From NCBI RefSeq assembly GCF_027622875.1, contig NZ_JAPZVP010000022.1:1-64000 (forward strand): a DNA stretch of 64,000 nucleotides, written 5' to 3'. Every line of letters begins with the position of its first letter. The first letter of the stretch is position 1. The translations under genes and the position numbers were made by a program. The DNA comes from Glycomyces luteolus (lineage in GTDB: Bacteria > Actinomycetota > Actinomycetes > Mycobacteriales > Micromonosporaceae). The notes beneath the pieces are model-generated. The model was not told the origin of the DNA. It saw only the letters and a list, made by a program, of their open reading frames with translations, and searched no databases. Positions 1-64,000 of this stretch are shown here, in pieces.

Positions 1-194
1 ACGGGAAAGTCGAACGGTTCCACCGCACCCTGACCGACGAATGGGCCTACGCCCGCCCCTACCGGTCAGAACACGAGCGACGAGCCGCCCTCCCGGCATG
101 GCTGCACTGGTATAACCATCACCGCGGCCATACCGCACTCGGAGGCAACCCACCCGCCACCCGCGTTCCCAACCTCACGGGGCAATACAGCTAG
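1..194 (+). mobile_element. C-terminal fragment of an IS481/IS3-type DDE transposase
   Basis: The reading frame is open from the window edge to a TAG at 192-194, giving 64 codons. It contains KVERFHRTL, which carries the last acidic residue of the DDE integrase core, followed by the WLHWYNHHRGH and GGNPPATR motifs typical of the rve_3 tail of IS481-like transposases. The N-terminal part lies outside the window, so I cannot tell whether the element is intact. Its stop codon overlaps the stop of the convergent XRE gene by four bases (CTAG), so no right terminal repeat of the element can be placed here. Confidence 0.85.
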
Positions 195-550
195 GCCGCC
201 AGCGCGTACGCCGAATCGCGGACGTAGGCGGCGACGGAAGCGGAGAACTGGAACGACTGCAGGCGTTCGGCCACTGCCACGGTGAGGTCGGTGAGGGTGA
301 GTTCGAGGGCCCCGGCGACGGCGGCGATCATCTCGCTCGAGGGGTCCTTCATGCCGCGTTCGATCTCGGAGAGGTACTGCGGGGAGATCCCGGCGCGGCC
401 GGCGGTCTCGGTGAGCTTCTCGCCGCGGTCGTGGCGCAGGTCGCGGAGGCATTCGCCGAGGGCGTCGCGCCAGAGCGGTTCGCCGTCGTGGGGGGCGCGG
501 TCCGGCTTCGGGTCGGTGTCCTGGGGCAGCGCGGGTGCAGTCTCGGCCAT
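191..550 (-). CDS. XRE-family helix-turn-helix regulator
   Basis: This 119-aa protein has a Cro/CI-type helix-turn-helix at about residues 30-85: LGECLRDLRHDRGEKL, then TAGRAGISPQYLSEIERG, then a third part around PSSEMIAAVAGALELTL. The motif ISPQYLSEIERG is the classic recognition-helix pattern. The first 25 residues are acidic and proline-rich and probably disordered. The gene is single, with no obvious partner, and it converges on the transposase fragment. Target genes cannot be told from sequence. Confidence 0.85.
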   Translation of the reverse strand: MAETAPALPQDTDPKPDRAPHDGEPLWRDALGECLRDLRHDRGEKLTETAGRAGISPQYLSEIERGMKDPSSEMIAAVAGALELTLTDLTVAVAERLQSFQFSASVAAYVRDSAYALAA

Positions 551-647
551 GCCTCATCGTAGGTCCGGAGGGGGCCCGCGGACCAGGACGTTTCGCTGTG
601 AGCGGATCGGGAACCGCCGATTCGTTGCGCTCGCCGCTCCGGCGAGC

Positions 648-673
648 AATACTTAGCCTTATGGCAAAGTATT
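648..673. promoter_or_regulatory. Inverted repeat spanning the ArsR start codon, probable autoregulatory operator
   Basis: AATACTTAGCC (648-658) and GGCAAAGTATT (663-673) form an 11-bp inverted repeat with one mismatch. The centre lies at the ATG (661) of the ArsR gene. A/T-rich dyads with an AGTA/TACT core are typical ArsR-family operators. A site over the start codon suggests direct autorepression; that role is inferred. Confidence 0.6.
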
Positions 674-996
674 TGGAGGAGCTGGACGGATTGTTCGTGG
701 CCCTCGCCGACCCGACCCGACGGGAGGTCGTGCGACGCCTCGGCCGCGGCCCCCAGAGCGTCGGCGACCTTGCCCGCGAGTTTCCGATCACCTTGCCTTC
801 GTTCATGAAGCACGTGCGGACCCTCGAGGCGAACGGCCTCATCCGCACCACCAAGTCCGGCCGGGTGCGCACCTGCGCGCTCCGGCGCGAGCGCCTCGCG
901 CTCGTCGACGGCTGGCTCGCCGAGCAGCGCCGGATCTGGGAGGAGCGCACCGACAGGCTCGAGCGCTTCGTGACGGAAACCGAGGAGGAGCGATGA
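661..996 (+). CDS. ArsR-family regulator
   Basis: This 111-aa winged-helix protein begins LFVALADPTRREVVRRLGRGPQSVGDLA, the usual start of the ArsR regulators that pair with AHSA1/SRPBCC proteins. The recognition helix is in LPSFMKHVRTLEANGLIR, followed by the wing KSGRVRTCAL. I see no metal-binding CxC motif. I chose the ATG at 661 because it starts just before the conserved domain and lies inside the inverted repeat; longer upstream readings lack family similarity. Its stop overlaps the next start (ATGA), so the two genes are translationally coupled. Confidence 0.9.
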   Translation: MAKYLEELDGLFVALADPTRREVVRRLGRGPQSVGDLAREFPITLPSFMKHVRTLEANGLIRTTKSGRVRTCALRRERLALVDGWLAEQRRIWEERTDRLERFVTETEEER

Positions 997-1511
997 ATCC
1001 CGAACTCGACTCTGCCGCTTTCAACGCTGCAGCCGCTTTCAACCCTGCACTGGACCTGGGCCTGGAACGCGTCATCCGCGCACCGCGCGACCTGGTATGG
1101 CGCGCCTGGACCGACCCGGACCGCTTCGCGCGCTGGTGGATCCCGGCGCCGCTCGTCTGCCGCGTCGACCGGCTCGAGGCCCGGCCCGGCGGCGCGCTCG
1201 TCACCCGCATGAGCGAGGACGGCAGCGCGTTCGTCCCGCACCTCGACGGCTGCTTCCTCGTGGTCGAGGACCGGGTGCGGCTGGTCTTCACGAACGGGCT
1301 CGACAGCGACTGGCGCCCCGCGCGGCCCCAACCGGTGTCGATGACCGCCGAGATCATGCTGGCCGACCATCCGGACGGCACCGACTACCGCGTGCGGGTC
1401 CGCCACGGCGACCCGGAGTCGCGCGAACTGCACGAGGAGCTCGGCTTCGCCGAAGGCTGGAGCACGGTCACCGCCCAGCTCGCCGCCCTCACCGAAGCGG
1501 AGACCGGTTAG
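993..1511 (+). CDS. SRPBCC (AHSA1-like) domain protein
   Basis: This 172-aa protein has the helix-grip START/AHSA1 fold. Signatures are LERVIRAPRDLVWRAWTDPD near residue 25, FARWWIP, a beta-rich middle and the C-terminal HEELGFAEGWSTVTAQLAAL. It overlaps the ArsR gene by four bases. ArsR-SRPBCC pairs are widespread in actinobacteria; the SRPBCC partner is presumed to bind a hydrophobic ligand, but no ligand can be named from sequence. Confidence 0.88.
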   Translation: MNPELDSAAFNAAAAFNPALDLGLERVIRAPRDLVWRAWTDPDRFARWWIPAPLVCRVDRLEARPGGALVTRMSEDGSAFVPHLDGCFLVVEDRVRLVFTNGLDSDWRPARPQPVSMTAEIMLADHPDGTDYRVRVRHGDPESRELHEELGFAEGWSTVTAQLAALTEAETG

Positions 1512-1568
1512 GCGGCCTCGACCGTCCCGCGACGGCCGCCGGCGATCAGCCCCGCCACGGGCAAGGAG

Positions 1569-1598
1569 AACGGGCGGCGGGTGATCCCGCCGCCCGTT
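1569..1598. terminator. Bidirectional terminator hairpin
   Basis: The arms AACGGGCGGCGGG (1569-1581) and its exact complement (1586-1598) surround a four-base loop. The hairpin lies between the 3' ends of the SRPBCC gene and the convergent protease gene. A T-rich tail is weak on both sides, as is common in high-GC genomes. Confidence 0.7.
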
Positions 1599-1621
1599 TC
1601 CCGTCGAACCGTCTCATGGTC

Positions 1622-2770
1622 TTATCTGTAGTACGGCGCGATCAGCGGCCAGATCCGGTCCATTCGCGCCGCCTGGTTCGGGCAGCCCCCCAGGTGGTGC
1701 AGGCCCACGACTTCGCCGGTGTCTCGGCTGATCACAGGGGAGCCGGACGAGCCGCCCTCGGTGTCGCAGTAGTAGGACAGGTCGGTCCGCAGGCCGTTGC
1801 CGTTGGCGCCATTGTCGATGATCTTGCACAGCCGGATGGCGCCGCTCGGCCCGCCCCGGTCGCTGACGGCCGCGATCCGCAGCGGCCTGCCCCCCGGGTG
1901 CTCGGCGATGAACACCTTCTCGCCGGCGTAGGCGCGGTCGGTGTCCATCGGCAGGTGCGGCAGATGATCGATCTTCTCGTAGTCGGCTACGGTGAACAGC
2001 GTGAAGTCGTACTTGTAGTTCGTGGCGAGGACCTCCGCGCCCCGGACTTTGAGCGGGACGCGGGTCGCACCGCCCGAGCACTCGAGGCACCTGTACTTGA
2101 ACTGGACCTCGGTGACCCGCGCTTCGGCGCTGGTGGTGAAGCAGTGGTTGTTGGTCATGAGGCGGTTGCCGTGGTCGGCGAGCCATGCGGTGCAGTAGGA
2201 CTCGTCGTTGATGATGAGCCGGGCGACCGACCGGCCGGCGTCCCACACCTCGGGGTCGGACTCCCTGTAGCAGACGGCGTTCCTCGAGTCGTCCTTCCCG
2301 CAGATGCTCTCGGGACCGGCCTCCCGTTCGCTCGGGCGGGATGCCAGCTCGGCCTCGTTGAGCCCGCGCGAGTAAGCGGCCAGGTGCGCGGTCGCGGCCG
2401 TGCCGTCTTCGGCGTCGTGGAGCAGGACCTCGGCGGTGTCGCCCTCGATCGAGAGCGCCCGCAGCTCACCGGCCTCCACATCGGCCGCTCGGTACATGTA
2501 GGACTCCGCGCCGTCGGGGCTCGCGACGGTGAGCGTGTCGCCCGAGCCGAGCACCACCTCGTCGAAGCGGGTCTTGATGAACGCCGCGTCGCGGTGGCGC
2601 ACGCGGTGGGCCTCTCCCGCCACGAGGTCCGCGTCGGCGGGCTCGACCTGCGCGATCTGGTTGGCCGCGTACCGCGGTTCGGTGTCGGGTTCGGCGATGG
2701 CGGCGGGCGCCCAGGTCACGGTGGCGACGGCCCCGAAGGCCGCTGCGACCAGGATTCGGCTCGTGTGCAA
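1622..2770 (-). CDS. Secreted trypsin-fold serine protease
   Basis: This 382-aa protein starts with a signal peptide (residues 1-26, cleavage probably after PAAIA). A pro-region of about 120 residues follows. The chymotrypsin-fold domain shows the catalytic triad: His in LMTNNHCF (about 208), Asp in YKYDFTLF (about 243) and Ser in EGGSSGSPV (about 344). The HLGGCPNQAARM tail resembles the glutamyl/lysyl endopeptidase-like group. Paired cysteines fit disulfides in an exported enzyme. Substrate preference is not clear. It stands alone and is read toward the SRPBCC gene. Confidence 0.88.
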   Translation of the reverse strand: MHTSRILVAAAFGAVATVTWAPAAIAEPDTEPRYAANQIAQVEPADADLVAGEAHRVRHRDAAFIKTRFDEVVLGSGDTLTVASPDGAESYMYRAADVEAGELRALSIEGDTAEVLLHDAEDGTAATAHLAAYSRGLNEAELASRPSEREAGPESICGKDDSRNAVCYRESDPEVWDAGRSVARLIINDESYCTAWLADHGNRLMTNNHCFTTSAEARVTEVQFKYRCLECSGGATRVPLKVRGAEVLATNYKYDFTLFTVADYEKIDHLPHLPMDTDRAYAGEKVFIAEHPGGRPLRIAAVSDRGGPSGAIRLCKIIDNGANGNGLRTDLSYYCDTEGGSSGSPVISRDTGEVVGLHHLGGCPNQAARMDRIWPLIAPYYR

Positions 2771-2995
2771 GTTCCCGGTTCCTCTCGGTGCATACCGACC
2801 GCGGTCCGGGGTTCCGGGCTGCGGAAGCAGGTGGAGATGCGGTCCTGAATGTAAAGGAGCCCGCCGCGCAATTCCGGCCGTTGGCGGGATTCGTTGCGGT
2901 ACTGGCCATCCCGGCCGGGATGCCGACCGACCGGCGCGGCGGCCCGGGCGCGGCGGGGATACTGGCGGGTGGATGCGGAGGAAAGGGGCCGGAGC

Positions 2996-3303
2996 GTGGA
3001 ACTCATCGCCGTCACCGGGGCAACGGGCCAGCTGGGTCGAGGGTGGCCCGGATGCTCGCCGATCGCGGTGTGCCGCAACGGCTCATCGTGCGCGACCGCT
3101 CCCGCGCGCCGGAACTGGACGGCGCCGAGGCCGCGGTCGCGTCCTTCGAGGACGAATCCGCGCTGCGCACCGCGCTCACCGGGGTGCGCACCCTGTTCCT
3201 GGTCTCCGCGCACGAGAGCCGGGACCGGATGCCCGAGCACCGCAGCGCCGTCCGCGCCGCCGTAGAGGCCGGGGTCCGGGGGCCAAAGCCGGGCCGCCGG
3301 GAG
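2996..3303 (+). pseudogene. Broken NmrA-like NAD(P)-binding oxidoreductase
   Basis: A GTG start behind a GGAGGAAAGG-like ribosome site opens VELIAVTGATGQLG, a perfect Rossmann start of the NmrA/atypical SDR family. Near position 3037 one base appears to be missing. The next frame continues RVARMLADRGVPQRLIVRDRSR and reads on to HRSAVRAAVEAGV, where similarity to the family ends (normal length about 280 aa). This looks like one frameshift plus loss of the C-terminal two thirds. The DNA from 3304 to 3447 shows nothing recognisable. Confidence 0.7.
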
Positions 3304-3447
3304 CCTGCTGCGCGGTCATTTCGGCCAGCGGCAGGGTCGTTGCGGCGGCCGGTCCACCGACTCGGGCGTGACCAGACGACGGGGATCCCCGCCCGGGCCA
3401 TCAACCCGCCGTGGCCCCGGCAGGGCCGCGGTGCGGCGGGTGCGCCG

Positions 3448-4581
3448 TTAGCCCGATCGGAGCGGATGGCGCAGAGGTTCGCCGTTGCGGTGCAGCTGGG
3501 TCAGGGCCTCGCGCCAGGACTGGATGAGACCGGTCTCGGTGTAGGGGATGCCCTTTTCGGCGCAGAACTCGCGCACGATCGGCTGCGCCCGTCCCAGGTG
3601 CACCGACGGCATACCGGGGAACAGGTGATGCTCGATCTGGTAGTTCAGGCCGCCGAGCGCGACGTCGGTCAGCCAGCCGCCCTTGACATTCCGGGAAGTC
3701 AGCACCTGCTTGCGGAGATAGTCCAGCTCGGTCTCGCCGACGAGAGTCGGCATGCCTTTATGGTTGGGGGCGAACACCGAGCCCATGTAGAGGCCCCAGA
3801 CCGCTTTGTGCACCAGGATGAACACGATCGCCCTGCCAGGCGAGAGCACGAGGAACACCGCCGAGAGATACGCGGCGAGGTGCACCGCGAGCAGTGCCGC
3901 CTCCACACCTCGGTGCCTCAGGCCCGGTTTGAGGACCGACCTGATGCCCGACCAGTTGAGGTTGAACCCCTCGAAGAGCAGCGCGGGGAAGAACAGCTGC
4001 GCCTCGTACTTGACGAAGAACCGGCTCATGCCCTGGGCCGCGCGCGCTTGGCGCTGCGACCACACGAACAAGCCCGGGGAGACGTCAGGGTCGAGATCTT
4101 CGTGGTTGGGATTGGCGTGGTGGCGGTTGTGCTTCTCGGTCCACCAGCCGTAGCCCATGCCGTTGGCGAGGTTGCCGGTGAACCAGCCGACCCGCTCGGA
4201 CATGGTGCGGCTGCGGAAGACCTGGCGGTGCGCCAGATCGTGGCCGAGCAGCGCCACCTGGGCACTGACCAGGGCCAGGAACACTGCGGTGAACATCTGC
4301 AGCCAGGTGTCGCCGATGAGGACGAAACCCGCCCAGGAAGCGGCGAACACAGCGCCCACGAGCGCGAACCGGAGCGCATAGTATCGGGAGCGGCCGCGCA
4401 TGAGTCCGGCAGCTCGGACCCTGCGCGAGAGCTCGGCGAAGTCGCTGCCGGCCTTCGGAGGCGGCACTCCTCCTGATGAGGCCGACTCTGATCGTCTCTC
4501 CGGCGAGTCGTTCAGATTGTTGAACGTCAGCTCGAAGGGCTCGCCCACGGCACGATCCTCTCCCCAGTCGTGCGCGCTCAT
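3448..4581 (-). CDS. Membrane fatty-acid desaturase (acyl-lipid/acyl-CoA type)
   Basis: This 377-aa integral membrane di-iron enzyme shows all three histidine boxes: HDLAH (about 118), HNRHH (about 152) and QIEHH (about 316). The last box, with Gln in place of the first His, is typical of the front-end or linoleoyl-CoA desaturase-like group. Hydrophobic segments lie before box 1 and between boxes 2 and 3. The first 40 residues are polar. It would introduce a double bond into membrane acyl chains. No ferredoxin or reductase gene is adjacent. The position of the double bond cannot be read from sequence. Confidence 0.88.
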   Translation of the reverse strand: MSAHDWGEDRAVGEPFELTFNNLNDSPERRSESASSGGVPPPKAGSDFAELSRRVRAAGLMRGRSRYYALRFALVGAVFAASWAGFVLIGDTWLQMFTAVFLALVSAQVALLGHDLAHRQVFRSRTMSERVGWFTGNLANGMGYGWWTEKHNRHHANPNHEDLDPDVSPGLFVWSQRQARAAQGMSRFFVKYEAQLFFPALLFEGFNLNWSGIRSVLKPGLRHRGVEAALLAVHLAAYLSAVFLVLSPGRAIVFILVHKAVWGLYMGSVFAPNHKGMPTLVGETELDYLRKQVLTSRNVKGGWLTDVALGGLNYQIEHHLFPGMPSVHLGRAQPIVREFCAEKGIPYTETGLIQSWREALTQLHRNGEPLRHPLRSG

Positions 4582-4689
4582 CGGAACCGGTCGTCTTCAC
4601 CATAACCACTGACGCGGAGTACTGCAGGAAGACTGGGACTGTCGCCCGCCAGCCGCTGCCGACGACTGCCATTCGCCACCAGGTGCCCG

Positions 4690-4725
4690 TGGCCGCTCCT
4701 GTACCCAATATCCGATTCTGCGGAG
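4690..4725. repeat. Copy C of the tRNA-Ala-flanking repeat
   Basis: The stretch ends in CAATATCCGATTCTGCGGAG, which matches the sequence at 19309-19328 with one mismatch and that next to tRNA-Ala at 26669-26688 with three. The preceding GGCCGCTC also matches the end of the terminator hairpin of the other copies; the hairpin itself has decayed here. I read it as an old integration or duplication scar. Confidence 0.5.
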
Positions 4726-4922
4726 ACTCGAGGTCGACGACGACGGGGAGGAGGGTTCCCCTTGCCGTGCCGACACCATTACTTTGTCAATTAAAGAAAC
4801 CAACATCAGCCCATGAGTCGGAACGGGTGAGGATGGCAAGTCATGTGAGCGATCACATTCGATGTTCGCAAGCTCCACGGCGCAGTCTGACTGCCATCAC
4901 GGCACTTACTTCGTTTCGTTAG

Positions 4923-4951
4923 TTGACAAAGTTGCCCGCAGGCCGTAGCGT
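4923..4951 (+). promoter_or_regulatory. Candidate sigma70-type promoter
   Basis: TTGACA (4923-4928) is followed after 17 bases by TAGCGT (4946-4951). The -35 hexamer is perfect. It would transcribe the decayed leader at 5038 and then the GH74 gene, leaving an untranslated leader of about 315 bases for GH74. Confidence 0.45.
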
Positions 4952-5037
4952 ACTTCGCGTCAGGTTAGGAATCTACATATCTCGATGCCTCAGTACCTCT
5001 TGTCCTTCGCCGAACTCCACGCTCCTGGCAAGGAGTC

Positions 5038-5165
5038 TTGACACGAACCCGACTCTTGGGCGGTAACGACTGCGCCTCGGCGCGATCGCCGCCGCCGTTG
5101 TCAGCATCCTCCCCGCAGGACCGCGCGGGGCCGCCAGCGCCCAAGGCCCAAGACCGCGCGGTCGA
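5038..5165 (+). pseudogene. Remnant of a secreted protein start (signal peptide, possible CBM2 onset)
   Basis: AAGGAG (5030-5035) sits three bases before TTG (5038), which reads TRTRLLGGN. After a frame change the DNA reads LRLGAIAAAVVSILPAG and RGAASAQ, a credible signal peptide with an Ala-x-Ala end. A second frame change gives AVDYDVTSQ, which resembles the first strand of cellulose-binding CBM2 domains. A stop then follows. I infer a decayed glycoside hydrolase leader upstream of GH74. Each piece is short, so confidence is limited. Confidence 0.35.
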
Positions 5166-5273
5166 CTACGACGTCACCAGCCAAGGGCTAGGCGACACCT
5201 GAACGAGCGGCATGGGGTTCCCATCGATCCCAGTGCCGCTTCGCGCCCTACATCCCAACCCAAGGAGAACAAC

Positions 5274-7622
5274 GTGCAACGACGCACCTTCACCACCCTC
5301 AGCGCGGCCGCGTTCGTGGCCGGCGCCTTGCCCGCCCCGGCCTTCGCCCAGCAGGCCGCCGACACCTACGTCTGGAAGAACGCCGTCGTCAACGGCGGGG
5401 GCTTCGTGCCCGGCATCGTCTTCAACGAGACCGAGCCGAACCTGATCTATGCCCGCACTGACATCGGCGGCTGCTACCGCTGGCAGGAAGCCACGCGGAC
5501 CTGGAAGCCCCTCCTCGACTGGGTCGGCCGCGACAAATGGGGCTGGTCCGGTGTCGTCTCCATGGCCACCGACCCCGTCGATCCGAACCGGGTCTACGCC
5601 GCGGTCGGCACCTACACCACCGACTGGGACCCCGACAACGGCGCCGTGCTCTACTCCGACAACCGCGGCGAGACCTGGGGCGTCGCCGAGCTGCCGTTCA
5701 AGCAGGGCGGCAACATGCCCGGGCGCGGCATGGGCGAACGCCTCGCCGTCCACCCTGCAAAGAACTACGAGCTGTACCTGGGCACCCCCTCGGGCAACGG
5801 ACTGTGGCGCTCGCACGACTTCGGCCGCACCTGGGCCAAGGTCGGGAACTTCCCCAACCCGGGCAATTTCGTCGTCGATCCCTCGAACCCTTACTCCGCC
5901 GACAACCAGGGCGTGCTCTGGATCGAGTTCGACCAGATCGGCGGCAACATCTATGTGGGCGTGGCCGACCCGGCCGACCCGCTCTACGTCTCGAGGGACG
6001 GCGGCGCGACCTGGCAGCCCGTCCCCGGAGCCGCCGCAGCGCTCGGCAGCGTGGACGGCCACCGCACCATCCCGAAGCAGGCCGCAGTCGACAACACCAA
6101 CGGCTACCTGTACGTCATCACCAGCCACGACCCCGGCCCCTACAACGGCGGGCCCTCCTCCGGCCGGGGCGGCAAGATCCAGCGGCTTTCGACGCTGACC
6201 GGCGCATGGACCGATGTCACCCCGCCCTACAACCCCGGCCGCCCGATCCCCGGTTTCGGCGGGGTCACCGTCGACCGCCAGAATCCCGGCACCCTCATGG
6301 CGTCCACGTGCAACAACTGGGGCCCCGACGAGGTCCTCTTCCGCTCCACCGACTCCGGCGCGACCTGGTCGCTCAGCTGGGACTACTCGGACGACGCCGG
6401 ACGGGTCGACCGCTTCGACATGGACAACACCGGCACCCCGTGGCTGTCCTGGAACCGCCAGGACGACGGGGACACGTACGCGGTCAAGCACGGCTGGATG
6501 ATCGAGGCGCTCGCGATCGACCCGCACGACTCCGACCGGATCATGTGGGGCACCGGCGCCACCATCTGGGGCACCGACGACCTGACGCAGTGGGACGCCC
6601 AAGGCGAACTGGTCCGCCGAGACGCGTCCGGTCAGCGGTCGGCCCTGCCGATCCAGAAGTTCACCGTCGGCGTCCGCGCCGAAGGCGTCGAGGAGACCGC
6701 GGTCCTCGACCTCGCAGCGCTCGGCGGGACGCTCGTCTCCGCATTCGGCGACATCGGCGGGTTCGTCCACACCGACCTCGGCCGGGCCGAGCCGATGATC
6801 CGCTCCGACTGGTCCACCGGTACCAGCGTCGACTTCGCCCATTGGAACCCGAACGTCATCGTCGGCACGGGCAACCCTCACGACAACGGGGTCGGCCATG
6901 TCGGCGTCTCGACCGACGGCGGCAGGACCTGGCGGGCCGCTTCGCCGCTGGCAGGTGTGCCGGGAGGCGGCCACGCCGGCGTCGTCGCGATCGCCGCCAA
7001 CGCGTCCGTGATCCTCTGGTCGCCGAGCGACACCAGTGTCACGCCGGTCCGCAGCACCGACCTCGGCGCGAACTGGAGCCCCGTCCAAGGGCTCCCGGCC
7101 GGAGCGCTGATCCGCGCCGACCGGGTCGACTCGCCCATCGCGTACGCGTTCTCCGGCGGCAGGTTCTACCGCAGCACCAACGGGGGCGCGACGTTCACCG
7201 ACACCGGGGCGTCCGGCCTGCCGGCCGGCGCCGTCGACTTCCGGGTCGTCCCCGGCCGCTGGGGCGACGTCTGGCTCGCCGGACGCGGCGACGAGAAGCA
7301 GGGTATCGGCGGAGGCATGTGGCACTCCCAGAACGGCGGCGCAACCTGGACGCGCATCAGCGCGATCGGCACGGCGCTGTCGGTCGGCTTCGGCAGGGCC
7401 GCCGTCGGATCCGGTTACCCGGCGGTCTACACCTCGGCGGAGATCGGCGGCAAGGCCGCCATCTACCGCTCGACGGACGCCGGCAGCAGCTGGCAGCGCA
7501 TCAACGACGACGCCCACCAGTGGGCCTTCGCCGGGTCCGCCATCACCGGAGACCCCCAGATCTACGGCCGTGTCTACCTCACGACGAACGGCCGCGGACT
7601 GATCTACGGCGACATCGCCTAG
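5274..7622 (+). CDS. Secreted GH74 xyloglucanase (endo- or reducing-end-acting)
   Basis: This 782-aa enzyme starts at GTG with AAGGAGA at the right spacing. A Tat-like signal peptide (MQRRTFTTLSAAAFVAG, cleaved after APAFA) leads into the two seven-bladed propellers of GH74. Hallmarks are YVWKNAVVNGGGFVPGIVF, ARTDIGGCYRW (the Asp is the expected general base) and MPGRGMGERLAV in the first half, and SAFGDIGGFVHTDL (the expected catalytic acid Asp) in the second. Repeated SxDGGxTW motifs mark the blades. It has no carbohydrate-binding module of its own. It would cut xyloglucan outside the cell. The following esterase gene is 75 bp away and probably co-transcribed. Confidence 0.93.
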   Translation: MQRRTFTTLSAAAFVAGALPAPAFAQQAADTYVWKNAVVNGGGFVPGIVFNETEPNLIYARTDIGGCYRWQEATRTWKPLLDWVGRDKWGWSGVVSMATDPVDPNRVYAAVGTYTTDWDPDNGAVLYSDNRGETWGVAELPFKQGGNMPGRGMGERLAVHPAKNYELYLGTPSGNGLWRSHDFGRTWAKVGNFPNPGNFVVDPSNPYSADNQGVLWIEFDQIGGNIYVGVADPADPLYVSRDGGATWQPVPGAAAALGSVDGHRTIPKQAAVDNTNGYLYVITSHDPGPYNGGPSSGRGGKIQRLSTLTGAWTDVTPPYNPGRPIPGFGGVTVDRQNPGTLMASTCNNWGPDEVLFRSTDSGATWSLSWDYSDDAGRVDRFDMDNTGTPWLSWNRQDDGDTYAVKHGWMIEALAIDPHDSDRIMWGTGATIWGTDDLTQWDAQGELVRRDASGQRSALPIQKFTVGVRAEGVEETAVLDLAALGGTLVSAFGDIGGFVHTDLGRAEPMIRSDWSTGTSVDFAHWNPNVIVGTGNPHDNGVGHVGVSTDGGRTWRAASPLAGVPGGGHAGVVAIAANASVILWSPSDTSVTPVRSTDLGANWSPVQGLPAGALIRADRVDSPIAYAFSGGRFYRSTNGGATFTDTGASGLPAGAVDFRVVPGRWGDVWLAGRGDEKQGIGGGMWHSQNGGATWTRISAIGTALSVGFGRAAVGSGYPAVYTSAEIGGKAAIYRSTDAGSSWQRINDDAHQWAFAGSAITGDPQIYGRVYLTTNGRGLIYGDIA

Positions 7623-9020
<1,398 letters not shown>

Positions 9021-9035
9021 GTGCTTGAGTATTGA

Positions 9036-9089
9036 TGAAGCCTCCGGTTGAAACTGCTGTGTCGCAACACGATTCATCCGGAGGCTTCA
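9036..9089. terminator. 12-bp inverted repeat downstream of the esterase gene
   Basis: TGAAGCCTCCGG (9036-9047) and its exact complement (9078-9089) enclose 30 bases that can form a weaker inner GTGT/ACAC stem. It begins 15 bases after the esterase stop and probably ends the GH74-esterase transcript. The long loop is unusual for a terminator. Confidence 0.5.
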
Positions 9090-9183
9090 ATTGTCGCCTG
9101 GAGCCCTCGCCAGTAAGGGGCGCCGAACCGCACAGGTTCGGCGCCCCACTCCGTTTCGGACGGTAATCGTGCGATCTCCTGCC

Positions 9184-10482
9184 TCACTTGAGGTGCTTCG
9201 CCGGCTTGGTGGCGAGGTTGAGCAGGTACTCGAGCGGCCCGCGTTTGAAGAAGCGGGACCATATGGCGGCGAAGACGACCGCTCCGAGGATGAGCGTGAG
9301 CACCGGGACCCAGGAACCGCGGACGCCGCCACCCGGCAGGGAGAACGAGGACATGACGACGAAATGGCCGACATAGGCCGTCAGGGACATCGTGCCCACC
9401 GCGACGATCGGCGTCATCAGGCGGCGCAGGCGCGGCAGGCGGTCCATCAGGAAGGTCGCTCCCACGATCACCAGGATCGCGATGCCGACGCTGCCGACGA
9501 TGTCGAACGTAGTGCCGCTGTGCGGCCCGGCGACGAACAGCTCGCGGACCGAAGGCCGGTAGTCGAACGACCCGCTGTCCATCGGCGGCTTCGACGAGCC
9601 CGACCAGGACTCCGAGCCCGAACCCGACCACGAGCCCGAGGATGACCCGTCCTCGGCCATGCTCCGCAGCGCGCCCTTGCCGGCCAGCAGCAGCGACAGG
9701 CCGTAGGCCACCGCCGTGAGCCCGGCGCCGAGGGCGGCGAGGCGGCGCTGATTGGCGGGGGCGGACAGGTCGACACGTCCCAGGGCCATGCCGGCCACCA
9801 CGAACGCGATCCAGGGGATCGTCGGGTAGAAGCCGGTGAACAGCAGGTCGATCACGCCGACGCCGCTGAGCTTCTCCAGCGGGTCGTACGCGTCGACGGC
9901 CTGCTGGAAAGAGCCGCTCAGCAGCGGGCGCATGAGGAACGCCAGCTGCGGCCCGACTACCGCGAGCGCCGCCGCGGTGATCGCCAGCGTCTTCGCGCTC
10001 AGCTTGAGGAACATCATGGCGACGAGGAAGTAGACCCCGTAGAAGCCGATGATTATGACATCGCCGTAGAGCCTCGCCAGCAGGGTGCCGAAGGCGAGCA
10101 GGACGACGGCGCGGATCGCGATGCGCGCCTTCGCCTTTCGTCCGGCGAGGCCGATCTTGGGCTCCTTGCGTCCGGCGATGAGCATCAGCGAGAAGCCGGC
10201 GAGGGTGGCGAACAGGACCGACGAGTGACCGTCAGCCATGTAGCGGACCCAGCTGCCGACGCCGCTCGTGGTCGACAGCATCGGCCCGACGTGCACGATG
10301 TACATGCCGAACACGGCCAGCGCGCGGGCCAGGTCTACCCCGACAAGGCGTCCCATCGACGCGTCGCCCTTCGAAGGGGGAGCGGTCAAGGCGGGATCGT
10401 CGGGCTCGCCCGGAGTTCGAAGCGAGGGAGGTGCGTGCTCCTGCGGAGCCGCTTCCTCTTGCGGCGGTTGCGAATGTGTCAT
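9184..10482 (-). CDS. DUF418/DUF1624-like multi-pass membrane protein (putative acyltransferase), copy 1
   Basis: This 432-aa protein has about ten transmembrane helices. It opens with RLVGVDLARALAVFGMYIVHVGP, typical of DUF1624/heparan-glucosaminide acetyltransferase-like proteins, and ends with WSRFFKRGPLEYLLN, the DUF418 tail. A Ser/Gly-rich loop follows about residue 285. I chose the ATG at 10482 because the membrane domain starts about 44 residues later and upstream DNA lacks protein-like composition. A close paralogue lies at 11265-12551 on the same strand. These families may acylate cell-surface glycans, but the substrate is unknown. Confidence 0.8.
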   Translation of the reverse strand: MTHSQPPQEEAAPQEHAPPSLRTPGEPDDPALTAPPSKGDASMGRLVGVDLARALAVFGMYIVHVGPMLSTTSGVGSWVRYMADGHSSVLFATLAGFSLMLIAGRKEPKIGLAGRKAKARIAIRAVVLLAFGTLLARLYGDVIIIGFYGVYFLVAMMFLKLSAKTLAITAAALAVVGPQLAFLMRPLLSGSFQQAVDAYDPLEKLSGVGVIDLLFTGFYPTIPWIAFVVAGMALGRVDLSAPANQRRLAALGAGLTAVAYGLSLLLAGKGALRSMAEDGSSSGSWSGSGSESWSGSSKPPMDSGSFDYRPSVRELFVAGPHSGTTFDIVGSVGIAILVIVGATFLMDRLPRLRRLMTPIVAVGTMSLTAYVGHFVVMSSFSLPGGGVRGSWVPVLTLILGAVVFAAIWSRFFKRGPLEYLLNLATKPAKHLK

Positions 10483-10618
10483 GTCTCCACTCTGTGGCGA
10501 GGGGACGGCGCGAACCACCCGGCAGGTCGCGTATCCGATTCGCCGATCGGCGGGAACTGGGACCCCGATCGGCGGGGCGGCCGGCACCCGACCGGAACGG
10601 GCCCGGCTTCCCACCGCC

Positions 10619-11170
10619 TCACGGCCGCATGGCCTTCTCGAACCTGAAGAACCCCTCCGGGCCCTCGCCATGGTCCTCGGCCGCTTCCTCTCCACGCGGG
10701 TCGTGGGGGTCGGGATGGTGCTCATTGAAGAACTCGACGATGTGGAACCCGCACTTGTTGACGTAGAAGTGGATGTTGCGCTGCTCGAAAAAGGGCGTCC
10801 CGGTCTCCCATACTCCGGTCTGCGGGTACGCGGCTTCGATCGCCTTCCACGCCGCGAGGCCGATGCCACGGCCATGATGCTCTGGGGCGATGTAGAAGAA
10901 ATCCAGCGAGTTGCGGTGCGTCCGGTCGTCGATCTTCAGTACCGCGCCGCCGATCTTCGCTCCCTCGAGCAGCACGTGGTAAACGGCGGCCCCGGGCGCA
11001 CGGCATGAGGCTTGGACGTCCTCATCGGGAGGCATCGGGACCTCCTCGCCGCCGATGCCGTACGCGGAGGCCGCTTCGGTGAACGCGCGCTGCAGTTCCC
11101 TCCGGAAGGCCGGGAGGTCGGCGTCGTCCGCGCGGGCGAGCGCGATGTCGTGAGCGGTTGCTTCGGTCAT
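10619..11170 (-). CDS. GNAT-family N-acetyltransferase
   Basis: This 183-aa protein shows the acetyl-CoA binding motif in IAPEHHGRGIGLAAWKAIEA (about 95-115), preceded by the beta strand NSLDFFYI. The C-terminal part FFEQRNIHFYVNKCGFHIVEFF is the usual GNAT end, where the new neighbour position of the chain meets the cofactor. The last 30 residues are acidic. It is sandwiched between the two DUF418-like paralogues and is read in the same direction. The acceptor is unknown. Confidence 0.88.
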   Translation of the reverse strand: MTEATAHDIALARADDADLPAFRRELQRAFTEAASAYGIGGEEVPMPPDEDVQASCRAPGAAVYHVLLEGAKIGGAVLKIDDRTHRNSLDFFYIAPEHHGRGIGLAAWKAIEAAYPQTGVWETGTPFFEQRNIHFYVNKCGFHIVEFFNEHHPDPHDPRGEEAAEDHGEGPEGFFRFEKAMRP

Positions 11171-11264
11171 GTCGGTACTCCCTGCAAATTGTTAAGGGGC
11201 CGCTGGGCCGGAGCGGTTGCCCCGGCCCAGCGGCCTTCCTCGCGTCGGTCGTGCCGTGGCTGGA

Positions 11265-12551
11265 TCAGCGGATCAGCTTGGCGGGGCTGGTCGCCCACTG
11301 CATGAGGTATTCGAGCGGTCCGCGCTTGAAGAACCGGGACCACACGAAGGCGAACGCGATGCCCACCACGCAGAACCAGCCCCACACCGCCAGTGCCGCA
11401 GTGACCGCGCCGCCGTCGCTGTTCGACGGGACGTGGTTGAGGGCCCACAGGTGGGCGACGTACAGGGTCAGGGACATCGCACCGGCCGCCGTGATCGGCG
11501 TCAGGAGCTTGAGGGCCAGAGTCGAGCGGTCGAGCAGCGTGACCGATCCGACGATGACCAGCATCGCGATGCCGATATTGCCCAGCAGCTCGAACGCGGT
11601 GCCCGAGTGCGGCGAGGCCGAGAGCAGGAACTGCAGCATGTCCGACGACCACGGATCGAACCCGCTCATCGAGTCCGACCAGGTGCCGGACGAGCCCGAG
11701 CCCATCGAAGACGACGCCATACCCGAACCGGAGGAGCCGGAGCCGCCGCCCATATCGCCTCCGGCGAACAGGACCTTCTGCAGCGCCCACGAGAGTCCGT
11801 AGCCGACCAGCGCCAGTCCGGCGCCGACCGAGGCCATGCCGAGGCGCACCGGCTTGGCGGACAGGTCGAGCTTGGCGATCGCCATGCCCGCGAAGAGGTA
11901 CGCGAGCCAGGGGACGGCCGGGTAGAGGCCGGTGAACAGCAGTCGGCCGAGGCCGTCGGCGCCCATGCGGGTGATCGGGTCGTGCGCGTTGAGCGCGGAG
12001 ACGAAGGCCGGCTGCGCCATGGAGATCCAGTAGAAGACCACGGAGCCGACGAGCGCGAACGCGGCCGAGAGGACCGCCAGCGTCTTGACGCCGCACCGCA
12101 CGAACGGCAGCGCGAGCAGGAAGAACAGACCGTAGAACGCCAGGATGACGATGTCGGTGTGCAACCAGAGGGTCAGCGCCGTGCCGAGGGCGATCAACAG
12201 GACCGCCCGGATGACGATCTTCACGATCCGCTGCCGGCGCTCGAGCGCCGGCAGCGGTCGGCGTCCGCCCGCGAGCAGAACCAGCGACAGACCGGCCAGG
12301 ATCGCGAACAGGGCCGACGAGCGGCCGTGCGGAATCTGCATGATCGTGTTGACCACGGGGTTCTTGAACTCCTGCATCGGTCCCACATGCGCGTAGAACA
12401 TGCCGAAGATCGCCAGCGCGCGGGCCAGGTCGAGCCCGAGCACGCGGCCGAGCGCGCCGCCTCGCTGCGGTTTCGGTTCAGGCGGCGTCTCGCGGTCAGT
12501 GCGGACCAGCCGCAGCGTCCGCTCGCTCCGCACGGTGTCGGTGTCAGTCAT
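11265..12551 (-). CDS. DUF418/DUF1624-like multi-pass membrane protein (putative acyltransferase), copy 2
   Basis: This 428-aa paralogue shows the same landmarks as copy 1: VLGLDLARALAIFGMFYAHVGPM at the front, about ten helices, a Ser/Gly/Met-rich loop around residue 275 and the tail WSRFFKRGPLEYLMQ. A GTG-free alternative ATG 12 codons upstream (12587) exists; I prefer 12551 because the extra residues are not conserved-looking. It is divergent from the LuxR-type response regulator 226 bp away, which makes it a candidate target of that system. Catalysis is inferred from family only. Confidence 0.8.
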   Translation of the reverse strand: MTDTDTVRSERTLRLVRTDRETPPEPKPQRGGALGRVLGLDLARALAIFGMFYAHVGPMQEFKNPVVNTIMQIPHGRSSALFAILAGLSLVLLAGGRRPLPALERRQRIVKIVIRAVLLIALGTALTLWLHTDIVILAFYGLFFLLALPFVRCGVKTLAVLSAAFALVGSVVFYWISMAQPAFVSALNAHDPITRMGADGLGRLLFTGLYPAVPWLAYLFAGMAIAKLDLSAKPVRLGMASVGAGLALVGYGLSWALQKVLFAGGDMGGGSGSSGSGMASSSMGSGSSGTWSDSMSGFDPWSSDMLQFLLSASPHSGTAFELLGNIGIAMLVIVGSVTLLDRSTLALKLLTPITAAGAMSLTLYVAHLWALNHVPSNSDGGAVTAALAVWGWFCVVGIAFAFVWSRFFKRGPLEYLMQWATSPAKLIR

Positions 12552-12777
12552 GGACTCAGCTTGCGGGCGCGCAGGCGCACTTCCCATCCGGCGAAGGGCC
12601 GCCCCCCACCGCAGACGGCGGGAACCGCTCCCTCCTGCCGGGGACTCCTCGCCCGCCGACAGACCGAAGGACCCCCGCCGACCGGCGGAAATCGCCGCGG
12701 AACGGCCGCGACGGAAGCGCGACGAGGTCCGGCCGTGCTACGAATCGATCCGTGGAACCGACAAGCGAGGAGCGGCC

Positions 12778-13437
12778 GTGATCCGGGTACTGATAGTCGA
12801 CGACGAGGCGCTGATCCGCAGCGGCATCGAGCTCATCCTCAGCGCCGCACCGGACATCGAGGTCGTCGGCGCGGTCACCGGCGCCCGCGCGGTGGCCGAA
12901 GCCGAACGCCTGCACCCCGACATCGTCCTGCTCGACATCCGTATGCCTGATGTGGACGGTCTGACCGTGCTCGACCGCATGCTCTCGAAGCCTTCGCCGC
13001 CCGTGGTCGCCATGCTCACCACCTTCGACAACGACGAGTACGTGACCGCCGCCCTCCACCGGGGCGCGGCCGGGTTCCTGCTCAAGGACACCGCCCCCGA
13101 TCACTTGGCCCTGCAGGTGCGCACCCTCGCCGCCCGCGGCGTGGCCCTCTCCCCCAAAGTCACCTCCACCGTCGTCGACGGCTACCTCGCATCGGCCCGC
13201 AGACAGCCCGCCGACACCGGTCTCATCGGCACCTTGACCGACCGGGAGCGGGCCGTACTCGTGCACCTCGCCGACGGACTGTCCAACGCCGACATCGCCG
13301 CCCGCCTCTACCTCGGCGTCGGCACCGTCAAAGACCACGTCTCGGCGATCCTCGGCAAACTCCAGGTCGCGAACCGGGTCCAGGCCGCGCTCCTGGCCGA
13401 ACGCGCGGGCCTGCTCGACAAAGGCGAGCAGCGATGA
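12778..13437 (+). CDS. NarL/LuxR-type response regulator
   Basis: This 219-aa protein has a receiver domain with phospho-acceptor Asp in VLLDIRMP (about 54), the acidic pair in LIVDDEAL and Lys in GFLLKDTAP. The C-terminal LuxR helix-turn-helix reads LTDRERAVLVHLADGLSNAD and then LGVGTVKDHVSAILGKL. The GTG at 12778 has GAGGAG just upstream and starts exactly at the receiver domain. The stop overlaps the kinase start by four bases. The signal is unknown. Confidence 0.92.
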   Translation: MIRVLIVDDEALIRSGIELILSAAPDIEVVGAVTGARAVAEAERLHPDIVLLDIRMPDVDGLTVLDRMLSKPSPPVVAMLTTFDNDEYVTAALHRGAAGFLLKDTAPDHLALQVRTLAARGVALSPKVTSTVVDGYLASARRQPADTGLIGTLTDRERAVLVHLADGLSNADIAARLYLGVGTVKDHVSAILGKLQVANRVQAALLAERAGLLDKGEQR

Positions 13438-14573
13438 GCTCGGTCGCGGCCCGCCTGGCGGCCTGGTGGCACTCGGGCTCACGCTGGCCCGCCGTACTCC
13501 TCGACGCGGCCCTCATCGCCGTGGCCGGGGCCGACCTGTGGTTCAACCGCATGCCCGGGAACTGGTGGGACGACGCCGTGCTCGTGGCCGGGGTGCTCGC
13601 TCTGGCGGCGCGTCGCCGGTTCCCGTTGGCGGTCTTCATCGCCACGCTGCCGATGCCGCTGCTCATGGGCCAGTCGGCGGCGTCGCTCATCGCGCTGTTC
13701 ACGGTCGCGTGCTCGACGCGAAACCGCTGGCTGCTGAGCGCGTGTGCCCTGGTGTACGCGGCATTGACGATCGCCCCGTGGTGGGGCGGCAGCGACATCC
13801 TGTCCGAATCGGCATGGCCGGTGTGGGGTGTGTACTCGCTGGCCCCCGCGGGCGCGGCGGTGCTCTTGGGCCAGCTGGTGCAGACCAAGGCCGAGCTGTC
13901 GCGGCGACTGGAGGAGATCAGCGAGGTCCGCGAGCACGAGCAGGCGCTGGCGACGCAGAAGGTACTGGCGCAGGAGCGCGCCCACTTGGCCCGGGAGATG
14001 CACGATGTCGTGTCGCATCAGGTGAGCCTGATCGCGGTGCGGGCCGGAGCACTGCAGGTGAGTACCGAGGAAGCGGCCTCGAAGGAGGCCGCCGACACGA
14101 TCCGGACGCTCGCGGCGCGCACGCTGGATGAGTTGCGGTACATGGTGAGCGTGCTGCGCGCCGGAGGGGGCGCGGGCAACGGCCTTGCCCCGCAGCCCAC
14201 ACTCGACCAGTTGGGCGAACTGGTCGACAATGCCGGTATGGGGGCCGAGCTGGAGAAGGGACCGCTGCCGGAGCTCAGCCCACCGGTGCAGCGGGCGATC
14301 TACCGGACCGTGCAGGAGGCGCTGACGAACGCCCGCAAGCACGCCCCCGGCGCCGCGGTCGGCGTCCAGCTCACTCAAGACGACGGTGCCGTACTGGCCG
14401 AGGTGGTCAACACTGCACCGAAACGACCGGCGGTGCCGCTGCCGAGCGCGAAGCACGGACTGATCGGCCTCAAGCAGCGCGCGGAACTGCTGGGAGGAGC
14501 ATTCGAAGCAGGGCCGACGAACACAGGAGGCTGGCGGGTCGCGCTGCGGGTGCCGCTGAAGTCGATGAGCTGA
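13434..14573 (+). CDS. NarL-family sensor histidine kinase
   Basis: This 379-aa kinase has about five N-terminal membrane helices (residues 15-145), a short coiled coil and a HisKA_3 dimerisation domain with phospho-acceptor His in LAREMHDVVSHQVSL (about 190). The ATPase domain has the N-box LTNARKHAPG and the late motif KHGLIGLKQRAELLGG. The usual D-x-G of the G1 box is poorly kept: the protein reads VVNTAPKRPAVPLP there, which may weaken ATP binding. It is translationally coupled to the response regulator. Confidence 0.88.
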   Translation: MSSVAARLAAWWHSGSRWPAVLLDAALIAVAGADLWFNRMPGNWWDDAVLVAGVLALAARRRFPLAVFIATLPMPLLMGQSAASLIALFTVACSTRNRWLLSACALVYAALTIAPWWGGSDILSESAWPVWGVYSLAPAGAAVLLGQLVQTKAELSRRLEEISEVREHEQALATQKVLAQERAHLAREMHDVVSHQVSLIAVRAGALQVSTEEAASKEAADTIRTLAARTLDELRYMVSVLRAGGGAGNGLAPQPTLDQLGELVDNAGMGAELEKGPLPELSPPVQRAIYRTVQEALTNARKHAPGAAVGVQLTQDDGAVLAEVVNTAPKRPAVPLPSAKHGLIGLKQRAELLGGAFEAGPTNTGGWRVALRVPLKSMS

Positions 14574-14663
14574 GCATCTGGAGTCTTCTCTTTCGACCAC
14601 TCATGTCCTCGTGTCGACTGTGAATGCGGACAGAAGCCGACCTGGTTCACGATGATCATGGGG

Positions 14664-14676
14664 GGTGTCAGACACC
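14664..14676. promoter_or_regulatory. Palindrome GGTGTC-A-GACACC before the VOC gene
   Basis: A perfect 6-bp dyad around a single A lies 18 bases upstream of the VOC start codon and just before its ribosome site. It could be an operator. Similar GGTGTC palindromes also occur as dispersed repeats in several bacteria, so a repeat relic is the alternative. Confidence 0.35.
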
Positions 14677-14693
14677 GTTTGAAAGGACCCGTC

Positions 14694-15254
14694 ATGACTG
14701 CATCGCCTCCCGTCCCGGCCGGATCGAACACCGTGAACCCGTTCATCCTGGCCGACGGCGCCGCCGCCCTGATCGACTTCCTCGCCGGAGTCTTCGAGGC
14801 GGAAGACGTCCCCGAAGCCCGCACGCTCGACACCGACGGCCTCCTCCTGCACGCCGAGCTGCGCATCGGCGATTCACTGCTCACCGTCGCCGACCGCAAA
14901 CCGCACTGGCCGTTCACACCTGCGCTCATCCGCGTCTACGTCGACGACGTGGATGCGGTGCTCGCGCGTGCAGAGAAACTCGGCGGGAGGATCCTCACGC
15001 GTCCGACCGACTTCTTCGGCGACACGCTCGCGCGGTTCCAGGACCCGGCGGCGAACCTCTGGTGGGTGTATCAGCACAACCCGGACGCCGTCCAGGACTG
15101 GTCGCAGACTCCGGAATCGGACGAGGCGGCAGGAGCGTGGCAGGCTGACGGGGCCGAGGACTGGAGCAGCTTCACCACGCCCGAGCTCGAGTACATCCAT
15201 TCCAGCCTGGACGAGGCCCTGACCGGCCTCACCGACCCCAGGAAGGCCGGCTAG
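14694..15254 (+). CDS. VOC-superfamily (glyoxalase-like) protein
   Basis: This 186-aa protein begins TVNPFILADGAAALIDFLAGVF, the start of the PhnB/YdhR-like VOC group. The paired beta-alpha-beta units follow, with HAELRIGDSLLTVAD and a second unit IRVYVDDVDAVLARAEKLGG. The tail QDPAANLWWVYQHN is typical. The ATG at 14694 has AAAGGA six bases upstream. The last 55 residues are acidic and extend past the usual VOC end. No substrate can be assigned. Confidence 0.82.
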   Translation: MTASPPVPAGSNTVNPFILADGAAALIDFLAGVFEAEDVPEARTLDTDGLLLHAELRIGDSLLTVADRKPHWPFTPALIRVYVDDVDAVLARAEKLGGRILTRPTDFFGDTLARFQDPAANLWWVYQHNPDAVQDWSQTPESDEAAGAWQADGAEDWSSFTTPELEYIHSSLDEALTGLTDPRKAG

Positions 15255-15291
15255 CGCACGTCGCCGACGCTGGACCGGTGGCCTCGCAAGG

Positions 15292-16251
15292 TCACCGGTC
15301 CAGCGCCGTGAGCATGTGCTGCAACATCTTCCGCATCTCGTCCCGGTCGGCATCGGCGAGTTCCACCCGATACGGGGTCCCCGCCGGCAGCCACGAGAGG
15401 CCGTAGGCGATGTCTCGCACGCTCGCACTGCCCACTGGCCAGCGCGTCCGCTCCGAGCCATCGGCTTCCGCGCCTTGTGCCCACTCGCCGAAGGCGGCCT
15501 TGAACGCCCCGATCGGCATGTCGAGGACCGCCGTCGCGTCCTGTGCGTGGGGCCTCCAGGTCCGCGCGACGGTGACCAGCGCATCCACTCGCTCGGGTGC
15601 CAGGGCGCGCGGTGCGAACGCGACGCGCAGCGGCTCGACGTCCCGCACGCGGTCGACGCGGAAGGTCCGCCAGTCGGCGCGATCGAGGTCCCAGCACACG
15701 AGGTACCAGTCTCCGCCGATCGGGACGAGCGAGTGGGGCTCGACGCGGCGCTCCTGCCGCTCGCCGCCGGCGGGCGTGTAGCCGATCCGCACCCGCTCGC
15801 GATCGCGGCATGCCAGCGCCAGATCGGTGAGCACCTCCGATGAAACGCCGCTACTCCCGGGCGCGTGCTGGAGCGGTGGAGCCAGGGCGCTCACTCGGCG
15901 GCGCAGCCGTGCCGGGAGCACCTGCTCGAGTTTGGCGAGGACCGACAGCGCGAATTCGGCGCCGCGGCGCATGCGGCCCGCCGCCACCAGGCGCAGACCG
16001 ATCGCGATCGCGACCGCCTCCTCATCGGACAGGAGCAGCGGCGGCAGCGATGCTCCCGCCGCGAGGCGGTAGCCGCCATGCACGCCTGCGGTGGAGTCGA
16101 TCCTGTACCCCAGTTCGCGCAGCCGCTCCATGTCCCTTCGTACGGTCCGAACCGTGACGCCGAGGCGCTGGGCGAGTTCGGGTGCGGACCAGTGGCGATG
16201 CGACTGCAGCAGGTTGAGGAGCAGGAGCGCGCGGCCAGTCGTATCGGACAT
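15292..16251 (-). CDS. WYL-domain transcriptional regulator (YafY-like)
   Basis: This 319-aa protein has an N-terminal HTH_11 winged helix (RALLLLNLLQSHRHW, then LAQRLGVTVRTVRRDMERL), followed by the WYL domain at about 140-220 with the core GGDWYLVCWDLDRADWRTFRVDRV. A C-terminal WCX extension follows. Start at 16251 is the ATG nearest to the helix-turn-helix. Such proteins sense nucleotides or small ligands. The gene converges on the VOC gene with only 37 bp between stops. Confidence 0.9.
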   Translation of the reverse strand: MSDTTGRALLLLNLLQSHRHWSAPELAQRLGVTVRTVRRDMERLRELGYRIDSTAGVHGGYRLAAGASLPPLLLSDEEAVAIAIGLRLVAAGRMRRGAEFALSVLAKLEQVLPARLRRRVSALAPPLQHAPGSSGVSSEVLTDLALACRDRERVRIGYTPAGGERQERRVEPHSLVPIGGDWYLVCWDLDRADWRTFRVDRVRDVEPLRVAFAPRALAPERVDALVTVARTWRPHAQDATAVLDMPIGAFKAAFGEWAQGAEADGSERTRWPVGSASVRDIAYGLSWLPAGTPYRVELADADRDEMRKMLQHMLTALDR

Positions 16252-16355
16252 GGCCCGATTCTGCCTCGGAACAGTGACAGTTCCCGTCCTCATTCGCTCC
16301 TACGCTGGCCGGGCTGGTCCTCGCGGCCGTACGCGGAGCGACTGGGCCTTCCTGC

Positions 16356-16568
16356 TCACTTGTCGTCTGGGACCCAGCGGAGCACGTCGCCGGGCTGGCA
16401 GCCGAGGACACGGCAGATCGACTCAAGGGTTGAGAACCGCACGGCCTTCGCGCGGCCGTTCTTCAGGACCGCGACGTTGGCGAGGCTGATCCCCACCGCC
16501 TCGGCGAACTCGCCCACGGACATGCCGCGCTCGGCGAGGAGCACGTCGATGTCGACCGCGATGGACAT
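16356..16568 (-). CDS. Small XRE-type regulator (YozG-like)
   Basis: This 70-aa protein is a single Cro/CI-type helix-turn-helix: VDIDVLLAERGMSVGEFAEAV, then GISLANVAVLKNGRAKAVRF and STLESICRVLGCQPGDVL. Its ATG overlaps the stop of the DUF2975 gene (TGATG). DUF2975 membrane protein plus YozG-type regulator is a recurring pair in Gram-positive bacteria. It probably controls its own operon through the palindromes at 17102-17140. Confidence 0.88.
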   Translation of the reverse strand: MSIAVDIDVLLAERGMSVGEFAEAVGISLANVAVLKNGRAKAVRFSTLESICRVLGCQPGDVLRWVPDDK

Positions 16569-17083
16569 CAGATGACCTCGGCCATCTCGGACTTCAACTC
16601 GGTGGCCTTGCGCAGCAGGCCCCGCATGATGACCATGAGCATCGCAAATGAGAGCCCAAGACCGACGCAGATGATCGCGCCACCCCAGACGCTCAGGGCG
16701 CTCATGGTGTCCTCGCGGCTGTAGGGCACGACATCGAATGTGAGGTGCACGGTGACGCCGAATGCGAGCAGGGTGGCCCCGAGGGCGGCACCGATGATCG
16801 TGTCGAGCCATCGGAAGGCGCGGTCGGAGAAGATCGCGCCGTTCTGGATCATGGAGAGCAGGCGCCAGAGCGCGAACAGGGCGACTTGGACGCATGCGAT
16901 GCCGAGGATCGCGACAACCGTGTAGGCCACGACATACGGGTGGAGTTCGTTGTAGGAGCCCCAGAACGAGTCCGTTACCGCTTCGAGGACGGCGTTGGGG
17001 ACCACCACGACCTGGCCGAACAGGCCGACGAGGAACGCTGCGGCGAGAGCCAGGCGGAGCATCAGGGTGAAGAACTTGTTCAT
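16568..17083 (-). CDS. DUF2975 membrane protein
   Basis: This 171-aa protein has four hydrophobic segments: residues about 5-28, 48-75, 92-115 and 132-155. The motif ALWRLLSMIQNGAIFSDRA between the second and third helix is the DUF2975 signature. It is translationally coupled to the small XRE regulator. The function of the family is unknown; the pair may act as a membrane-linked regulatory unit. Confidence 0.85.
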   Translation of the reverse strand: MNKFFTLMLRLALAAAFLVGLFGQVVVVPNAVLEAVTDSFWGSYNELHPYVVAYTVVAILGIACVQVALFALWRLLSMIQNGAIFSDRAFRWLDTIIGAALGATLLAFGVTVHLTFDVVPYSREDTMSALSVWGGAIICVGLGLSFAMLMVIMRGLLRKATELKSEMAEVI

Positions 17084-17101
17084 ATACCGATTCTCGATTG
17101 A

Positions 17102-17140
17102 TTTCGATCGAAAGTCAATAGATTACGATCGAAAATCGAT
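17102..17140 (-). promoter_or_regulatory. Palindromic promoter/operator region of the DUF2975-XRE operon
   Basis: TTTCGATCGAAA (17102-17113) is a perfect 12-bp palindrome, and ACGATCGAAAATCGAT (17125-17140) holds a second related site. On the minus strand TTGACT (17114-17119) precedes the first palindrome, so the palindrome lies where the -35/-10 spacer would be. Autorepression by the 70-aa XRE protein is the simple reading. Confidence 0.55.
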
Positions 17141-17501
17141 ATGTATCTACGGTGGCGGTTCTTGGTGGATCGTCGGCACGCACGGGGCGGTCGCCGATCC
17201 TCCGGTTCGCGACCGGCTTGTCCTGTTCGACCTGCTCGTCGTAGGCGGCCCCGGCGATGTTGACGCTGGAGGGCCAGAACCCGTAGAAGTGGACGGTCGC
17301 GGCGATCCTTGGGTCGTCCAGCGAGTCGATCTCGAAATCAAATTTTGTCGATACAGCGATCTTCGACACCGACTGTCTGCCTCCTGTCGCGGCACGATCG
17401 CTGCCGGAGATCACTTGCAGGCCTTCGGGAAACTGCCGTGAAGGCGACACTCGAAGCGGCAATTTAACGCTAGGTGTACCAACAAACCTCCGTCGAGCCA
17501 T
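17115..17501 (-). pseudogene. Unrecognised ORF or gene fragment
   Basis: The frame is open for 128 codons with high G/C at third positions over the central part. Residues about 50-110 (FDFEIDSLDDPRIAATVHFY and onward to VNIAGAAYDEQVEQDKPVAN) look like real protein, but I do not recognise a family. The N-terminal 45 residues and the last 15 look random. The 3' end runs into the operator of the DUF2975 operon, so it is probably a remnant. No ribosome site is evident. Confidence 0.3.
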
Positions 17502-17529
17502 TGACTACACATAGAGATCTCTCTATAGT
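17501..17529 (+). promoter_or_regulatory. Strong sigma70-type promoter with internal palindrome
   Basis: TTGACT (17501-17506) is followed after exactly 17 bases by TATAGT (17524-17529). The spacer holds the palindrome AGAGATCTCT (17513-17522), a good position for a repressor. It reads toward the SGNH esterase gene, leaving an untranslated leader of about 215 bases that contains no riboswitch I recognise. Confidence 0.6.
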
Positions 17530-17628
17530 TCGAATCGCCGGAAGAATCATCAGATGTTTCGGAACTGGGTTGCGATATGTGAGCGGTAACTGCCTTATCG
17601 GCCGGGTCTGCTGACCCTGCACCGCTAG

Positions 17629-18852
<1,224 letters not shown>

Positions 18853-18858
18853 CTACGG

Positions 18859-19011
18859 CGTGCCGGCTCGCAGTTGGTTAAGCACGACAAGGACGGCGAC
18901 GTTGCCACCTGCCCGGTCAGCGGCGCGACCGGCACCCGCGACCTGTACCTGAATTTCACCGGGGGCAGCGGTTTCCTGTTCAATGTGGACTGGTGGCAGT
19001 TCGCGGTGTAG
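18859..19011 (+). pseudogene. C-terminal remnant of a CBM6 carbohydrate-binding module
   Basis: Directly after the esterase stop, another frame reads ATCPVSGATGTRDLYLNF and then TGGSGFLFNVDWWQFAV before a stop. This is the unmistakable last third of a family 6 carbohydrate-binding module, including its ligand-site WW. No start or upstream part of the module exists here. It is either the scar of a deleted glycoside hydrolase or a lost third module of the esterase. The terminator that follows may originally have belonged to that gene. Confidence 0.72.
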
Positions 19012-19020
19012 CGCGAGAGC

Positions 19021-19048
19021 AACGGGCCTCCCACAAGGGAGGCCCGTT
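19021..19048 (+). terminator. Strong hairpin terminator
   Basis: AACGGGCCTCCC (19021-19032) and its exact complement (19037-19048) flank a four-base ACAA loop, followed by a short T-containing tail. It ends transcription of the esterase and the CBM6 remnant. The DNA from 19049 to about 19245 shows no gene. Confidence 0.8.
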
Positions 19049-19245
19049 CATTCATGCACGGCGGTGAGGGTGCGCCGGCGGGTAAGACTCCGCTCGTTAG
19101 ACCAAGGACCAGTTCTGCTCGACGAGCCGTTGCAGGTCGCCAGGACTGGACTGACCTCGATGCCGCAGAGGCCGACCAATTCTCGGGACAACCTTGAGGA
19201 CCACCAGCGCGATGTTGGCTAAGGATTGATTGCCCAGAGGGCTTC

Positions 19246-19328
19246 TCGCCCGCAATTACCCTTGGAACGGCAAAAATCGGTCATCAACCTGATGACCGCT
19301 CTTCTAGTCAATATCCGATTCTGTGGAG
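19246..19328. repeat. Copy A of the tRNA-Ala-flanking repeat
   Basis: About 80 bases match, imperfectly, the DNA just downstream of tRNA-Ala (26606-26688). The match includes a hairpin (CGGTCATCA at 19278-19286 and TGATGACCG at 19290-19298) and the block TCAATATCCGATTCTGTGGAG. It stops at GTGGAG, of which TGGAG equals the last five bases of the tRNA. From there the sequence switches to a copy of the recombinase-remnant segment. Confidence 0.65.
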
Positions 19329-19605
19329 GTACTGAACGCTTATCCGCACGCATTTTCGCTGGTCAAAGCGTTGCGGTCTGACCTGGCGAACCATGCGAAA
19401 CCCGACGCCCGGAAGTACTACGAGGCCATGTCCTCCGGCGACATCCCGACCGCTACCGGCCTGTTCGCCGCCGACATCAAGTGGCACCAGCCCGGCGGCC
19501 ACCGCTTCGCCGGACTCAAGGACGGCGCCGTGGCCGTCGGCGAGATGATCGGCGCCCAGATGGCCCTCACCGGCGGGACCTTCGGGCTGAAGTTCACCGG
19601 GAACT
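19323..19605 (+). pseudogene. Chimeric fragment: recombinase-like start joined to a SnoaL-like domain
   Basis: The first 30 codons (VLNAYPHAF, VKALRSDLA, HAKPD) are a near copy of the start of the remnant at 24475. From codon 30 the frame becomes KYYEAMSSGDIPTATGLFAADIKW and HQPGGHRFAGLKDGAVAVGEM, the first half of a SnoaL/NTF2-like domain (whole domain about 130 aa). The domain breaks off near GLKFTGNW, where an inverted HxlR fragment begins. No functional product is expected. Confidence 0.6.
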
Positions 19606-19770
19606 GGCGCAGCCGCCGCGTGAGTGTGTGCGGGCTGATGCCCGGCAATGCGGCGCGCAGTTCGGTGAAACGCCTCGGGCCGTTGAGGAGTTCACGCACG
19701 ATGAGCGTCGCCCAAGGGCCTTCGAGCAGGGTCAGGAACCGGGCGACACCGCATTCGGTTCGTCCACCTG
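19606..19770 (-). pseudogene. N-terminal fragment of an HxlR-family regulator
   Basis: On the minus strand the DNA reads CGVARFLTLLEGPWATLIVR, ELLNGPRRFTELRAALPGIS and PHTLTRRLRQF, which is the first half of the HxlR winged-helix domain. The chain then runs into inverted SnoaL sequence, and no proper start codon precedes it. It abuts the SDR remnant on the other side, so the original divergent promoter region has been deleted. Confidence 0.62.
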
Positions 19771-20397
19771 CCGGTCGCCGACCAGCCGACCCGTGAGGCA
19801 TACGCCAACATCATCAGCGCGTTGATCGAGTCGCGCCCCGCGCGGGTGGTGTACTCCACCAGCGGCTTTCCCGCAGACGCGGACCCGATGGCGGCCGCGC
19901 TCGGCGAGAGCGGCCTGGCGCACGCGGTGGTCGCACCCCGCTACTACCTGGAGAACCTGCTGCTGCCGGTCGTTCAGGAAGGCATTCGTGCCGAGGGCGT
20001 ACTGCGCTACCCGCTCGCGGACGGCTTCGCCGCCTCGTGGAGCTCGCACCTAGACGTGGCCGACGCGGTTGCGGGGCTGTTCGACCTGCCCGAGGTGACC
20101 GGTGTCGTCGAGGTCGGCCAGTACCCGGCCGTCACCGGCAAGGACCTTGCTGCGGGCTTCGCCGCCGCCTGCGGCCGCGAGGTCGTCTACGAGCCGATCA
20201 CGCCGGCGAGGTTCGGTGACCTCCTGGCTCCGCTCATGGGCACCGAGGCCGCTGCTGTGGTCCGCAGCGGCTACGAGAGCGTCGCAGCACTCCCACATAA
20301 CGCGATCGGCGAGGAGTGCTCGGCGCAGCAGCTCCTGGGCCTCACCCCGCGCACCACGCCCCAGTGGCTGACCGATCTCGGCATGGCCGGGCACTGA
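19742..20397 (+). pseudogene. N-terminally truncated NmrA/SDR-family oxidoreductase
   Basis: From IRFVHLPVADQP the frame is open to the TGA at 20395. It shows the second half of an NmrA-like atypical SDR: ARVVYSTSGFPADAD, APRYYLENLLLPVVQEG, SSHLDVADAVAGLFD and a C-terminal HNAIGEECSAQQLLGL. The Rossmann start (TGATG) is missing and no ATG lies near the junction; a TTG at 19822 could at best make a 191-aa stump. HxlR regulators often lie divergent from such oxidoreductases, so both are probably relics of one locus. Confidence 0.65.
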
Positions 20398-20550
20398 TCG
20401 AGCTCAGTCGGGGCGGCCCGGGCGGGCCGCCCCGCGCCCGCGTTGCCCAGGCCGCAGGATGCGGCCTGGTGCACAGGTCTTCGACGAGGTGCGGGCACAG
20501 CGCCGGTACGATATAGCTGTCCGTGAAGATAATTCCCAGGAAGCGATGTC

Positions 20551-21012
20551 GTGCCTGATCTCAAGTCGTTCTTCCATGAGCTCGTCTACTACCAGGTCGA
20601 GCTGTGGGAGGCCATGGACGCCCTCCTGCAGGAGGAATGCGGACTGCCGCTCACCTGGTTCGAGATCATGGACCTGCTCCAGCGCCGCTCGGCCGCGCGG
20701 GTGCAGGACATCGCTGCGGCCTTCTCCATCTCCGTGGGCGGCACCAGCAAAGTCGTCGACAAGCTCGAAGCGGGCGGCTTGTGCCGCCGCATGCCGAACC
20801 CCGCCGACCGCCGCTCCTCGCTCATCGAACTCACCGACCATGGAAGAGCGAGCCTGGAACGAGCCAACGAGATCTTCAACCGCGAGCTCGCCTCGAGGAT
20901 CGGATCGGTGGCGTCAGAGCAGGACCTCGACCAAATGCTCGCGACCCTCAGCCGGCTTAGGGACGCCGGGCGCGCACTCGGGGCCGACCACATCACCGAA
21001 CGCGCCGCTTGA
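20551..21012 (+). CDS. MarR-family regulator
   Basis: This 153-aa protein has the MarR winged helix: LTWFEIMDLLQRRSAARVQDIAAAF, recognition helix SVGGTSKVVDKLEAGGL, and the wing CRRMPNPADRRSSLIELTDHG with the conserved Asp-Arg-Arg. Long N- and C-terminal helices would form the dimer. The GTG start at 20551 has AGGAAG eight bases upstream. Codon use resembles the chromosome, so unlike its left neighbours this gene looks intact. It converges on the VOC gene. Confidence 0.9.
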   Translation: MPDLKSFFHELVYYQVELWEAMDALLQEECGLPLTWFEIMDLLQRRSAARVQDIAAAFSISVGGTSKVVDKLEAGGLCRRMPNPADRRSSLIELTDHGRASLERANEIFNRELASRIGSVASEQDLDQMLATLSRLRDAGRALGADHITERAA

Positions 21013-21069
21013 ACGCGCAACGGCCCCCGACACCCCACTGGTGCCAGGAGCCGTTCGCCTGCTCGGCGC

Positions 21070-21450
21070 TTACTGCGGGGGCGGGGAGAAGACGCCGAAG
21101 TGGTTGCCCGCGGTGTCGCGCAGTCGGCCGAACGTGATCCCGGAGGCGTCGGTGACCGGCTCCATCGCAACTTCGGCGCCGAGATCCTTGGCCTTGGCGA
21201 CCGCGGCGGCCACGTCCGGGACGAGGATGTAGAAGACCGCGTAGTCGCTGAAGCGACCGCCCGACTCGAAGATGCCACCCGACGACGGCTGACCGGGCGC
21301 GGTGGTGATCTCGTGGTAGTTGACTCCGGGCAGATCCGTGTTGAGCTTGAACTGCCAGCCGAAAAGCTCGCCGTAGAACTCCTTGATCTTGTCGGGCTGA
21401 TCGGTGCCGAACTCGAACCAGCCGACCGAGCCCATGGCAGGTGCACCCAT
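21070..21450 (-). CDS. VOC-superfamily (glyoxalase/bleomycin-resistance fold) protein
   Basis: This 126-aa protein shows GSVGWFEFGTDQPDKIKEFY, GELFGWQFK, then the second unit FYILVPDVAAAVAKAKDLGAE and the end LRDTAGNHFGVFSPPP. It is the CFP30/lactoylglutathione-lyase-like VOC type common in actinobacteria. AAGGAGGAAG precedes the ATG at 21450. It is divergent from the UvrA paralogue, about 150 bp apart. The substrate is unknown. Confidence 0.87.
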   Translation of the reverse strand: MGAPAMGSVGWFEFGTDQPDKIKEFYGELFGWQFKLNTDLPGVNYHEITTAPGQPSSGGIFESGGRFSDYAVFYILVPDVAAAVAKAKDLGAEVAMEPVTDASGITFGRLRDTAGNHFGVFSPPPQ

Positions 21451-21603
21451 GACGCTTCCTCCTTCTCGCGATCCGTCGGACCGCGGACGCGGCCCGACTG
21501 CGTGAGCCTAACCCAAGTGCATTCCAAGGAATATACTTCTGTGGAATACTTCTCATCATGGGGTAGGGCCGCTGCGATGGCGCCCGAACGTGGAGAGCAT
21601 GGC

Positions 21604-24177
<2,574 letters not shown>

Positions 24178-24474
24178 CCTTATGGCAGTACTCCTGGCCC
24201 GCGCGGGTGGCACAACGGATAGCGGCGCATTCGGGCCGATGCGAACGTGTCAGCCGGCAGGGCGCACGTCAGGTGCGGGCGACCGGTGAGCGGGTGAGGG
24301 CGATCGTCGAGCGCGGTCCGAAGGCCTTGCTCACCGTTTCGGGCGCCAGTGCACGTTCGGGCTCGCCGGAGGCACTGCGACGCAGAAAACGGGAAGCCGT
24401 CCTGTGCGGATAAGGCCATTCACCTGTTCACGATCCGAACTTGTTTCACCTGCTCAGGGCGGGTGTCTTGCGAA
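24178..24474. other. 297-bp region without recognisable gene
   Basis: I see no conserved protein, RNA or regulatory motif between the UvrA paralogue and the recombinase remnant. Reading frames in both directions are short and arginine- or serine-rich, as expected for noncoding high-GC DNA. Confidence 0.5.
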
Positions 24475-24783
24475 ATGGTGGAGGTACTGAACGCTTATCC
24501 GCACGCGTTCCCGGAGGTCAAAGCGTTGCGATCCGACCTGGCGAAGCATGCGAAACCCGACACGAAAAGCCAGGAACGCAGTCCAGGCCTGACATCTCCT
24601 GTGCGGACGGCACCGCGTCCGCTCCGCAAACGACTGGCCCCGAAGGACCGCCGACGACTCATCGAAGACTACCTCGCGGGAGCGTTGCAGAGGGACCTCG
24701 CCAGGCGGTACGCCATCGGACTCTCCAGCGTCAAGACCATCCTCCGCGACGCCGGAGCACGGAAATACGCAGCACGCTCGTAA
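24475..24783 (+). pseudogene. Recombinase/invertase C-terminal helix-turn-helix remnant
   Basis: The 102-codon frame begins MVEVLNAYPHAFPEVKALRS, shared with the fragment at 19323. Its second half reads RPLRKRLAPKDRRRLIEDYL and AGALQRDLARRYAIGLSSVKT ending near LRDAGA, a resolvase-type helix-turn-helix as found at the C-terminus of serine recombinases and in transposases. The catalytic domain is absent. It could in principle make a small DNA-binding protein, but the junction within the frame suggests a relic. Confidence 0.55.
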
Positions 24784-25240
24784 CCAAAACCGCACTCGAC
24801 ACCGGCTTCGTCCAGAGCCGGGTGTGGAGGGCCGCGTCCCTCCACACCCGGGCGGCTGTAAGGGCGATCTACAGGACCCGTTTTACGGCCTGGTCGCAGG
24901 CCACCGGTGGTCGAGCGGGGACCGTGCAGCGGAGAAGGCGCAGTAGTGCGCGCTGAACCTGCCTCGCTTGGCGGCGCGGCGGCTGCCTATGCCGTCGATC
25001 CTCTGGCGGACGCCGTCGCAGCGTATGAACAACGAGGCTGGTGATCGAGTGCTTGATCTGCCTGCACCGGGTTGATAGGCTCCGGCTGACGGCGCCGACC
25101 GGACGCCGAGCCGTGGAACGTCCGCCCCAGCCGGAGTTCCATTGGCGAAGGGGAAGTCGCCCTCATGGTCCTTGAACGTCACAGGTCATCTCTGCACACC
25201 GCGCCGCTGGGGGACGAGGGTGTCACGAGGAGGCTTGCCC
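24784..25240. other. 457-bp region without recognisable gene
   Basis: Apart from the strong hairpin at 24828-24861 and the GAGGAGG ribosome site of the next gene, I see no feature. Frames through this stretch do not resemble known proteins. Confidence 0.5.
24828..24861. terminator. Perfect 14-bp hairpin
   Basis: CCGGGTGTGGAGGG (24828-24841) and its exact complement (24848-24861) enclose six bases. It lies 45 bases after the recombinase remnant and probably was its terminator. No T tract follows. Confidence 0.65.
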
Positions 25241-26314
25241 ATGACGAAGAACGGCAGTTTCAAGAAGATCGTTCGCCACCACGCGAAGGACACAGGTCAG
25301 CGCTACACCGAAGCGCTGACTGACCTGGAGGGTCTGGGCGGGCGCATGCACCATGAGCCCGCAGGTGAACGCCTGCTCGCCCACCTGCGGGATCGCTACG
25401 ACATCAACCCGGTCGCTGCAACCAAGCTCAGCGTGCACAAGACCTACGTCTTCCGCATCGACCGCAAGGACGGCGACCCGTGGATCGCACGGGCCTTTCC
25501 CCCCGCCCGCCCGCGGCCAGGCGTCGAGGGCGACGCCGCGATCCTGCGGTTCCTGGAGCAACAGGACTACCCCGCGGAGCGCCTGGCGGTCGATGACGCG
25601 GTATCTGACTTCGACGGCAGCACGGTCCTCATCACGCGGTTCGTTGAAGGCGGACCCCTCCCCGACAGCACGGAGAAGTTCGCCCTGATGGGTGACCTGC
25701 TAGGACGGCTGCACGCGCTGCCCCACGACGAGTCCTCGAGCCGACCGGGGGGTGCGAGCGGTGAGGACCCCCGCCGTGAAGGCACCCCGCGTCAGGACCT
25801 GCTCGCCGCCCTGGCGTTCCTTGACGCCGTGGATACCAAAGTGCCGGCCACCGAGCGCGAACGATTCGAGCGACTCAGGGACCAGGTGCGCTCAGCCGAC
25901 GACGGTGAGGGCCTTCCCGAGGCCCTGCTGCACGGCAATCTCCTGCACGCCCCCGATCACGCCATCCTGAGCGAGCAAGGACCGGTCGCGATCAACTGGA
26001 AGGCATCGGGGCGCGGACCACGCCTCGCCGACTTCGCCTACCTGATCTGGGGCACGGGATCATGGAACCCGCGGCGGCCCGACCAGGAACGCATCGACGC
26101 TGCCGTCAACGCTTACCGCCGGCACATCGAGCCGACCGACGACGAACTCGACCGGCTCGAAGCGATCATGTACATCCGGACGCTGTACCTCGCCTGCTTC
26201 GGCTACCGACGCGCGGTCATCAACGGCGCCCAGTTCGACGAATGGTGGCTCATCCGACCGCAGGACTACTTCAGGTCCACCGCCGCAGCAACCCGAGCCG
26301 CGTTCCGTCGGTAA
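25241..26314 (+). CDS. Phosphotransferase (APH)-fold protein lacking catalytic residues
   Basis: This 357-aa protein begins with a short helical region (FKKIVRHHAKDTGQRYTEAL) also seen in other actinobacterial proteins, then an APH-type kinase fold. The N-lobe is at about 45-130 and the late landmark is GRGPRLADFAYLIWG. The expected catalytic loop HxDxxxxN reads HGNLLHAPDH, so the catalytic Asp is Asn and the metal-binding Asn is not in place. The expected IDW metal-binding Asp is also Asn (VAINWKASG). I therefore doubt kinase activity. ATG at 25241 has GAGGAGG. It stands alone beside tRNA-Ala. Confidence 0.82.
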   Translation: MTKNGSFKKIVRHHAKDTGQRYTEALTDLEGLGGRMHHEPAGERLLAHLRDRYDINPVAATKLSVHKTYVFRIDRKDGDPWIARAFPPARPRPGVEGDAAILRFLEQQDYPAERLAVDDAVSDFDGSTVLITRFVEGGPLPDSTEKFALMGDLLGRLHALPHDESSSRPGGASGEDPRREGTPRQDLLAALAFLDAVDTKVPATERERFERLRDQVRSADDGEGLPEALLHGNLLHAPDHAILSEQGPVAINWKASGRGPRLADFAYLIWGTGSWNPRRPDQERIDAAVNAYRRHIEPTDDELDRLEAIMYIRTLYLACFGYRRAVINGAQFDEWWLIRPQDYFRSTAAATRAAFRR

Positions 26315-26634
26315 GCCGCCGAGATGCGAGGCCAGAACATTGAGGAGTTGAGAGCGCCAGATCGTTGATACACCAATGCATCTCGTGATCAAGCGGTCCC
26401 GAGACCGTCACAAAACCTGACGCAGAACCGACATGCACGCGAGAAGCCAACCCCCGCATGCACCACCTGCTCCACATCGACTCTTACGATGTCGCCGAAG
26501 ACCGGACAGTCCATGTCCACGCGAACTGGCTCTCCAGTCCGACTGCAGCGCAAGAGGATCAGGGCCCCTATCTCAGTACGGCCTGAGGATCGTGTGGCGA
26601 CCTTATCGCCCACAAACACCGTTGGAACAGCAAA
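26315..26634. other. 320-bp region between the APH-like gene and tRNA-Ala
   Basis: No gene is recognisable. Short frames exist on both strands but lack family similarity and ribosome sites. The right end carries the tRNA-flanking repeat. Confidence 0.5.
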
Positions 26635-26688
26635 GAGCGGTCATCAGCATGATGACCGCTCATATACTCAATGTCCGATTCAGTGGAG
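26606..26688. repeat. Copy B of the tRNA-Ala-flanking repeat (at the tRNA)
   Basis: This is the copy attached to the intact tRNA. It runs from about TTATCGCCCACAA through the terminator hairpin to the last five bases of tRNA-Ala. Copies at 19246-19328 and, in part, 4690-4725 match it. Confidence 0.65.
26635..26661 (-). terminator. Terminator of tRNA-Ala
   Basis: GAGCGGTCATCA (26635-26646) and its exact complement (26650-26661) flank a three-base loop. Read on the minus strand it is followed by TTTGCTGTT. It begins 23 bases downstream of the tRNA 3' end. Confidence 0.8.
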
Positions 26689-26756
26689 CTTAGGGGATTC
26701 GAACCCCTGACCTTTTCCATGCCATGGAAACGCGCTACCAACTGCGCCAAAGCCCC
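26684..26756 (-). tRNA. tRNA-Ala (anticodon GGC)
   Basis: The minus strand gives a complete 73-base cloverleaf: acceptor GGGGCTT/AAGCTCC, D arm GCGC-AGTTGGTA-GCGC, anticodon stem TTTCC/GGAAA with loop ATGGCAT, T arm AGGGG-TTCGAAT-CCCCT and discriminator A. All stems pair, the acceptor stem with a G-T wobble and one weak pair. The loop places GGC as anticodon. CCA is not encoded. The 3' end is the edge of the repeat that marks the accessory region. Confidence 0.95.
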
Positions 26757-26919
26757 TTGATTGGCGTTCCAGAGGCCTAGACCTTGGAACCGGGACTAGT
26801 TTACACAGTGTTCGGGGGCCGCCCCAGGGAGGGGCTGGAGACGGCGGTCACGTTGGTGAGCTGGGGGTTTGCGGTGCTGGTGGGGTCGGTCGGGCGGCGT
26901 GCTTCCGTGGCGTCGAAAA

Positions 26920-26946
26920 GGCCCCTCGCGCCGAGCGCGAGGGGCC
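26920..26946 (-). terminator. Intrinsic terminator of the amidase-fold gene
   Basis: GGCCCCTCGCGC (26920-26931) and its exact complement (26935-26946) enclose CGA. On the minus strand TTTTCG follows directly. It starts 14 bases after the stop codon at 26960. Confidence 0.88.
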
Positions 26947-26959
26947 CTGAAGGTCTCCG

Positions 26960-28327
26960 TCAGTCCCAGCTGAGTCCGGGCGCGTAGCGGCGGGGACGGA
27001 GTTTGGCGATCAGCTGGGCCGCGACGTCGAAGAGGCGGCCGGTGGAGCCGGGCGGGCCGACGAGCTGGACCGTGGCCGGAGCGCCGTCGCTGCGCATCCC
27101 GACCGGGACGACCAGGGCCGGGAGGCCGGCGAGGCCGAACGGGGCGGTGAACGCTGCGGCGCTGGCGAGGTGGGTCACGTTGGCGCGCAGGGTTTCCGTG
27201 GACCACTCCTTGGCCGCCGGAGGCGCCGCGGGGAGGCCCGGGGTGATGAGCAGGTCGTAGTCCTCGAGGTCGAACCAGTCCTCGAGGTGGCGGCGGACGC
27301 GGTTGCCGTCGCCGAGGACGCCGCCGAACAGGCCCCGCAGGTAGGTCCTCTCGCCGACGGACACGAGCCGCCGGGTGCGCCGCTGCAGCCCGTCAGGGCC
27401 GCATTTGAGGCTGCGCAGGTACGCCGCGCAGGTCCAGGCCCCGGAGGAGGCCGGGGTCAGGCGGGCGCCGAAGCGGGGCTTGGCGCGGAACGTGTCGTGG
27501 CCGAGGTCGGTGAGGGATCGCACGGCTTTGAGGAGCCATTTGGTGGCGTCGTCGTCGACGCGCGCCGGGAGGGGCGCGACGTTGGTGGCCGCGATCCGCA
27601 GTCGCCCGGGGTCGCCGGTCGAGCGCGGGTGGCGGTGCGTGAGCGCCGCGTACGCGAGCGCGGCGTCCTCGACGGTGGTCGCCATGACCCCCGTGTGGGC
27701 GCCGAGCCAGTGCTCAGGGTCGGTGTTGATGTCGGCGGGAACATGCTCGGGGCTGTAGGCGACGATGCCGCACGCGGCGGCCGCGGTGCGCACGCCGCCG
27801 GCCGAGCCGGGCCCGTCGAGGCCGATGCCGATGGGCGCGGCCCCGGTGGCGACCGCGAGCGCGGTGCCGCCGCTGGGGCCGCCGACGCCGCGGTCGGGGC
27901 GCCACGGGTTGGCCGGGACGTTCCCGTCGTCGTCGGTGGCGGGCCAGAGCCCGAGCTCGGAGGAGCGCCCGAAGGCGACGACCACGGCGCCGGCGCCGCG
28001 GATGCGCTGCACCGCTTGGTGGTCGGTGTCCGCGATCGGCAGGACGGCGGCGTTGGAGCCGAGCCGGGGCGCGTGCCCGGTGACGGCGAGCTGCTCGCAT
28101 ACGGCCACGGGCACGCCCGCGGCGGGCAGGGAGTCGCGGTTGTCGATCTCGTCGACGGCCGCGGCCTCGGCGAGGGATTCGATCTTCCGGACGCTGGTGA
28201 GGGCGCCTTCGGCCTCGCGGTGGTCCTCGATACGGCGGAGGTGGTGGTCGACGACGATCGCGGCGTCGGCGTCGCCGCGCCGGACCGCCTTGGCTATCTG
28301 CTGCGCGGTGGTTCCCGACCAGCTCAC
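26960..28327 (-). CDS. Amidase-signature-fold protein without the catalytic lysine
   Basis: This 455-aa protein follows the amidase signature family from end to end. In the family the Lys of the Ser-cisSer-Lys triad lies in GxPVAVKD; here the protein reads GVPVAVCEQLAV, with Cys instead. The Gly/Ser loop reads GGPSGGTALAVATGA, and the nucleophile region GLDGPGSAGGVR keeps a Ser but has a three-residue insertion before ACG. The C-terminal part LLITPGLPAAPP is typical. The GTG at 28327 has AAGGA upstream. Amide hydrolysis is doubtful; a binding role is possible. It may be co-transcribed with the upstream PLP enzyme, 63 bp away. Confidence 0.82.
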   Translation of the reverse strand: MSWSGTTAQQIAKAVRRGDADAAIVVDHHLRRIEDHREAEGALTSVRKIESLAEAAAVDEIDNRDSLPAAGVPVAVCEQLAVTGHAPRLGSNAAVLPIADTDHQAVQRIRGAGAVVVAFGRSSELGLWPATDDDGNVPANPWRPDRGVGGPSGGTALAVATGAAPIGIGLDGPGSAGGVRTAAAACGIVAYSPEHVPADINTDPEHWLGAHTGVMATTVEDAALAYAALTHRHPRSTGDPGRLRIAATNVAPLPARVDDDATKWLLKAVRSLTDLGHDTFRAKPRFGARLTPASSGAWTCAAYLRSLKCGPDGLQRRTRRLVSVGERTYLRGLFGGVLGDGNRVRRHLEDWFDLEDYDLLITPGLPAAPPAAKEWSTETLRANVTHLASAAAFTAPFGLAGLPALVVPVGMRSDGAPATVQLVGPPGSTGRLFDVAAQLIAKLRPRRYAPGLSWD

Positions 28328-28390
28328 TGCACGTCCTTCTTTCTCACGGGGGCTGCGCTTCTCAGGCGGCACAGCGAGGTGCCGGTCCGT

Positions 28391-29536
28391 CTATCCCAGG
28401 GCCTGGCGCAGGTCGGCCAGGAGGTCGTCCGCGTCCTCGATGCCGACGGACAGGCGCACGAGGTCCGCGGGGACCTCGAGGGCGCTGCCTGCGGCGGAGG
28501 CGTGGGTCATGCGGCCGGGGTGCTCGATGAGGGATTCGACGCCGCCGAGCGATTCGCCGAGCGTGAACACCTCGGTACGGGCGCAGAGGTCGACCGCCGC
28601 CTGCTCGCCGTCCTTGTGGCGGAAGGAGATCATGCCGCCGTAGCGCTTCATCTGCTTGCCCGCCACGTCGTGTCCGGGGTGGGTGGAGAGGCCGGGGTAG
28701 CGGACCTCGGCGACCTTGGCGTGCCCGGCGAGGAACTCGGCGAGGACTTCGGCGTTGTCGCAGTGGCGGTCCATGCGCACCCCGAGGGTCTTGATGCCGC
28801 GCAGGGTGAGGAAGGCGTCGAAGGGTCCGGCGACACCGCCCATCGAGTTGTGGTGGAACGCGATGGCGTCGCCGATCTCGCCGTCCTGCACGACGATCGC
28901 GCCGCCGACGACGTCGGAGTGGCCGCCGATGTACTTGGTCGTGGAGTGCACGACGAGGTCGGCGCCGAGCGCGAGGGGCTGCTGCAGGTAGGGGCTGGCG
29001 AAGGTGTTGTCGACGACGACGAGGGCGCCGCTGCGGTGGGCGAGGTCGGCGAGCTGCTCGATGTCGGCGATGTTGAGGAGCGGGTTGGTGGGCGTCTCGA
29101 TCCACACCATCTTGGTGCGTGCGTTCATGGCCGCGGCGACGGCGGCGACGTCGGTGATGGGGGCGGCGGTGTACTCGACGCCCCAGCGGGTCGCGACCTT
29201 GTCGAAGAGGCGGAACGTGCCGCCGTAGGCGTCGTCGGGGATGACGACGTGGTCGCCGGGGGCGAGGAGGGCCCTCAGGATGGTGTCCTCGGCGGCGAGG
29301 CCGGACGCGAACGCGAAGCCGCGGGTGCCGCCTTCGATCGACGCGAGGCAGGTCTCGAGGGCGGTGCGGGTCGGGTTGCCCGATCGGGAGTACTCGTAGC
29401 CGCCGCGGAGTCCGCCGACGCCGTCCTGCTTGTAAGTGGAGGTGGCGTAGATGGGCGGGACGACCGCGCCGGTGAGCGGGTCGGGCTCCTGCCCGGCGTG
29501 GATGGCTCGTGTGGAAAACCCGTGACCCTCATGCAT
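28391..29536 (-). CDS. metB: Cystathionine gamma-synthase family PLP enzyme
   Basis: This 381-aa protein is a Cys/Met-metabolism PLP enzyme of normal length. Landmarks are FSTRAIHAGQEPDPLTGAVV, PPIYATSTYKQDG, YEYSRSGNPTR, FASGLAAEDTI, VVDNTFASP, the PLP lysine in HSTTKYIGGHSDVVGG (about 199) and LGESLGGVESLIEHP near the end. The latter and the THASAA segment fit cystathionine gamma-synthase or gamma-lyase; sequence alone does not separate these well. It would join cysteine with activated homoserine. A cystathionine beta-synthase lies at 51.8 kb, so both directions of transsulfuration may exist. Confidence 0.88.
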   Translation of the reverse strand: MHEGHGFSTRAIHAGQEPDPLTGAVVPPIYATSTYKQDGVGGLRGGYEYSRSGNPTRTALETCLASIEGGTRGFAFASGLAAEDTILRALLAPGDHVVIPDDAYGGTFRLFDKVATRWGVEYTAAPITDVAAVAAAMNARTKMVWIETPTNPLLNIADIEQLADLAHRSGALVVVDNTFASPYLQQPLALGADLVVHSTTKYIGGHSDVVGGAIVVQDGEIGDAIAFHHNSMGGVAGPFDAFLTLRGIKTLGVRMDRHCDNAEVLAEFLAGHAKVAEVRYPGLSTHPGHDVAGKQMKRYGGMISFRHKDGEQAAVDLCARTEVFTLGESLGGVESLIEHPGRMTHASAAGSALEVPADLVRLSVGIEDADDLLADLRQALG

Positions 29537-29628
29537 GTCCCTACGCTAACCGACGCGAGTACCACTGCCTATGGATAGGCACGCTATCGTGCAGACAACA
29601 CTTTCCCACTTCAGTTAAGGGGCGCCTC

Positions 29629-29892
29629 ATGGGCTTCGACGAAGTACACAAGATGGACATCACCGGTGACGGCGTCGACGAGACGGTCGGCGTGCGCCGC
29701 AACGAGGACGGCTCGGTCGAGTACCACGTGGACATCGACGGCGACGGCACCGCGGACATGAAGGCCGTGGACTCCGACGGCGACGGCGTCATCGACCACG
29801 TGCTGCTGGACCACGACGGCGACGGCAAGTACGACGCGGCCGTGGTGGACGCGGACGGCGACGGCCAGATGGACGCCCTCGCCGAGAAGTAG
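29629..29892 (+). CDS. Small DxDGDG-repeat (calcium-loop) protein
   Basis: This 87-aa acidic protein has no signal peptide. It consists of 13-residue repeats of the form DxDGDGxxDxxxV: DIDGDGTADMKAV, DSDGDGVIDHVLL, DHDGDGKYDAAVV and DADGDGQMDALAEK, with an imperfect first unit DITGDGVDETVGV. Each loop matches the calcium-binding loop of EF-hand and thrombospondin type 3 repeats, without the flanking EF helices. AAGGGG precedes the ATG. It is divergent from the PLP-enzyme gene. A calcium-buffering or signalling role is inferred. Confidence 0.82.
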   Translation: MGFDEVHKMDITGDGVDETVGVRRNEDGSVEYHVDIDGDGTADMKAVDSDGDGVIDHVLLDHDGDGKYDAAVVDADGDGQMDALAEK

Positions 29893-29945
29893 GGCCCCGC
29901 TCCCCTCGGCAGGTTCGCACTCCGCAAGGCCCGTCAGACTTCGCG

Positions 29946-29982
29946 CCGCGGGCGCCCCCGGTTCGACCGGGAGCGCCCGCGG
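29946..29982. terminator. Hairpin between convergent genes
   Basis: CCGCGGGCGC (29946-29955) and its exact complement (29973-29982) enclose an inner CCCGGT/ACCGGG stem with loop TCG. It separates the calcium-loop gene from the convergent VOC gene and may act both ways. Confidence 0.7.
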
Positions 29983-29988
29983 CGTCGC

Positions 29989-30384
29989 TCAGTCCTCGCC
30001 GCGTTCGGCTTTGGAGCGCTCGACGCAGAACTCGTTGCCCTCAGGGTCGGCCAGGGTCACCCAGCCGGTGCCGTCGTCCTTGCGGTGGTCGCCGACGAGG
30101 GTCGCGCCGATGCCGAGCAGGCGTTCGACCTCCTCATCGCGGGTGGTGTCGGGCACGAGGTCGAGGTGGACGCGGTTCTTGATCCGCTTGGCCCCGTCGG
30201 GCACGTTGACGAACAGCAGTCCGGGGTGGCCGCCGTCAGGGCCGATGAAGTTCTCCTCGTGGTCGGGGAGGTTCGGGTCGTCGGGGTCCTCGGTGTAGCC
30301 GGTGACCTTAGTCCAGAACAGCGAGAGTGCGTACGCGTCCTGGCAGTCGAAGGTGATCTTGCCGATGTCTGCAACCATGCGCAT
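29989..30384 (-). CDS. VOC/glyoxalase-like domain protein
   Basis: This 131-aa protein reads ITFDCQDAYALSLFWTKVTGY and then VHLDLVPDTTRDEEVERLLGIGAT, followed by GWVTLADPEGNEFCVERS. This is the glyoxalase-like (PF18029) form of the VOC fold that is very common in actinobacteria. A second ATG two codons in (30378) is equally possible as start. It is divergent from msrA by 59 bp. The function is unknown. Confidence 0.88.
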   Translation of the reverse strand: MRMVADIGKITFDCQDAYALSLFWTKVTGYTEDPDDPNLPDHEENFIGPDGGHPGLLFVNVPDGAKRIKNRVHLDLVPDTTRDEEVERLLGIGATLVGDHRKDDGTGWVTLADPEGNEFCVERSKAERGED

Positions 30385-30443
30385 ACGCTAACGTCCCGTG
30401 TCCAAGGCTGGCGATCGTTATTCGCGCGTGACAGACTTGCCGC

Positions 30444-31046
30444 ATGAGCACCACTCACCCGATCCTGCAGCACCCCATCGAAGGCTCGCCCGGCCCGGGC
30501 GCTGAGACCGCCTATTTCGGGATGGGCTGCTTCTGGGGTGCCGAACGCCTGTTCTGGCGCGTCCCCGGGGTGTGGACGACCTCCGTGGGCTACATGGGCG
30601 GCAACACCGAGACGCCCTCCTACGAGGAGGTCTGCACCGGTCTGACCGGTCACGCCGAGGTCGTGAAGGTCGTCTGGGAGCCGGGCGCGGTCGCCTACGA
30701 GCAGCTGCTCAAGGTCTTCTGGGAGAACCACGACCCGACGCAGGGCATGCGGCAGGGCAACGACGTCGGCACCCAGTACCGGTCGGTCCTGTTCACCACC
30801 ACCTCCGAGCAGCAGGCCGCCGCCGAGGCGAGCAAGGAGGTGTTCGAGCCGATCGTCCGCGCCGCCGGGCTCGGCCCGATCACGACCGCGATCGTCCCCG
30901 CCGGCGCTTACTGGCTCGCCGAGGGCTACCACCAGCAGTACCTGCACCACAACCCGAACGGGTACTGCAACCACGGCCCCACCGGCCTCTCCTGCCCCGT
31001 CGGTATCGTCCCGGCGCAGGTGCACGTGCGGCCGCCCAGCGACTGA
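30444..31046 (+). CDS. msrA: Peptide-methionine (S)-S-oxide reductase MsrA
   Basis: This 200-aa enzyme carries the MsrA active site GCFWGAE (nucleophile Cys about residue 29), VGYMGG, YEEVCTGLTGHAEVV and the substrate-site FWENHDPTQ. DVGTQYRS follows, and the C-terminal GYCNHGPTGLSCPVG carries the two resolving cysteines. It reduces oxidised methionine in proteins in the cytoplasm with thioredoxin. Length and motifs are normal. No msrB is adjacent. Confidence 0.95.
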   Translation: MSTTHPILQHPIEGSPGPGAETAYFGMGCFWGAERLFWRVPGVWTTSVGYMGGNTETPSYEEVCTGLTGHAEVVKVVWEPGAVAYEQLLKVFWENHDPTQGMRQGNDVGTQYRSVLFTTTSEQQAAAEASKEVFEPIVRAAGLGPITTAIVPAGAYWLAEGYHQQYLHHNPNGYCNHGPTGLSCPVGIVPAQVHVRPPSD

Positions 31047-31212
31047 GCCTGGATCGCGGCGGAGCAGCTGGTCGGGTCGGGCGTGTCAGAGCCGCCGGTG
31101 AACGCCCCAGGGGTCATCCTCACTACATGCGCAACGCAGCCTGTAGTCGACCGGTTCGATCGCCGAACTCGTGATTCGTCGAACCACTCGGCACCGCGAG
31201 GAGACCCGAACC

Positions 31213-33309
31213 ATGGCACGCGGAGCACCGCGACCCCGCCGACGCCTGCGCTGGCTGCTGCCCGCACTCCTGGCCCTGGCCTGGCTCACCCTCGGTGCGT
31301 TCGCGGGCCCGTCGGCCGGGAAACTCAGCGAGGTCGCCTCGAACGACGGCTCCGCCTTCCTGCCGTCCACAGTCGAGTCCACCGAGGTCAACGAGATGCG
31401 GGCCGCATTCGACGACACCCGCGCGACCCCCGCGATCATCGTCGCCGAGCGGCGCGGCGGCCTCACCGCCGCCGACCGGGCCTACCTTGAGACTGCGAAC
31501 GCCTCCCTGACCGAACTCGAACACCTCGCCGTGCCGCCGATCCCGCCGCGGCTCTCCGCCGAGACCCCGCCCGAAGCCGCGCAGCTCGTCGTCCTCATCG
31601 ACGCCGCGGCGGAGGAATCCGAAGCGGTCGCCGCGATCCGCGCCGTCCTTGAGGACGACCGCCCCGCCGGCCTGGACGTGCTCCTCACCGGCCAGGCCGC
31701 GCTCGGCGCCGACCTCGGCGAAGCCTTCAGCGGCGTCGACGGCCTGCTCCTGCTCGTGGCCGCCGCCGTCGTCGCGGTCATCCTCGTCCTCGTCTACCGG
31801 TCCCCGCTGCTGCCGCTGCTGGTGCTCCTCTCGTGCGGGTTCGCGCTCGCCGCCGCCAGCGCCGTCGTCTACGCCCTCGCCGACGCGGGCGCGATCGACC
31901 TCAACGGCCAGAGCCAGGGCATCCTGTTCATCCTCGTGTTCGGTGCGGCCACCGACTACGCGCTGCTGCTCGTGGCGAGGTTCCGTGAAGAGCTCGACGC
32001 CGGAGACGACCGCTTCACCGCCGTCCGCAAGGCCCTGCGCGCCACGATCGAGCCGATCGCCGCGTCGGCCGGGACCGTGATCCTCGGCGTGCTGTGCCTG
32101 CTGTTCAGCCGGCTCGAATCGAACCGGGGCCTGGGGCCGGTGGCGGCCATCGGCATCGCCGCGGCGTTCCTGGCCGCGGTGACGTTCCTCCCGGCGGTGC
32201 TCGCGCTGCTGGGGCGGGCGGCGTTCTGGCCGCGCCGCGTGCCCGGGAGGGGCAGGCGCCGCTCCCGGCTGTGGTCCGCGGCCGCCGGGCTCGTGGCCCG
32301 CCGCCCGCGGGCCGTCTGGGTGACCACGACCACGGGCCTGCTTGTGGCCGCCGCCTTCATGTTGCAGCTCAAGGCGGACGGCACCGCGCAGACCGACGTA
32401 TTCCTCACCGGGGTCGACTCCGTCGCGGGCCAGGAGGTGCTGGCGGATCACTTCCCGGCCGGTTCCGGTGCGCCCGCGGTGGTCGTCGCGGACGCCGACG
32501 CCCTGGAGGAGGTCCTGGCGGCGGCCGAAGTGGAGGGCGTCGCCGCGGCGGCCCCGAAGACCGACGCGTCGGGGGTCGTGCTCGAAGCCGACGGACTCGT
32601 GCTGATCGAGGCGGTCCTGGAGGACGCGCCCGACAGCGACGCCGCGATGGACACTGTGGAACGTCTGCGTGACTCGGTGCACGCCGTGGACGGCGCCGAT
32701 GCGAAGGTCGGCGGCCCCACTGCGATCCAGCTCGACACGCTGGCGACCTCCGAAAGGGACCGGGCCGTCATCATCCCGATCGTGCTCGCGGTCATCCTGG
32801 CGGTGCTCATGCTGCTGCTGCGGTCGATCCTGGCGCCGCTGCTGCTCACCGCCACCGTCGTGCTGTCGTTCGGTGCCACGATGGGCGTCTCGGCGCTGGT
32901 CTTCAACCACCTCTTCGGCTTCCCGGGCGCCGACCCCACCGTGGTCCTGTTCGGCTTCGTGTTCCTGGTGGCCTTGGGGATCGACTACAACATCTTCCTC
33001 ATGACGCGGGTCCGCGAGGAGTCGGCGCGGCTCGGCACGCGCGCCGGGACGCTGCGGGGCCTGGTCGCCACGGGCGGGGTCATCACATCGGCCGGGGTGG
33101 TGCTCGCGGCCACGTTCGCGGCGCTCGCCGTCCTGCCGATCCTGTTCCTCGCGCAGATCGCGTTCGTCGTCGCCTTCGGGGTCCTCCTCGACACGGTGAT
33201 CGTCCGCTCGCTCCTCGTCCCCGCGCTCACGTTCGACGCCGGGCGGGCCGTCTGGTGGCCCTCGCGCCTGGCCAGGGTAAGGCCCCTCAGCCGGAAAGTA
33301 AGGGACTGA
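31213..33309 (+). CDS. MMPL/RND-family membrane transporter
   Basis: This 698-aa protein has two copies of the MMPL unit: a first helix (about 12-30), a soluble domain of about 150 residues and five to six helices, then the same again. Helix 4 motifs GAATDYALLLVARFREEL and GIDYNIFLMTRVREES carry the conserved Asp of the proton pathway. Start at 31213 has GAGGAG upstream. It would export lipids or drugs with proton motive force. There is no TetR or MarR gene beside it. Confidence 0.92.
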   Translation: MARGAPRPRRRLRWLLPALLALAWLTLGAFAGPSAGKLSEVASNDGSAFLPSTVESTEVNEMRAAFDDTRATPAIIVAERRGGLTAADRAYLETANASLTELEHLAVPPIPPRLSAETPPEAAQLVVLIDAAAEESEAVAAIRAVLEDDRPAGLDVLLTGQAALGADLGEAFSGVDGLLLLVAAAVVAVILVLVYRSPLLPLLVLLSCGFALAAASAVVYALADAGAIDLNGQSQGILFILVFGAATDYALLLVARFREELDAGDDRFTAVRKALRATIEPIAASAGTVILGVLCLLFSRLESNRGLGPVAAIGIAAAFLAAVTFLPAVLALLGRAAFWPRRVPGRGRRRSRLWSAAAGLVARRPRAVWVTTTTGLLVAAAFMLQLKADGTAQTDVFLTGVDSVAGQEVLADHFPAGSGAPAVVVADADALEEVLAAAEVEGVAAAAPKTDASGVVLEADGLVLIEAVLEDAPDSDAAMDTVERLRDSVHAVDGADAKVGGPTAIQLDTLATSERDRAVIIPIVLAVILAVLMLLLRSILAPLLLTATVVLSFGATMGVSALVFNHLFGFPGADPTVVLFGFVFLVALGIDYNIFLMTRVREESARLGTRAGTLRGLVATGGVITSAGVVLAATFAALAVLPILFLAQIAFVVAFGVLLDTVIVRSLLVPALTFDAGRAVWWPSRLARVRPLSRKVRD

Positions 33310-33442
33310 GGCGCAGTCGCACCCGAAACTGAGGCGGGTAAGGCCCCACCCGACGCGGACGCCTGATGCCCCCTGCCCGGCCTCAGCCGGAGCATTGGTG
33401 TCAGGCCGGAAAATCCGGCCATCGACACCAAAGGAAGTTCAC

Positions 33443-33682
33443 ATGAACGACTTCGAGCTCAACTACCTCCACTTCGCCCGCTCCGAGGAGCTCATCAAGC
33501 AGGCCGAGAACGAACGCCAGGCCCGCGCGCTCGTCAGGGCCGCCAAGGCCACCCGCCGCGGCGGCGCGAACGTCCGCCACGCGGGCCTCGCCTCCCGCGT
33601 CGCCAAGGCCTTCGGCCGCGGCGAGCAGTCCGGCAAGCCCGCCGGCGGACAGCGCGCCGACCATGCCCATCCGGCGAAATGA
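33443..33682 (+). CDS. Small basic protein of unknown function
   Basis: This 79-aa protein begins MNDFELNYLHFARSEELIKQAENER, a probable amphipathic helix, and continues with a basic Arg/Lys/Ala-rich part ending HPAK. AAGGAAG is well placed before the ATG and codon use is typical, so I consider it real. Short helical-basic proteins of this look occur downstream of transport or surface genes in actinobacteria; I do not recognise a named family. Confidence 0.65.
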   Translation: MNDFELNYLHFARSEELIKQAENERQARALVRAAKATRRGGANVRHAGLASRVAKAFGRGEQSGKPAGGQRADHAHPAK

Positions 33683-33710
33683 CAGGCGCGGAACGTCATA
33701 GGCCCGTGTC

Positions 33711-36700
33711 ATGATTGCTGACATGCCGCGCCTGGGTTCCGACCTCCCCCTGTTCGCCCGCGACGCCGAACTCGCCACACTCCGTGAGACGCTCGACGCC
33801 GCCCGCGGCGGGCGCCCCGCGACAGTGCTCGTCTCCGGCGACGCGGGGGTCGGCAAGACCCGGCTCCTCCACGAATTCAACGACAACGCCGGTGACGGTG
33901 TCCTCACCGTCACCGGCCACTGCCTCGACACCGCCGACTCCGCCCTCCCCTACCTCCCCTTCGCCGAGATCGTCGGCGCCCTCGCCCGCGACAACCCCGA
34001 CCTCGCCGCGAACCACCCCGGCCTCAGCCCCCTCCTCCCCGGCCACCCCACCCCCGCCGAAGGCGACCTCGGCCGCCTCGGCCTCTTCGAGGCCTTCCAC
34101 GCGGCCCTCGCCGACCTCTCCGCCGCGCAGCCGCTCGTCCTCACCCTCGAAGACCTCCACTGGGCCGACCGCTCCAGCCGCGACCTCCTCGCGTTCCTCA
34201 CCTCCCGCCTCACCGGCCAGCGCGTCCTCATCCTCGGCACCTACCGCGCCGACGCCGTCCACCGCGCCCACCCGCTCCGCCCCCTCCTCGCCGAGCTCGT
34301 CCGCCTCCCCGCCGTGCAGCGCCTCCACCTCGACCCCTTCGACGCCCAGCACGCCGCCGACTTCGTGCGCGAACTCAACACCGGGCTCGACGAGGCGACC
34401 GTCGCCAAGATCGCCGCCGCCTCCGAAGGCAACGCGTTCCTCGCCGAAGAACTCGCCGCCGCCGAGACGCACACCGTCACCTTCGAACTCGCCGAAGTCC
34501 TCCTCGCCCGCCTCGAACGCCTCCCCGAATCGGCCAAGCAGGTCGTGCAGCTCGCCTCCGTCATGGGCCGCCGCTTCACCTACCAGCGCCTCAACGCCGC
34601 CGCCTGGTCGATGCTCGACGAGAACGGCCTGCGCCACGAACGCGAACTCGACCAGGCCCTGCGCGCCGCGATCTCGCACGGCATCATCGTCCAGAAGAGC
34701 GCGGACACGTACGCGTTCCGCCACGCCCTACTCGGCGAGGCCGTATACACCGATCTCCTTCCGGGCGAACGCATCCGCTACCACCAGAAGATCGCCGAAT
34801 CCCTCGCCGACGACAACGGCAAGGGCGCCGAGGCCGAACTCGCCCACCACGCCCACGAATCCGGCGACCTCCCCTGCGCCCTCTCCGCGTCCGTGCGCGC
34901 CGCCGACGAGGCCGTCGAACTCGCCGCCCCCGCCGAGGCCCTGCTCCACCTCGAGCGGGCCCTCACCCTGTTCGGGAAGGTCCCCGCCGAGAAGCGACCC
35001 GACGGCCTCACCGAACTGCGCCTCACCGTCCGCGCCGCCTCCAACGCCGAGGCATCCGGCGAGATCAAACGCGCCCAGTCGTACTCGGCCGCCGCAGTGC
35101 GCCTCGCCGACGCCTCCGGCGACCGGCTCCAAGGCGCCTACACCCGCCGCAAATACGCCAAACACCTCCTCTCCATCGAAGGAGGCGAGCAGGAGGCCCA
35201 CCGGGTCGCCTGGGAGGCATGGCAACTGGTCAAAGACGACGAGCCGCACACCATCAAGGCCTGGGCCCAGGCCGTGGTCGCGCGGACCATCTACCACAGC
35301 CGCAAGTACGACGAGGCCGCCGAATGGTGCGCCCGCGCCATCGCCACCGCCGACGCTGTCGCCGCGGCGGGCACCGCCGACGAACACGACGGGCACCTCG
35401 CCGCCAAGGCCGACGCGATCCTCACGCACAGCATCGGCGCGTTCCGCCGCGGCGGGCAGACCCTCGAAGAGACCGTCACCCGCAACGACGAGGCCCGCGC
35501 GCTCGTGCGCGGCAAGGGCTGGCACGAGGTCGAACTGCGCGCGCACTTCAACAACGGCCTCGTCATGGTCGAGGCCGCCCGCATAGCCGAAGCCCTCACC
35601 CACTTCAACCGCGGCATGGACCTGGCCCGCAGCACCGGCGACAAGTGGAGCGGCTACGGCCTCGAAACCGCGGTGCGCCAAGTCATCTCCAACTACATGA
35701 TCGGCCGCTGGGACGAGGTCGACGCGAACGGCGAGATGGCCTCCAGCGTCCTGCCCGGCGTCGTGCTCACCCGCCTCGCCGCCGCCGTGCTCCTCGTCGA
35801 CGTCGCTCGCGGCCGCTTCGACGCCGCCGACCGGCGCCTCGACTACCTCGCGGACCGCTGGCAGCTCGACGGGCAGGTGCTCGCGCTGGCCTCGCTGTGC
35901 GGCGTCGAACTCGACCGCTGGCGCGGCCGCCCCGAGGACGCGCTGCGCCGCGCGGAGCGCGCCACCGAGCGGATGACCCGTATGCGCGGCTACTACCTCG
36001 CGGGCGTCTCGGTCTGCGCCGCCGGTGTCGGGGCCGCCGCCGACCTCGCTCAGCGGCTGCGCCGCGAAGGCGACGCGACCGGGGCGAAGGACGCTGTCTC
36101 GGCGGGGGAGCGCCTGGCCGAGCGGGCCCGGTTCTTCAACGAGCACGGCCGTCCGCTCTCCGGCACGCTCGGCCCGGAGGGCATTGCGTGGATCGCCCAG
36201 CTCGACGCCGAGGAGTCCCGTTTTAACAGTGACGGCGACCCGGACCTGTGGCGCACGGCGGCCGCGGCCTTCGACTACCGCAACGCCGGCACCGGATCGG
36301 TTGCGGTGCCGCTGGAGCGCCCCTCGAGCGCGCTCGACTTCGGCGTGAACCTCGACGAGCAGGCGCGGCTGGAGCTCGCGCTGCGCGACCCGGTCGCCTC
36401 CGAGGCCTTGGCGCTGTTCGAGGCCGGAGCCGATGGCGCTGCACTCGAGGACCGGACCTGGGCCGAGCCGTACCGGCAGGCCCTCGCGCTGTGGCGGCTC
36501 GCGGAGGCGCTGCTGGCAGCGCCGGGAGCCGAGTCGCGCACGGAAGCGGTCGCGGTGCTCACCGAGGCGAAGGCGACCGCGTTGCGGTTGGGGGCGACCC
36601 CGCTGGCGCAGGAGCTGTGCGCGCTCGCGGAGCGGGCGGGCCTTGATGCGGCGGTGCCGACGACGTCGCCGCTGACGCCGCGGGAGCTTGCGGTGCTGCG

Positions 36701-36866
36701 GCAGGTGGCGCGCGGGCTGACGAACAAGCAGATCGGCGCGGAGCTGTACATCTCCGAGAAGACGGTGAGCGTGCACCTCTCGCGGGCGATGGCGAAGCTC
36801 GGTGTCGCGGGCCGCGCCGCGGCGGTGAACACGGCGCACCTGCGCGGCTACCTCACCGAGGCCTGA
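33711..36866 (+). CDS. Large AAA-ATPase LuxR-family (LAL/MalT-like) regulator
   Basis: This 1051-aa protein has an N-terminal STAND-type ATPase: FARDAELATLRETLDAARGG, Walker A VSGDAGVGKTRLL (about 46) and Walker B PLVLTLEDLHWADRSS. A long TPR-like helical region (about 380-950) follows. The C-terminal LuxR helix-turn-helix is LTPRELAVLRQVARGLTNKQ, then SEKTVSVHLSRAMAKLGV. ATG at 33711 or 33723 could start it; neither has a clear ribosome site, so a leaderless transcript is possible. Such regulators respond to an inducer and ATP. Targets are not evident. Confidence 0.92.
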   Translation: MIADMPRLGSDLPLFARDAELATLRETLDAARGGRPATVLVSGDAGVGKTRLLHEFNDNAGDGVLTVTGHCLDTADSALPYLPFAEIVGALARDNPDLAANHPGLSPLLPGHPTPAEGDLGRLGLFEAFHAALADLSAAQPLVLTLEDLHWADRSSRDLLAFLTSRLTGQRVLILGTYRADAVHRAHPLRPLLAELVRLPAVQRLHLDPFDAQHAADFVRELNTGLDEATVAKIAAASEGNAFLAEELAAAETHTVTFELAEVLLARLERLPESAKQVVQLASVMGRRFTYQRLNAAAWSMLDENGLRHERELDQALRAAISHGIIVQKSADTYAFRHALLGEAVYTDLLPGERIRYHQKIAESLADDNGKGAEAELAHHAHESGDLPCALSASVRAADEAVELAAPAEALLHLERALTLFGKVPAEKRPDGLTELRLTVRAASNAEASGEIKRAQSYSAAAVRLADASGDRLQGAYTRRKYAKHLLSIEGGEQEAHRVAWEAWQLVKDDEPHTIKAWAQAVVARTIYHSRKYDEAAEWCARAIATADAVAAAGTADEHDGHLAAKADAILTHSIGAFRRGGQTLEETVTRNDEARALVRGKGWHEVELRAHFNNGLVMVEAARIAEALTHFNRGMDLARSTGDKWSGYGLETAVRQVISNYMIGRWDEVDANGEMASSVLPGVVLTRLAAAVLLVDVARGRFDAADRRLDYLADRWQLDGQVLALASLCGVELDRWRGRPEDALRRAERATERMTRMRGYYLAGVSVCAAGVGAAADLAQRLRREGDATGAKDAVSAGERLAERARFFNEHGRPLSGTLGPEGIAWIAQLDAEESRFNSDGDPDLWRTAAAAFDYRNAGTGSVAVPLERPSSALDFGVNLDEQARLELALRDPVASEALALFEAGADGAALEDRTWAEPYRQALALWRLAEALLAAPGAESRTEAVAVLTEAKATALRLGATPLAQELCALAERAGLDAAVPTTSPLTPRELAVLRQVARGLTNKQIGAELYISEKTVSVHLSRAMAKLGVAGRAAAVNTAHLRGYLTEA

Positions 36867-36896
36867 CCGCGCGGGGCCCGCTCGGGCCGTGATCCT

Positions 36897-36938
36897 CCTG
36901 TACCTGTACCTGTACCTGCACCTGTACCTGTACCTGTA
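36897..36938. repeat. Tandem hexamer repeat (CCTGTA)x7
   Basis: Seven consecutive CCTGTA units, with one T-to-C change in the fourth, lie 30 bases after the stop codon of the large LuxR regulator. Hexamer arrays can change length by slipped replication. It is outside coding sequence. Confidence 0.9.
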
Positions 36939-36979
36939 GCTGCGGCGAATTGCCGCAGCGCGGCGCGGCCGCGCGCGCA

Positions 36980-37033
36980 TACGGGAGGCCCCGGGTACCC
37001 GCCCATTCCCACCTTCACCACTACCAGTGAAAA
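36980..37033. repeat. Dispersed 54-bp element, copy 1
   Basis: The stretch matches 47009-47062 with two mismatches in 54 bases. It contains the palindrome GGGTACCC and a TTCAC/GTGAA stem, and a G/C-rich GGCCGCG block lies just upstream in both copies. Neither copy overlaps a supported gene. Confidence 0.85.
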
Positions 37034-37292
37034 AGGCCAGGCTCCCAGACCGGTACGACGGTTCGCCGCGGCTATGGGAAGCCGGAGTTCGAACACCGGC
37101 GTGCAAATCAGGTCAATTCGGAAAATTCGGGTGTGGCGGATTCACGCGAAGGAGTGAACGGAGGCGAGCAGTGCTCGCCCCGGCTCCGCTACTGGAGGTT
37201 GACGCGGGGCCGCGGCATCATCCCCGGGTGGTACGCGGATTGCCTTCCCCGGCCCGATGCAACCGCCGAGGCGCCGCACGAACATTGCAACC

Positions 37293-38831
37293 ATGAAGCG
37301 GCGTAAAGCACTCAAGTGGACCCTCATCGGCGTCGGGGGCGGTGTCGGGGCGGTCGTGCTCGGCGGGGCCGGGACCCTCGGCTACTTCTGGAACAAGTCC
37401 AAGCTCGAGACCGTCGGCGAGGTCGACTTCGACACCCCCCTCGCCGTCCCCCCGCTGGCCGAGTCGACCGAGGACGCCTCGGGCGCCCGGATCTTCAACC
37501 TCGAGATCCAGTCCGGCACCGTCGCCTTCAAGGACGGCCGTGAGACCGAGACCTGGGGCGTCAACGGCCCCTTCCTCGGCCCGACCATCCGCGCCAAGCG
37601 CGGCGAGGAGGTCGCCTTCGCCGTGCACAACGGCCTCGACGAGGGCACCTCGATCCACTGGCACGGGATGCACCTGCCCTCGGTCATGGACGGCGGCCCC
37701 CACCAGGAGGTCGAACCCGACGGCGTTTGGGCTCCCCAGTGGACGCTGAACCAGCCCGCCGCGACCCTCTGGTACCACCCGCACCCCCACGGTCGCACCG
37801 GCAACCACGTCTACCGGGGCCTCGCCGGGATGTTCATCGTCGACGACGACGAGTCCGAGGGCCTGAACCTGCCCTCCGAGTACGGCGTGGACGACGTGCC
37901 GATGATCGTCCAGGACCGCAAGTTCAACGGCGACAACCAGTTCAACGACAACGCCTCGTTCATGAGCATGCAGGGCATCCTCGGCGACGAGATCATGGTC
38001 AACGGCACCCTCGGCCCCTACTTCGACGTCACCACCCGCCTGGTGCGCCTGCGCCTGCTCAACGGCTCGGTCTCGCGCCTGTACAACTTCGGCTTCAGCG
38101 ACGACCGGCCGTTCTCCCTCATCGCCACCGACGGCGGCCTGCTCCCCACCGCCTGGGAGACCGACCGCCTCCAGCTCTCACCGGGCGAGCGCGCTGAGAT
38201 CGTGGTCGCCTTCGAACCCGGCGAGACCGTGGCGCTCCGCTCCAACCCGGCCGACGAAGGCTACGAGGGCCCGCTCGGGCGCTTCAACGGCGGCGACGAC
38301 CGGCTCGACATCTGCGAGTTCCGGGCCGCCGGCACCTTGGCCGACACCGCCGAGATCCCCGAGTCCATGGGCACGGCCCCCGACCTCGCGGACGCCGAGA
38401 TCGCCGCCGAGCGCTCGTTCTCCCTCTCGGGCTTCAACCAGATCAACGGGGAGTCCATGGACCCCATGCGGATCGACTTCGGGGTCCGCGAGGGCACCGT
38501 CGAGGTCTGGGAGGTCGAGAACTCGGACGGCTTCATGCACAACTTCCACGTCCACGACGTCCAGTACCAGGTGCTCACCGTGGACGGGCGGGAGCCGCCG
38601 CCGCGCCTGCGCGGCTGGAAGGACACGGTCCAGCTGAACCCGCAGGCCAAGTACCGGCTCGCGATGCGCTTCGCCGACTACACCGACCCGAACCTGCCGT
38701 ACATGTACCACTGCCACATCCTCGTCCACGAGGACTCGGGGATGATGGGCCAGTTCGTGGTCCTCGGCGAAGGCGAGGAGATCGGCACAGTCCCGGTCAG
38801 CGCCTCCGCCAGTTCCCACGGCGGGCACTGA
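37293..38831 (+). CDS. Multicopper oxidase
   Basis: This 512-aa protein has an N-terminal basic stretch and one membrane anchor (about 8-32). Copper ligands are all visible: HWHGMHLP, YHPHPHG (trinuclear site), MHNFHVHDVQYQVL and HCHILVHEDSGMM (type 1 site with axial Met). It belongs to the CueO/bilirubin-oxidase-like three-domain group and would act outside the membrane on phenols or metal ions. The C-terminal GGH-rich end is short. The gene stands alone. Confidence 0.92.
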   Translation: MKRRKALKWTLIGVGGGVGAVVLGGAGTLGYFWNKSKLETVGEVDFDTPLAVPPLAESTEDASGARIFNLEIQSGTVAFKDGRETETWGVNGPFLGPTIRAKRGEEVAFAVHNGLDEGTSIHWHGMHLPSVMDGGPHQEVEPDGVWAPQWTLNQPAATLWYHPHPHGRTGNHVYRGLAGMFIVDDDESEGLNLPSEYGVDDVPMIVQDRKFNGDNQFNDNASFMSMQGILGDEIMVNGTLGPYFDVTTRLVRLRLLNGSVSRLYNFGFSDDRPFSLIATDGGLLPTAWETDRLQLSPGERAEIVVAFEPGETVALRSNPADEGYEGPLGRFNGGDDRLDICEFRAAGTLADTAEIPESMGTAPDLADAEIAAERSFSLSGFNQINGESMDPMRIDFGVREGTVEVWEVENSDGFMHNFHVHDVQYQVLTVDGREPPPRLRGWKDTVQLNPQAKYRLAMRFADYTDPNLPYMYHCHILVHEDSGMMGQFVVLGEGEEIGTVPVSASASSHGGH

Positions 38832-38863
38832 GCCGCTCCCGGCCGCAAGGGCCGGGGGACGAC

Positions 38864-38916
38864 GCGGCGCAGGGAGCCCCGCCCGTAGGCACCACGAACG
38901 GGATTCCCTGCGCCGC
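38864..38916. terminator. Terminator hairpin after the multicopper oxidase gene
   Basis: GCGGCGCAGGGA (38864-38875) and its exact complement (38905-38916) pair around an inner CCCGT/ACGGG stem. It lies between convergent genes and is 33 bases from the oxidase stop. A smaller CCCGGCC/GGCCGGG hairpin precedes it. Confidence 0.6.
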
Positions 38917-38926
38917 AGCAGGTCTA

Positions 38927-39301
38927 CTAGAGGGAGCAGGCGGCGATGTGCTTGGCGATCGCGGGCAGGTCCACGTTCTCCTTGAACTCGAAGCGGACCC
39001 GGCCGAGGCCGCTGAACCACAGGTCGAGCTCGCCGTCGTTGTCCATCAGGCCGTCGGTCTCGACCGAGTAGGCCTGGATCTTGTTGTAGGGCAGCGAGGT
39101 GTAGTCCTTCTTGCGGCCGGTGACGCCCTGCACGTTGACGGCGATGACCCGCTTGTTCGTGAAGACCACGAAGTCGCGCACGCCCTCGAAGGCCAGGGCG
39201 ACCTCTTCACCGTCGACCAGCAGCGGCTGGACCTCGTCGCGGAAGCCGGGGTCGTCAGTGAGCTTGAGCTTGAAAAGCGAACCGTTCTCGAAATCGATCA
39301 T
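38927..39301 (-). CDS. Bacterial PH-domain protein
   Basis: This 124-aa protein is a single PH-like (bPH, YvbH/DUF1696-type) domain: EVQPLLVDGEEVALAFEGVRDFVVFTNKRVIAVNVQGVTGRKKDYTSLPYNKI describes alternating strands with the TNKR turn typical of the family, and the chain ends in a helix (LPAIAKHIAACSL). It has no signal peptide. I chose ATG at 39301 because it begins exactly at the domain. Its role is unknown. Confidence 0.85.
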   Translation of the reverse strand: MIDFENGSLFKLKLTDDPGFRDEVQPLLVDGEEVALAFEGVRDFVVFTNKRVIAVNVQGVTGRKKDYTSLPYNKIQAYSVETDGLMDNDGELDLWFSGLGRVRFEFKENVDLPAIAKHIAACSL

Positions 39302-39341
39302 GCGGGCAGGATATCGGTACGGTCCCAGCGTCGCGGCCCGC

Positions 39342-40736
39342 CTAATAGTGCTCGGCCGCAAGCGCAGTGGCCTGCGCGATCACCACTTTGAGCGGACGCC
39401 CCAGAGCGGCGGCCGCGGCGGCCGCGTCCTCGTACTCCACCGAGGCGTTCACGACCTCGCCGTCCTCCAGCGCGATCTTCACGCCGATCCGGTGACCGTC
39501 CACATCGACATGCGCGTACCGGCGTTCGAGCGCGTTCTTCTCGATCTCGTAGTAGCGCATGCCGATCGTCGTGGTGTGCCGGACCAGCGCCGACCGCACC
39601 GCTTCGATCGCCTCGGGACGGCACAGCACGTGAACCGTGTGCGCCGGGCGCCCCTTCTTCATGAGGATCGGCGTCAGCCAGGCGTCCGAGGCCCCGGCGG
39701 CGAGCAGCGCCGCGAGCGCGGCGGGCCACAGGCGGGGATCGAGATCGTCCACATTGGTTTCGATGACGACCGGTTTCGCGGGCGCTTGCGCGTTGCCTCC
39801 ATGGGCCTCGGCACTCGCACCGCTGCGGACGTGCGCCTTTCGCGGCGCGGCATCGCGAGTTTCCGGCGCCGCGGGCACGTGGCGCCCGTGATGGTCGTGG
39901 TCGTGAGGTCGGTGCGCGTGCCCGTGCCCGTGGCCCGCCGAGGCGATGCCCTGGTCGTGATGGACGTGCGATCCGCGGCCCGGCGCGCTGACCTCGCGGC
40001 CCACCAAGAGCCGCAGCAGGTTCGCGCGCTCCTTCGGGTCGCGGCCGCCCGCGCCCGCACCGATCCGCTCGACCACCATCTCCGGCATCGGGCCGTAGCC
40101 GGAAGCCGCGGCCGCGATGATCGCCGCGCCGGTCGGCGTGCACGCCTCGTAAGGCACCGCGCCGACGACCGGTGCGCCCGCATCGGCCAGCACCCGCAGC
40201 ACCGCAGGGGCGGGCAGCGGGATCGAACCGTGCGAGCCGCGCGTCGTGCCACCGCCCACGGTCACCGTCGAGACCGTCAATCGGTCGATGCCCAACGCCG
40301 CCAAGCCCGCTGCAGCGCCCACGATGTCCGCGATCGAGTCGAGCGCGCCCACCTCGTGGAAGTGCACGTCCTCCTCGTCGATCCCGTGCGCGGCCGCTTC
40401 CGCCGCCGCCAGCCGCGCGAACGCCCCCAACGCCAGCTTCCGGGCCGCCGCGTCGAGCTCCGCGCCTTCGAGCATCCCCCGGATCGACCGCCAGCGCCGG
40501 TCCGTCGCGACCTCCGGGGCCTCGACGTCCACCTTCGTCGCGACAAGACCGTGCCGCGTGACCCTGTCGGCCAGCAAGCGGACCGGCTCGGTTCCGAGCG
40601 CGTCCACCGCTGCCTGCATCACCGCCAGTTCCACCCCGGCGTCGACCAGAGCACCCAGGAACATGTCGCCGCTCGCGCCCGCCGAGCAGTCCAGCCATGC
40701 GATCCGGACCGCACCGCTCTCGCCCTGCGCGTTCAC
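39342..40736 (-). CDS. larC: LarC, nickel insertion protein for the nickel-pincer cofactor
   Basis: This 464-aa protein starts IAWLDCSAGASGDMFLGALVDAG, the LarC hallmark, followed by HFHEVGALDSIADIVG and TPTGAAIIAA. A His-rich insert (HGHGHAHRPHDHDHHGRH, about residues 270-290) is likely to bind nickel. The C-terminal domain has ETNVDDLDPRLW and ILMKKGRPAHTVHVL. In the family LarC is a CTP-dependent cyclometallase. GTG at 40736 overlaps the larB stop. The gene is in one frame here, unlike species that need a frameshift. larE is not within the window. Confidence 0.92.
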   Translation of the reverse strand: MNAQGESGAVRIAWLDCSAGASGDMFLGALVDAGVELAVMQAAVDALGTEPVRLLADRVTRHGLVATKVDVEAPEVATDRRWRSIRGMLEGAELDAAARKLALGAFARLAAAEAAAHGIDEEDVHFHEVGALDSIADIVGAAAGLAALGIDRLTVSTVTVGGGTTRGSHGSIPLPAPAVLRVLADAGAPVVGAVPYEACTPTGAAIIAAAASGYGPMPEMVVERIGAGAGGRDPKERANLLRLLVGREVSAPGRGSHVHHDQGIASAGHGHGHAHRPHDHDHHGRHVPAAPETRDAAPRKAHVRSGASAEAHGGNAQAPAKPVVIETNVDDLDPRLWPAALAALLAAGASDAWLTPILMKKGRPAHTVHVLCRPEAIEAVRSALVRHTTTIGMRYYEIEKNALERRYAHVDVDGHRIGVKIALEDGEVVNASVEYEDAAAAAAALGRPLKVVIAQATALAAEHY

Positions 40737-41509
40737 GCCTGCGCCGCCTTCACGCCGAGCATCCGCGACGCGGCCATCGCCGCGCCGAAGCCGTTGTCGA
40801 TATTGACCACCGTGACCCCCGGGGAGCATGAGTTCAGCATCGTCAGCAGCGGCGCGAGCCCGCCGAACGCCGCCCCGTAACCCACGGACGTCGGCACCGC
40901 GATCACCGGCGCGGCCACCAGGCCCGCCACGACCGACGGGAGTGCCCCGTCCATGCCCGCCACCACGATCACGCACGCCGCCTCCCGCAGCTCGCCGACC
41001 TTGTCGAGGAGCCGGTGCAGCCCGGCGACGCCCACGTCGGCCACCAAGCGCGTGTCGATCCCGTTGGCCCGCGCCACGATCGCGGCCTCGCGGGCCACCG
41101 GCAGGTCCGAAGTCCCCGCGCACACCACCGCGAGCAGCCCGGTTTCGGCGTCCGGGAACGCGCCGACCGCGCACACCCCGCTCTCCACCAGCACGTCATC
41201 GCCGAAGGCCTCCCGCACCGCCGCCGTGCAGGCGTCGTCGCAGCGGGTCGCGACCGCCACCCGGCCCGGGTGCGCCTCGCGCAAGGCCGCGAGCGCTCCG
41301 ACGACCTGCTCGGGCGTCTTCCCCGCCGCGTACACGGCCTCGGCCGTCCCGGTCCGCGCCGGACGGTCGGTGTCGATCTTGGCCCAGCCCAGGTCGCGGT
41401 AGCCCTCCCCGGCCCCGGTGAACCCCCGCGGCCCCGCCGCCTCGGGGGACGCCTGCGGAGCCGTGGATTCGGGCTGGTCGTCGAACGCGGATTCAGGATC
41501 GAGTTGCAC
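40733..41509 (-). CDS. larB: LarB, pyridinium-3,5-biscarboxylic acid mononucleotide synthase
   Basis: This 258-aa protein shows the PurE-like LarB domain: AEAVYAAGKTPEQVVGALAAL, a long NAD-analogue-binding part with AGTSDLPVAREAA, and VVAGMDGALPSVVAGLVAAPVIAVPTSVGYGA, with GFGAAMAASRM at the end. It carboxylates and hydrolyses nicotinic acid adenine dinucleotide in the first step of the nickel-pincer pathway. GTG at 41509 follows GGGAGG. Its stop overlaps the larC start. Confidence 0.92.
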   Translation of the reverse strand: MQLDPESAFDDQPESTAPQASPEAAGPRGFTGAGEGYRDLGWAKIDTDRPARTGTAEAVYAAGKTPEQVVGALAALREAHPGRVAVATRCDDACTAAVREAFGDDVLVESGVCAVGAFPDAETGLLAVVCAGTSDLPVAREAAIVARANGIDTRLVADVGVAGLHRLLDKVGELREAACVIVVAGMDGALPSVVAGLVAAPVIAVPTSVGYGAAFGGLAPLLTMLNSCSPGVTVVNIDNGFGAAMAASRMLGVKAAQA

Positions 41510-41709
41510 GCCCCCATCCTCCCTCTCACCCCTCACCCGCCGCCACCGGAACCGAACCCGTCCCAGCGGCGCGAACCCGCGCCGACCGACCCTGACCGCC
41601 GCACCCGCCGTTCACCCGCCTCCGCCGAGCGGGGGACGTTCATCACCACCACCCCGAACGGACACCGCTAAGCGGGCCCGGCGTCGGACTCAGCGTCTAT
41701 CGTCAAGGG

Positions 41710-42441
41710 GTGTCCCAGCCGCTGATAGCCGCCCACCGAGGCGCGAACGAGTTCCTCCCGGAGCACTCAATCGCCGCGTTCCGCCAGGCGATCGTCGAGG
41801 GCGCCGACGGTTTCGAGTTCGACATCCGCCTCACCGCCGACGGGCATCTCGTCCTCCACCACGACCGCACCGTCAAACGCACCGCCGGTGCCAAAGGCGC
41901 CGTGGCGGATCTCACCCTCGCCCAGTTGCGGGAGCTGAACTTCGCCCACCAGTTCCCCGACTGCGCCGGCAACCCCGAAGCCGAGCGCATCCCCACCCTC
42001 GAGGACCTCTTCGGCCTCGTCGTCGACTCCGGCAAAGACCTCAAACTGTTCATCGAGGCCAAACACCCCTCGAAGTTCGGTCCCCGCCTCGAACTGCGCC
42101 TGTGGGAGACGCTGCGGCGCTGGCCCGGACTCGACGTCACGGTGATGTCCTTCTCCCGCGCCGCGCTCAAGACCTGGCGCGGCCTGGACGCGGACACGCC
42201 GCTCGTCTGGATCTTCGAGTACCCGTTCCGCCGCCCGCCCGAGGGCGTCCAAGTGCTCAGCTCACGGGTCGACTACCTCGAATCGACCCCCGGTTTCGTC
42301 GAACGCAGCCACGAAGCGGGCTACCAGGTGTACACCTGGACCGTCAACGACGCCGACACCGCGCTGCGCTGCGCCGGACTCGAGGTCGACGTGATGTTCA
42401 CGGACCGTCCGGCCGCGATCCGGCAGACCCTCGCGGGTTAG
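41710..42441 (+). CDS. Glycerophosphodiester phosphodiesterase
   Basis: This 243-aa GDPD enzyme has the catalytic His in AAHRGANEFLPEHSIAAF, metal ligands in FEFDIRLTADG and the second His in VLHHDRTV. FIEAKHPSKFG and the C-terminal YTWTVNDADTAL with VMFTDRP complete the barrel. No signal peptide is seen, so it is cytoplasmic and would cut glycerophosphodiesters to glycerol 3-phosphate. GTG start at 41710. Confidence 0.92.
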   Translation: MSQPLIAAHRGANEFLPEHSIAAFRQAIVEGADGFEFDIRLTADGHLVLHHDRTVKRTAGAKGAVADLTLAQLRELNFAHQFPDCAGNPEAERIPTLEDLFGLVVDSGKDLKLFIEAKHPSKFGPRLELRLWETLRRWPGLDVTVMSFSRAALKTWRGLDADTPLVWIFEYPFRRPPEGVQVLSSRVDYLESTPGFVERSHEAGYQVYTWTVNDADTALRCAGLEVDVMFTDRPAAIRQTLAG

Positions 42442-42566
42442 AGCGCCGCTTCCTCAAGCCGCCTCAAGACGGACGTACCGTCCGTCGTAATGCTGGCGTC
42501 ATGCGGAGCTAACAGGTAGGTTGCTGTATAGCCTCCCCACGGCACGGAGGAAGGAAGGGGACCGCG

Positions 42567-42968
42567 ATGCCCGCTGCGATACCGGCACCAGAGCGGCTGC
42601 GCGTCCCCCACCAGTCCGGAGCGGCGAGCCAGGTGCGCCGGTGGCTGCGCGAATCGCTCCCCGATCTTCCCGAAGAAGTCCGCGACGACCTCCTCGTGTG
42701 CGCGACCGAGCTCGTCTCCAACGCCGTGCGGCACGCCCGCCCGCTCCCCGGCGGGGACGTGTGCGTGACCTTCGAGCTCGGCCCCGCCGACGTCGAGGTC
42801 GGCGTCATCGACGGCGGCTCCCGCACCCACCCGCACGTATGCGCCGTCAACCTCGACTCCGCCCACGGACGCGGCATGTTCATCGTGTCCAAGCTCTCCA
42901 CCGACTGGGGCGTCCGCTCCCTCGGCGACGGCACCCAAGAGGTCTGGGCCCGCATTCCCGTGCGCTGA
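42567..42968 (+). CDS. RsbW-like ATP-binding protein (anti-sigma factor type)
   Basis: This 133-aa protein is a lone GHKL ATPase domain of the HATPase_c_2 type. The N-box is CATELVSNAVRHARP, the G1 box GVIDGGSRTHPH and the G2 box SAHGRGMFIVSKLSTDWG. Stand-alone domains of this kind are numerous in streptomycetes and relatives and phosphorylate STAS partners or hold sigma factors. No STAS or sigma gene is adjacent, so its partner is unknown. Confidence 0.85.
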   Translation: MPAAIPAPERLRVPHQSGAASQVRRWLRESLPDLPEEVRDDLLVCATELVSNAVRHARPLPGGDVCVTFELGPADVEVGVIDGGSRTHPHVCAVNLDSAHGRGMFIVSKLSTDWGVRSLGDGTQEVWARIPVR

Positions 42969-43140
42969 AAGCGAACAGGGCCTGCAACCTCAGCGACCCG
43001 AACCTCCCCGCCGCCGCACCCTGCACCGATGTCACACCCCTGCGCCATAGTCGACCCGGGGGCGACGGCGAACCGCCACACCCGGTCCCTGGGAACGGCC
43101 GCAGCCGCTCCGGCTCGCCGCGCACCCGTACGCTGTCCGG

Positions 43141-44490
43141 GTGTCCAACCGTCCGCTCGTCATCGACCTCGCCTTCTACGGCGCGGCCGCGCTCTTCGCG
43201 GGCGCCACCGCGCTGTGGACCACGCTCGACTCGCACGCCCAATGGGGCGCGATCGCCTTCGGCGGCTACCTCCCCGCCGCGATCTGCGCGGCGATCCTCC
43301 TGGTCCAGCCCGGAGCGGTCTGGCGCCGCCGGGCCTTCGTCGCCGTCGGCGCCGCCTTCGCCGTCACCGCGATCCCCTTGGTGTTCATGGCGATCGACCG
43401 CGCCGCCGGACTCAGCGGACGAGCCCAGGAAGAAGTCCTCGTCGTCGAGGCCTCCGGCGCGCGCCTCCTCGACACCGGCAGCCCGTACCTGCACGCCGAC
43501 GCGATCGCCGCGCTCCCCGAACCCCTCCTCGGCTACAACCCGTACCAGCCCGGCATGGCCGTCTTCGGCATCCCCGCCGCGCTCTTCGGCCAGCACTGGT
43601 GGACCGACGCCCGCGTCTACTTCCTCCTCGCCGCCGCCGCTTGCGCGATCGCGGCGGTCCGGCTCCTGCGCGGCGGCCCCGGCAGCGCTCTCAACAGCAC
43701 CGGCGCCGGCAAGGGCCCACTGCTGCGCGCCGTCCAGGCCACGTTCGTCTTCCCCGTGTGCGCCTTGACGTTCGCCACGGGCGGCGACGACATGCCCGTC
43801 GTCGCCCTCATCGTCCTCGCACTCGCCTTCGCCCACCGCGAACGCCCCCTCGCCGCGGGCCTGGCGATCGGCGCCGCCGCCGCCCTCAAACTCTTCGCAT
43901 GGCCCGCCGCCGTCGTGATCGCGTTCCTGGCTCTGCAAACTCATCGCTCGCAAGCGTCGCCAGGACCGAGAAACGGCGGGCTGCGCCGATACGCCGCGGG
44001 ATTCGCCCTCCCCGTCGCCGCCACCATGCTGCCCGTCCTCGCTGTGGACGCCCGCGGATTCTTCGACAACGTGATCGCCTTCGGCCTCGGCCACGGCGTG
44101 GTCACCTCGCCCGCGCAGTCGCCGCTGCCCGGATTCCTTGTCGCCCATTACGTCCCGGGCGGCGACCTCATCGCCCCCGCCCTGCTCGGACTCGCCGCGC
44201 TGGTGATCGCGGGGCTGCTGTGGACGCGGCCGCCGGCGACGGCGGCGTCGGCGGCGCTGTGGTGCGCGGCGGGGCTCTCCGCGGCGTTCCTGCTCATGCC
44301 GTCCACGCGGTTCGGGTACCTGCTGTACCCGGTCGTGCTGCTCGGCTGGTGGCTGCCGCTGCGCGACGCCGTGGCGGGCACCGTGACCAGCACGCTGTTC
44401 CAGGGCCTGGCCCAGGACGACGAGGTGGTCGACGAGCTCGAGGAGGAGACGGGCCTCGGCCCGTCCATGGCGGTCGAATGGTGGCGCTGA
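43141..44490 (+). CDS. GT87/DUF2029-like polytopic membrane protein
   Basis: This 449-aa protein has about eleven hydrophobic helices. LLGYNPYQPGMAVFGIPAALFG between early helices and GAAAALKLFAWPAAVV in the middle fit the GT-C fold families GT87/DUF2029 that use polyprenyl-phosphate sugars. The early acidic motif DTGSPYL fits the first outer loop. A short cytoplasmic tail (DDEVVDELEEETGLG) ends the chain. Sugar transfer to an envelope glycan is inferred. Confidence 0.75.
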   Translation: MSNRPLVIDLAFYGAAALFAGATALWTTLDSHAQWGAIAFGGYLPAAICAAILLVQPGAVWRRRAFVAVGAAFAVTAIPLVFMAIDRAAGLSGRAQEEVLVVEASGARLLDTGSPYLHADAIAALPEPLLGYNPYQPGMAVFGIPAALFGQHWWTDARVYFLLAAAACAIAAVRLLRGGPGSALNSTGAGKGPLLRAVQATFVFPVCALTFATGGDDMPVVALIVLALAFAHRERPLAAGLAIGAAAALKLFAWPAAVVIAFLALQTHRSQASPGPRNGGLRRYAAGFALPVAATMLPVLAVDARGFFDNVIAFGLGHGVVTSPAQSPLPGFLVAHYVPGGDLIAPALLGLAALVIAGLLWTRPPATAASAALWCAAGLSAAFLLMPSTRFGYLLYPVVLLGWWLPLRDAVAGTVTSTLFQGLAQDDEVVDELEEETGLGPSMAVEWWR

Positions 44491-44542
44491 GCGGCCTCAC
44501 TCGCGAAACCGCAAGGGGCCGAAACGGAGTACGGTGACGGGC

Positions 44543-44797
44543 ATGCAACTCACCTGCCCCAAGTGTGCTGCCCTCATGCGCCAGTACGAGCGCAACGGCA
44601 TCGTCGTCGACCAGTGCTCGGCCTGCCGCGCCGTCCTGCTCGACCGCGGCGAGCTCGAGCACCTGATCGACACCGAGAAATGGGTCAACGGCGTCCAGGA
44701 CGGCACCGCGACCACGCCCCTGCCGCAGTACGCGAACGGTGAGAGCCCGAAGGCGCGCGAGCGCCGGACGCTGCTGCAGATCCTCTTCGGCGACTGA
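44543..44797 (+). CDS. TFIIB-type zinc-ribbon protein
   Basis: This 84-aa protein starts MQLTCPKCAALMRQYERNGI, then VDQCSACRAVLLDRGELEHLI. The four cysteines (CPKC, CSAC) and the LDRGELE motif define the zf-TFIIB family. A GTG three codons upstream (44534) is an alternative start closer to the GGAG site. The rest is a flexible linker and a helical end (RRTLLQILFGD). Function is unknown. Confidence 0.88.
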   Translation: MQLTCPKCAALMRQYERNGIVVDQCSACRAVLLDRGELEHLIDTEKWVNGVQDGTATTPLPQYANGESPKARERRTLLQILFGD

Positions 44798-44818
44798 CGC
44801 CGCTGGCACCGCGCGTTC

Positions 44819-46267
44819 TTATACCGCCATGTCGACGAAGCGGGAGAGGTGCAGCTGGGCCGCGACGGTGATCGTGTCCGTCGCGCCGTTGCGGTGCTTG
44901 GCGACGATGAAGTCGGCCTCGCCCGCGCGCGGGGACTCCTTGTCGTAGTAGTCCTCGCGGTGCAGCAGGATGACGACGTCCGCGTCCTGCTCGAGCGAAC
45001 CGGACTCGCGGAGGTCGGAGAGCTGCGGGCGCTTGTCGGTGCGCTGCTCGGGGCCGCGGTTGAGCTGCGCGACCGCGATCACCGGGCACTGCACCTCCTT
45101 GGCCAGCAGCTTGAGCCCGCGGCTGATCTCGGAGACTTCCTGCTGGCGCGACTCGGTTTTCTTCGGCGAGGTCATGAGCTGCAGGTAGTCGACCACGATG
45201 AGCTTGAGGTCGTGGCGCTGCTTGAGCCGCCGGGCCTTGGCCCGGATCTCCATCATGGTCATCGAGGCCGTGTCGTCGACGAACAGCGGCGCCTCGGAGA
45301 TGTCGCCCATGCGCTTGGCCAGGCGCGTCCAGTCGTCGTCGGACAGGTCGCCCGAGCGCAGGACGTGCATCGGCACGCGGGTCTCGGCGCTCAAGAGGCG
45401 CATCACGATCTCGAGCTTGCTCATTTCAAGGCTGAACAGGGCGGCGGCGTGCCGGTGGTGGAGCGAGGCGTGCCGCATGAAGTCCATGGCGGCCGTTGAC
45501 TTGCCGGCACCGGGACGCCCGGCGACGATGATGAGCTGACCGGCCTGGAGGCCCGAGAGGAGCCGGTCGAGGTCGGCGAAACCGGTGGGGATGCCGGTCA
45601 TGAGGCCCTGGCTGGCGCCGATCGCCTCGATCTCGTCCATCGCGGGCTGGAGGAGGTCGGAGAGGACCGCGAAGTCCTCGCTCTGGCGGTTGTCGGTGAC
45701 CTCGTAGACGGCCTGCTGGGCGAGGTCGACGAGGTCGTCGATGTCGCGCCCGCCCTGGCCGCCGCCGTAGCCGTACTGGACGACCTTGGTGCCGGCCTCG
45801 ATGAGGCGGCGCAGGATCGCCTTCTCCTTGACGATCTTCGCGTAGTACCCGGCGTTCGCGGCCGTGGGCACCGCGTTGAGCAGGTCGTGGAGGTAGGGGC
45901 CGCCGCCGATCTTGGCGAGGTCGCCCGTGTCGGCGAGGGCCGCGGCGATCGTGACGGCGTCGGCGGGCTCGCCGTTGCCGAACTTGTCGATGATCGCGTC
46001 GAAGACCATGCCGTGCTTGGGATGGTAGAAGTCGCCCGGTCCGAGCACCTCGATGACGTCGGCGATCGCGTCCTTGCTCATGAGCATGCCGCCGAGGACG
46101 GACATCTCGGCTTGGGCGTCCTGGGGCGGGGTGCGCTCGTAGGCGCGGGCACCGCCGCCACCGCCCCCGCCGCTGCTGAACGGGTCTTCGGGCGGAGTGT
46201 CGAAATAGGAATTGCTGGAGCCGTTGGCGCCCCGCGAGTAGACGCCTTCCGCCGACACGTCGGTCAT
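44819..46267 (-). CDS. dnaB: Replicative DNA helicase DnaB
   Basis: This 482-aa protein begins with a Gly/Ser-rich tail (about 45 residues, including seven glycines in a row). The DnaB N-terminal domain (PPQDAQAEMSVLGGMLMS) and the RecA-like motor follow: Walker A GRPGAGKSTAAMDF, Walker B LKLIVVDYLQLM, LAKEVQCPVIAVAQLNRG and the arginine-finger region SDLRESGSLEQDAD. No intein interrupts it. It unwinds DNA at the fork as a hexamer. I prefer the ATG at 46267, which follows GAGGGGGTGG, over a GTG at 46288. A DnaA-box cluster lies about 110 bp upstream. Confidence 0.96.
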   Translation of the reverse strand: MTDVSAEGVYSRGANGSSNSYFDTPPEDPFSSGGGGGGGARAYERTPPQDAQAEMSVLGGMLMSKDAIADVIEVLGPGDFYHPKHGMVFDAIIDKFGNGEPADAVTIAAALADTGDLAKIGGGPYLHDLLNAVPTAANAGYYAKIVKEKAILRRLIEAGTKVVQYGYGGGQGGRDIDDLVDLAQQAVYEVTDNRQSEDFAVLSDLLQPAMDEIEAIGASQGLMTGIPTGFADLDRLLSGLQAGQLIIVAGRPGAGKSTAAMDFMRHASLHHRHAAALFSLEMSKLEIVMRLLSAETRVPMHVLRSGDLSDDDWTRLAKRMGDISEAPLFVDDTASMTMMEIRAKARRLKQRHDLKLIVVDYLQLMTSPKKTESRQQEVSEISRGLKLLAKEVQCPVIAVAQLNRGPEQRTDKRPQLSDLRESGSLEQDADVVILLHREDYYDKESPRAGEADFIVAKHRNGATDTITVAAQLHLSRFVDMAV

Positions 46268-46378
46268 GCCGTCCACCCCCTCGGTCACCGTGCGTTCATG
46301 GAGAATGTACCGCCCGCATATGACAGATCGGCGGCGTCAACGACGCTATGTCGCGCCGGGCACGGTTGCAAACGAGGT

Positions 46379-46453
46379 TGTGGACAACCTGTGGACAAGG
46401 CTGTGGATAACCTGTGGATAACCGCGTTGGGCCTGTGGACAACCTGTGGACAA
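46379..46453. promoter_or_regulatory. Cluster of six DnaA boxes
   Basis: Six exact boxes on one strand begin at 46379, 46390, 46402, 46413, 46434 and 46445. Four read TGTGGACAA and two read TGTGGATAA, the complements of the actinobacterial TTGTCCACA and the general TTATCCACA. Successive starts are 11, 12, 11, 21 and 11 bases apart, about one or two helical turns. A degenerate box follows at 46510. DnaA oligomer binding is strongly suggested; whether this is origin, titration site or dnaB control is open. Confidence 0.85.
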
Positions 46454-46589
46454 CAACGTGATCCGAGCTCGGTTCACGGTCTTCATCTGCGGCGACGCTA
46501 TCCACCGCCTGTGGACGGAGATTCGTTCGTGCCAACTTGCCGCTAAGGTGAGGGGCGACCCCCGGCACGGATCAGAGGAGCTCGACCCC

Positions 46590-46979
46590 ATGAACGCCCC
46601 CCGGCAACCCGAGCGCAGGCCCCGGCTCGACCCCGACGGCGACGACCGCCCGGGGGAGCGGGCGTTCACGCCGACGTTGCTCGTGACCGTCGCCTGGTAC
46701 GCGGTGCCGATGGCCGTGTACCTGGCGTGGTTGCTCTCGCAGCCGCCGGTGGAGGCGACCTGCGCCGAGGGCGGATGCACCGTGGCGGGGCGGCTCTCGA
46801 CCGCGATCGCGGGCGGCTGGGCGTGGACGCTCTCGGCGCTCACGGCGAGCCTGCTCGTGGCGGTGCTCCTGCGGCTGCCGCGCGCGGGCTGGCGCGCGGG
46901 CGTGGCCGGCTCGGCGGCCGCGATCCTCGGCGCGGGGCTGGTGACGGTGGTGCTGCGGACCGCCGGGTGGGTGATCTGA
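46590..46979 (+). CDS. Small membrane protein of unknown function
   Basis: This 129-aa protein has a proline/charge-rich cytoplasmic start of about 30 residues and three hydrophobic helices (about 34-52, 75-95 and 103-125). Two cysteines (ATCAEGGCTV) lie in the loop between helices 1 and 2. GAGGAG precedes the ATG. It is divergent from dnaB across the DnaA boxes. I do not recognise a family. Confidence 0.72.
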   Translation: MNAPRQPERRPRLDPDGDDRPGERAFTPTLLVTVAWYAVPMAVYLAWLLSQPPVEATCAEGGCTVAGRLSTAIAGGWAWTLSALTASLLVAVLLRLPRAGWRAGVAGSAAAILGAGLVTVVLRTAGWVI

Positions 46980-47008
46980 GGGCGGGCGGTGCGGCCGCGG
47001 CGCGGCCG

Positions 47009-47062
47009 TACGGGTGGCCCCGGGTACCCGCCCGTTCCCACCTTCACCACTACCAGTGAAAA
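47009..47062. repeat. Dispersed 54-bp element, copy 2
   Basis: See the copy at 36980-37033; orientation is the same. It lies 30 bases after the stop of the small membrane-protein gene and 26 bases before the terminator of the ribosomal operon, in an untranslated spacer. Confidence 0.85.
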
Positions 47063-47088
47063 GGACACCGTCGCATACGGGTACGACA

Positions 47089-47119
47089 AAGGCCCGCGAT
47101 CGAACAGATCGCGGGCCTT
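47089..47119 (-). terminator. Terminator of the rpsF-rplI operon
   Basis: AAGGCCCGCGATC (47089-47101) and its exact complement (47107-47119) enclose five bases; on the minus strand TTTGTC follows. It starts 22 bases after the rplI stop. Confidence 0.85.
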
Positions 47120-47140
47120 CCTCGCGTTCGCTTTCGCGTC

Positions 47141-47602
47141 CTACTTCTTGCGGCGCTTGGCCGGGGTGACCTGAAGCTTGAACTTCGCGGTCACCTCCGG
47201 GTGCAGCTTGACCGACACGTCGTAGGTGCCGACCGACTTGATCGCGGCGGGCAGTTCGACGCGGCGGCGGTCGATCTTCGGACCCCCGGCCTCGTCGACG
47301 GCCTTGACGACGTCGACCGCGGTGATCGAGCCGAAGAGCCGGTCCCCGTCGCCCGTGCGGGCGACGATGTGGGCGTCGGTCTTCTTCAGCTGCTCGGCCA
47401 CGGTGCGAGCCTGGTCGAGGTCGTGGATCTGGCGGGCCGCACGGGCGCGCTGGATCGCGTCGACTTCCTTCTGACCGCCCTTGGTCCAGGCGATCGCCAG
47501 GCCCTGCGGCAGGAGGTAGTTGCGGCCGTAGCCGTTCTTCACCTCGACCACATCGCCGGCCGAGCCGAGGTTGGGCACCTCATGAGTCAGGATGATCTTC
47601 AT
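47141..47602 (-). CDS. rplI: 50S ribosomal protein bL9
   Basis: This 153-aa protein begins MKIILTHEVPNLGSAGDVVE and VKNGYGRNYLLPQGLAIAWT, the bL9 N-domain, followed by the long connecting helix and the C-domain (VARTGDGDRLFGSITAVDVV). The end is Lys/Arg-rich (TPAKRRKK). It is the last gene of the rpsF-ssb-rpsR-rplI operon, 14 bp after rpsR. Confidence 0.97.
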   Translation of the reverse strand: MKIILTHEVPNLGSAGDVVEVKNGYGRNYLLPQGLAIAWTKGGQKEVDAIQRARAARQIHDLDQARTVAEQLKKTDAHIVARTGDGDRLFGSITAVDVVKAVDEAGGPKIDRRRVELPAAIKSVGTYDVSVKLHPEVTAKFKLQVTPAKRRKK

Positions 47603-47616
47603 GTTGCGCTCCTTCC

Positions 47617-47862
47617 TTAGCGGGTCTGGCTGGTGTACGGGAGCAGAGCCATTTCGCGGGCGTTCTTGACGGCCGCGGCGATCTGGCGCTGCTGCTGGGT
47701 GGTCACGCCGGTCACACGACGGGCACGGATCTTGCCGCGGTCGGAGATGAACTTCCGCAGCAGCGCCGTGTCCTTGTAGTCGACGTACTCGATACCCTCT
47801 TTTTCAAGCGGGTTCGGCTTCTTCTTCGGCTTCCGCAGGGGAGCCGATTTCGGGTTGGCCAT
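47617..47862 (-). CDS. rpsR: 30S ribosomal protein bS18
   Basis: This 81-aa protein shows [21 protein letters not shown] and [32 protein letters not shown], the complete bS18 core. The N-terminal [13 protein letters not shown] lacks the zinc-binding cysteines, so this is the C-minus form of bS18. A second, zinc-binding paralogue would be expected elsewhere only if the strain has such a set. bS18 pairs with bS6, encoded in the same operon. Confidence 0.96.
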
Positions 47863-47928
47863 GTGTTGTCTTGCCTCTTACTCGAGATCGTTACCGGACT
47901 GCTGTGCTCTTGAAAAGCAGCGGCCCGA

Positions 47929-48438
47929 TTAGAACGGCGGGTCCTCGTCGAAGCCTCCACCGCCGGCGGAAGCGCCGGCAGGGGCGGCCGAGGCCCAAGG
48001 GTCGTCAGGTGCGGAGCCGCCACCGGTGTTGCCGCCGCCCCCGAAGGAACGACCGCCACCGCCGCCGGAACCGCTGCCGGACTTGTTGAGCTTCGCTGTG
48101 GAAAAACGCAGCGCGGGGCCGACTTCCTCGACGTCGAGCTCGTACACAGTGCGCTTCTCGCCCTCGCGGGTCTCGTAGCTGCGCTGCTTGAGCCTGCCCT
48201 GCACGATCACGCGGGTACCGCGCGACAGGGACTCGGCGACGTTCTCGGCGTACTGGCGCCAGACGCTGCAGGTGAGGAACAGGGCCTCACCGTCTTTCCA
48301 CGCGTTCGACTCGCGGTCGAACGTGCGCGGGGTCGATGCGATTCGGAACTTCGCGACGGCGGCACCGGACGGCGTGTAACGCAGTTCGGGGTCGTCGACG
48401 AGGTTGCCGATAACCGTGATGACTGTCTCTCCTGCCAT
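47929..48438 (-). CDS. ssb: Single-stranded DNA-binding protein
   Basis: This 169-aa protein begins [20 protein letters not shown] with the OB fold up to about residue 112 ([12 protein letters not shown]-like and [19 protein letters not shown]). A Gly/Ser-rich linker follows, and the end DEDPPF is the tip that recruits partner proteins. It lies 40 bp after rpsF and 66 bp before rpsR, as in many actinobacteria. Confidence 0.96.
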
Positions 48439-48478
48439 GACCTCTTCTCCCTAAGGTCTCGCAGTTGCAAGGGTCGGG

Positions 48479-48769
48479 TTACCGAAGCTCCGGTCGCAGC
48501 ACCTTGGTGCGCAGCACCGACTCGTTGAGTCGAAGCTGGCGGTCCATCTCAGCGACGGGACCGGGCTCGGACTGCAGGTCGATGACGGCGTAGATGCCCT
48601 CGTTGCTCTTGTTGATCTCGTAGGCGAGACGGCGCCGGCCCCAGACGTCGATCTTGTCGACGGTCCCTCCGGCGTCCTTGACGCCCTTCAGGAACCTGTC
48701 CAGCGTCGGGCTGACCTGTGCTTCCTCGATGTTCGGTTCGAGGATCACCATGAGTTCGTAGTGCCGCAA
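48479..48769 (-). CDS. rpsF: 30S ribosomal protein bS6
   Basis: This 96-aa protein reads [20 protein letters not shown] and later [20 protein letters not shown], the bS6 signature. The correct start is a TTG at 48769 immediately before RHYEL, with GGTGGAG five bases upstream on the mRNA. Upstream in-frame codons do not fit the family. It opens the ribosomal operon. A leader hairpin just upstream may provide feedback control. Confidence 0.95.
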
Positions 48770-48779
48770 GATCGCTCCA

Positions 48780-48822
48780 CCCCCTTTGGTCTCAACGGCT
48801 GCGGTCTCTCCGCAGCAGGAGG
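48780..48822 (-). promoter_or_regulatory. Candidate bS6:bS18 autoregulatory leader
   Basis: On the rpsF mRNA a perfect stem GCUGCGG/CCGCAGC (48798-48804 and 48810-48816) is followed by CCG and an open stretch. It is bracketed by CCUCC (48818-48822) that can pair with GGGGG (48780-48784) at the edge of the ribosome site. The reported bS6:bS18 leader in other bacteria has two helices around a conserved CCG. Assignment here is by that likeness only. Confidence 0.4.
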
Positions 48823-49052
48823 ATTCACTTGCGCGTGCCGCGCCGCCCCGAGTTCGGGCCGGTACGGACAACCGGGCAATCGTACCTGCTTACAGGCGGT
48901 GCGGCTTCACTGCGCCGCCTGGATGTGACGCTACCGGCCGGGTACGACATTCGCGGCCCCGACACCGAACCCGCCGCGCCGTTCGCGGCCCCGCGCCGAC
49001 TGAGCTTCGCCTCACACCCGGCCCCGACACCCTGCGCGCTAAGTTGGAACGC

Positions 49053-50714
<1,662 letters not shown>

Positions 50715-50732
50715 CCGCTCCCGTCGCATAGG

Positions 50733-50759
50733 GGCCGTACGCTCATCGGGCGTACGGCC
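50733..50759 (+). terminator. Terminator after the fumarase gene
   Basis: GGCCGTACGC (50733-50742) and its exact complement (50750-50759) surround seven bases, 19 bases after the fumarase stop. Confidence 0.7.
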
Positions 50760-50782
50760 TCCGACGTCTTTCAGGAAGCACT

Positions 50783-50890
50783 ATGGACGAACGGCTGCGC
50801 GCGCTCGCCGAACGCGACTACGCGAACGGCACTGGAGCGAGCCGCGACGTTCACCTTCCGCCGCTGGGAGGACGTCCGGGGCGGGAGTGA
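50783..50890 (+). pseudogene. Short ORF, possible gene remnant
   Basis: An ATG behind AGGAAG opens MDERLRALAERDYANG; a shift of frame would continue ALERAATFTFRRWEDVR. The protein-like composition of both parts suggests a gene start broken by a frameshift soon after its start. I cannot name the family. Confidence 0.25.
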
Positions 50891-50940
50891 GCGCCCGGGG
50901 TCGAGCCTGTGAACCGACTGCAGCTGCGGGGTACGGCAAT

Positions 50941-51351
50941 TCAGGCGGCGCCGCGGCGGCGGCGTTCGTGCGGCCGTTCGGCAAGGCGCCGTTCGCGTTT
51001 GCCTCGCGCGAGCTCGGTCTCGAGGGCGTCGAGCGGACCGGCGAACCCGTCCGCGAAGCGCTCCAGCCACAGTTGCACGAGCGCGAGCCCGTCGGCGTCG
51101 ACGCCGTAGAAGCGCCGGGTCCCCTCGGCCCGCACGGTCACGAGCCCTGCCTCGCGGAGGACCTTGAGGTGCTGGGAGACGGCGGGCTGGGAGATCCCGC
51201 CACGCCCGGCGAACAGCGTCCCGAGCGCCTCGGCGACCGCCCCGGCCGGGCGCTCGCCCCCGCCGAGGAGCTCCATGATCCGGCGGCGCACCGGATCGCC
51301 GAGGGCGTCGAACGCGGCCTCGGCCGAAGCGCCCGTCGCGTCCTCGCTCAC
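50941..51351 (-). CDS. ArsR-family regulator
   Basis: This 136-aa protein begins AAFDALGDPVRRRIMELLGGGERPAGAVA and has recognition helix ISQPAVSQHLKVLREAGL and wing VTVRAEGTRRFYGVD. The C-terminal helix LVQLWLERFADGF and a very basic tail follow. No metal site is evident. The GTG start at 51351 overlaps the stop of the SRPBCC gene (GTGA). The order is SRPBCC then ArsR, the reverse of the pair at 0.7-1.5 kb. Confidence 0.9.
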   Translation of the reverse strand: MSEDATGASAEAAFDALGDPVRRRIMELLGGGERPAGAVAEALGTLFAGRGGISQPAVSQHLKVLREAGLVTVRAEGTRRFYGVDADGLALVQLWLERFADGFAGPLDALETELARGKRERRLAERPHERRRRGAA

Positions 51352-51704
51352 GATTCCGGCTGCTGCGGCGGCACCGTGTAGAACGCGACGACCGCGTCCA
51401 CGGCGGCCTTCGCCGCCTCCGGGTCGTCGCCGTCGGCGATCGCGGCCGCGCCCCAGGCATCGCCCAGGAGGCGCGCGTACGCGATGCCCTCGGTGCCGGT
51501 CATCCACTGCTCCCACTCGTCGGGGTCCAGGGACTCGGCGGTCTCGAGGTAGTGGCCGAAGCTGTGCAGGAGCCCGTCCCAGCCGATGCCGACCGCGCCG
51601 GGCCCGTACTGGCGCCACATCTCCGGGTCGACCGGGGCCTCGTGGACGAGTTCGAGCACGGTGCCCTCGCCCTCCTCGCTCAAGCGCACCTCGAGCCAGG
51701 ACAT
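51348..51704 (-). CDS. SRPBCC-family protein, C-terminal half only
   Basis: This 118-aa protein reads SWLEVRLSEEGEGTVLELVH, YGPGAVGIGWDGLLHSFGHYLE and a C-terminal helix. It matches the second half of AHSA1-like proteins, which are usually about 150-180 aa, so the N-terminal APRERVWxA part is absent. The truncated protein keeps a good start codon and sits directly behind the inverted repeat, which suggests that it is expressed. It may be a shortened functional form or the result of a deletion. Confidence 0.72.
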   Translation of the reverse strand: MSWLEVRLSEEGEGTVLELVHEAPVDPEMWRQYGPGAVGIGWDGLLHSFGHYLETAESLDPDEWEQWMTGTEGIAYARLLGDAWGAAAIADGDDPEAAKAAVDAVVAFYTVPPQQPES

Positions 51705-51729
51705 GCCGCCTCTCGGGGATCGGGCATTG

Positions 51730-51769
51730 CCGCCTCCTAATATAAGTTGCTACTTATATTAGGAGGCGG
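51730..51769. promoter_or_regulatory. Perfect 18-bp inverted repeat: ArsR operator and/or terminator
   Basis: CCGCCTCCTAATATAAGT (51730-51747) and its exact complement (51752-51769) enclose TGCT. The inner A/T-rich part with AAGT/ACTT resembles ArsR operators; the outer G/C part would stabilise a terminator. It lies 26 bp before the SRPBCC-ArsR start codon and 30 bp after the cystathionine beta-synthase stop, so it may serve both. Confidence 0.7.
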
Positions 51770-51799
51770 GGTCGACAGCGTCAACCGAACGCCGAAGAA

Positions 51800-53164
51800 T
51801 CAGTGCTCGACGTAACTGAGCAGGTCCTGCCGGGTGAGCACGCCCACCGGCTTGCCCTCCGCGAACACCATGAGCGCGTCCCGGTCCTGCAGCGCCGCGA
51901 CGGCCCGCTCGACCTGCTCGCCCGAGCCGATCGTCGGCAGCGGATCGCCGATGTGCCGCTCGATCGGGTCGTGCAGCGTCGCCCGCCCTGAGAACAGGGC
52001 GTCCATCAAGTCCCGCTCGGCGACCGCCCCGGCCACCTCGCCGCTGGTCACCGGCGGTTCGGCCTTGAGCACCGGCATCTGGCTGACCCCGTACTGGCGC
52101 ATGATGTCGATGGCCTCGCGCACCGTGTCCTGCGGGTGCACGTGGACGAGCTCGGGAATGTTCGCGCCCTTGCTGCCCAGCACCTCGCCCACGGTCGTCT
52201 CGCCGGAGCCGCCCATGAAACCGAACTCGGTCATCCACTCGTCGTTGAAGATCTTCGAGAGGTACCCGCGGCCGCCGTCGGGCAGGATCACCACGATCAC
52301 GTCGTCCGGGGCGGCGTCGCGGGCCACCGCGAGCGCCCCGACCACGGCCATCCCCGCCGAACCGCCCACGAGCAGGCCCTCCTCGCGCGCGAGGCGCCGC
52401 GTCATCGCGAACGACTCCGCGTCGGTGACCTCCACGATCCGGTCGGCCAGCGTGCGGTCGTAGTTCTCGGGCCAGAAGTCCTCGCCCACGCCCTCGACCA
52501 GGTACGGCCGCCCGGTCCCTCCCGAGTAGACGGAGCCCTCGGGGTCGGCGCCCACGACCTGCACCTTCCCGCCCGAGACCTCCTTGAGGTACTTGCCGAT
52601 CCCGGTGATCGTGCCGCCCGTGCCGACCCCCGCGACCAGGTGCGTGATCTTCCCGTCCGTCTGCTTCCACAGCTCGGGGCCGGTCTGGTGGTAGTGCGAG
52701 GCCGGGTTCGCCGGGTTCGAGTACTGGTCGGGCTTCCACGCGCCGTCGATCTCGTGGATGAGCCGGTCGGAGACCTTGTAGTAGGAGCGCGGGTCCTCGG
52801 GGTCGACCGCGGTCGGGCACACGACGACCTCCGCGCCGTACGCCTTCAGGACGTTCCGCTTGTCCTCGGAGACCTTGTCGGGGCACACGAACACGCACTT
52901 GTAGCCGCGCTGCTGCGCCACCATCGCCAGGCCCACACCCGTGTTCCCACTGGTCGGCTCGACGATCGTGCCGCCCGGCCTCAGGGCGCCGGAGGCCTCG
53001 GCCTCGTCGATCATGCGCTGGGCGATGCGGTCCTTGATGGACCCGCCGGGGTTGAGGTACTCGACCTTCGCGAGCACCGTCGCGGCCACGCCTTCGGTGA
53101 CCGCGTTGAGCCGCACCAGCGGGGTGTTGCCGATGAGGTCGAGGACGGATTCGTAGTACTGCAT
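51800..53164 (-). CDS. Cystathionine beta-synthase with CBS domain pair
   Basis: The protein (454 aa from ATG 53164; a GTG two codons upstream is possible) starts MQYYESVLDLIGNTPLVRLN. The PLP lysine is in NPGGSIKDRIAQRMI, the phosphate-binding loop is SGNTGVGLAMVAQQRG, and GVGTGGTITGIGKYL follows. Residues about 330-454 form two CBS motifs (TVREAIDIMRQYGVSQMPVL and the end VGVLTRQDLLSYVEH). It condenses serine with homocysteine; O-acetylserine sulfhydrylase activity is the alternative. It is divergent from the 6-phosphogluconate dehydrogenase gene. Confidence 0.93.
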   Translation of the reverse strand: MQYYESVLDLIGNTPLVRLNAVTEGVAATVLAKVEYLNPGGSIKDRIAQRMIDEAEASGALRPGGTIVEPTSGNTGVGLAMVAQQRGYKCVFVCPDKVSEDKRNVLKAYGAEVVVCPTAVDPEDPRSYYKVSDRLIHEIDGAWKPDQYSNPANPASHYHQTGPELWKQTDGKITHLVAGVGTGGTITGIGKYLKEVSGGKVQVVGADPEGSVYSGGTGRPYLVEGVGEDFWPENYDRTLADRIVEVTDAESFAMTRRLAREEGLLVGGSAGMAVVGALAVARDAAPDDVIVVILPDGGRGYLSKIFNDEWMTEFGFMGGSGETTVGEVLGSKGANIPELVHVHPQDTVREAIDIMRQYGVSQMPVLKAEPPVTSGEVAGAVAERDLMDALFSGRATLHDPIERHIGDPLPTIGSGEQVERAVAALQDRDALMVFAEGKPVGVLTRQDLLSYVEH

Positions 53165-53379
53165 GCTCACAGCCTATGCCTGAGGGCCGTGCGAGGACCG
53201 GAGCCCAGGCCGCGCGACCTGGACGCGGACCCGACCGGCGCGATCCGCGGCGCGGTTCCGGCCCGCAGGGCCACGCGCTTCCCGATGCGTGGATACGATC
53301 GGCCGTGGTGGCGCCCGCGCCGGGCCGACCGGCGAGAATCGGGGCGCACACCTCTTACGCAACGTAGGGAGACAATGGC

Positions 53380-54810
53380 ATGAGCACCGCCGACATCGGC
53401 GTGGTCGGGCTGGCCGTCATGGGTTCCAACCTCGCCCGCAACTTCGCCCGCCACGGCTTCACCGTCGCCGTCTACAACCGCACGCACGCCAAGACCACCG
53501 AGCTGATCGAGGCCCACGGCGACGAAGGCGACTTCGTACCCTCCGAGGAGCTCAGCGACTTCGTCGCCTCCCTCAAACGCCCCCGCAAGGCCATGATCAT
53601 GGTCCAGGCCGGCAACGCCACGGACGCGGTCATCGACCAGCTGGCCGCCCTCATGGAGCCCGGCGACATGATCATCGACGGCGGCAACGCCCACTTCGAG
53701 AACACCCGCCGCCGCGAAGCCGCCCTCCGCGACCGGGGCCTGCACTTCGTCGGCACCGGCGTCTCCGGCGGCGAAGAGGGCGCGCTCCTCGGCCCGGCGA
53801 TCATGCCCGGCGGCTCCGAGGAGTCCTACGAGTCACTCGGCCCGATCCTCGAAGCCATCGCCGCGAAGGCCCCCGACGGCACCCCGTGCTGCACCCGCCT
53901 CGGCCCCGACGGCGCCGGGCACTTCGTCAAGATGGTGCACAACGGCATCGAATACTCCGACATGCAGCTCATCGGCGAGGCCTACGACCTGCTGCGCCGC
54001 GGCGTCGGGATCGAACCGGCCGACCTCGCCAAGACCTTCTCCGAATGGAACGCCGGCGAGCTCGACTCCTACCTCATCGAGGTCACCGCCGAGGTCCTCG
54101 GCCACGTCGACGCCGCCACCGGCAAGCCGCTCGTCGACGTCATCGTCGACCAGGCCGGCCAGAAGGGCACCGGGCGCTGGACCGTCCAGAACGCCCTCGA
54201 CCTGGGCGTCCCGGTCACCGGCATCGCCGAGGCCACCTTCGCCCGCGCGCTCTCCAGCGGCACCAGGCAGCGCGAAGGCGCCGTCGACCTGCTCACCGGC
54301 CCCACCGCCAAAGTGGACTTCCCCGCCGACTTCGTCGAAGACGTCCGCCAGGCGCTCTACGCCTCCAAGATCGTCGCGTACGCGCAGGGCTTCGACCAGA
54401 TCGCCGCCGCCAGCGCCGAATACGACTGGGGCATCGACCTCGGCTCGTGCTCGGCGCTGTGGCGCGCGGGCTGCATCATCCGGGCGCGCTTCCTCGACCG
54501 CATCACCGAGGCCTGGCGCTCGAACCCGGAACTGCCGACGCTGCTCGCGGCGCCGGAGTTCACGAAGATCGTGACGGACGCGCAGGACGCGTGGCGCCGG
54601 GTCGTCTCGACGGCCGCGCTGGCGGGCATTCCGACGCCGGGCTTCTCGTCGGCGCTGGCGTACTACGACGGGCTGCGTTCGCGCCGCCTGCCGGCGGCTC
54701 TGATCCAGGGGCAGCGGGACTTCTTCGGCGCGCACACGTACAAGCGGGTGGACCGCGAGGGCACGTTCCACACCGACTGGTCGGGGGACCGGTCGGAGAT
54801 CGAGCTCTAG
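53380..54810 (+). CDS. gnd: 6-phosphogluconate dehydrogenase (decarboxylating)
   Basis: This 476-aa enzyme is full length for the long form. The Rossmann motif is IGVVGLAVMGSNLARNFARHG, followed by IDGGNAHFENTRRRE, GVSGGEEGALLGPAIMPGG and the catalytic Lys/His region GAGHFVKMVHNGIEYSDMQL. The C-terminal all-helical domain with RDFFGAHTYKRVDREGTFHT is typical. It makes ribulose 5-phosphate, CO2 and NADPH in the oxidative pentose phosphate pathway. AGGGAG precedes the ATG. Confidence 0.96.
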   Translation: MSTADIGVVGLAVMGSNLARNFARHGFTVAVYNRTHAKTTELIEAHGDEGDFVPSEELSDFVASLKRPRKAMIMVQAGNATDAVIDQLAALMEPGDMIIDGGNAHFENTRRREAALRDRGLHFVGTGVSGGEEGALLGPAIMPGGSEESYESLGPILEAIAAKAPDGTPCCTRLGPDGAGHFVKMVHNGIEYSDMQLIGEAYDLLRRGVGIEPADLAKTFSEWNAGELDSYLIEVTAEVLGHVDAATGKPLVDVIVDQAGQKGTGRWTVQNALDLGVPVTGIAEATFARALSSGTRQREGAVDLLTGPTAKVDFPADFVEDVRQALYASKIVAYAQGFDQIAAASAEYDWGIDLGSCSALWRAGCIIRARFLDRITEAWRSNPELPTLLAAPEFTKIVTDAQDAWRRVVSTAALAGIPTPGFSSALAYYDGLRSRRLPAALIQGQRDFFGAHTYKRVDREGTFHTDWSGDRSEIEL

Positions 54811-54820
54811 ACACGCTTTG

Positions 54821-54860
54821 ACGGCGCCGCCTCCGCTCAGTCGAGCGGGGGCGGCGCCGT
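54821..54860. terminator. Terminator between gnd and the Nudix cluster
   Basis: An 18-base arm (54821-54838) pairs with 54843-54860 with one G-U type mismatch around AGTC. It lies between convergent genes, 10 bp after gnd and 15 bp before the end of the last Nudix gene, and probably works both ways. Confidence 0.8.
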
Positions 54861-54875
54861 TTCGCTTGCGGGCGT

Positions 54876-55400
54876 TCAGTCCACGTCGGGGAAGACGGGG
54901 CCGTGGGAGCCGCCGAGGTCGACCGGCGCGGCGGGCACGTCGCCGTCGCGCAGGCGTTTGACCAGGGACACCAGGCGGTCGGGCTCGATCATGCCGTCGG
55001 AGGAGCCCAGCGCGCCGATCGGCAGCCAGTCGAAGCCGAGGCCGAGTTCGTATCCGGCGCCGGCGGTCATGCGCGGCGCGAAGCGCTCGACGCGGTGGAA
55101 GAAGTACCAGTTCTTCTGGACGAGCAGCCGCCCGTGCGGGAAGCAGACGTAGACGCCGTGGGCGACGGGGCCGTGGAGGGCCTCGCGGTCGATGCGCAGG
55201 CCGGTCTCCTCGTGGACTTCGCGGACCGCCGCGTCGGCGAGGTCCTCGCCGTCCTCGACGCCGCCGCCCGGGGTGAACCAGCGGGTCACGCCGTCGCGGC
55301 AGCGGTCGCCGCCCATGTGGAGCACCGTGTCGTCGGGTGCGAGGAGCACGACCCGCGCGGAAGTGCGGGATTCGGCGCCGGTCAGGGCTTCGATGCTCAT
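54876..55400 (-). CDS. Nudix hydrolase 1 of 5
   Basis: This 174-aa protein has the Nudix box with GGGVEDGEDLADAAV and REVHEETGL (about residues 45-67), preceded by WFTP. Metal-binding glutamates are intact. FPHGRLLVQKNWYFFHRVERFAP between box and C-terminal helix is shared in pattern with the next genes. It is the 3'-most of five tandem paralogues and its ATG overlaps the preceding stop (TGATG). The substrate is a nucleoside diphosphate derivative of unknown identity. Confidence 0.9.
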   Translation of the reverse strand: MSIEALTGAESRTSARVVLLAPDDTVLHMGGDRCRDGVTRWFTPGGGVEDGEDLADAAVREVHEETGLRIDREALHGPVAHGVYVCFPHGRLLVQKNWYFFHRVERFAPRMTAGAGYELGLGFDWLPIGALGSSDGMIEPDRLVSLVKRLRDGDVPAAPVDLGGSHGPVFPDVD

Positions 55401-55927
55401 CACACGGAGGTGCCGTCTCGGGGGTCCCCGGCCGGTTCGAGGCGCAGCGCCTCGGCGGGGATGTCGCCGTCGATGAGCCGCTTCAGCAGGCCGAGCAGCG
55501 GGTCGCCGGGGGTGTCGAAGCCGCCGTCGTCGCTGAGCTCGTCGACGCGGACCCACCGGAATTCGAGGTCCTGCTCGTAGGCGTCGCCGCCGGAGACGTG
55601 CGGGGTGTAGCGCTGGACGCGCGTGAAGAACAGGTAGTTGTCCTGGGTGAAGAGCGCGCCGTCCTTCGGGCGGCTGAAGGCGCGGCGGGCGACCGGGCCG
55701 ACGAGGTCGCCGTCGCCGATGCGCAGGCCGGTCTCCTCGAACAGCTCGCGGACGGCGGCGTCGGCGGGGGTCTCGCCGGCGTCGATGCCGCCGCCGGGCA
55801 GGAACCAGCGGGCGGGGCGCTCCGGGGTCGCGGACCGGCCGATGAACAGGACCGCGTCCTGTTCATCGATCACGATGCACCGCGCGCCGTAGCGGTCGAT
55901 TCGGGTGGGTTCGTTCGTCGCGCTCAC
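55400..55927 (-). CDS. Nudix hydrolase 2 of 5
   Basis: This 175-aa protein has YGARCIVIDEQDAVLFIG as first strands, WFLPGGGIDAGETPADAAV and RELFEETGL as an intact Nudix box, and the ending LLGLLKRLIDGDIPAEAL found in similar form in the neighbours. It overlaps the third gene by four bases (ATGA) and the first by one. No signal peptide is present. Confidence 0.9.
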   Translation of the reverse strand: MSATNEPTRIDRYGARCIVIDEQDAVLFIGRSATPERPARWFLPGGGIDAGETPADAAVRELFEETGLRIGDGDLVGPVARRAFSRPKDGALFTQDNYLFFTRVQRYTPHVSGGDAYEQDLEFRWVRVDELSDDGGFDTPGDPLLGLLKRLIDGDIPAEALRLEPAGDPRDGTSV

Positions 55928-56493
55928 CGGTCAAGTATGGGGGCACGCTCCGTAGCCGTCCACCCTCTATCGGGATCCCATGTCCAAGCGCCCCATGGAA
56001 TCGGAACGGGCGCAACAGGAGTCGCGCCCGCCATCAGTCCCTTGAGCAGGCCCGCGACCCTCGCGGGGAACACCAGTGCGTCCGCTTCGGCGATCGCGTC
56101 GAGGCTGAGCCAGCGCGCCTCGGTGAACTCGGCCCGCTCGATGTCCTCGAGCCGGTCGCGGGCGGGCGCGAAATGCGGGACGCGCAGGAAGAAGTACGCG
56201 TCGCGGGAGCGGATGACCAAGTCGGGGCTGTCGGACCAGTCGCCTTCGGTCTCGGCCACGACCGGCCCCAGCGCGCCCGGGTCGATCCGCAGGCCGGTCT
56301 CTTCGAACACCTCCCGGGCCGCGCCCTCCTCGAGCGTCTCGCCCTCGTCGAGCCCGCCGCCGGGCGTCACGTAGTACTCGACGCCCGGGCCCATGTAGTC
56401 GCGGCTGTAGAACAGCAGCACCCGGTCGTCCTCGTCGGCGAGGAGCACCCGCGCGCACCGCCGCCGGATCACCTTGGCTTCTGGGGTGGTCAT
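55924..56493 (-). CDS. Nudix hydrolase 3 of 5
   Basis: This 189-aa protein begins VIRRRCARVLLADEDDRVLLFYSRDYMGPG and has VTPGGGLDEGETLEEGA followed by REVFEETGL, an intact box. The middle reads YFFLRVPHFAPARDRL and the end LLKGLMAGATPVAPVPIPW. It lies 33 bp after the fourth gene in the direction of reading. Confidence 0.9.
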   Translation of the reverse strand: MTTPEAKVIRRRCARVLLADEDDRVLLFYSRDYMGPGVEYYVTPGGGLDEGETLEEGAAREVFEETGLRIDPGALGPVVAETEGDWSDSPDLVIRSRDAYFFLRVPHFAPARDRLEDIERAEFTEARWLSLDAIAEADALVFPARVAGLLKGLMAGATPVAPVPIPWGAWTWDPDRGWTATERAPILDR

Positions 56494-56526
56494 GGTCCGA
56501 GTATCCGGACCGCGGGGCCGCCGCGT

Positions 56527-57054
56527 CTACTCCGGCAGCGGGAAGCGCTTGGTGTCACCGCGCCAGTTCGCCCACGGGAGCTCGACGGGCGCCGCCGGGA
56601 GGTCGCCGCCGACGAGCCGCTTGAGCAGGTCGGCGACGGGCACCGGGAAGATCCCGTCGTCGACGGCCTTGACCTCGTCGATCGATAGCCACATGGAACC
56701 GGTGAGCTCGCCGATCTCGCTCGCCTCGAGGTGCGCGAAGTCGACGGCGAACCGCTCGACGCGCAGCAGGAAGAACACGTGGTCGTCGGGTCCTATCCAC
56801 CAGGTTCCGGCGGTGTGCCCGACCGGCTCCCCGAGCGCGGCGGGGTCGACGCGCAGGCCGGTCTCCTCGAACAGCTCACGCGCGGCCGCCTCCGCGGCGG
56901 TCTCCTCGCCGTCGATCCCCCCGCCGATCGTCACGAAGAACTCCGACTCCGGGGTCACGAACCCCGAACTGTGCAGCAGCAGCACCCGGTCCCGCTCGTC
57001 GACGACGAGCACTCGGGCGCAGCGGCGCGGTTCCGTTCCAGCGGTGTCAGTCAT
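56527..57054 (-). CDS. Nudix hydrolase 4 of 5
   Basis: This 175-aa protein begins RRCARVLVVDERDRVLLLHSSG. The box is IGGGIDGEETAAEAAARELF followed by EETGL, and it is intact despite a Gly-to-Glu change after the first acidic pair. HVFFLLRVERFAVDFAHLEAS and the end LLKRLVGGDLPAAPVELPW match the third and fifth genes most closely. Confidence 0.9.
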   Translation of the reverse strand: MTDTAGTEPRRCARVLVVDERDRVLLLHSSGFVTPESEFFVTIGGGIDGEETAAEAAARELFEETGLRVDPAALGEPVGHTAGTWWIGPDDHVFFLLRVERFAVDFAHLEASEIGELTGSMWLSIDEVKAVDDGIFPVPVADLLKRLVGGDLPAAPVELPWANWRGDTKRFPLPE

Positions 57055-57094
57055 CCGGAAAGTATGCAGCCTGCCGAGCCGCCGCCGATCGGCG

Positions 57095-57604
57095 CTAGGG
57101 GAGGTCGACCCAGGGCAGTTCGATCGGGACGCCGGGCCGCCCGCCTCCGAGGAGCTGCTCGAGCAGGCCCGCGAGGCCGATCGGGAACACGATCGCGTCC
57201 ACCGCGTCCAGGTCCGCGGGCGACAGCCACGCGTGCCGGGCGACCTCGTCCCGCTCGCCCTCCTCCATCCCCCGGAAGTCGGGCTCGAAGCGGTCGACGC
57301 GCAAGAGGAAATAGTGCTCCTCCGCCCAGTACCGGATACCGCTGTTCGAGCGCCACCGGCCCTCGCGCCGGCACACCACCGGGCCGAGCGCCTCCGGTGC
57401 GACCCGCAGGCCGGTCTCCTCGAACACCTCCCGGGCGGCGGCCCCGGCGAGCGATTCGCCGTCCTCGACCCCGCCGCCCACCGTGAAGTAGTAGTCCCTG
57501 CCGCGCGCCGCGGACCCGTGGTTGAAGAACAACAGCACCCGCCCGTCCCCGTCCACGAGCAGTACACGCGCCGAACGCCGGACCGGATCCGCTGGAATCG
57601 CCAT
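57095..57604 (-). CDS. Nudix hydrolase 5 of 5 (promoter-proximal)
   Basis: This 169-aa protein begins RRSARVLLVDGDGRVLLFFNHG and has VGGGVEDGESLAGAAAREVF followed by EETGL, an intact box. EEHYFLLRVDRFEPDFRGME and the end LLEQLLGGGRPGVPIELPW follow. It is the first gene of the run. Upstream there are 106 bp to the end of the DUF6220-like gene, so the five genes may have their own promoter or be read through. Confidence 0.9.
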   Translation of the reverse strand: MAIPADPVRRSARVLLVDGDGRVLLFFNHGSAARGRDYYFTVGGGVEDGESLAGAAAREVFEETGLRVAPEALGPVVCRREGRWRSNSGIRYWAEEHYFLLRVDRFEPDFRGMEEGERDEVARHAWLSPADLDAVDAIVFPIGLAGLLEQLLGGGRPGVPIELPWVDLP

Positions 57605-57710
57605 ACGCGCCAGCCTAAACCGGGCGGCAAGCCGTTTCCGCCGCGGCGAAGCGGGCCCGGGAAGGCCCGCGGCGGGGTGTCGCCGCGGGCCCGGTTTCCT
57701 GGTTTCAAGC

Positions 57711-58130
57711 TCAAGCGGCCGCGGGGGCCGCCGTCGTCTCAGCGGGCCTGCGGTCCTCGAGCAGCCGCTTCGCCAGCCGCCCCGAAGCCTCCGCCAGACC
57801 CATGATCATGAGCGCGTTGATCGCGTGGAAGCCGAAGATGATCTGACCCGGCGTCGTCCCCGCCACGCTCACCAGCGCGATCAGCGACTGCAGCACCACC
57901 AGGCCGAACACGCCCGCCGCCAGGCCGACCAGCTTCCCGCCCGACCGCGCCAGCGCCGCGAACAGGATGCCCAGCAGCGCGACCACCGCGATCACCCGGC
58001 CGTTCATGATGTGCAGCGAGAACGACTCGTCCGGTGAGCCGGTCCCGATCGCCCCGTACCCGGCCAGGAAGAACTGGATCCCGATCAGCACGTGCAGGAT
58101 CCCGATCCACACGCGATAGAACTTAAGCAT
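57711..58130 (-). CDS. Four-helix membrane protein (DUF6220-like)
   Basis: This 139-aa protein has four hydrophobic helices: VWIGILHVLIGIQFFLAGYG, GRVIAVVALLGILFAALA, LVGLAAGVFGLVVLQSLIAL and IIFGFHAINALMIMGLAE. His residues in helices 1 and 4 (LHV, FHAINA) resemble the haem-like His pattern of DUF6220 proteins. An Ala/Pro-rich tail ends the chain. Its start overlaps the stop of the AhpD-like gene by eight bases, so the two are co-transcribed. Confidence 0.72.
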   Translation of the reverse strand: MLKFYRVWIGILHVLIGIQFFLAGYGAIGTGSPDESFSLHIMNGRVIAVVALLGILFAALARSGGKLVGLAAGVFGLVVLQSLIALVSVAGTTPGQIIFGFHAINALMIMGLAEASGRLAKRLLEDRRPAETTAAPAAA

Positions 58131-59139
58131 CAGTGCCCTCCAAAACCGCGCTCCGCTTCTCGATCTCGTCCTGCAGGGCGTCGACGCCCGTCATCGTCCC
58201 GTAGGCGAGCAGGTGGACCACGCAGTGATCCGAGTGCTTCGCACCCCGCCACGCCGCCACATCCGCCTCGTCCACCGCCCCCGGAGCGAGCGCCGCCGCC
58301 ACCGCGAGCCGCGCCCCCAACGCCGGGCCGGCCTCCAGACCGCCACCGTCCACCAGCTCCGGCAGGCCGTCGCCGACCGCGTCCTCCCGGACGCCCACGG
58401 TCCGCGCCACCGCCTCCGCGGCATCGCCGCCGAGCAGCCCCGGACCCGACGACGCGTACGCCCGCAGATGCCCGTACGCGACCCCCACCGGCGATCCCGC
58501 CGCCCAGCCCGGCACCCGCACCCGCAGCCCCCGGGCCCAGCCAGGCCGCTCCTCCAGCAGCGCTAGGCTCGTCCCCGGCTCCAAGTCCGCCATGACCGCC
58601 GCCCGCAGCGTCCGCGACGCCACCGAACGGCCCAGCCGCGTCGCCGTCACCGGATGCGGCGACTCGTTGTACGCCAGCACCTGCACCAGCCGCGTGATGA
58701 ACTCGAACACCAGCGCCGTACCGATGAACCGCGGCGCCGCCGACGCCGCGAACGGCCCCTCCGGGCCCGGCTCCAGCGCCCACTCGGCCAGCGGCGCCCA
58801 CTCCTTCGGCGGGTTCGACGCGCGCAGTCCCTCAGCCAGCGCCGACTCGCCCAACGCGTGCAGCAGCACCGTGTGCGCGTCCGTGCAGAACCTGCAGCCG
58901 TTGCGCACCGCGATCGCGGTCGCCACGACCTCCTTCGCCAGCCGCTCCTCCGGGCCGCCCACCATCAGCGACTCCCGCAGCAGCGACCACATCGACGCCA
59001 GCAGTTCCGGTGCGGGCGAAAGCATCTGGAACGGCGCGCCCACCGCGCCCAGCTCCCGCTTCGCCTGCGAATACACCTCGGCCACCAGGCCGTCGGCCTG
59101 TCTGGCCTCGACCGGCGCCACATATCTGATCTGGGGCAT
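58123..59139 (-). CDS. Carboxymuconolactone-decarboxylase/AhpD-fold protein
   Basis: This 338-aa protein begins MPQIRYVAPVEARQADGLVAEVYSQAKREL. The redox-active AhpD motif is NGCRFCTDAHTVLLHALGE (CxxC with following His, about residue 83). The C-terminal half repeats the helical fold (VHLLAYGTMTGVDALQDEIE) but lacks a clear second CxxC, so it looks like a two-unit AhpD-like protein. GAGGAGG precedes the ATG at 59139. A peroxide- or thiol-related role is inferred; the coupled DUF6220-like protein is its only partner. Confidence 0.8.
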   Translation of the reverse strand: MPQIRYVAPVEARQADGLVAEVYSQAKRELGAVGAPFQMLSPAPELLASMWSLLRESLMVGGPEERLAKEVVATAIAVRNGCRFCTDAHTVLLHALGESALAEGLRASNPPKEWAPLAEWALEPGPEGPFAASAAPRFIGTALVFEFITRLVQVLAYNESPHPVTATRLGRSVASRTLRAAVMADLEPGTSLALLEERPGWARGLRVRVPGWAAGSPVGVAYGHLRAYASSGPGLLGGDAAEAVARTVGVREDAVGDGLPELVDGGGLEAGPALGARLAVAAALAPGAVDEADVAAWRGAKHSDHCVVHLLAYGTMTGVDALQDEIEKRSAVLEGTDA

Positions 59140-59358
59140 GGGGTCCTCCTCGATTCCCTTCGCGCCGAACGCCTTCGCACCCGCCGCGTCATGCCCTCCA
59201 GACTCCCCGCCGCGGGCCCGATGCGCGTCCGCCCCGCGCTGGCTTTCGGCCCCGCGCCGAGCGCCGCATTCGCGGCCGCCGCGTACACCCTGCGCCGTAC
59301 GCGGCCGCTGCACCGCGGGCCGATGCCGAGGTGACGGCCCCGACTTAGGATGGGAGCC

Positions 59359-60519
59359 ATGTCCATTCCCTCCGGAAGCCGCCTCTCAGGGCTGCGGCTC
59401 GACCTGGTCGTCGCCGCGATCCTGCTGTCGGACACGCTCATCTCGGGCGCGGCCGCCGCAGTAGGGGACGGCCTCGCCTGGTACGGCTGGCCGCTGCTCG
59501 CCGCCGGGCCCCTCGCGTTCCCGCTGTGGCGCCGCTACCCGCGGGCGGTCATGCTCGTCAGCGTCGGCGCGCTGGTCGCCGTCGGGCACCTCCAGGTCGG
59601 CCCGCTCGCGGCGGTCCCGGCGCTGGTCGCGATCGCGGTCTCGATGTACCGGGGGCACCGCAGGCTCACCGTCTCCCTGGTCCTGCTCGTCTCGGCCGTC
59701 ACGATGCTCGGGAACTGGAGCGCGGCCGGATTCCACTTCACCGGCGCGGTCATGGAGCAGTCCATGCTGGTCATCGGCTGGCTCCACGTCGCCCTCATCT
59801 CCGGTGAGTCGCGGCGCCAGCGCGACGCCTACATGGCCGAGGCCGAGCACACCCGCGAGGAGGCGGTCAAGCGCAAGGCCGCCGACGAGCGCGTCAGGAT
59901 CGCCCGCGAACTCCACGATTCGCTCACCCACTCGATCTCGGTGATCCGCGTCCAGGCAGGCGTGGCGCTCCACTTGGCGCGCAAACGCGGCGAAGAGCCG
60001 CCGCCCGCCCTCGTCGCGGTCGAGGAGGCCGCGAAGGACGCCACCCGGGAACTGCGCGAGACCCTCACGATGCTCCGCGACGACGAGGGCCACCGCCTCT
60101 CCCGCGTCGAGCCCCTGGCCGACCGCTACCGGGGCCTCGGCTTCGCGATCGAGCTCGAATGCGAGATCGAGGAGACCGCCGCGATCGACGAGGAGGTCGA
60201 CCACGCCGCCTACCGGATCGTCCAGGAGGCCCTCACGAACGCGGTCCGCCACTCCGCGGGCGACCGGGTCCGGGTGCGCGTCCACCACGGCGAGGACGCC
60301 CTCGTCGTCGAAGTCGCCGACAACGGCCGCGCCCGCGACTTCGCGCCCGGGCGCGGACTCACCGGCATGCGCGAACGCGTGGACGCCCTCGGCGGCACCC
60401 TCGATGTCGGACCCGGCGAGTACGGTTTCACCGTCACCGCCCGCCTGCCGATGCCCGACCCGCCGGCCCCGGCCGCCGCGATCCCCGCCCAGGCCGCCGA
60501 GACCGGGGGCACGCGATGA
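59359..60519 (+). CDS. NarL-family sensor histidine kinase
   Basis: This 386-aa kinase has four to five N-terminal helices (about 10-140), then the phospho-acceptor His in IARELHDSLTHSISVIRVQAG (about 188). The N-box is ALTNAVRHSAGD, and the G boxes VEVADNGRARDFAPG and GRGLTGMRERVDALGG are complete, unlike those of the kinase at 13.4 kb. ATG at 59359 has GGGAG upstream. The stop overlaps the response regulator start. Confidence 0.92.
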   Translation: MSIPSGSRLSGLRLDLVVAAILLSDTLISGAAAAVGDGLAWYGWPLLAAGPLAFPLWRRYPRAVMLVSVGALVAVGHLQVGPLAAVPALVAIAVSMYRGHRRLTVSLVLLVSAVTMLGNWSAAGFHFTGAVMEQSMLVIGWLHVALISGESRRQRDAYMAEAEHTREEAVKRKAADERVRIARELHDSLTHSISVIRVQAGVALHLARKRGEEPPPALVAVEEAAKDATRELRETLTMLRDDEGHRLSRVEPLADRYRGLGFAIELECEIEETAAIDEEVDHAAYRIVQEALTNAVRHSAGDRVRVRVHHGEDALVVEVADNGRARDFAPGRGLTGMRERVDALGGTLDVGPGEYGFTVTARLPMPDPPAPAAAIPAQAAETGGTR

Positions 60520-61178
60520 TCCGCGTCCTGCTCGCCGACGACCAGCCGCTCATGCGCGGCGGCTTCCGCGCCCTCATCGACGCCGAAGACGACATGACCG
60601 TCGTCGCCGAGGCCGCCGACGGTCCCACCGCGGTGCGCCTCGCGGGCGAGTACCGGCCCGACGTGGCCCTGCTCGACGTCGAGATGCCCGGCGGCGACGG
60701 CATCAGCGCCGTGCGCGCGATCGCCGCCGACGAGCGCCTCGCCGAGCTCCGCGTCGTCATGCTCACCAACTACTCCTTCGACGCCTACGTGTTCGACGCC
60801 CTCCGCGCCGGAGCCGCCGGATACCTCGTCAAGGACACCGAACCCGAAGAGCTCCTCCGCTGCGTGCGCGCCGCCGCGGCCGGAGAGACCCTCCTCTCGC
60901 CGCAGATCGCCGCGAAACTCGTCGCCGAGTACGTCGCACACCCTCCCTCGCGCCTCGCCGGGCAGGTCGAAGGCCTCACCTCCCGCGAAACCGAGATCGT
61001 GGCACTCGTCGCGCGCGGCCTCACGAACGGCGAGATCGCCGAGCGACTCTTCATCAGCCCGGCCACCGCGAAGACCCACGTGCACCGCGCCATGATGAAA
61101 CTCGCCGTCCGCGACCGCGCGGGCCTGGTCGTCTTCGCCTACGAGTCGGGCCTGGTCCAGCCCAAGAACGGCGCCTGA
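60516..61178 (+). CDS. NarL/LuxR-type response regulator
   Basis: This 220-aa protein has the receiver motifs LLADDQPLMR, phospho-Asp in VALLDVEMPGGDG (about 54) and GYLVKDTEPEELL. The LuxR helix-turn-helix is LTSRETEIVALVARGLTNGE, then SPATAKTHVHRAMMKL. It is coupled to the kinase by an ATGA overlap. The targets cannot be deduced. Confidence 0.93.
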   Translation: MIRVLLADDQPLMRGGFRALIDAEDDMTVVAEAADGPTAVRLAGEYRPDVALLDVEMPGGDGISAVRAIAADERLAELRVVMLTNYSFDAYVFDALRAGAAGYLVKDTEPEELLRCVRAAAAGETLLSPQIAAKLVAEYVAHPPSRLAGQVEGLTSRETEIVALVARGLTNGEIAERLFISPATAKTHVHRAMMKLAVRDRAGLVVFAYESGLVQPKNGA

Positions 61179-61201
61179 CCGCGGCACTCAGGGCGGGCCG
61201 C

Positions 61202-62065
61202 TCAATCGGCGCTCGGCTCGCCCGCCTCCCCCTCGGCCGTCCCCGCAGTGTCCTCCTCCGGCTCGGCCGTCGCATTGAACTCGGCACCGAACAGCAAGGC
61301 CGCGTTCGTGATCCACAGCCAGATCAGGAACACGATCGCACCGCCCAGCGTCCCGTACGTCTTGTCGTAGTGCCCGAAGTTCGCCACATACAGCCCGAAC
61401 CCGGCCGACGCCGCGATCCACAGCACCACCGCCAGCGCGGCGCCCGGCGCGCGCCGGCCGAACCGCGAGCGCTTCGCGGGGGCGAGCCAGTACAGGAGCG
61501 CCACGATCACCATCACCAGCACGATCACGGCGGGCCATTTCACCCAGCCCCACACGGTGACCGCGGTGCCGCTCGCGCCGATCGCGTCGCCGATCGCGCG
61601 CGCCACCGACCCGCCCGTGGCCGCGACGATCCCGCACACCGCCGTCAGCGCGCCCACCACGAGGGTGAGCACGATCCGCACGATGAGGACCGTCCACCAT
61701 TTGCGGGTCTCGTCGGTCCCGTTGACGGCGTTGAGGGCCCGCGAGAACGCCGCCACGTAGTTGGAGGCGGCCCACAGGGCCGCCAGGAGGCCGACCAGGG
61801 CCAGCAGGCCCGCGGCGGCGGGGTTCATCTGGAGCTGCGCCACGGCGTCCTCGATGATGTCGAGGCTCGCGCCGGGCGCGATGGACGCGATGCCGTCGAG
61901 GAGCACCTCCGTCGCGTTCTCGTCGAGCATGCCGATGACGGAGGCGCCCACGAGGATCGCGGGGAACAGCGACATCACCGAGAAGTACGTGAGGGCCGCC
62001 GCGGTGTCCCCGCGGCTCGCCCCGCCGTACCGTTTGGCGGCCTTCACCAATGACCTGGCGCCCAT
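61202..62065 (-). CDS. YihY/BrkB-family membrane protein
   Basis: This 287-aa protein has six helices. YGGASRGDTAAALTYFSVMSLFPAILV is the family start. ALWAASNYVAAFSRALNAVNGTDE and FGHYDKTYGTLGGAIVFLIWLWITNAALLFGAEFNA are the strongest signatures. An acidic tail of about 20 residues ends the chain. Transport of lipid or another envelope component has been suggested for the family but is unproven. Confidence 0.92.
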   Translation of the reverse strand: MGARSLVKAAKRYGGASRGDTAAALTYFSVMSLFPAILVGASVIGMLDENATEVLLDGIASIAPGASLDIIEDAVAQLQMNPAAAGLLALVGLLAALWAASNYVAAFSRALNAVNGTDETRKWWTVLIVRIVLTLVVGALTAVCGIVAATGGSVARAIGDAIGASGTAVTVWGWVKWPAVIVLVMVIVALLYWLAPAKRSRFGRRAPGAALAVVLWIAASAGFGLYVANFGHYDKTYGTLGGAIVFLIWLWITNAALLFGAEFNATAEPEEDTAGTAEGEAGEPSAD

Positions 62066-62123
62066 GCCCCCACCGTGCCAGGCGGCGCGCAGGAAAGGGC
62101 CGGTTCGCGCGAACTCGGCACGC

Positions 62124-62558
62124 CTACGGCGCGAGCCGGTCCGACCGCACCGCCGCGCGGGCGCGCGTCGCGAGATCCCAGATGACGAAGACGTCCACCG
62201 CGATCGCCAGTGCGGCCCACAGTGGATATTGCGGAGCGAGGAGGACCTGGTTCACCGCCGAGACGGACGCGACCGCGAGAGCGGGCACCGGGTGCGCGCC
62301 CCACCGCGCCAGGCGCCGCCACGCGCCGAGCTGGCCGAGCCCGATCACGACGGCCGCCAGGCCGATCACGAGGTTCACCCAGCCCCAGCCGGTGCTGTCG
62401 CCGCGGTACCAGTAGCCGCCGCCGGTGAAGACGGACACGCCGCCGATCGCGACCGCGTACCCGGTGAGCAGCTGCCAGGCGCCCATGAGCAGCAGCAGGA
62501 CTCCCGCGAGCGCGGAGCCTCCCGCGCTGCGGCGAGGAAGCCAGTCCTCTCGGGTCAT
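62124..62558 (-). CDS. DUF7144-like four-helix membrane protein
   Basis: This 144-aa protein has a short basic start and four hydrophobic helices. GVLLLLMGAWQLLTGYAVAI, GWGWVNLVIGLAAVVIGLGQL, an inner helix and YPLWAALAIAVDVFVIWDLAT match the actinobacterial DUF7144 pattern (gW.......GvfniiqGl / WGW.hl..G). AGGAGA precedes the ATG at 62558. Function is unknown. Confidence 0.75.
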   Translation of the reverse strand: MTREDWLPRRSAGGSALAGVLLLLMGAWQLLTGYAVAIGGVSVFTGGGYWYRGDSTGWGWVNLVIGLAAVVIGLGQLGAWRRLARWGAHPVPALAVASVSAVNQVLLAPQYPLWAALAIAVDVFVIWDLATRARAAVRSDRLAP

Positions 62559-62702
62559 GTGCGGTCTCCTGGGGCGCTGATCGGCGCCGAAGGCGCCGCT
62601 TGCGCACACAGCTTAGGCGACGCGGCGTCCCGATCGCGGCTTCCACGCTCGTCCCTCGCCGCACGGCGGCCCCAGGACGATCGCGCGCGCTCCCCGCGCA
62701 GG

Positions 62703-63293
62703 CTAGTCGCCCGCCGGGCCTTCCAAGCGGCGCAGCCAGTTGCCGAGCAGCGCGCTGCCGTCCTCGGTGAGGATCGATTCGGGGTGGAACTGCACCCCTT
62801 CGACGTCGAGGCTGCGGTGGCGCAGCCCCATGACGGTCCCGTCGTCGCTGTGGGCGGTCACCTCGAGCGGCTCGTGCACGCTCGAGGGCTCGACCGCGAG
62901 CGAGTGGTAGCGGGTGGCGGTGAACGGGTTGGCGAGCCCGGCGAAGACGCCTTCGCCGTCGTGCCGGATCGGCGAGGTCTCGCCGTGCCGCAGCTCGGCC
63001 GCGCGCGTCACCTTGGCCCCCCAGTGCTCGGCGATCACCTGGTGCCCCAGGCACACCCCGAGCACGGGCACTTCGCCCGCGAAGCGGTCGAGCAGATCGT
63101 GGCCGAGCCGGGCCTCGTCGGGCCGCCCCGGGCCGGGCGAGAGGAGCACGCCGGCGGGGCGCAGCCTCACGGCCTCGTCCACATCGGTCCGGTCGGAGCG
63201 GCGCACCTCCACCCGGGCGCCCAGCGCCCGCAGGTAGGAGACGATGGTGTGGACGAACGAGTCGCGAAAGTCAACGACCAGCACGCTACCCAT
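62703..63293 (-). CDS. Glutamine amidotransferase, anthranilate/aminodeoxychorismate synthase component II
   Basis: This 196-aa class I amidotransferase has nucleophile Cys in VLGVCLGHQVIAEHWG (about 79), His-Glu in GVQFHPESILTEDG (about 171-173) and the oxyanion region LLSPGPGRPDEARLG. The start VLVVDFRDSFVHTIVSYL deviates from the usual DNYDSFVYN. No component I gene is adjacent. A lone copy next to a class E sortase is the common arrangement near the origin in actinobacteria. TrpG and PabA roles cannot be separated. Confidence 0.9.
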   Translation of the reverse strand: MGSVLVVDFRDSFVHTIVSYLRALGARVEVRRSDRTDVDEAVRLRPAGVLLSPGPGRPDEARLGHDLLDRFAGEVPVLGVCLGHQVIAEHWGAKVTRAAELRHGETSPIRHDGEGVFAGLANPFTATRYHSLAVEPSSVHEPLEVTAHSDDGTVMGLRHRSLDVEGVQFHPESILTEDGSALLGNWLRRLEGPAGD

Positions 63294-63333
63294 CGGTGTC
63301 TTCCATCAGCGCCCCCACCAGTGCGTTCGAACG

Positions 63334-63627
63334 TTACTCCCCGTCTTCGGGGGACTCCGCGGTCTGCCAGTCCTCGGGGTCGAAACCGGTCCCGGGGCAG
63401 TCCACCCCGGGTGTGCAGGTCTCTCCCTCGGCCGGTTCGCCGCCGTCGTCGCCGTTCTCGACATTGACGCCGCCGGCCGGGTCGACGTTGCTCCACGGCA
63501 TGAGCGGGCGCACCGCCGGGAACACCACGAACCACAGCAGGGCGACCATGCCGACGGTCAAGGCGACCGAGCCGATCAGTTTACCCGGAAGCCCCCCGGG
63601 GAGCTTCCGCCAGATCCACGAGTACAC
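63334..63627 (-). CDS. Single-helix protein of the sortase locus
   Basis: This 97-aa protein begins MYSWIWRKLPGGLPGKLIGS and has one membrane helix (about 18-40), then an acidic, exported-looking tail with two cysteines (TCTPGVDCPG). It starts with GTG one base before the sortase stop. Similar small helix-plus-acidic-tail proteins often follow class E sortase genes in this position. Function is unknown. Confidence 0.75.
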   Translation of the reverse strand: MYSWIWRKLPGGLPGKLIGSVALTVGMVALLWFVVFPAVRPLMPWSNVDPAGGVNVENGDDGGEPAEGETCTPGVDCPGTGFDPEDWQTAESPEDGE

Positions 63628-63628
63628 G

Positions 63629-64000
63629 TCAGACCTCCGGGTCGGTGGCCGCCGGGGGCAGTTCGCCCTCGGGGTCGCGCTCGATCGTGTCCACCAGCTG
63701 GCTGTAGACGACGTAGCGCTGGTAGTTGTCCCACCGCGGGTGGCAGGTGAAAAGGGTCAGCCAGTAGTCGTCGTCGCCGGGCTCGGCCCCGGGCTGGCCC
63801 GGGACCGGCTCGGTGATCTCCACCTGGGTCTCATCGACGACCACGTGCTCCTGCACCTCGTAGATGTAGAAGTTCTCCTTCGTCTCGATCACGACCTTGT
63901 CCCCGGCTTGGAGGGAGCGGATCTCGGAGAAGATCGCGGGCACGTTGTGGCCGGCGAGGGTGAAGTTGCCCTGCTCGCCGGGGTAGGCGCCGTCCATGTA
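63629..64000 (-). CDS. Class E sortase (partial, cut by window edge)
   Basis: The visible 3' part of 124 codons is open to the right edge. It shows FTLAGHNVPAIFSEIRSLQAGDKV with the catalytic His, and WLTLFTCHPRWDNYQRYVV with the catalytic Cys and following Arg. The spacing is that of class E sortases of high-GC actinobacteria, which attach LAxTG-type proteins to the wall. The N-terminal membrane anchor lies beyond the window. Confidence 0.92.
   Translation of the reverse strand, partial: YMDGAYPGEQGNFTLAGHNVPAIFSEIRSLQAGDKVVIETKENFYIYEVQEHVVVDETQVEITEPVPGQPGAEPGDDDYWLTLFTCHPRWDNYQRYVVYSQLVDTIERDPEGELPPAATDPEV

Follow-up and report, generated by a model that had tools for sequence, protein, structure and literature searches.

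Six DnaA boxes in one orientation lie upstream of the replicative helicase gene dnaB in Glycomyces luteolus. Judged from their sequence, spacing and placement, it is quite probable that the array serves cooperative binding of DnaA at the dnaB promoter, which would couple dnaB transcription to DnaA and most likely activate it. DnaA boxes at dnaB are already known in kind. What appears to be new, as comparison of genomes suggests, is a regular track of origin-spaced boxes that is tied to a predicted promoter in much of the class Actinomycetes, with a Glycomyces copy that is unusually perfect.

The six-box array and its surroundings

A pattern search of the window, i.e., the whole stretch of 64,000 nt analyzed here, finds the sequence TGTGGAYAA six times on the plus strand, with starts at 46379, 46390, 46402, 46413, 46434 and 46445 (offsets 0, 11, 23, 34, 55 and 66). 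Four copies are TGTGGACAA and two are TGTGGATAA. Thus the number of exact boxes, their single orientation, the steps of 11, 12, 11, 21 and 11 and the two variants given in the initial annotation are confirmed. On the minus strand, which is the strand of dnaB, the boxes read TTRTCCACA and are found 112–186 bp upstream of the gene. Numbered from the promoter-proximal end and written on that strand, boxes 1 (46379..46387) and 2 (46390..46398) are TTGTCCACA, boxes 3 (46402..46410) and 4 (46413..46421) are TTATCCACA, and boxes 5 (46434..46442) and 6 (46445..46453) are again TTGTCCACA, with one array step skipped before box 5. Their centers are at about −47, −58, −70, −81, −102 and −113, respectively, from the putative transcription start site. 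The gaps between consecutive boxes are 2, 3, 2, 12 and 2 bp, which agrees with the 2–3 bp gaps expected of cooperative DnaA binding. The boxes had been described as facing one side of the helix, and this holds roughly, but at 10.5 bp per turn they drift by ~100 degrees from one end to the other; the description is approximate only, because the step is closer to 11 bp than to 10.5.

The dnaB gene (44819..46267, minus strand) encodes a protein of 482 aa with matches to Pfam DnaB and DnaB_C. A −35 element of dnaB, TTGCAA (46366..46371, minus strand), is predicted by eye from conservation, and a 17-bp spacer separates it from a predicted −10 element, TAGCGT (46343..46348, minus strand). Transcription from this predicted promoter would start near position 46336. 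The sequence GTTTGC, which overlaps the predicted −35, and CGACATAGCGTC at the predicted −10 are both invariant in 22/22 aligned rows of Glycomyces clade sequences. Box 1 is 7 bp from the conserved predicted −35, the kind of closeness to a promoter that is expected of DnaA-regulated genes.

Across the array from dnaB is a divergent gene for a small membrane protein (46590..46979, plus strand), which matches no Pfam family, is nearly confined to the Glycomyces clade and falls outside of the conserved unit; rplI (47141–47602, minus strand, with Pfam L9 domains) lies beyond it. An inverted pair of box cores, TCCACCGCCTGTGGA (46501..46515), is situated between the array and the divergent gene and is conserved across Glycomyces. 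A strongly conserved stretch around GTGCCAACTT, at 46525–46549, also precedes the divergent gene across the genus. An Rfam scan of the window gives one match, a tRNA, and thus no known RNA element is found at the array.

Exact boxes in the window and in the genome

The window has six exact boxes on both strands taken together, and all are inside the array. In 100 dinucleotide shuffles of the window the mean is 0.12 exact boxes with a maximum of 1, and 0/100 reach six. The whole genome (5.74 Mb in 49 contigs) has 50 exact TTRTCCACA sequences (27 + 23) vs 10 of the reversed control pattern. Six of the 50 are in the array, and therefore 12% of the exact boxes of the genome are within 75 bp. In the genome-wide pattern search the array is the densest run of exact boxes.

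The next densest run has five exact boxes and is found at 19739–19870 of contig C8. Here exact and near boxes (C8:19715–19870, the same as L074:3716–3871) are inside an open reading frame and belong to a (G/S)YPQ-type repeat of a 1055-aa protein, with TTATCCACA read as -YPQ. This run was rejected as a DnaA site because its boxes fall in a coding repeat; a motif scan would miscall it as a DnaA cluster. The genome search for other clusters that the initial annotation had proposed otherwise returned pairs of exact boxes, none of them an array comparable to that at dnaB in the stretches examined. One pair, 74 bp apart (L180:1845–1927), is upstream of a 386-aa gene and in the gene's orientation; the gene has a sub-threshold ParA/CbiA match, and our guess is that it may encode a septum-site protein. 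A second pair, 22 bp apart (L075:3747–3777), immediately precedes the start of a ComEA-like gene with HHH and SLBB domains. A third, 46 bp apart (L178:1691–1745), is flanked by the 3′ ends of two genes, one for a LuxR-type response regulator and one for an IMP dehydrogenase.

Conservation in Glycomyces and near relatives

The array was compared in 22 clade loci 9 to 64 kb in length, namely the window, a metagenome bin and 20 records of Glycomyces. In 22/22 loci no fewer than four exact boxes are kept in place, with six in 14, five in 4 and four in 4 of them, and the boxes begin 119–187 bp upstream of the dnaB start. There is no further exact box in any of these 22 stretches. The initial annotation had made its reading depend on retention of the boxes in close relatives with an intact dnaB, and 0 losses are seen in the 22 loci. 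The dnaB genes of the Glycomyces loci show an 85–100% match in the best segment, apart from a second, diverged and partial DnaB-like match in G. paridis (L060; 59% over residues 202–481). That second match has no upstream boxes and is perhaps of mobile origin.

In the 22-row alignment, identity to the consensus is 0.969 in the 54 box columns vs 0.797 in the 21 interbox columns, and beyond the array it falls to 0.701 (50 columns). Since identity is likewise high in the predicted promoter (0.901) and in the leader (0.885), the boxes are not alone near dnaB in being well conserved.

Among more distant relatives, Actinorhabdospora (L024) has four exact upstream boxes and Phytomonospora (L026) three. 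Other loci outside of the clade have one (L027) or two (L033 and L041). L034 has one exact box on the opposite strand, and L035 has two, one on each strand. The metagenome bins L028 and L029 have 0 exact upstream boxes, as do L042 and L043, where the dnaB matches begin mid-protein; L036 provides no upstream bases. No exact box is found within 700 bp in L044–L072, which are distant DnaB relatives together with L060 (L065 has only 3 upstream bases), and these loci were not scored as box losses.

Boxes upstream of dnaB across the order, class and phylum

Upstream sequences of dnaB, each at most 1.5 kb long, were taken from 60 order-level and 40 class-level genomes, hand-picked to spread families from a pool of 150 and 118 genomes searched, of which 144 and 114, respectively, have a dnaB match. 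Box counts are based on 56 usable genomes of the order set, with the own genus left out, and on 39 of the class set; two regions truncated at a contig end, G089 (327 bases) and G171 (271 bases), were omitted. The dnaB start in the relatives was taken from protein matches, and these often miss about the first 40 codons of the query. In many of the order and class genomes the dnaB matches are split or end near query residues 254–259 or 430. These matches sit in open frames whose lengths range from several hundred to 1550 codons, a pattern that inteins at recurrent sites would give.

The order set has 47 exact same-strand boxes within 600 bp, distributed over 38/56 genomes, vs 0.128 expected from genome-wide counts. 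The controls give four exact boxes on the opposite strand and one in the distal stretch (both strands). In the class set an exact box is present on the same strand in 13/39 genomes and on the opposite strand in 8/39, and the distal stretch has one. Thus 18/56 order genomes and 26/39 class genomes are without an exact same-strand box. A relaxed box is found in 82/95 genomes, with 143 same-strand, 22 opposite-strand and nine distal occurrences, vs 3 and 4 same-strand and 6 and 2 opposite-strand occurrences of two control patterns; even the relaxed box is absent in 13/95. The view that a box cluster beside dnaB is in itself unusual does not hold for actinomycetes, where same-strand boxes and their phasing occur in many genomes. 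In the phylum outside of the class, where 20 of the 67 genomes with a dnaB match were examined, same-strand sites 10–12 bp apart are present in 5/20, and 8/20 have no same-strand site within two mismatches.

Phasing and promoter register

Distances between same-strand sites (≤2 mismatches) were collected from 95 genomes of 64 genera, the own genus left out. They peak at 11/12 bp (49.9 and 42.9, genus-weighted), with further peaks at 22/23, 33/34, 44/45 and 53–57 (about 55) bp and little between, vs about 0.1 per distance in dinucleotide shuffles. The mean step read off this histogram is about 11 bp. Chains of boxes favor regular steps by construction, but the distance histogram does not. The distal stretch of 98 genomes has 46 and 56 sites within two mismatches and no phased series; the opposite strand near dnaB in the same number of genomes has 188, more than the distal stretch, with no clear series. 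The same distance series, though less sharp, is seen at the oriC-dnaA loci of a set of 20 genomes, the own included.

A TANNNT hexamer, i.e., a −10-like sequence, is positioned 39–41 nt from where the last box of a chain begins, or one step more (51–52 nt), in 34.4/65 genus-weighted units. The null gives a mean of 1.18 and a maximum of 4.0 in 200 resamplings, and it flatters the result because the offsets were picked after their histogram had been seen. Unweighted, the hexamer is in register in 64/97 genomes and none is in register in 33/97; the count covers 97 of the 98 genomes, G150 having been dropped as it has no chained site within two mismatches. The genomes are related, and genus weighting corrects for kinship in part only. 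Most chained boxes across the class carry 1–3 mismatches. In two families (f32 and f33) a perfect TGTGGATAA is flipped and promoter-proximal, 37 nt from the −10, in 6/6 sampled genomes.

The origin of replication and its distance from dnaB

In this draft genome dnaA and dnaN are together on contig C5, and dnaB is on C15. The dnaN-dnaA intergenic region has boxes in both orientations, many of them in 11/12 steps. Boxes in both orientations beside dnaA-dnaN are the normal oriC layout, and thus the search for a dnaA-dnaN origin that had been suggested for this genome finds an ordinary oriC on C5. The distance between dnaB and dnaA could be measured in 23 of 25 relatives, with five of the measurements assuming a circular record. 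It is 34–83 kb in 19/23, with a median of 46 kb, and 227–439 kb in the other four.

Discussion

We infer that Glycomyces DnaA binds at the array, that it regulates dnaB and that the sign of its effect is positive. Where adjacent boxes share an orientation and are 2–3 bp apart, DnaA molecules could occupy them next to one another and form an oligomer like that at oriC. Such an oligomer would end 7 bp above the −35 element, within touch of RNA polymerase, and the contact could couple dnaB transcription to the amount of DnaA, perhaps also to its nucleotide state. DnaA would most likely activate dnaB, and helicase supply would then follow initiation capacity. Control of dnaB by DnaA, one of several roles that the initial annotation had offered for the boxes, is well supported by their position at the predicted promoter, their persistence across much of the class and the binding of mycobacterial DnaA upstream of dnaB (PMC7738170). 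Given regulation, activation is the rather likely sign, because the boxes are upstream of the predicted promoter and because I282T, a DnaA allele of M. tuberculosis, under-expresses dnaB. For its activating sign the reading draws on a single DnaA mutant from a different genus, whose effect could be indirect. For the class Actinomycetes as a whole, we give about equal weight for and against a broader proposal, in which the dnaB promoter carries an oriC-like phased box track of ~11 bp per step, in register with the −10, on which a DnaA filament resembling the one at the origin would sense the level of DnaA and directly license helicase synthesis in a conserved feed-forward circuit.

That the array arose by chance or as a compositional artefact is a negligible prospect. 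The coding repeat on contig C8 demonstrates that a box cluster can be mimicked elsewhere in the genome, but the array is intergenic and no shuffle yields six boxes. Moreover, the spacers diverge and the boxes hardly do, and conservation in all of the clade loci makes such an origin very unlikely. The array could also be thought to control the divergent small membrane-protein gene, since it sits between both genes and part of the region beside that gene is conserved as well. However, when 133 stretches (loci L011–L043 and 100 upstream regions) are searched by tblastn, a homologue of this gene near dnaB is found only in the Glycomyces clade, with one weak match in addition (L028), while at dnaB the boxes recur in much of the class. 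The divergent gene was rejected as target for this reason, and we regard it as improbable; because it is nearly confined to the clade, the array is assigned to dnaB. A secondary replication origin or helicase-loading site, the latter also proposed in the initial annotation, was suggested by the number of boxes and by 11/12-bp steps that resemble those of the genome's own oriC. No AT-rich unwinding element is found beside the array, where the lowest-GC 50-mer is 50% GC vs 36% in the dnaN-dnaA region; in addition, the exact boxes at the array have one orientation only and a normal dnaA-dnaN oriC exists. An origin at dnaB was rejected on the GC-richness of the array relative to the dnaN-dnaA intergenic region, and we hold it to be very improbable.

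Two further readings accept DnaA binding. The array may be a datA-like titration or inactivation locus, whose early doubling would lower free DnaA and delay the next round of initiation. It has strong same-direction boxes clustered outside of oriC, as datA-like sites do, and it is the densest exact-box run in the genome. Since dnaB is near dnaA in most of the measurable relatives (34–83 kb in 19/23), the array would double early. In B. subtilis and S. coelicolor, clusters of boxes are known to repress untimely initiation, and those datA boxes that are essential all point the same way (PMC5742627). Against this, the mismatches in most chained boxes of the class make them poor for titration, and many chains keep the predicted-promoter register, which a pure sink does not need. 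Titration as the function of the array is therefore possible though rather unlikely, and because of the closeness of dnaB to dnaA it may accompany promoter control or be a side effect of it. The other reading keeps the array at the dnaB promoter and reverses its sign, i.e., a DnaA oligomer beside the −35 blocks RNA polymerase and represses dnaB. Box 1 is near enough to the predicted −35 to interfere, and several E. coli genes, dnaA included, are negatively regulated by DnaA (PMC11317965). However, the boxes are upstream of the predicted promoter and not over it, and repression is a doubtful reading, a little more so than titration.

If DnaA does activate dnaB from this array, the initiator would control the supply of the machine that it loads, and it would do so through an origin-like site. 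The class concerned holds the main antibiotic producers and the mycobacteria. Even in E. coli, transcriptional activation by DnaA is not well understood (PMC11317965). The register between boxes and promoter in dozens of genera makes such activation directly testable, and natural variants with fewer, weaker or flipped boxes form a ready series.

Comparison with known systems

Among the titles listed in searches of the open-licence literature, none reports a phased, promoter-registered array at dnaB across actinomycetes, and this scope makes it weak evidence of absence. For DnaA of E. coli, a distance of 2 or 3 bp between boxes is the preferred one at nearly all target sites (PMC11317965). This is the same spacing as in the array, but in pairs rather than in a run of six, and dnaB is not among the targets named in the passages of that study drawn on here. 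The datA locus and the S. coelicolor and B. subtilis clusters are similar to the array in that several boxes are found outside of oriC, and in the single direction of the essential datA boxes. They differ in being defined by an effect on initiation and not by position at a promoter (PMC5742627). In Caulobacter, a member of another phylum, dnaB likewise has predicted DnaA boxes upstream and belongs to the DnaA regulon (Hottes 2005, via PMC8203912).

The closest parallel is dnaB of Mycobacterium. In vitro, M. tuberculosis DnaA enriches five regions, one of them upstream of dnaB, and ChIP-seq in M. smegmatis recovers homologues of the same DnaA-bound regions; the I282T mutant DnaA, which binds less upstream of the mycobacterial dnaB, under-expresses the gene (PMC7738170). 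The passages of that paper drawn on here are without a phased array at dnaB, a promoter register or class-wide conservation. As a further difference, the Glycomyces boxes are near-perfect. The gene and the side are the same in both, and in Mycobacterium DnaA is bound there in vitro and in vivo (PMC7738170).
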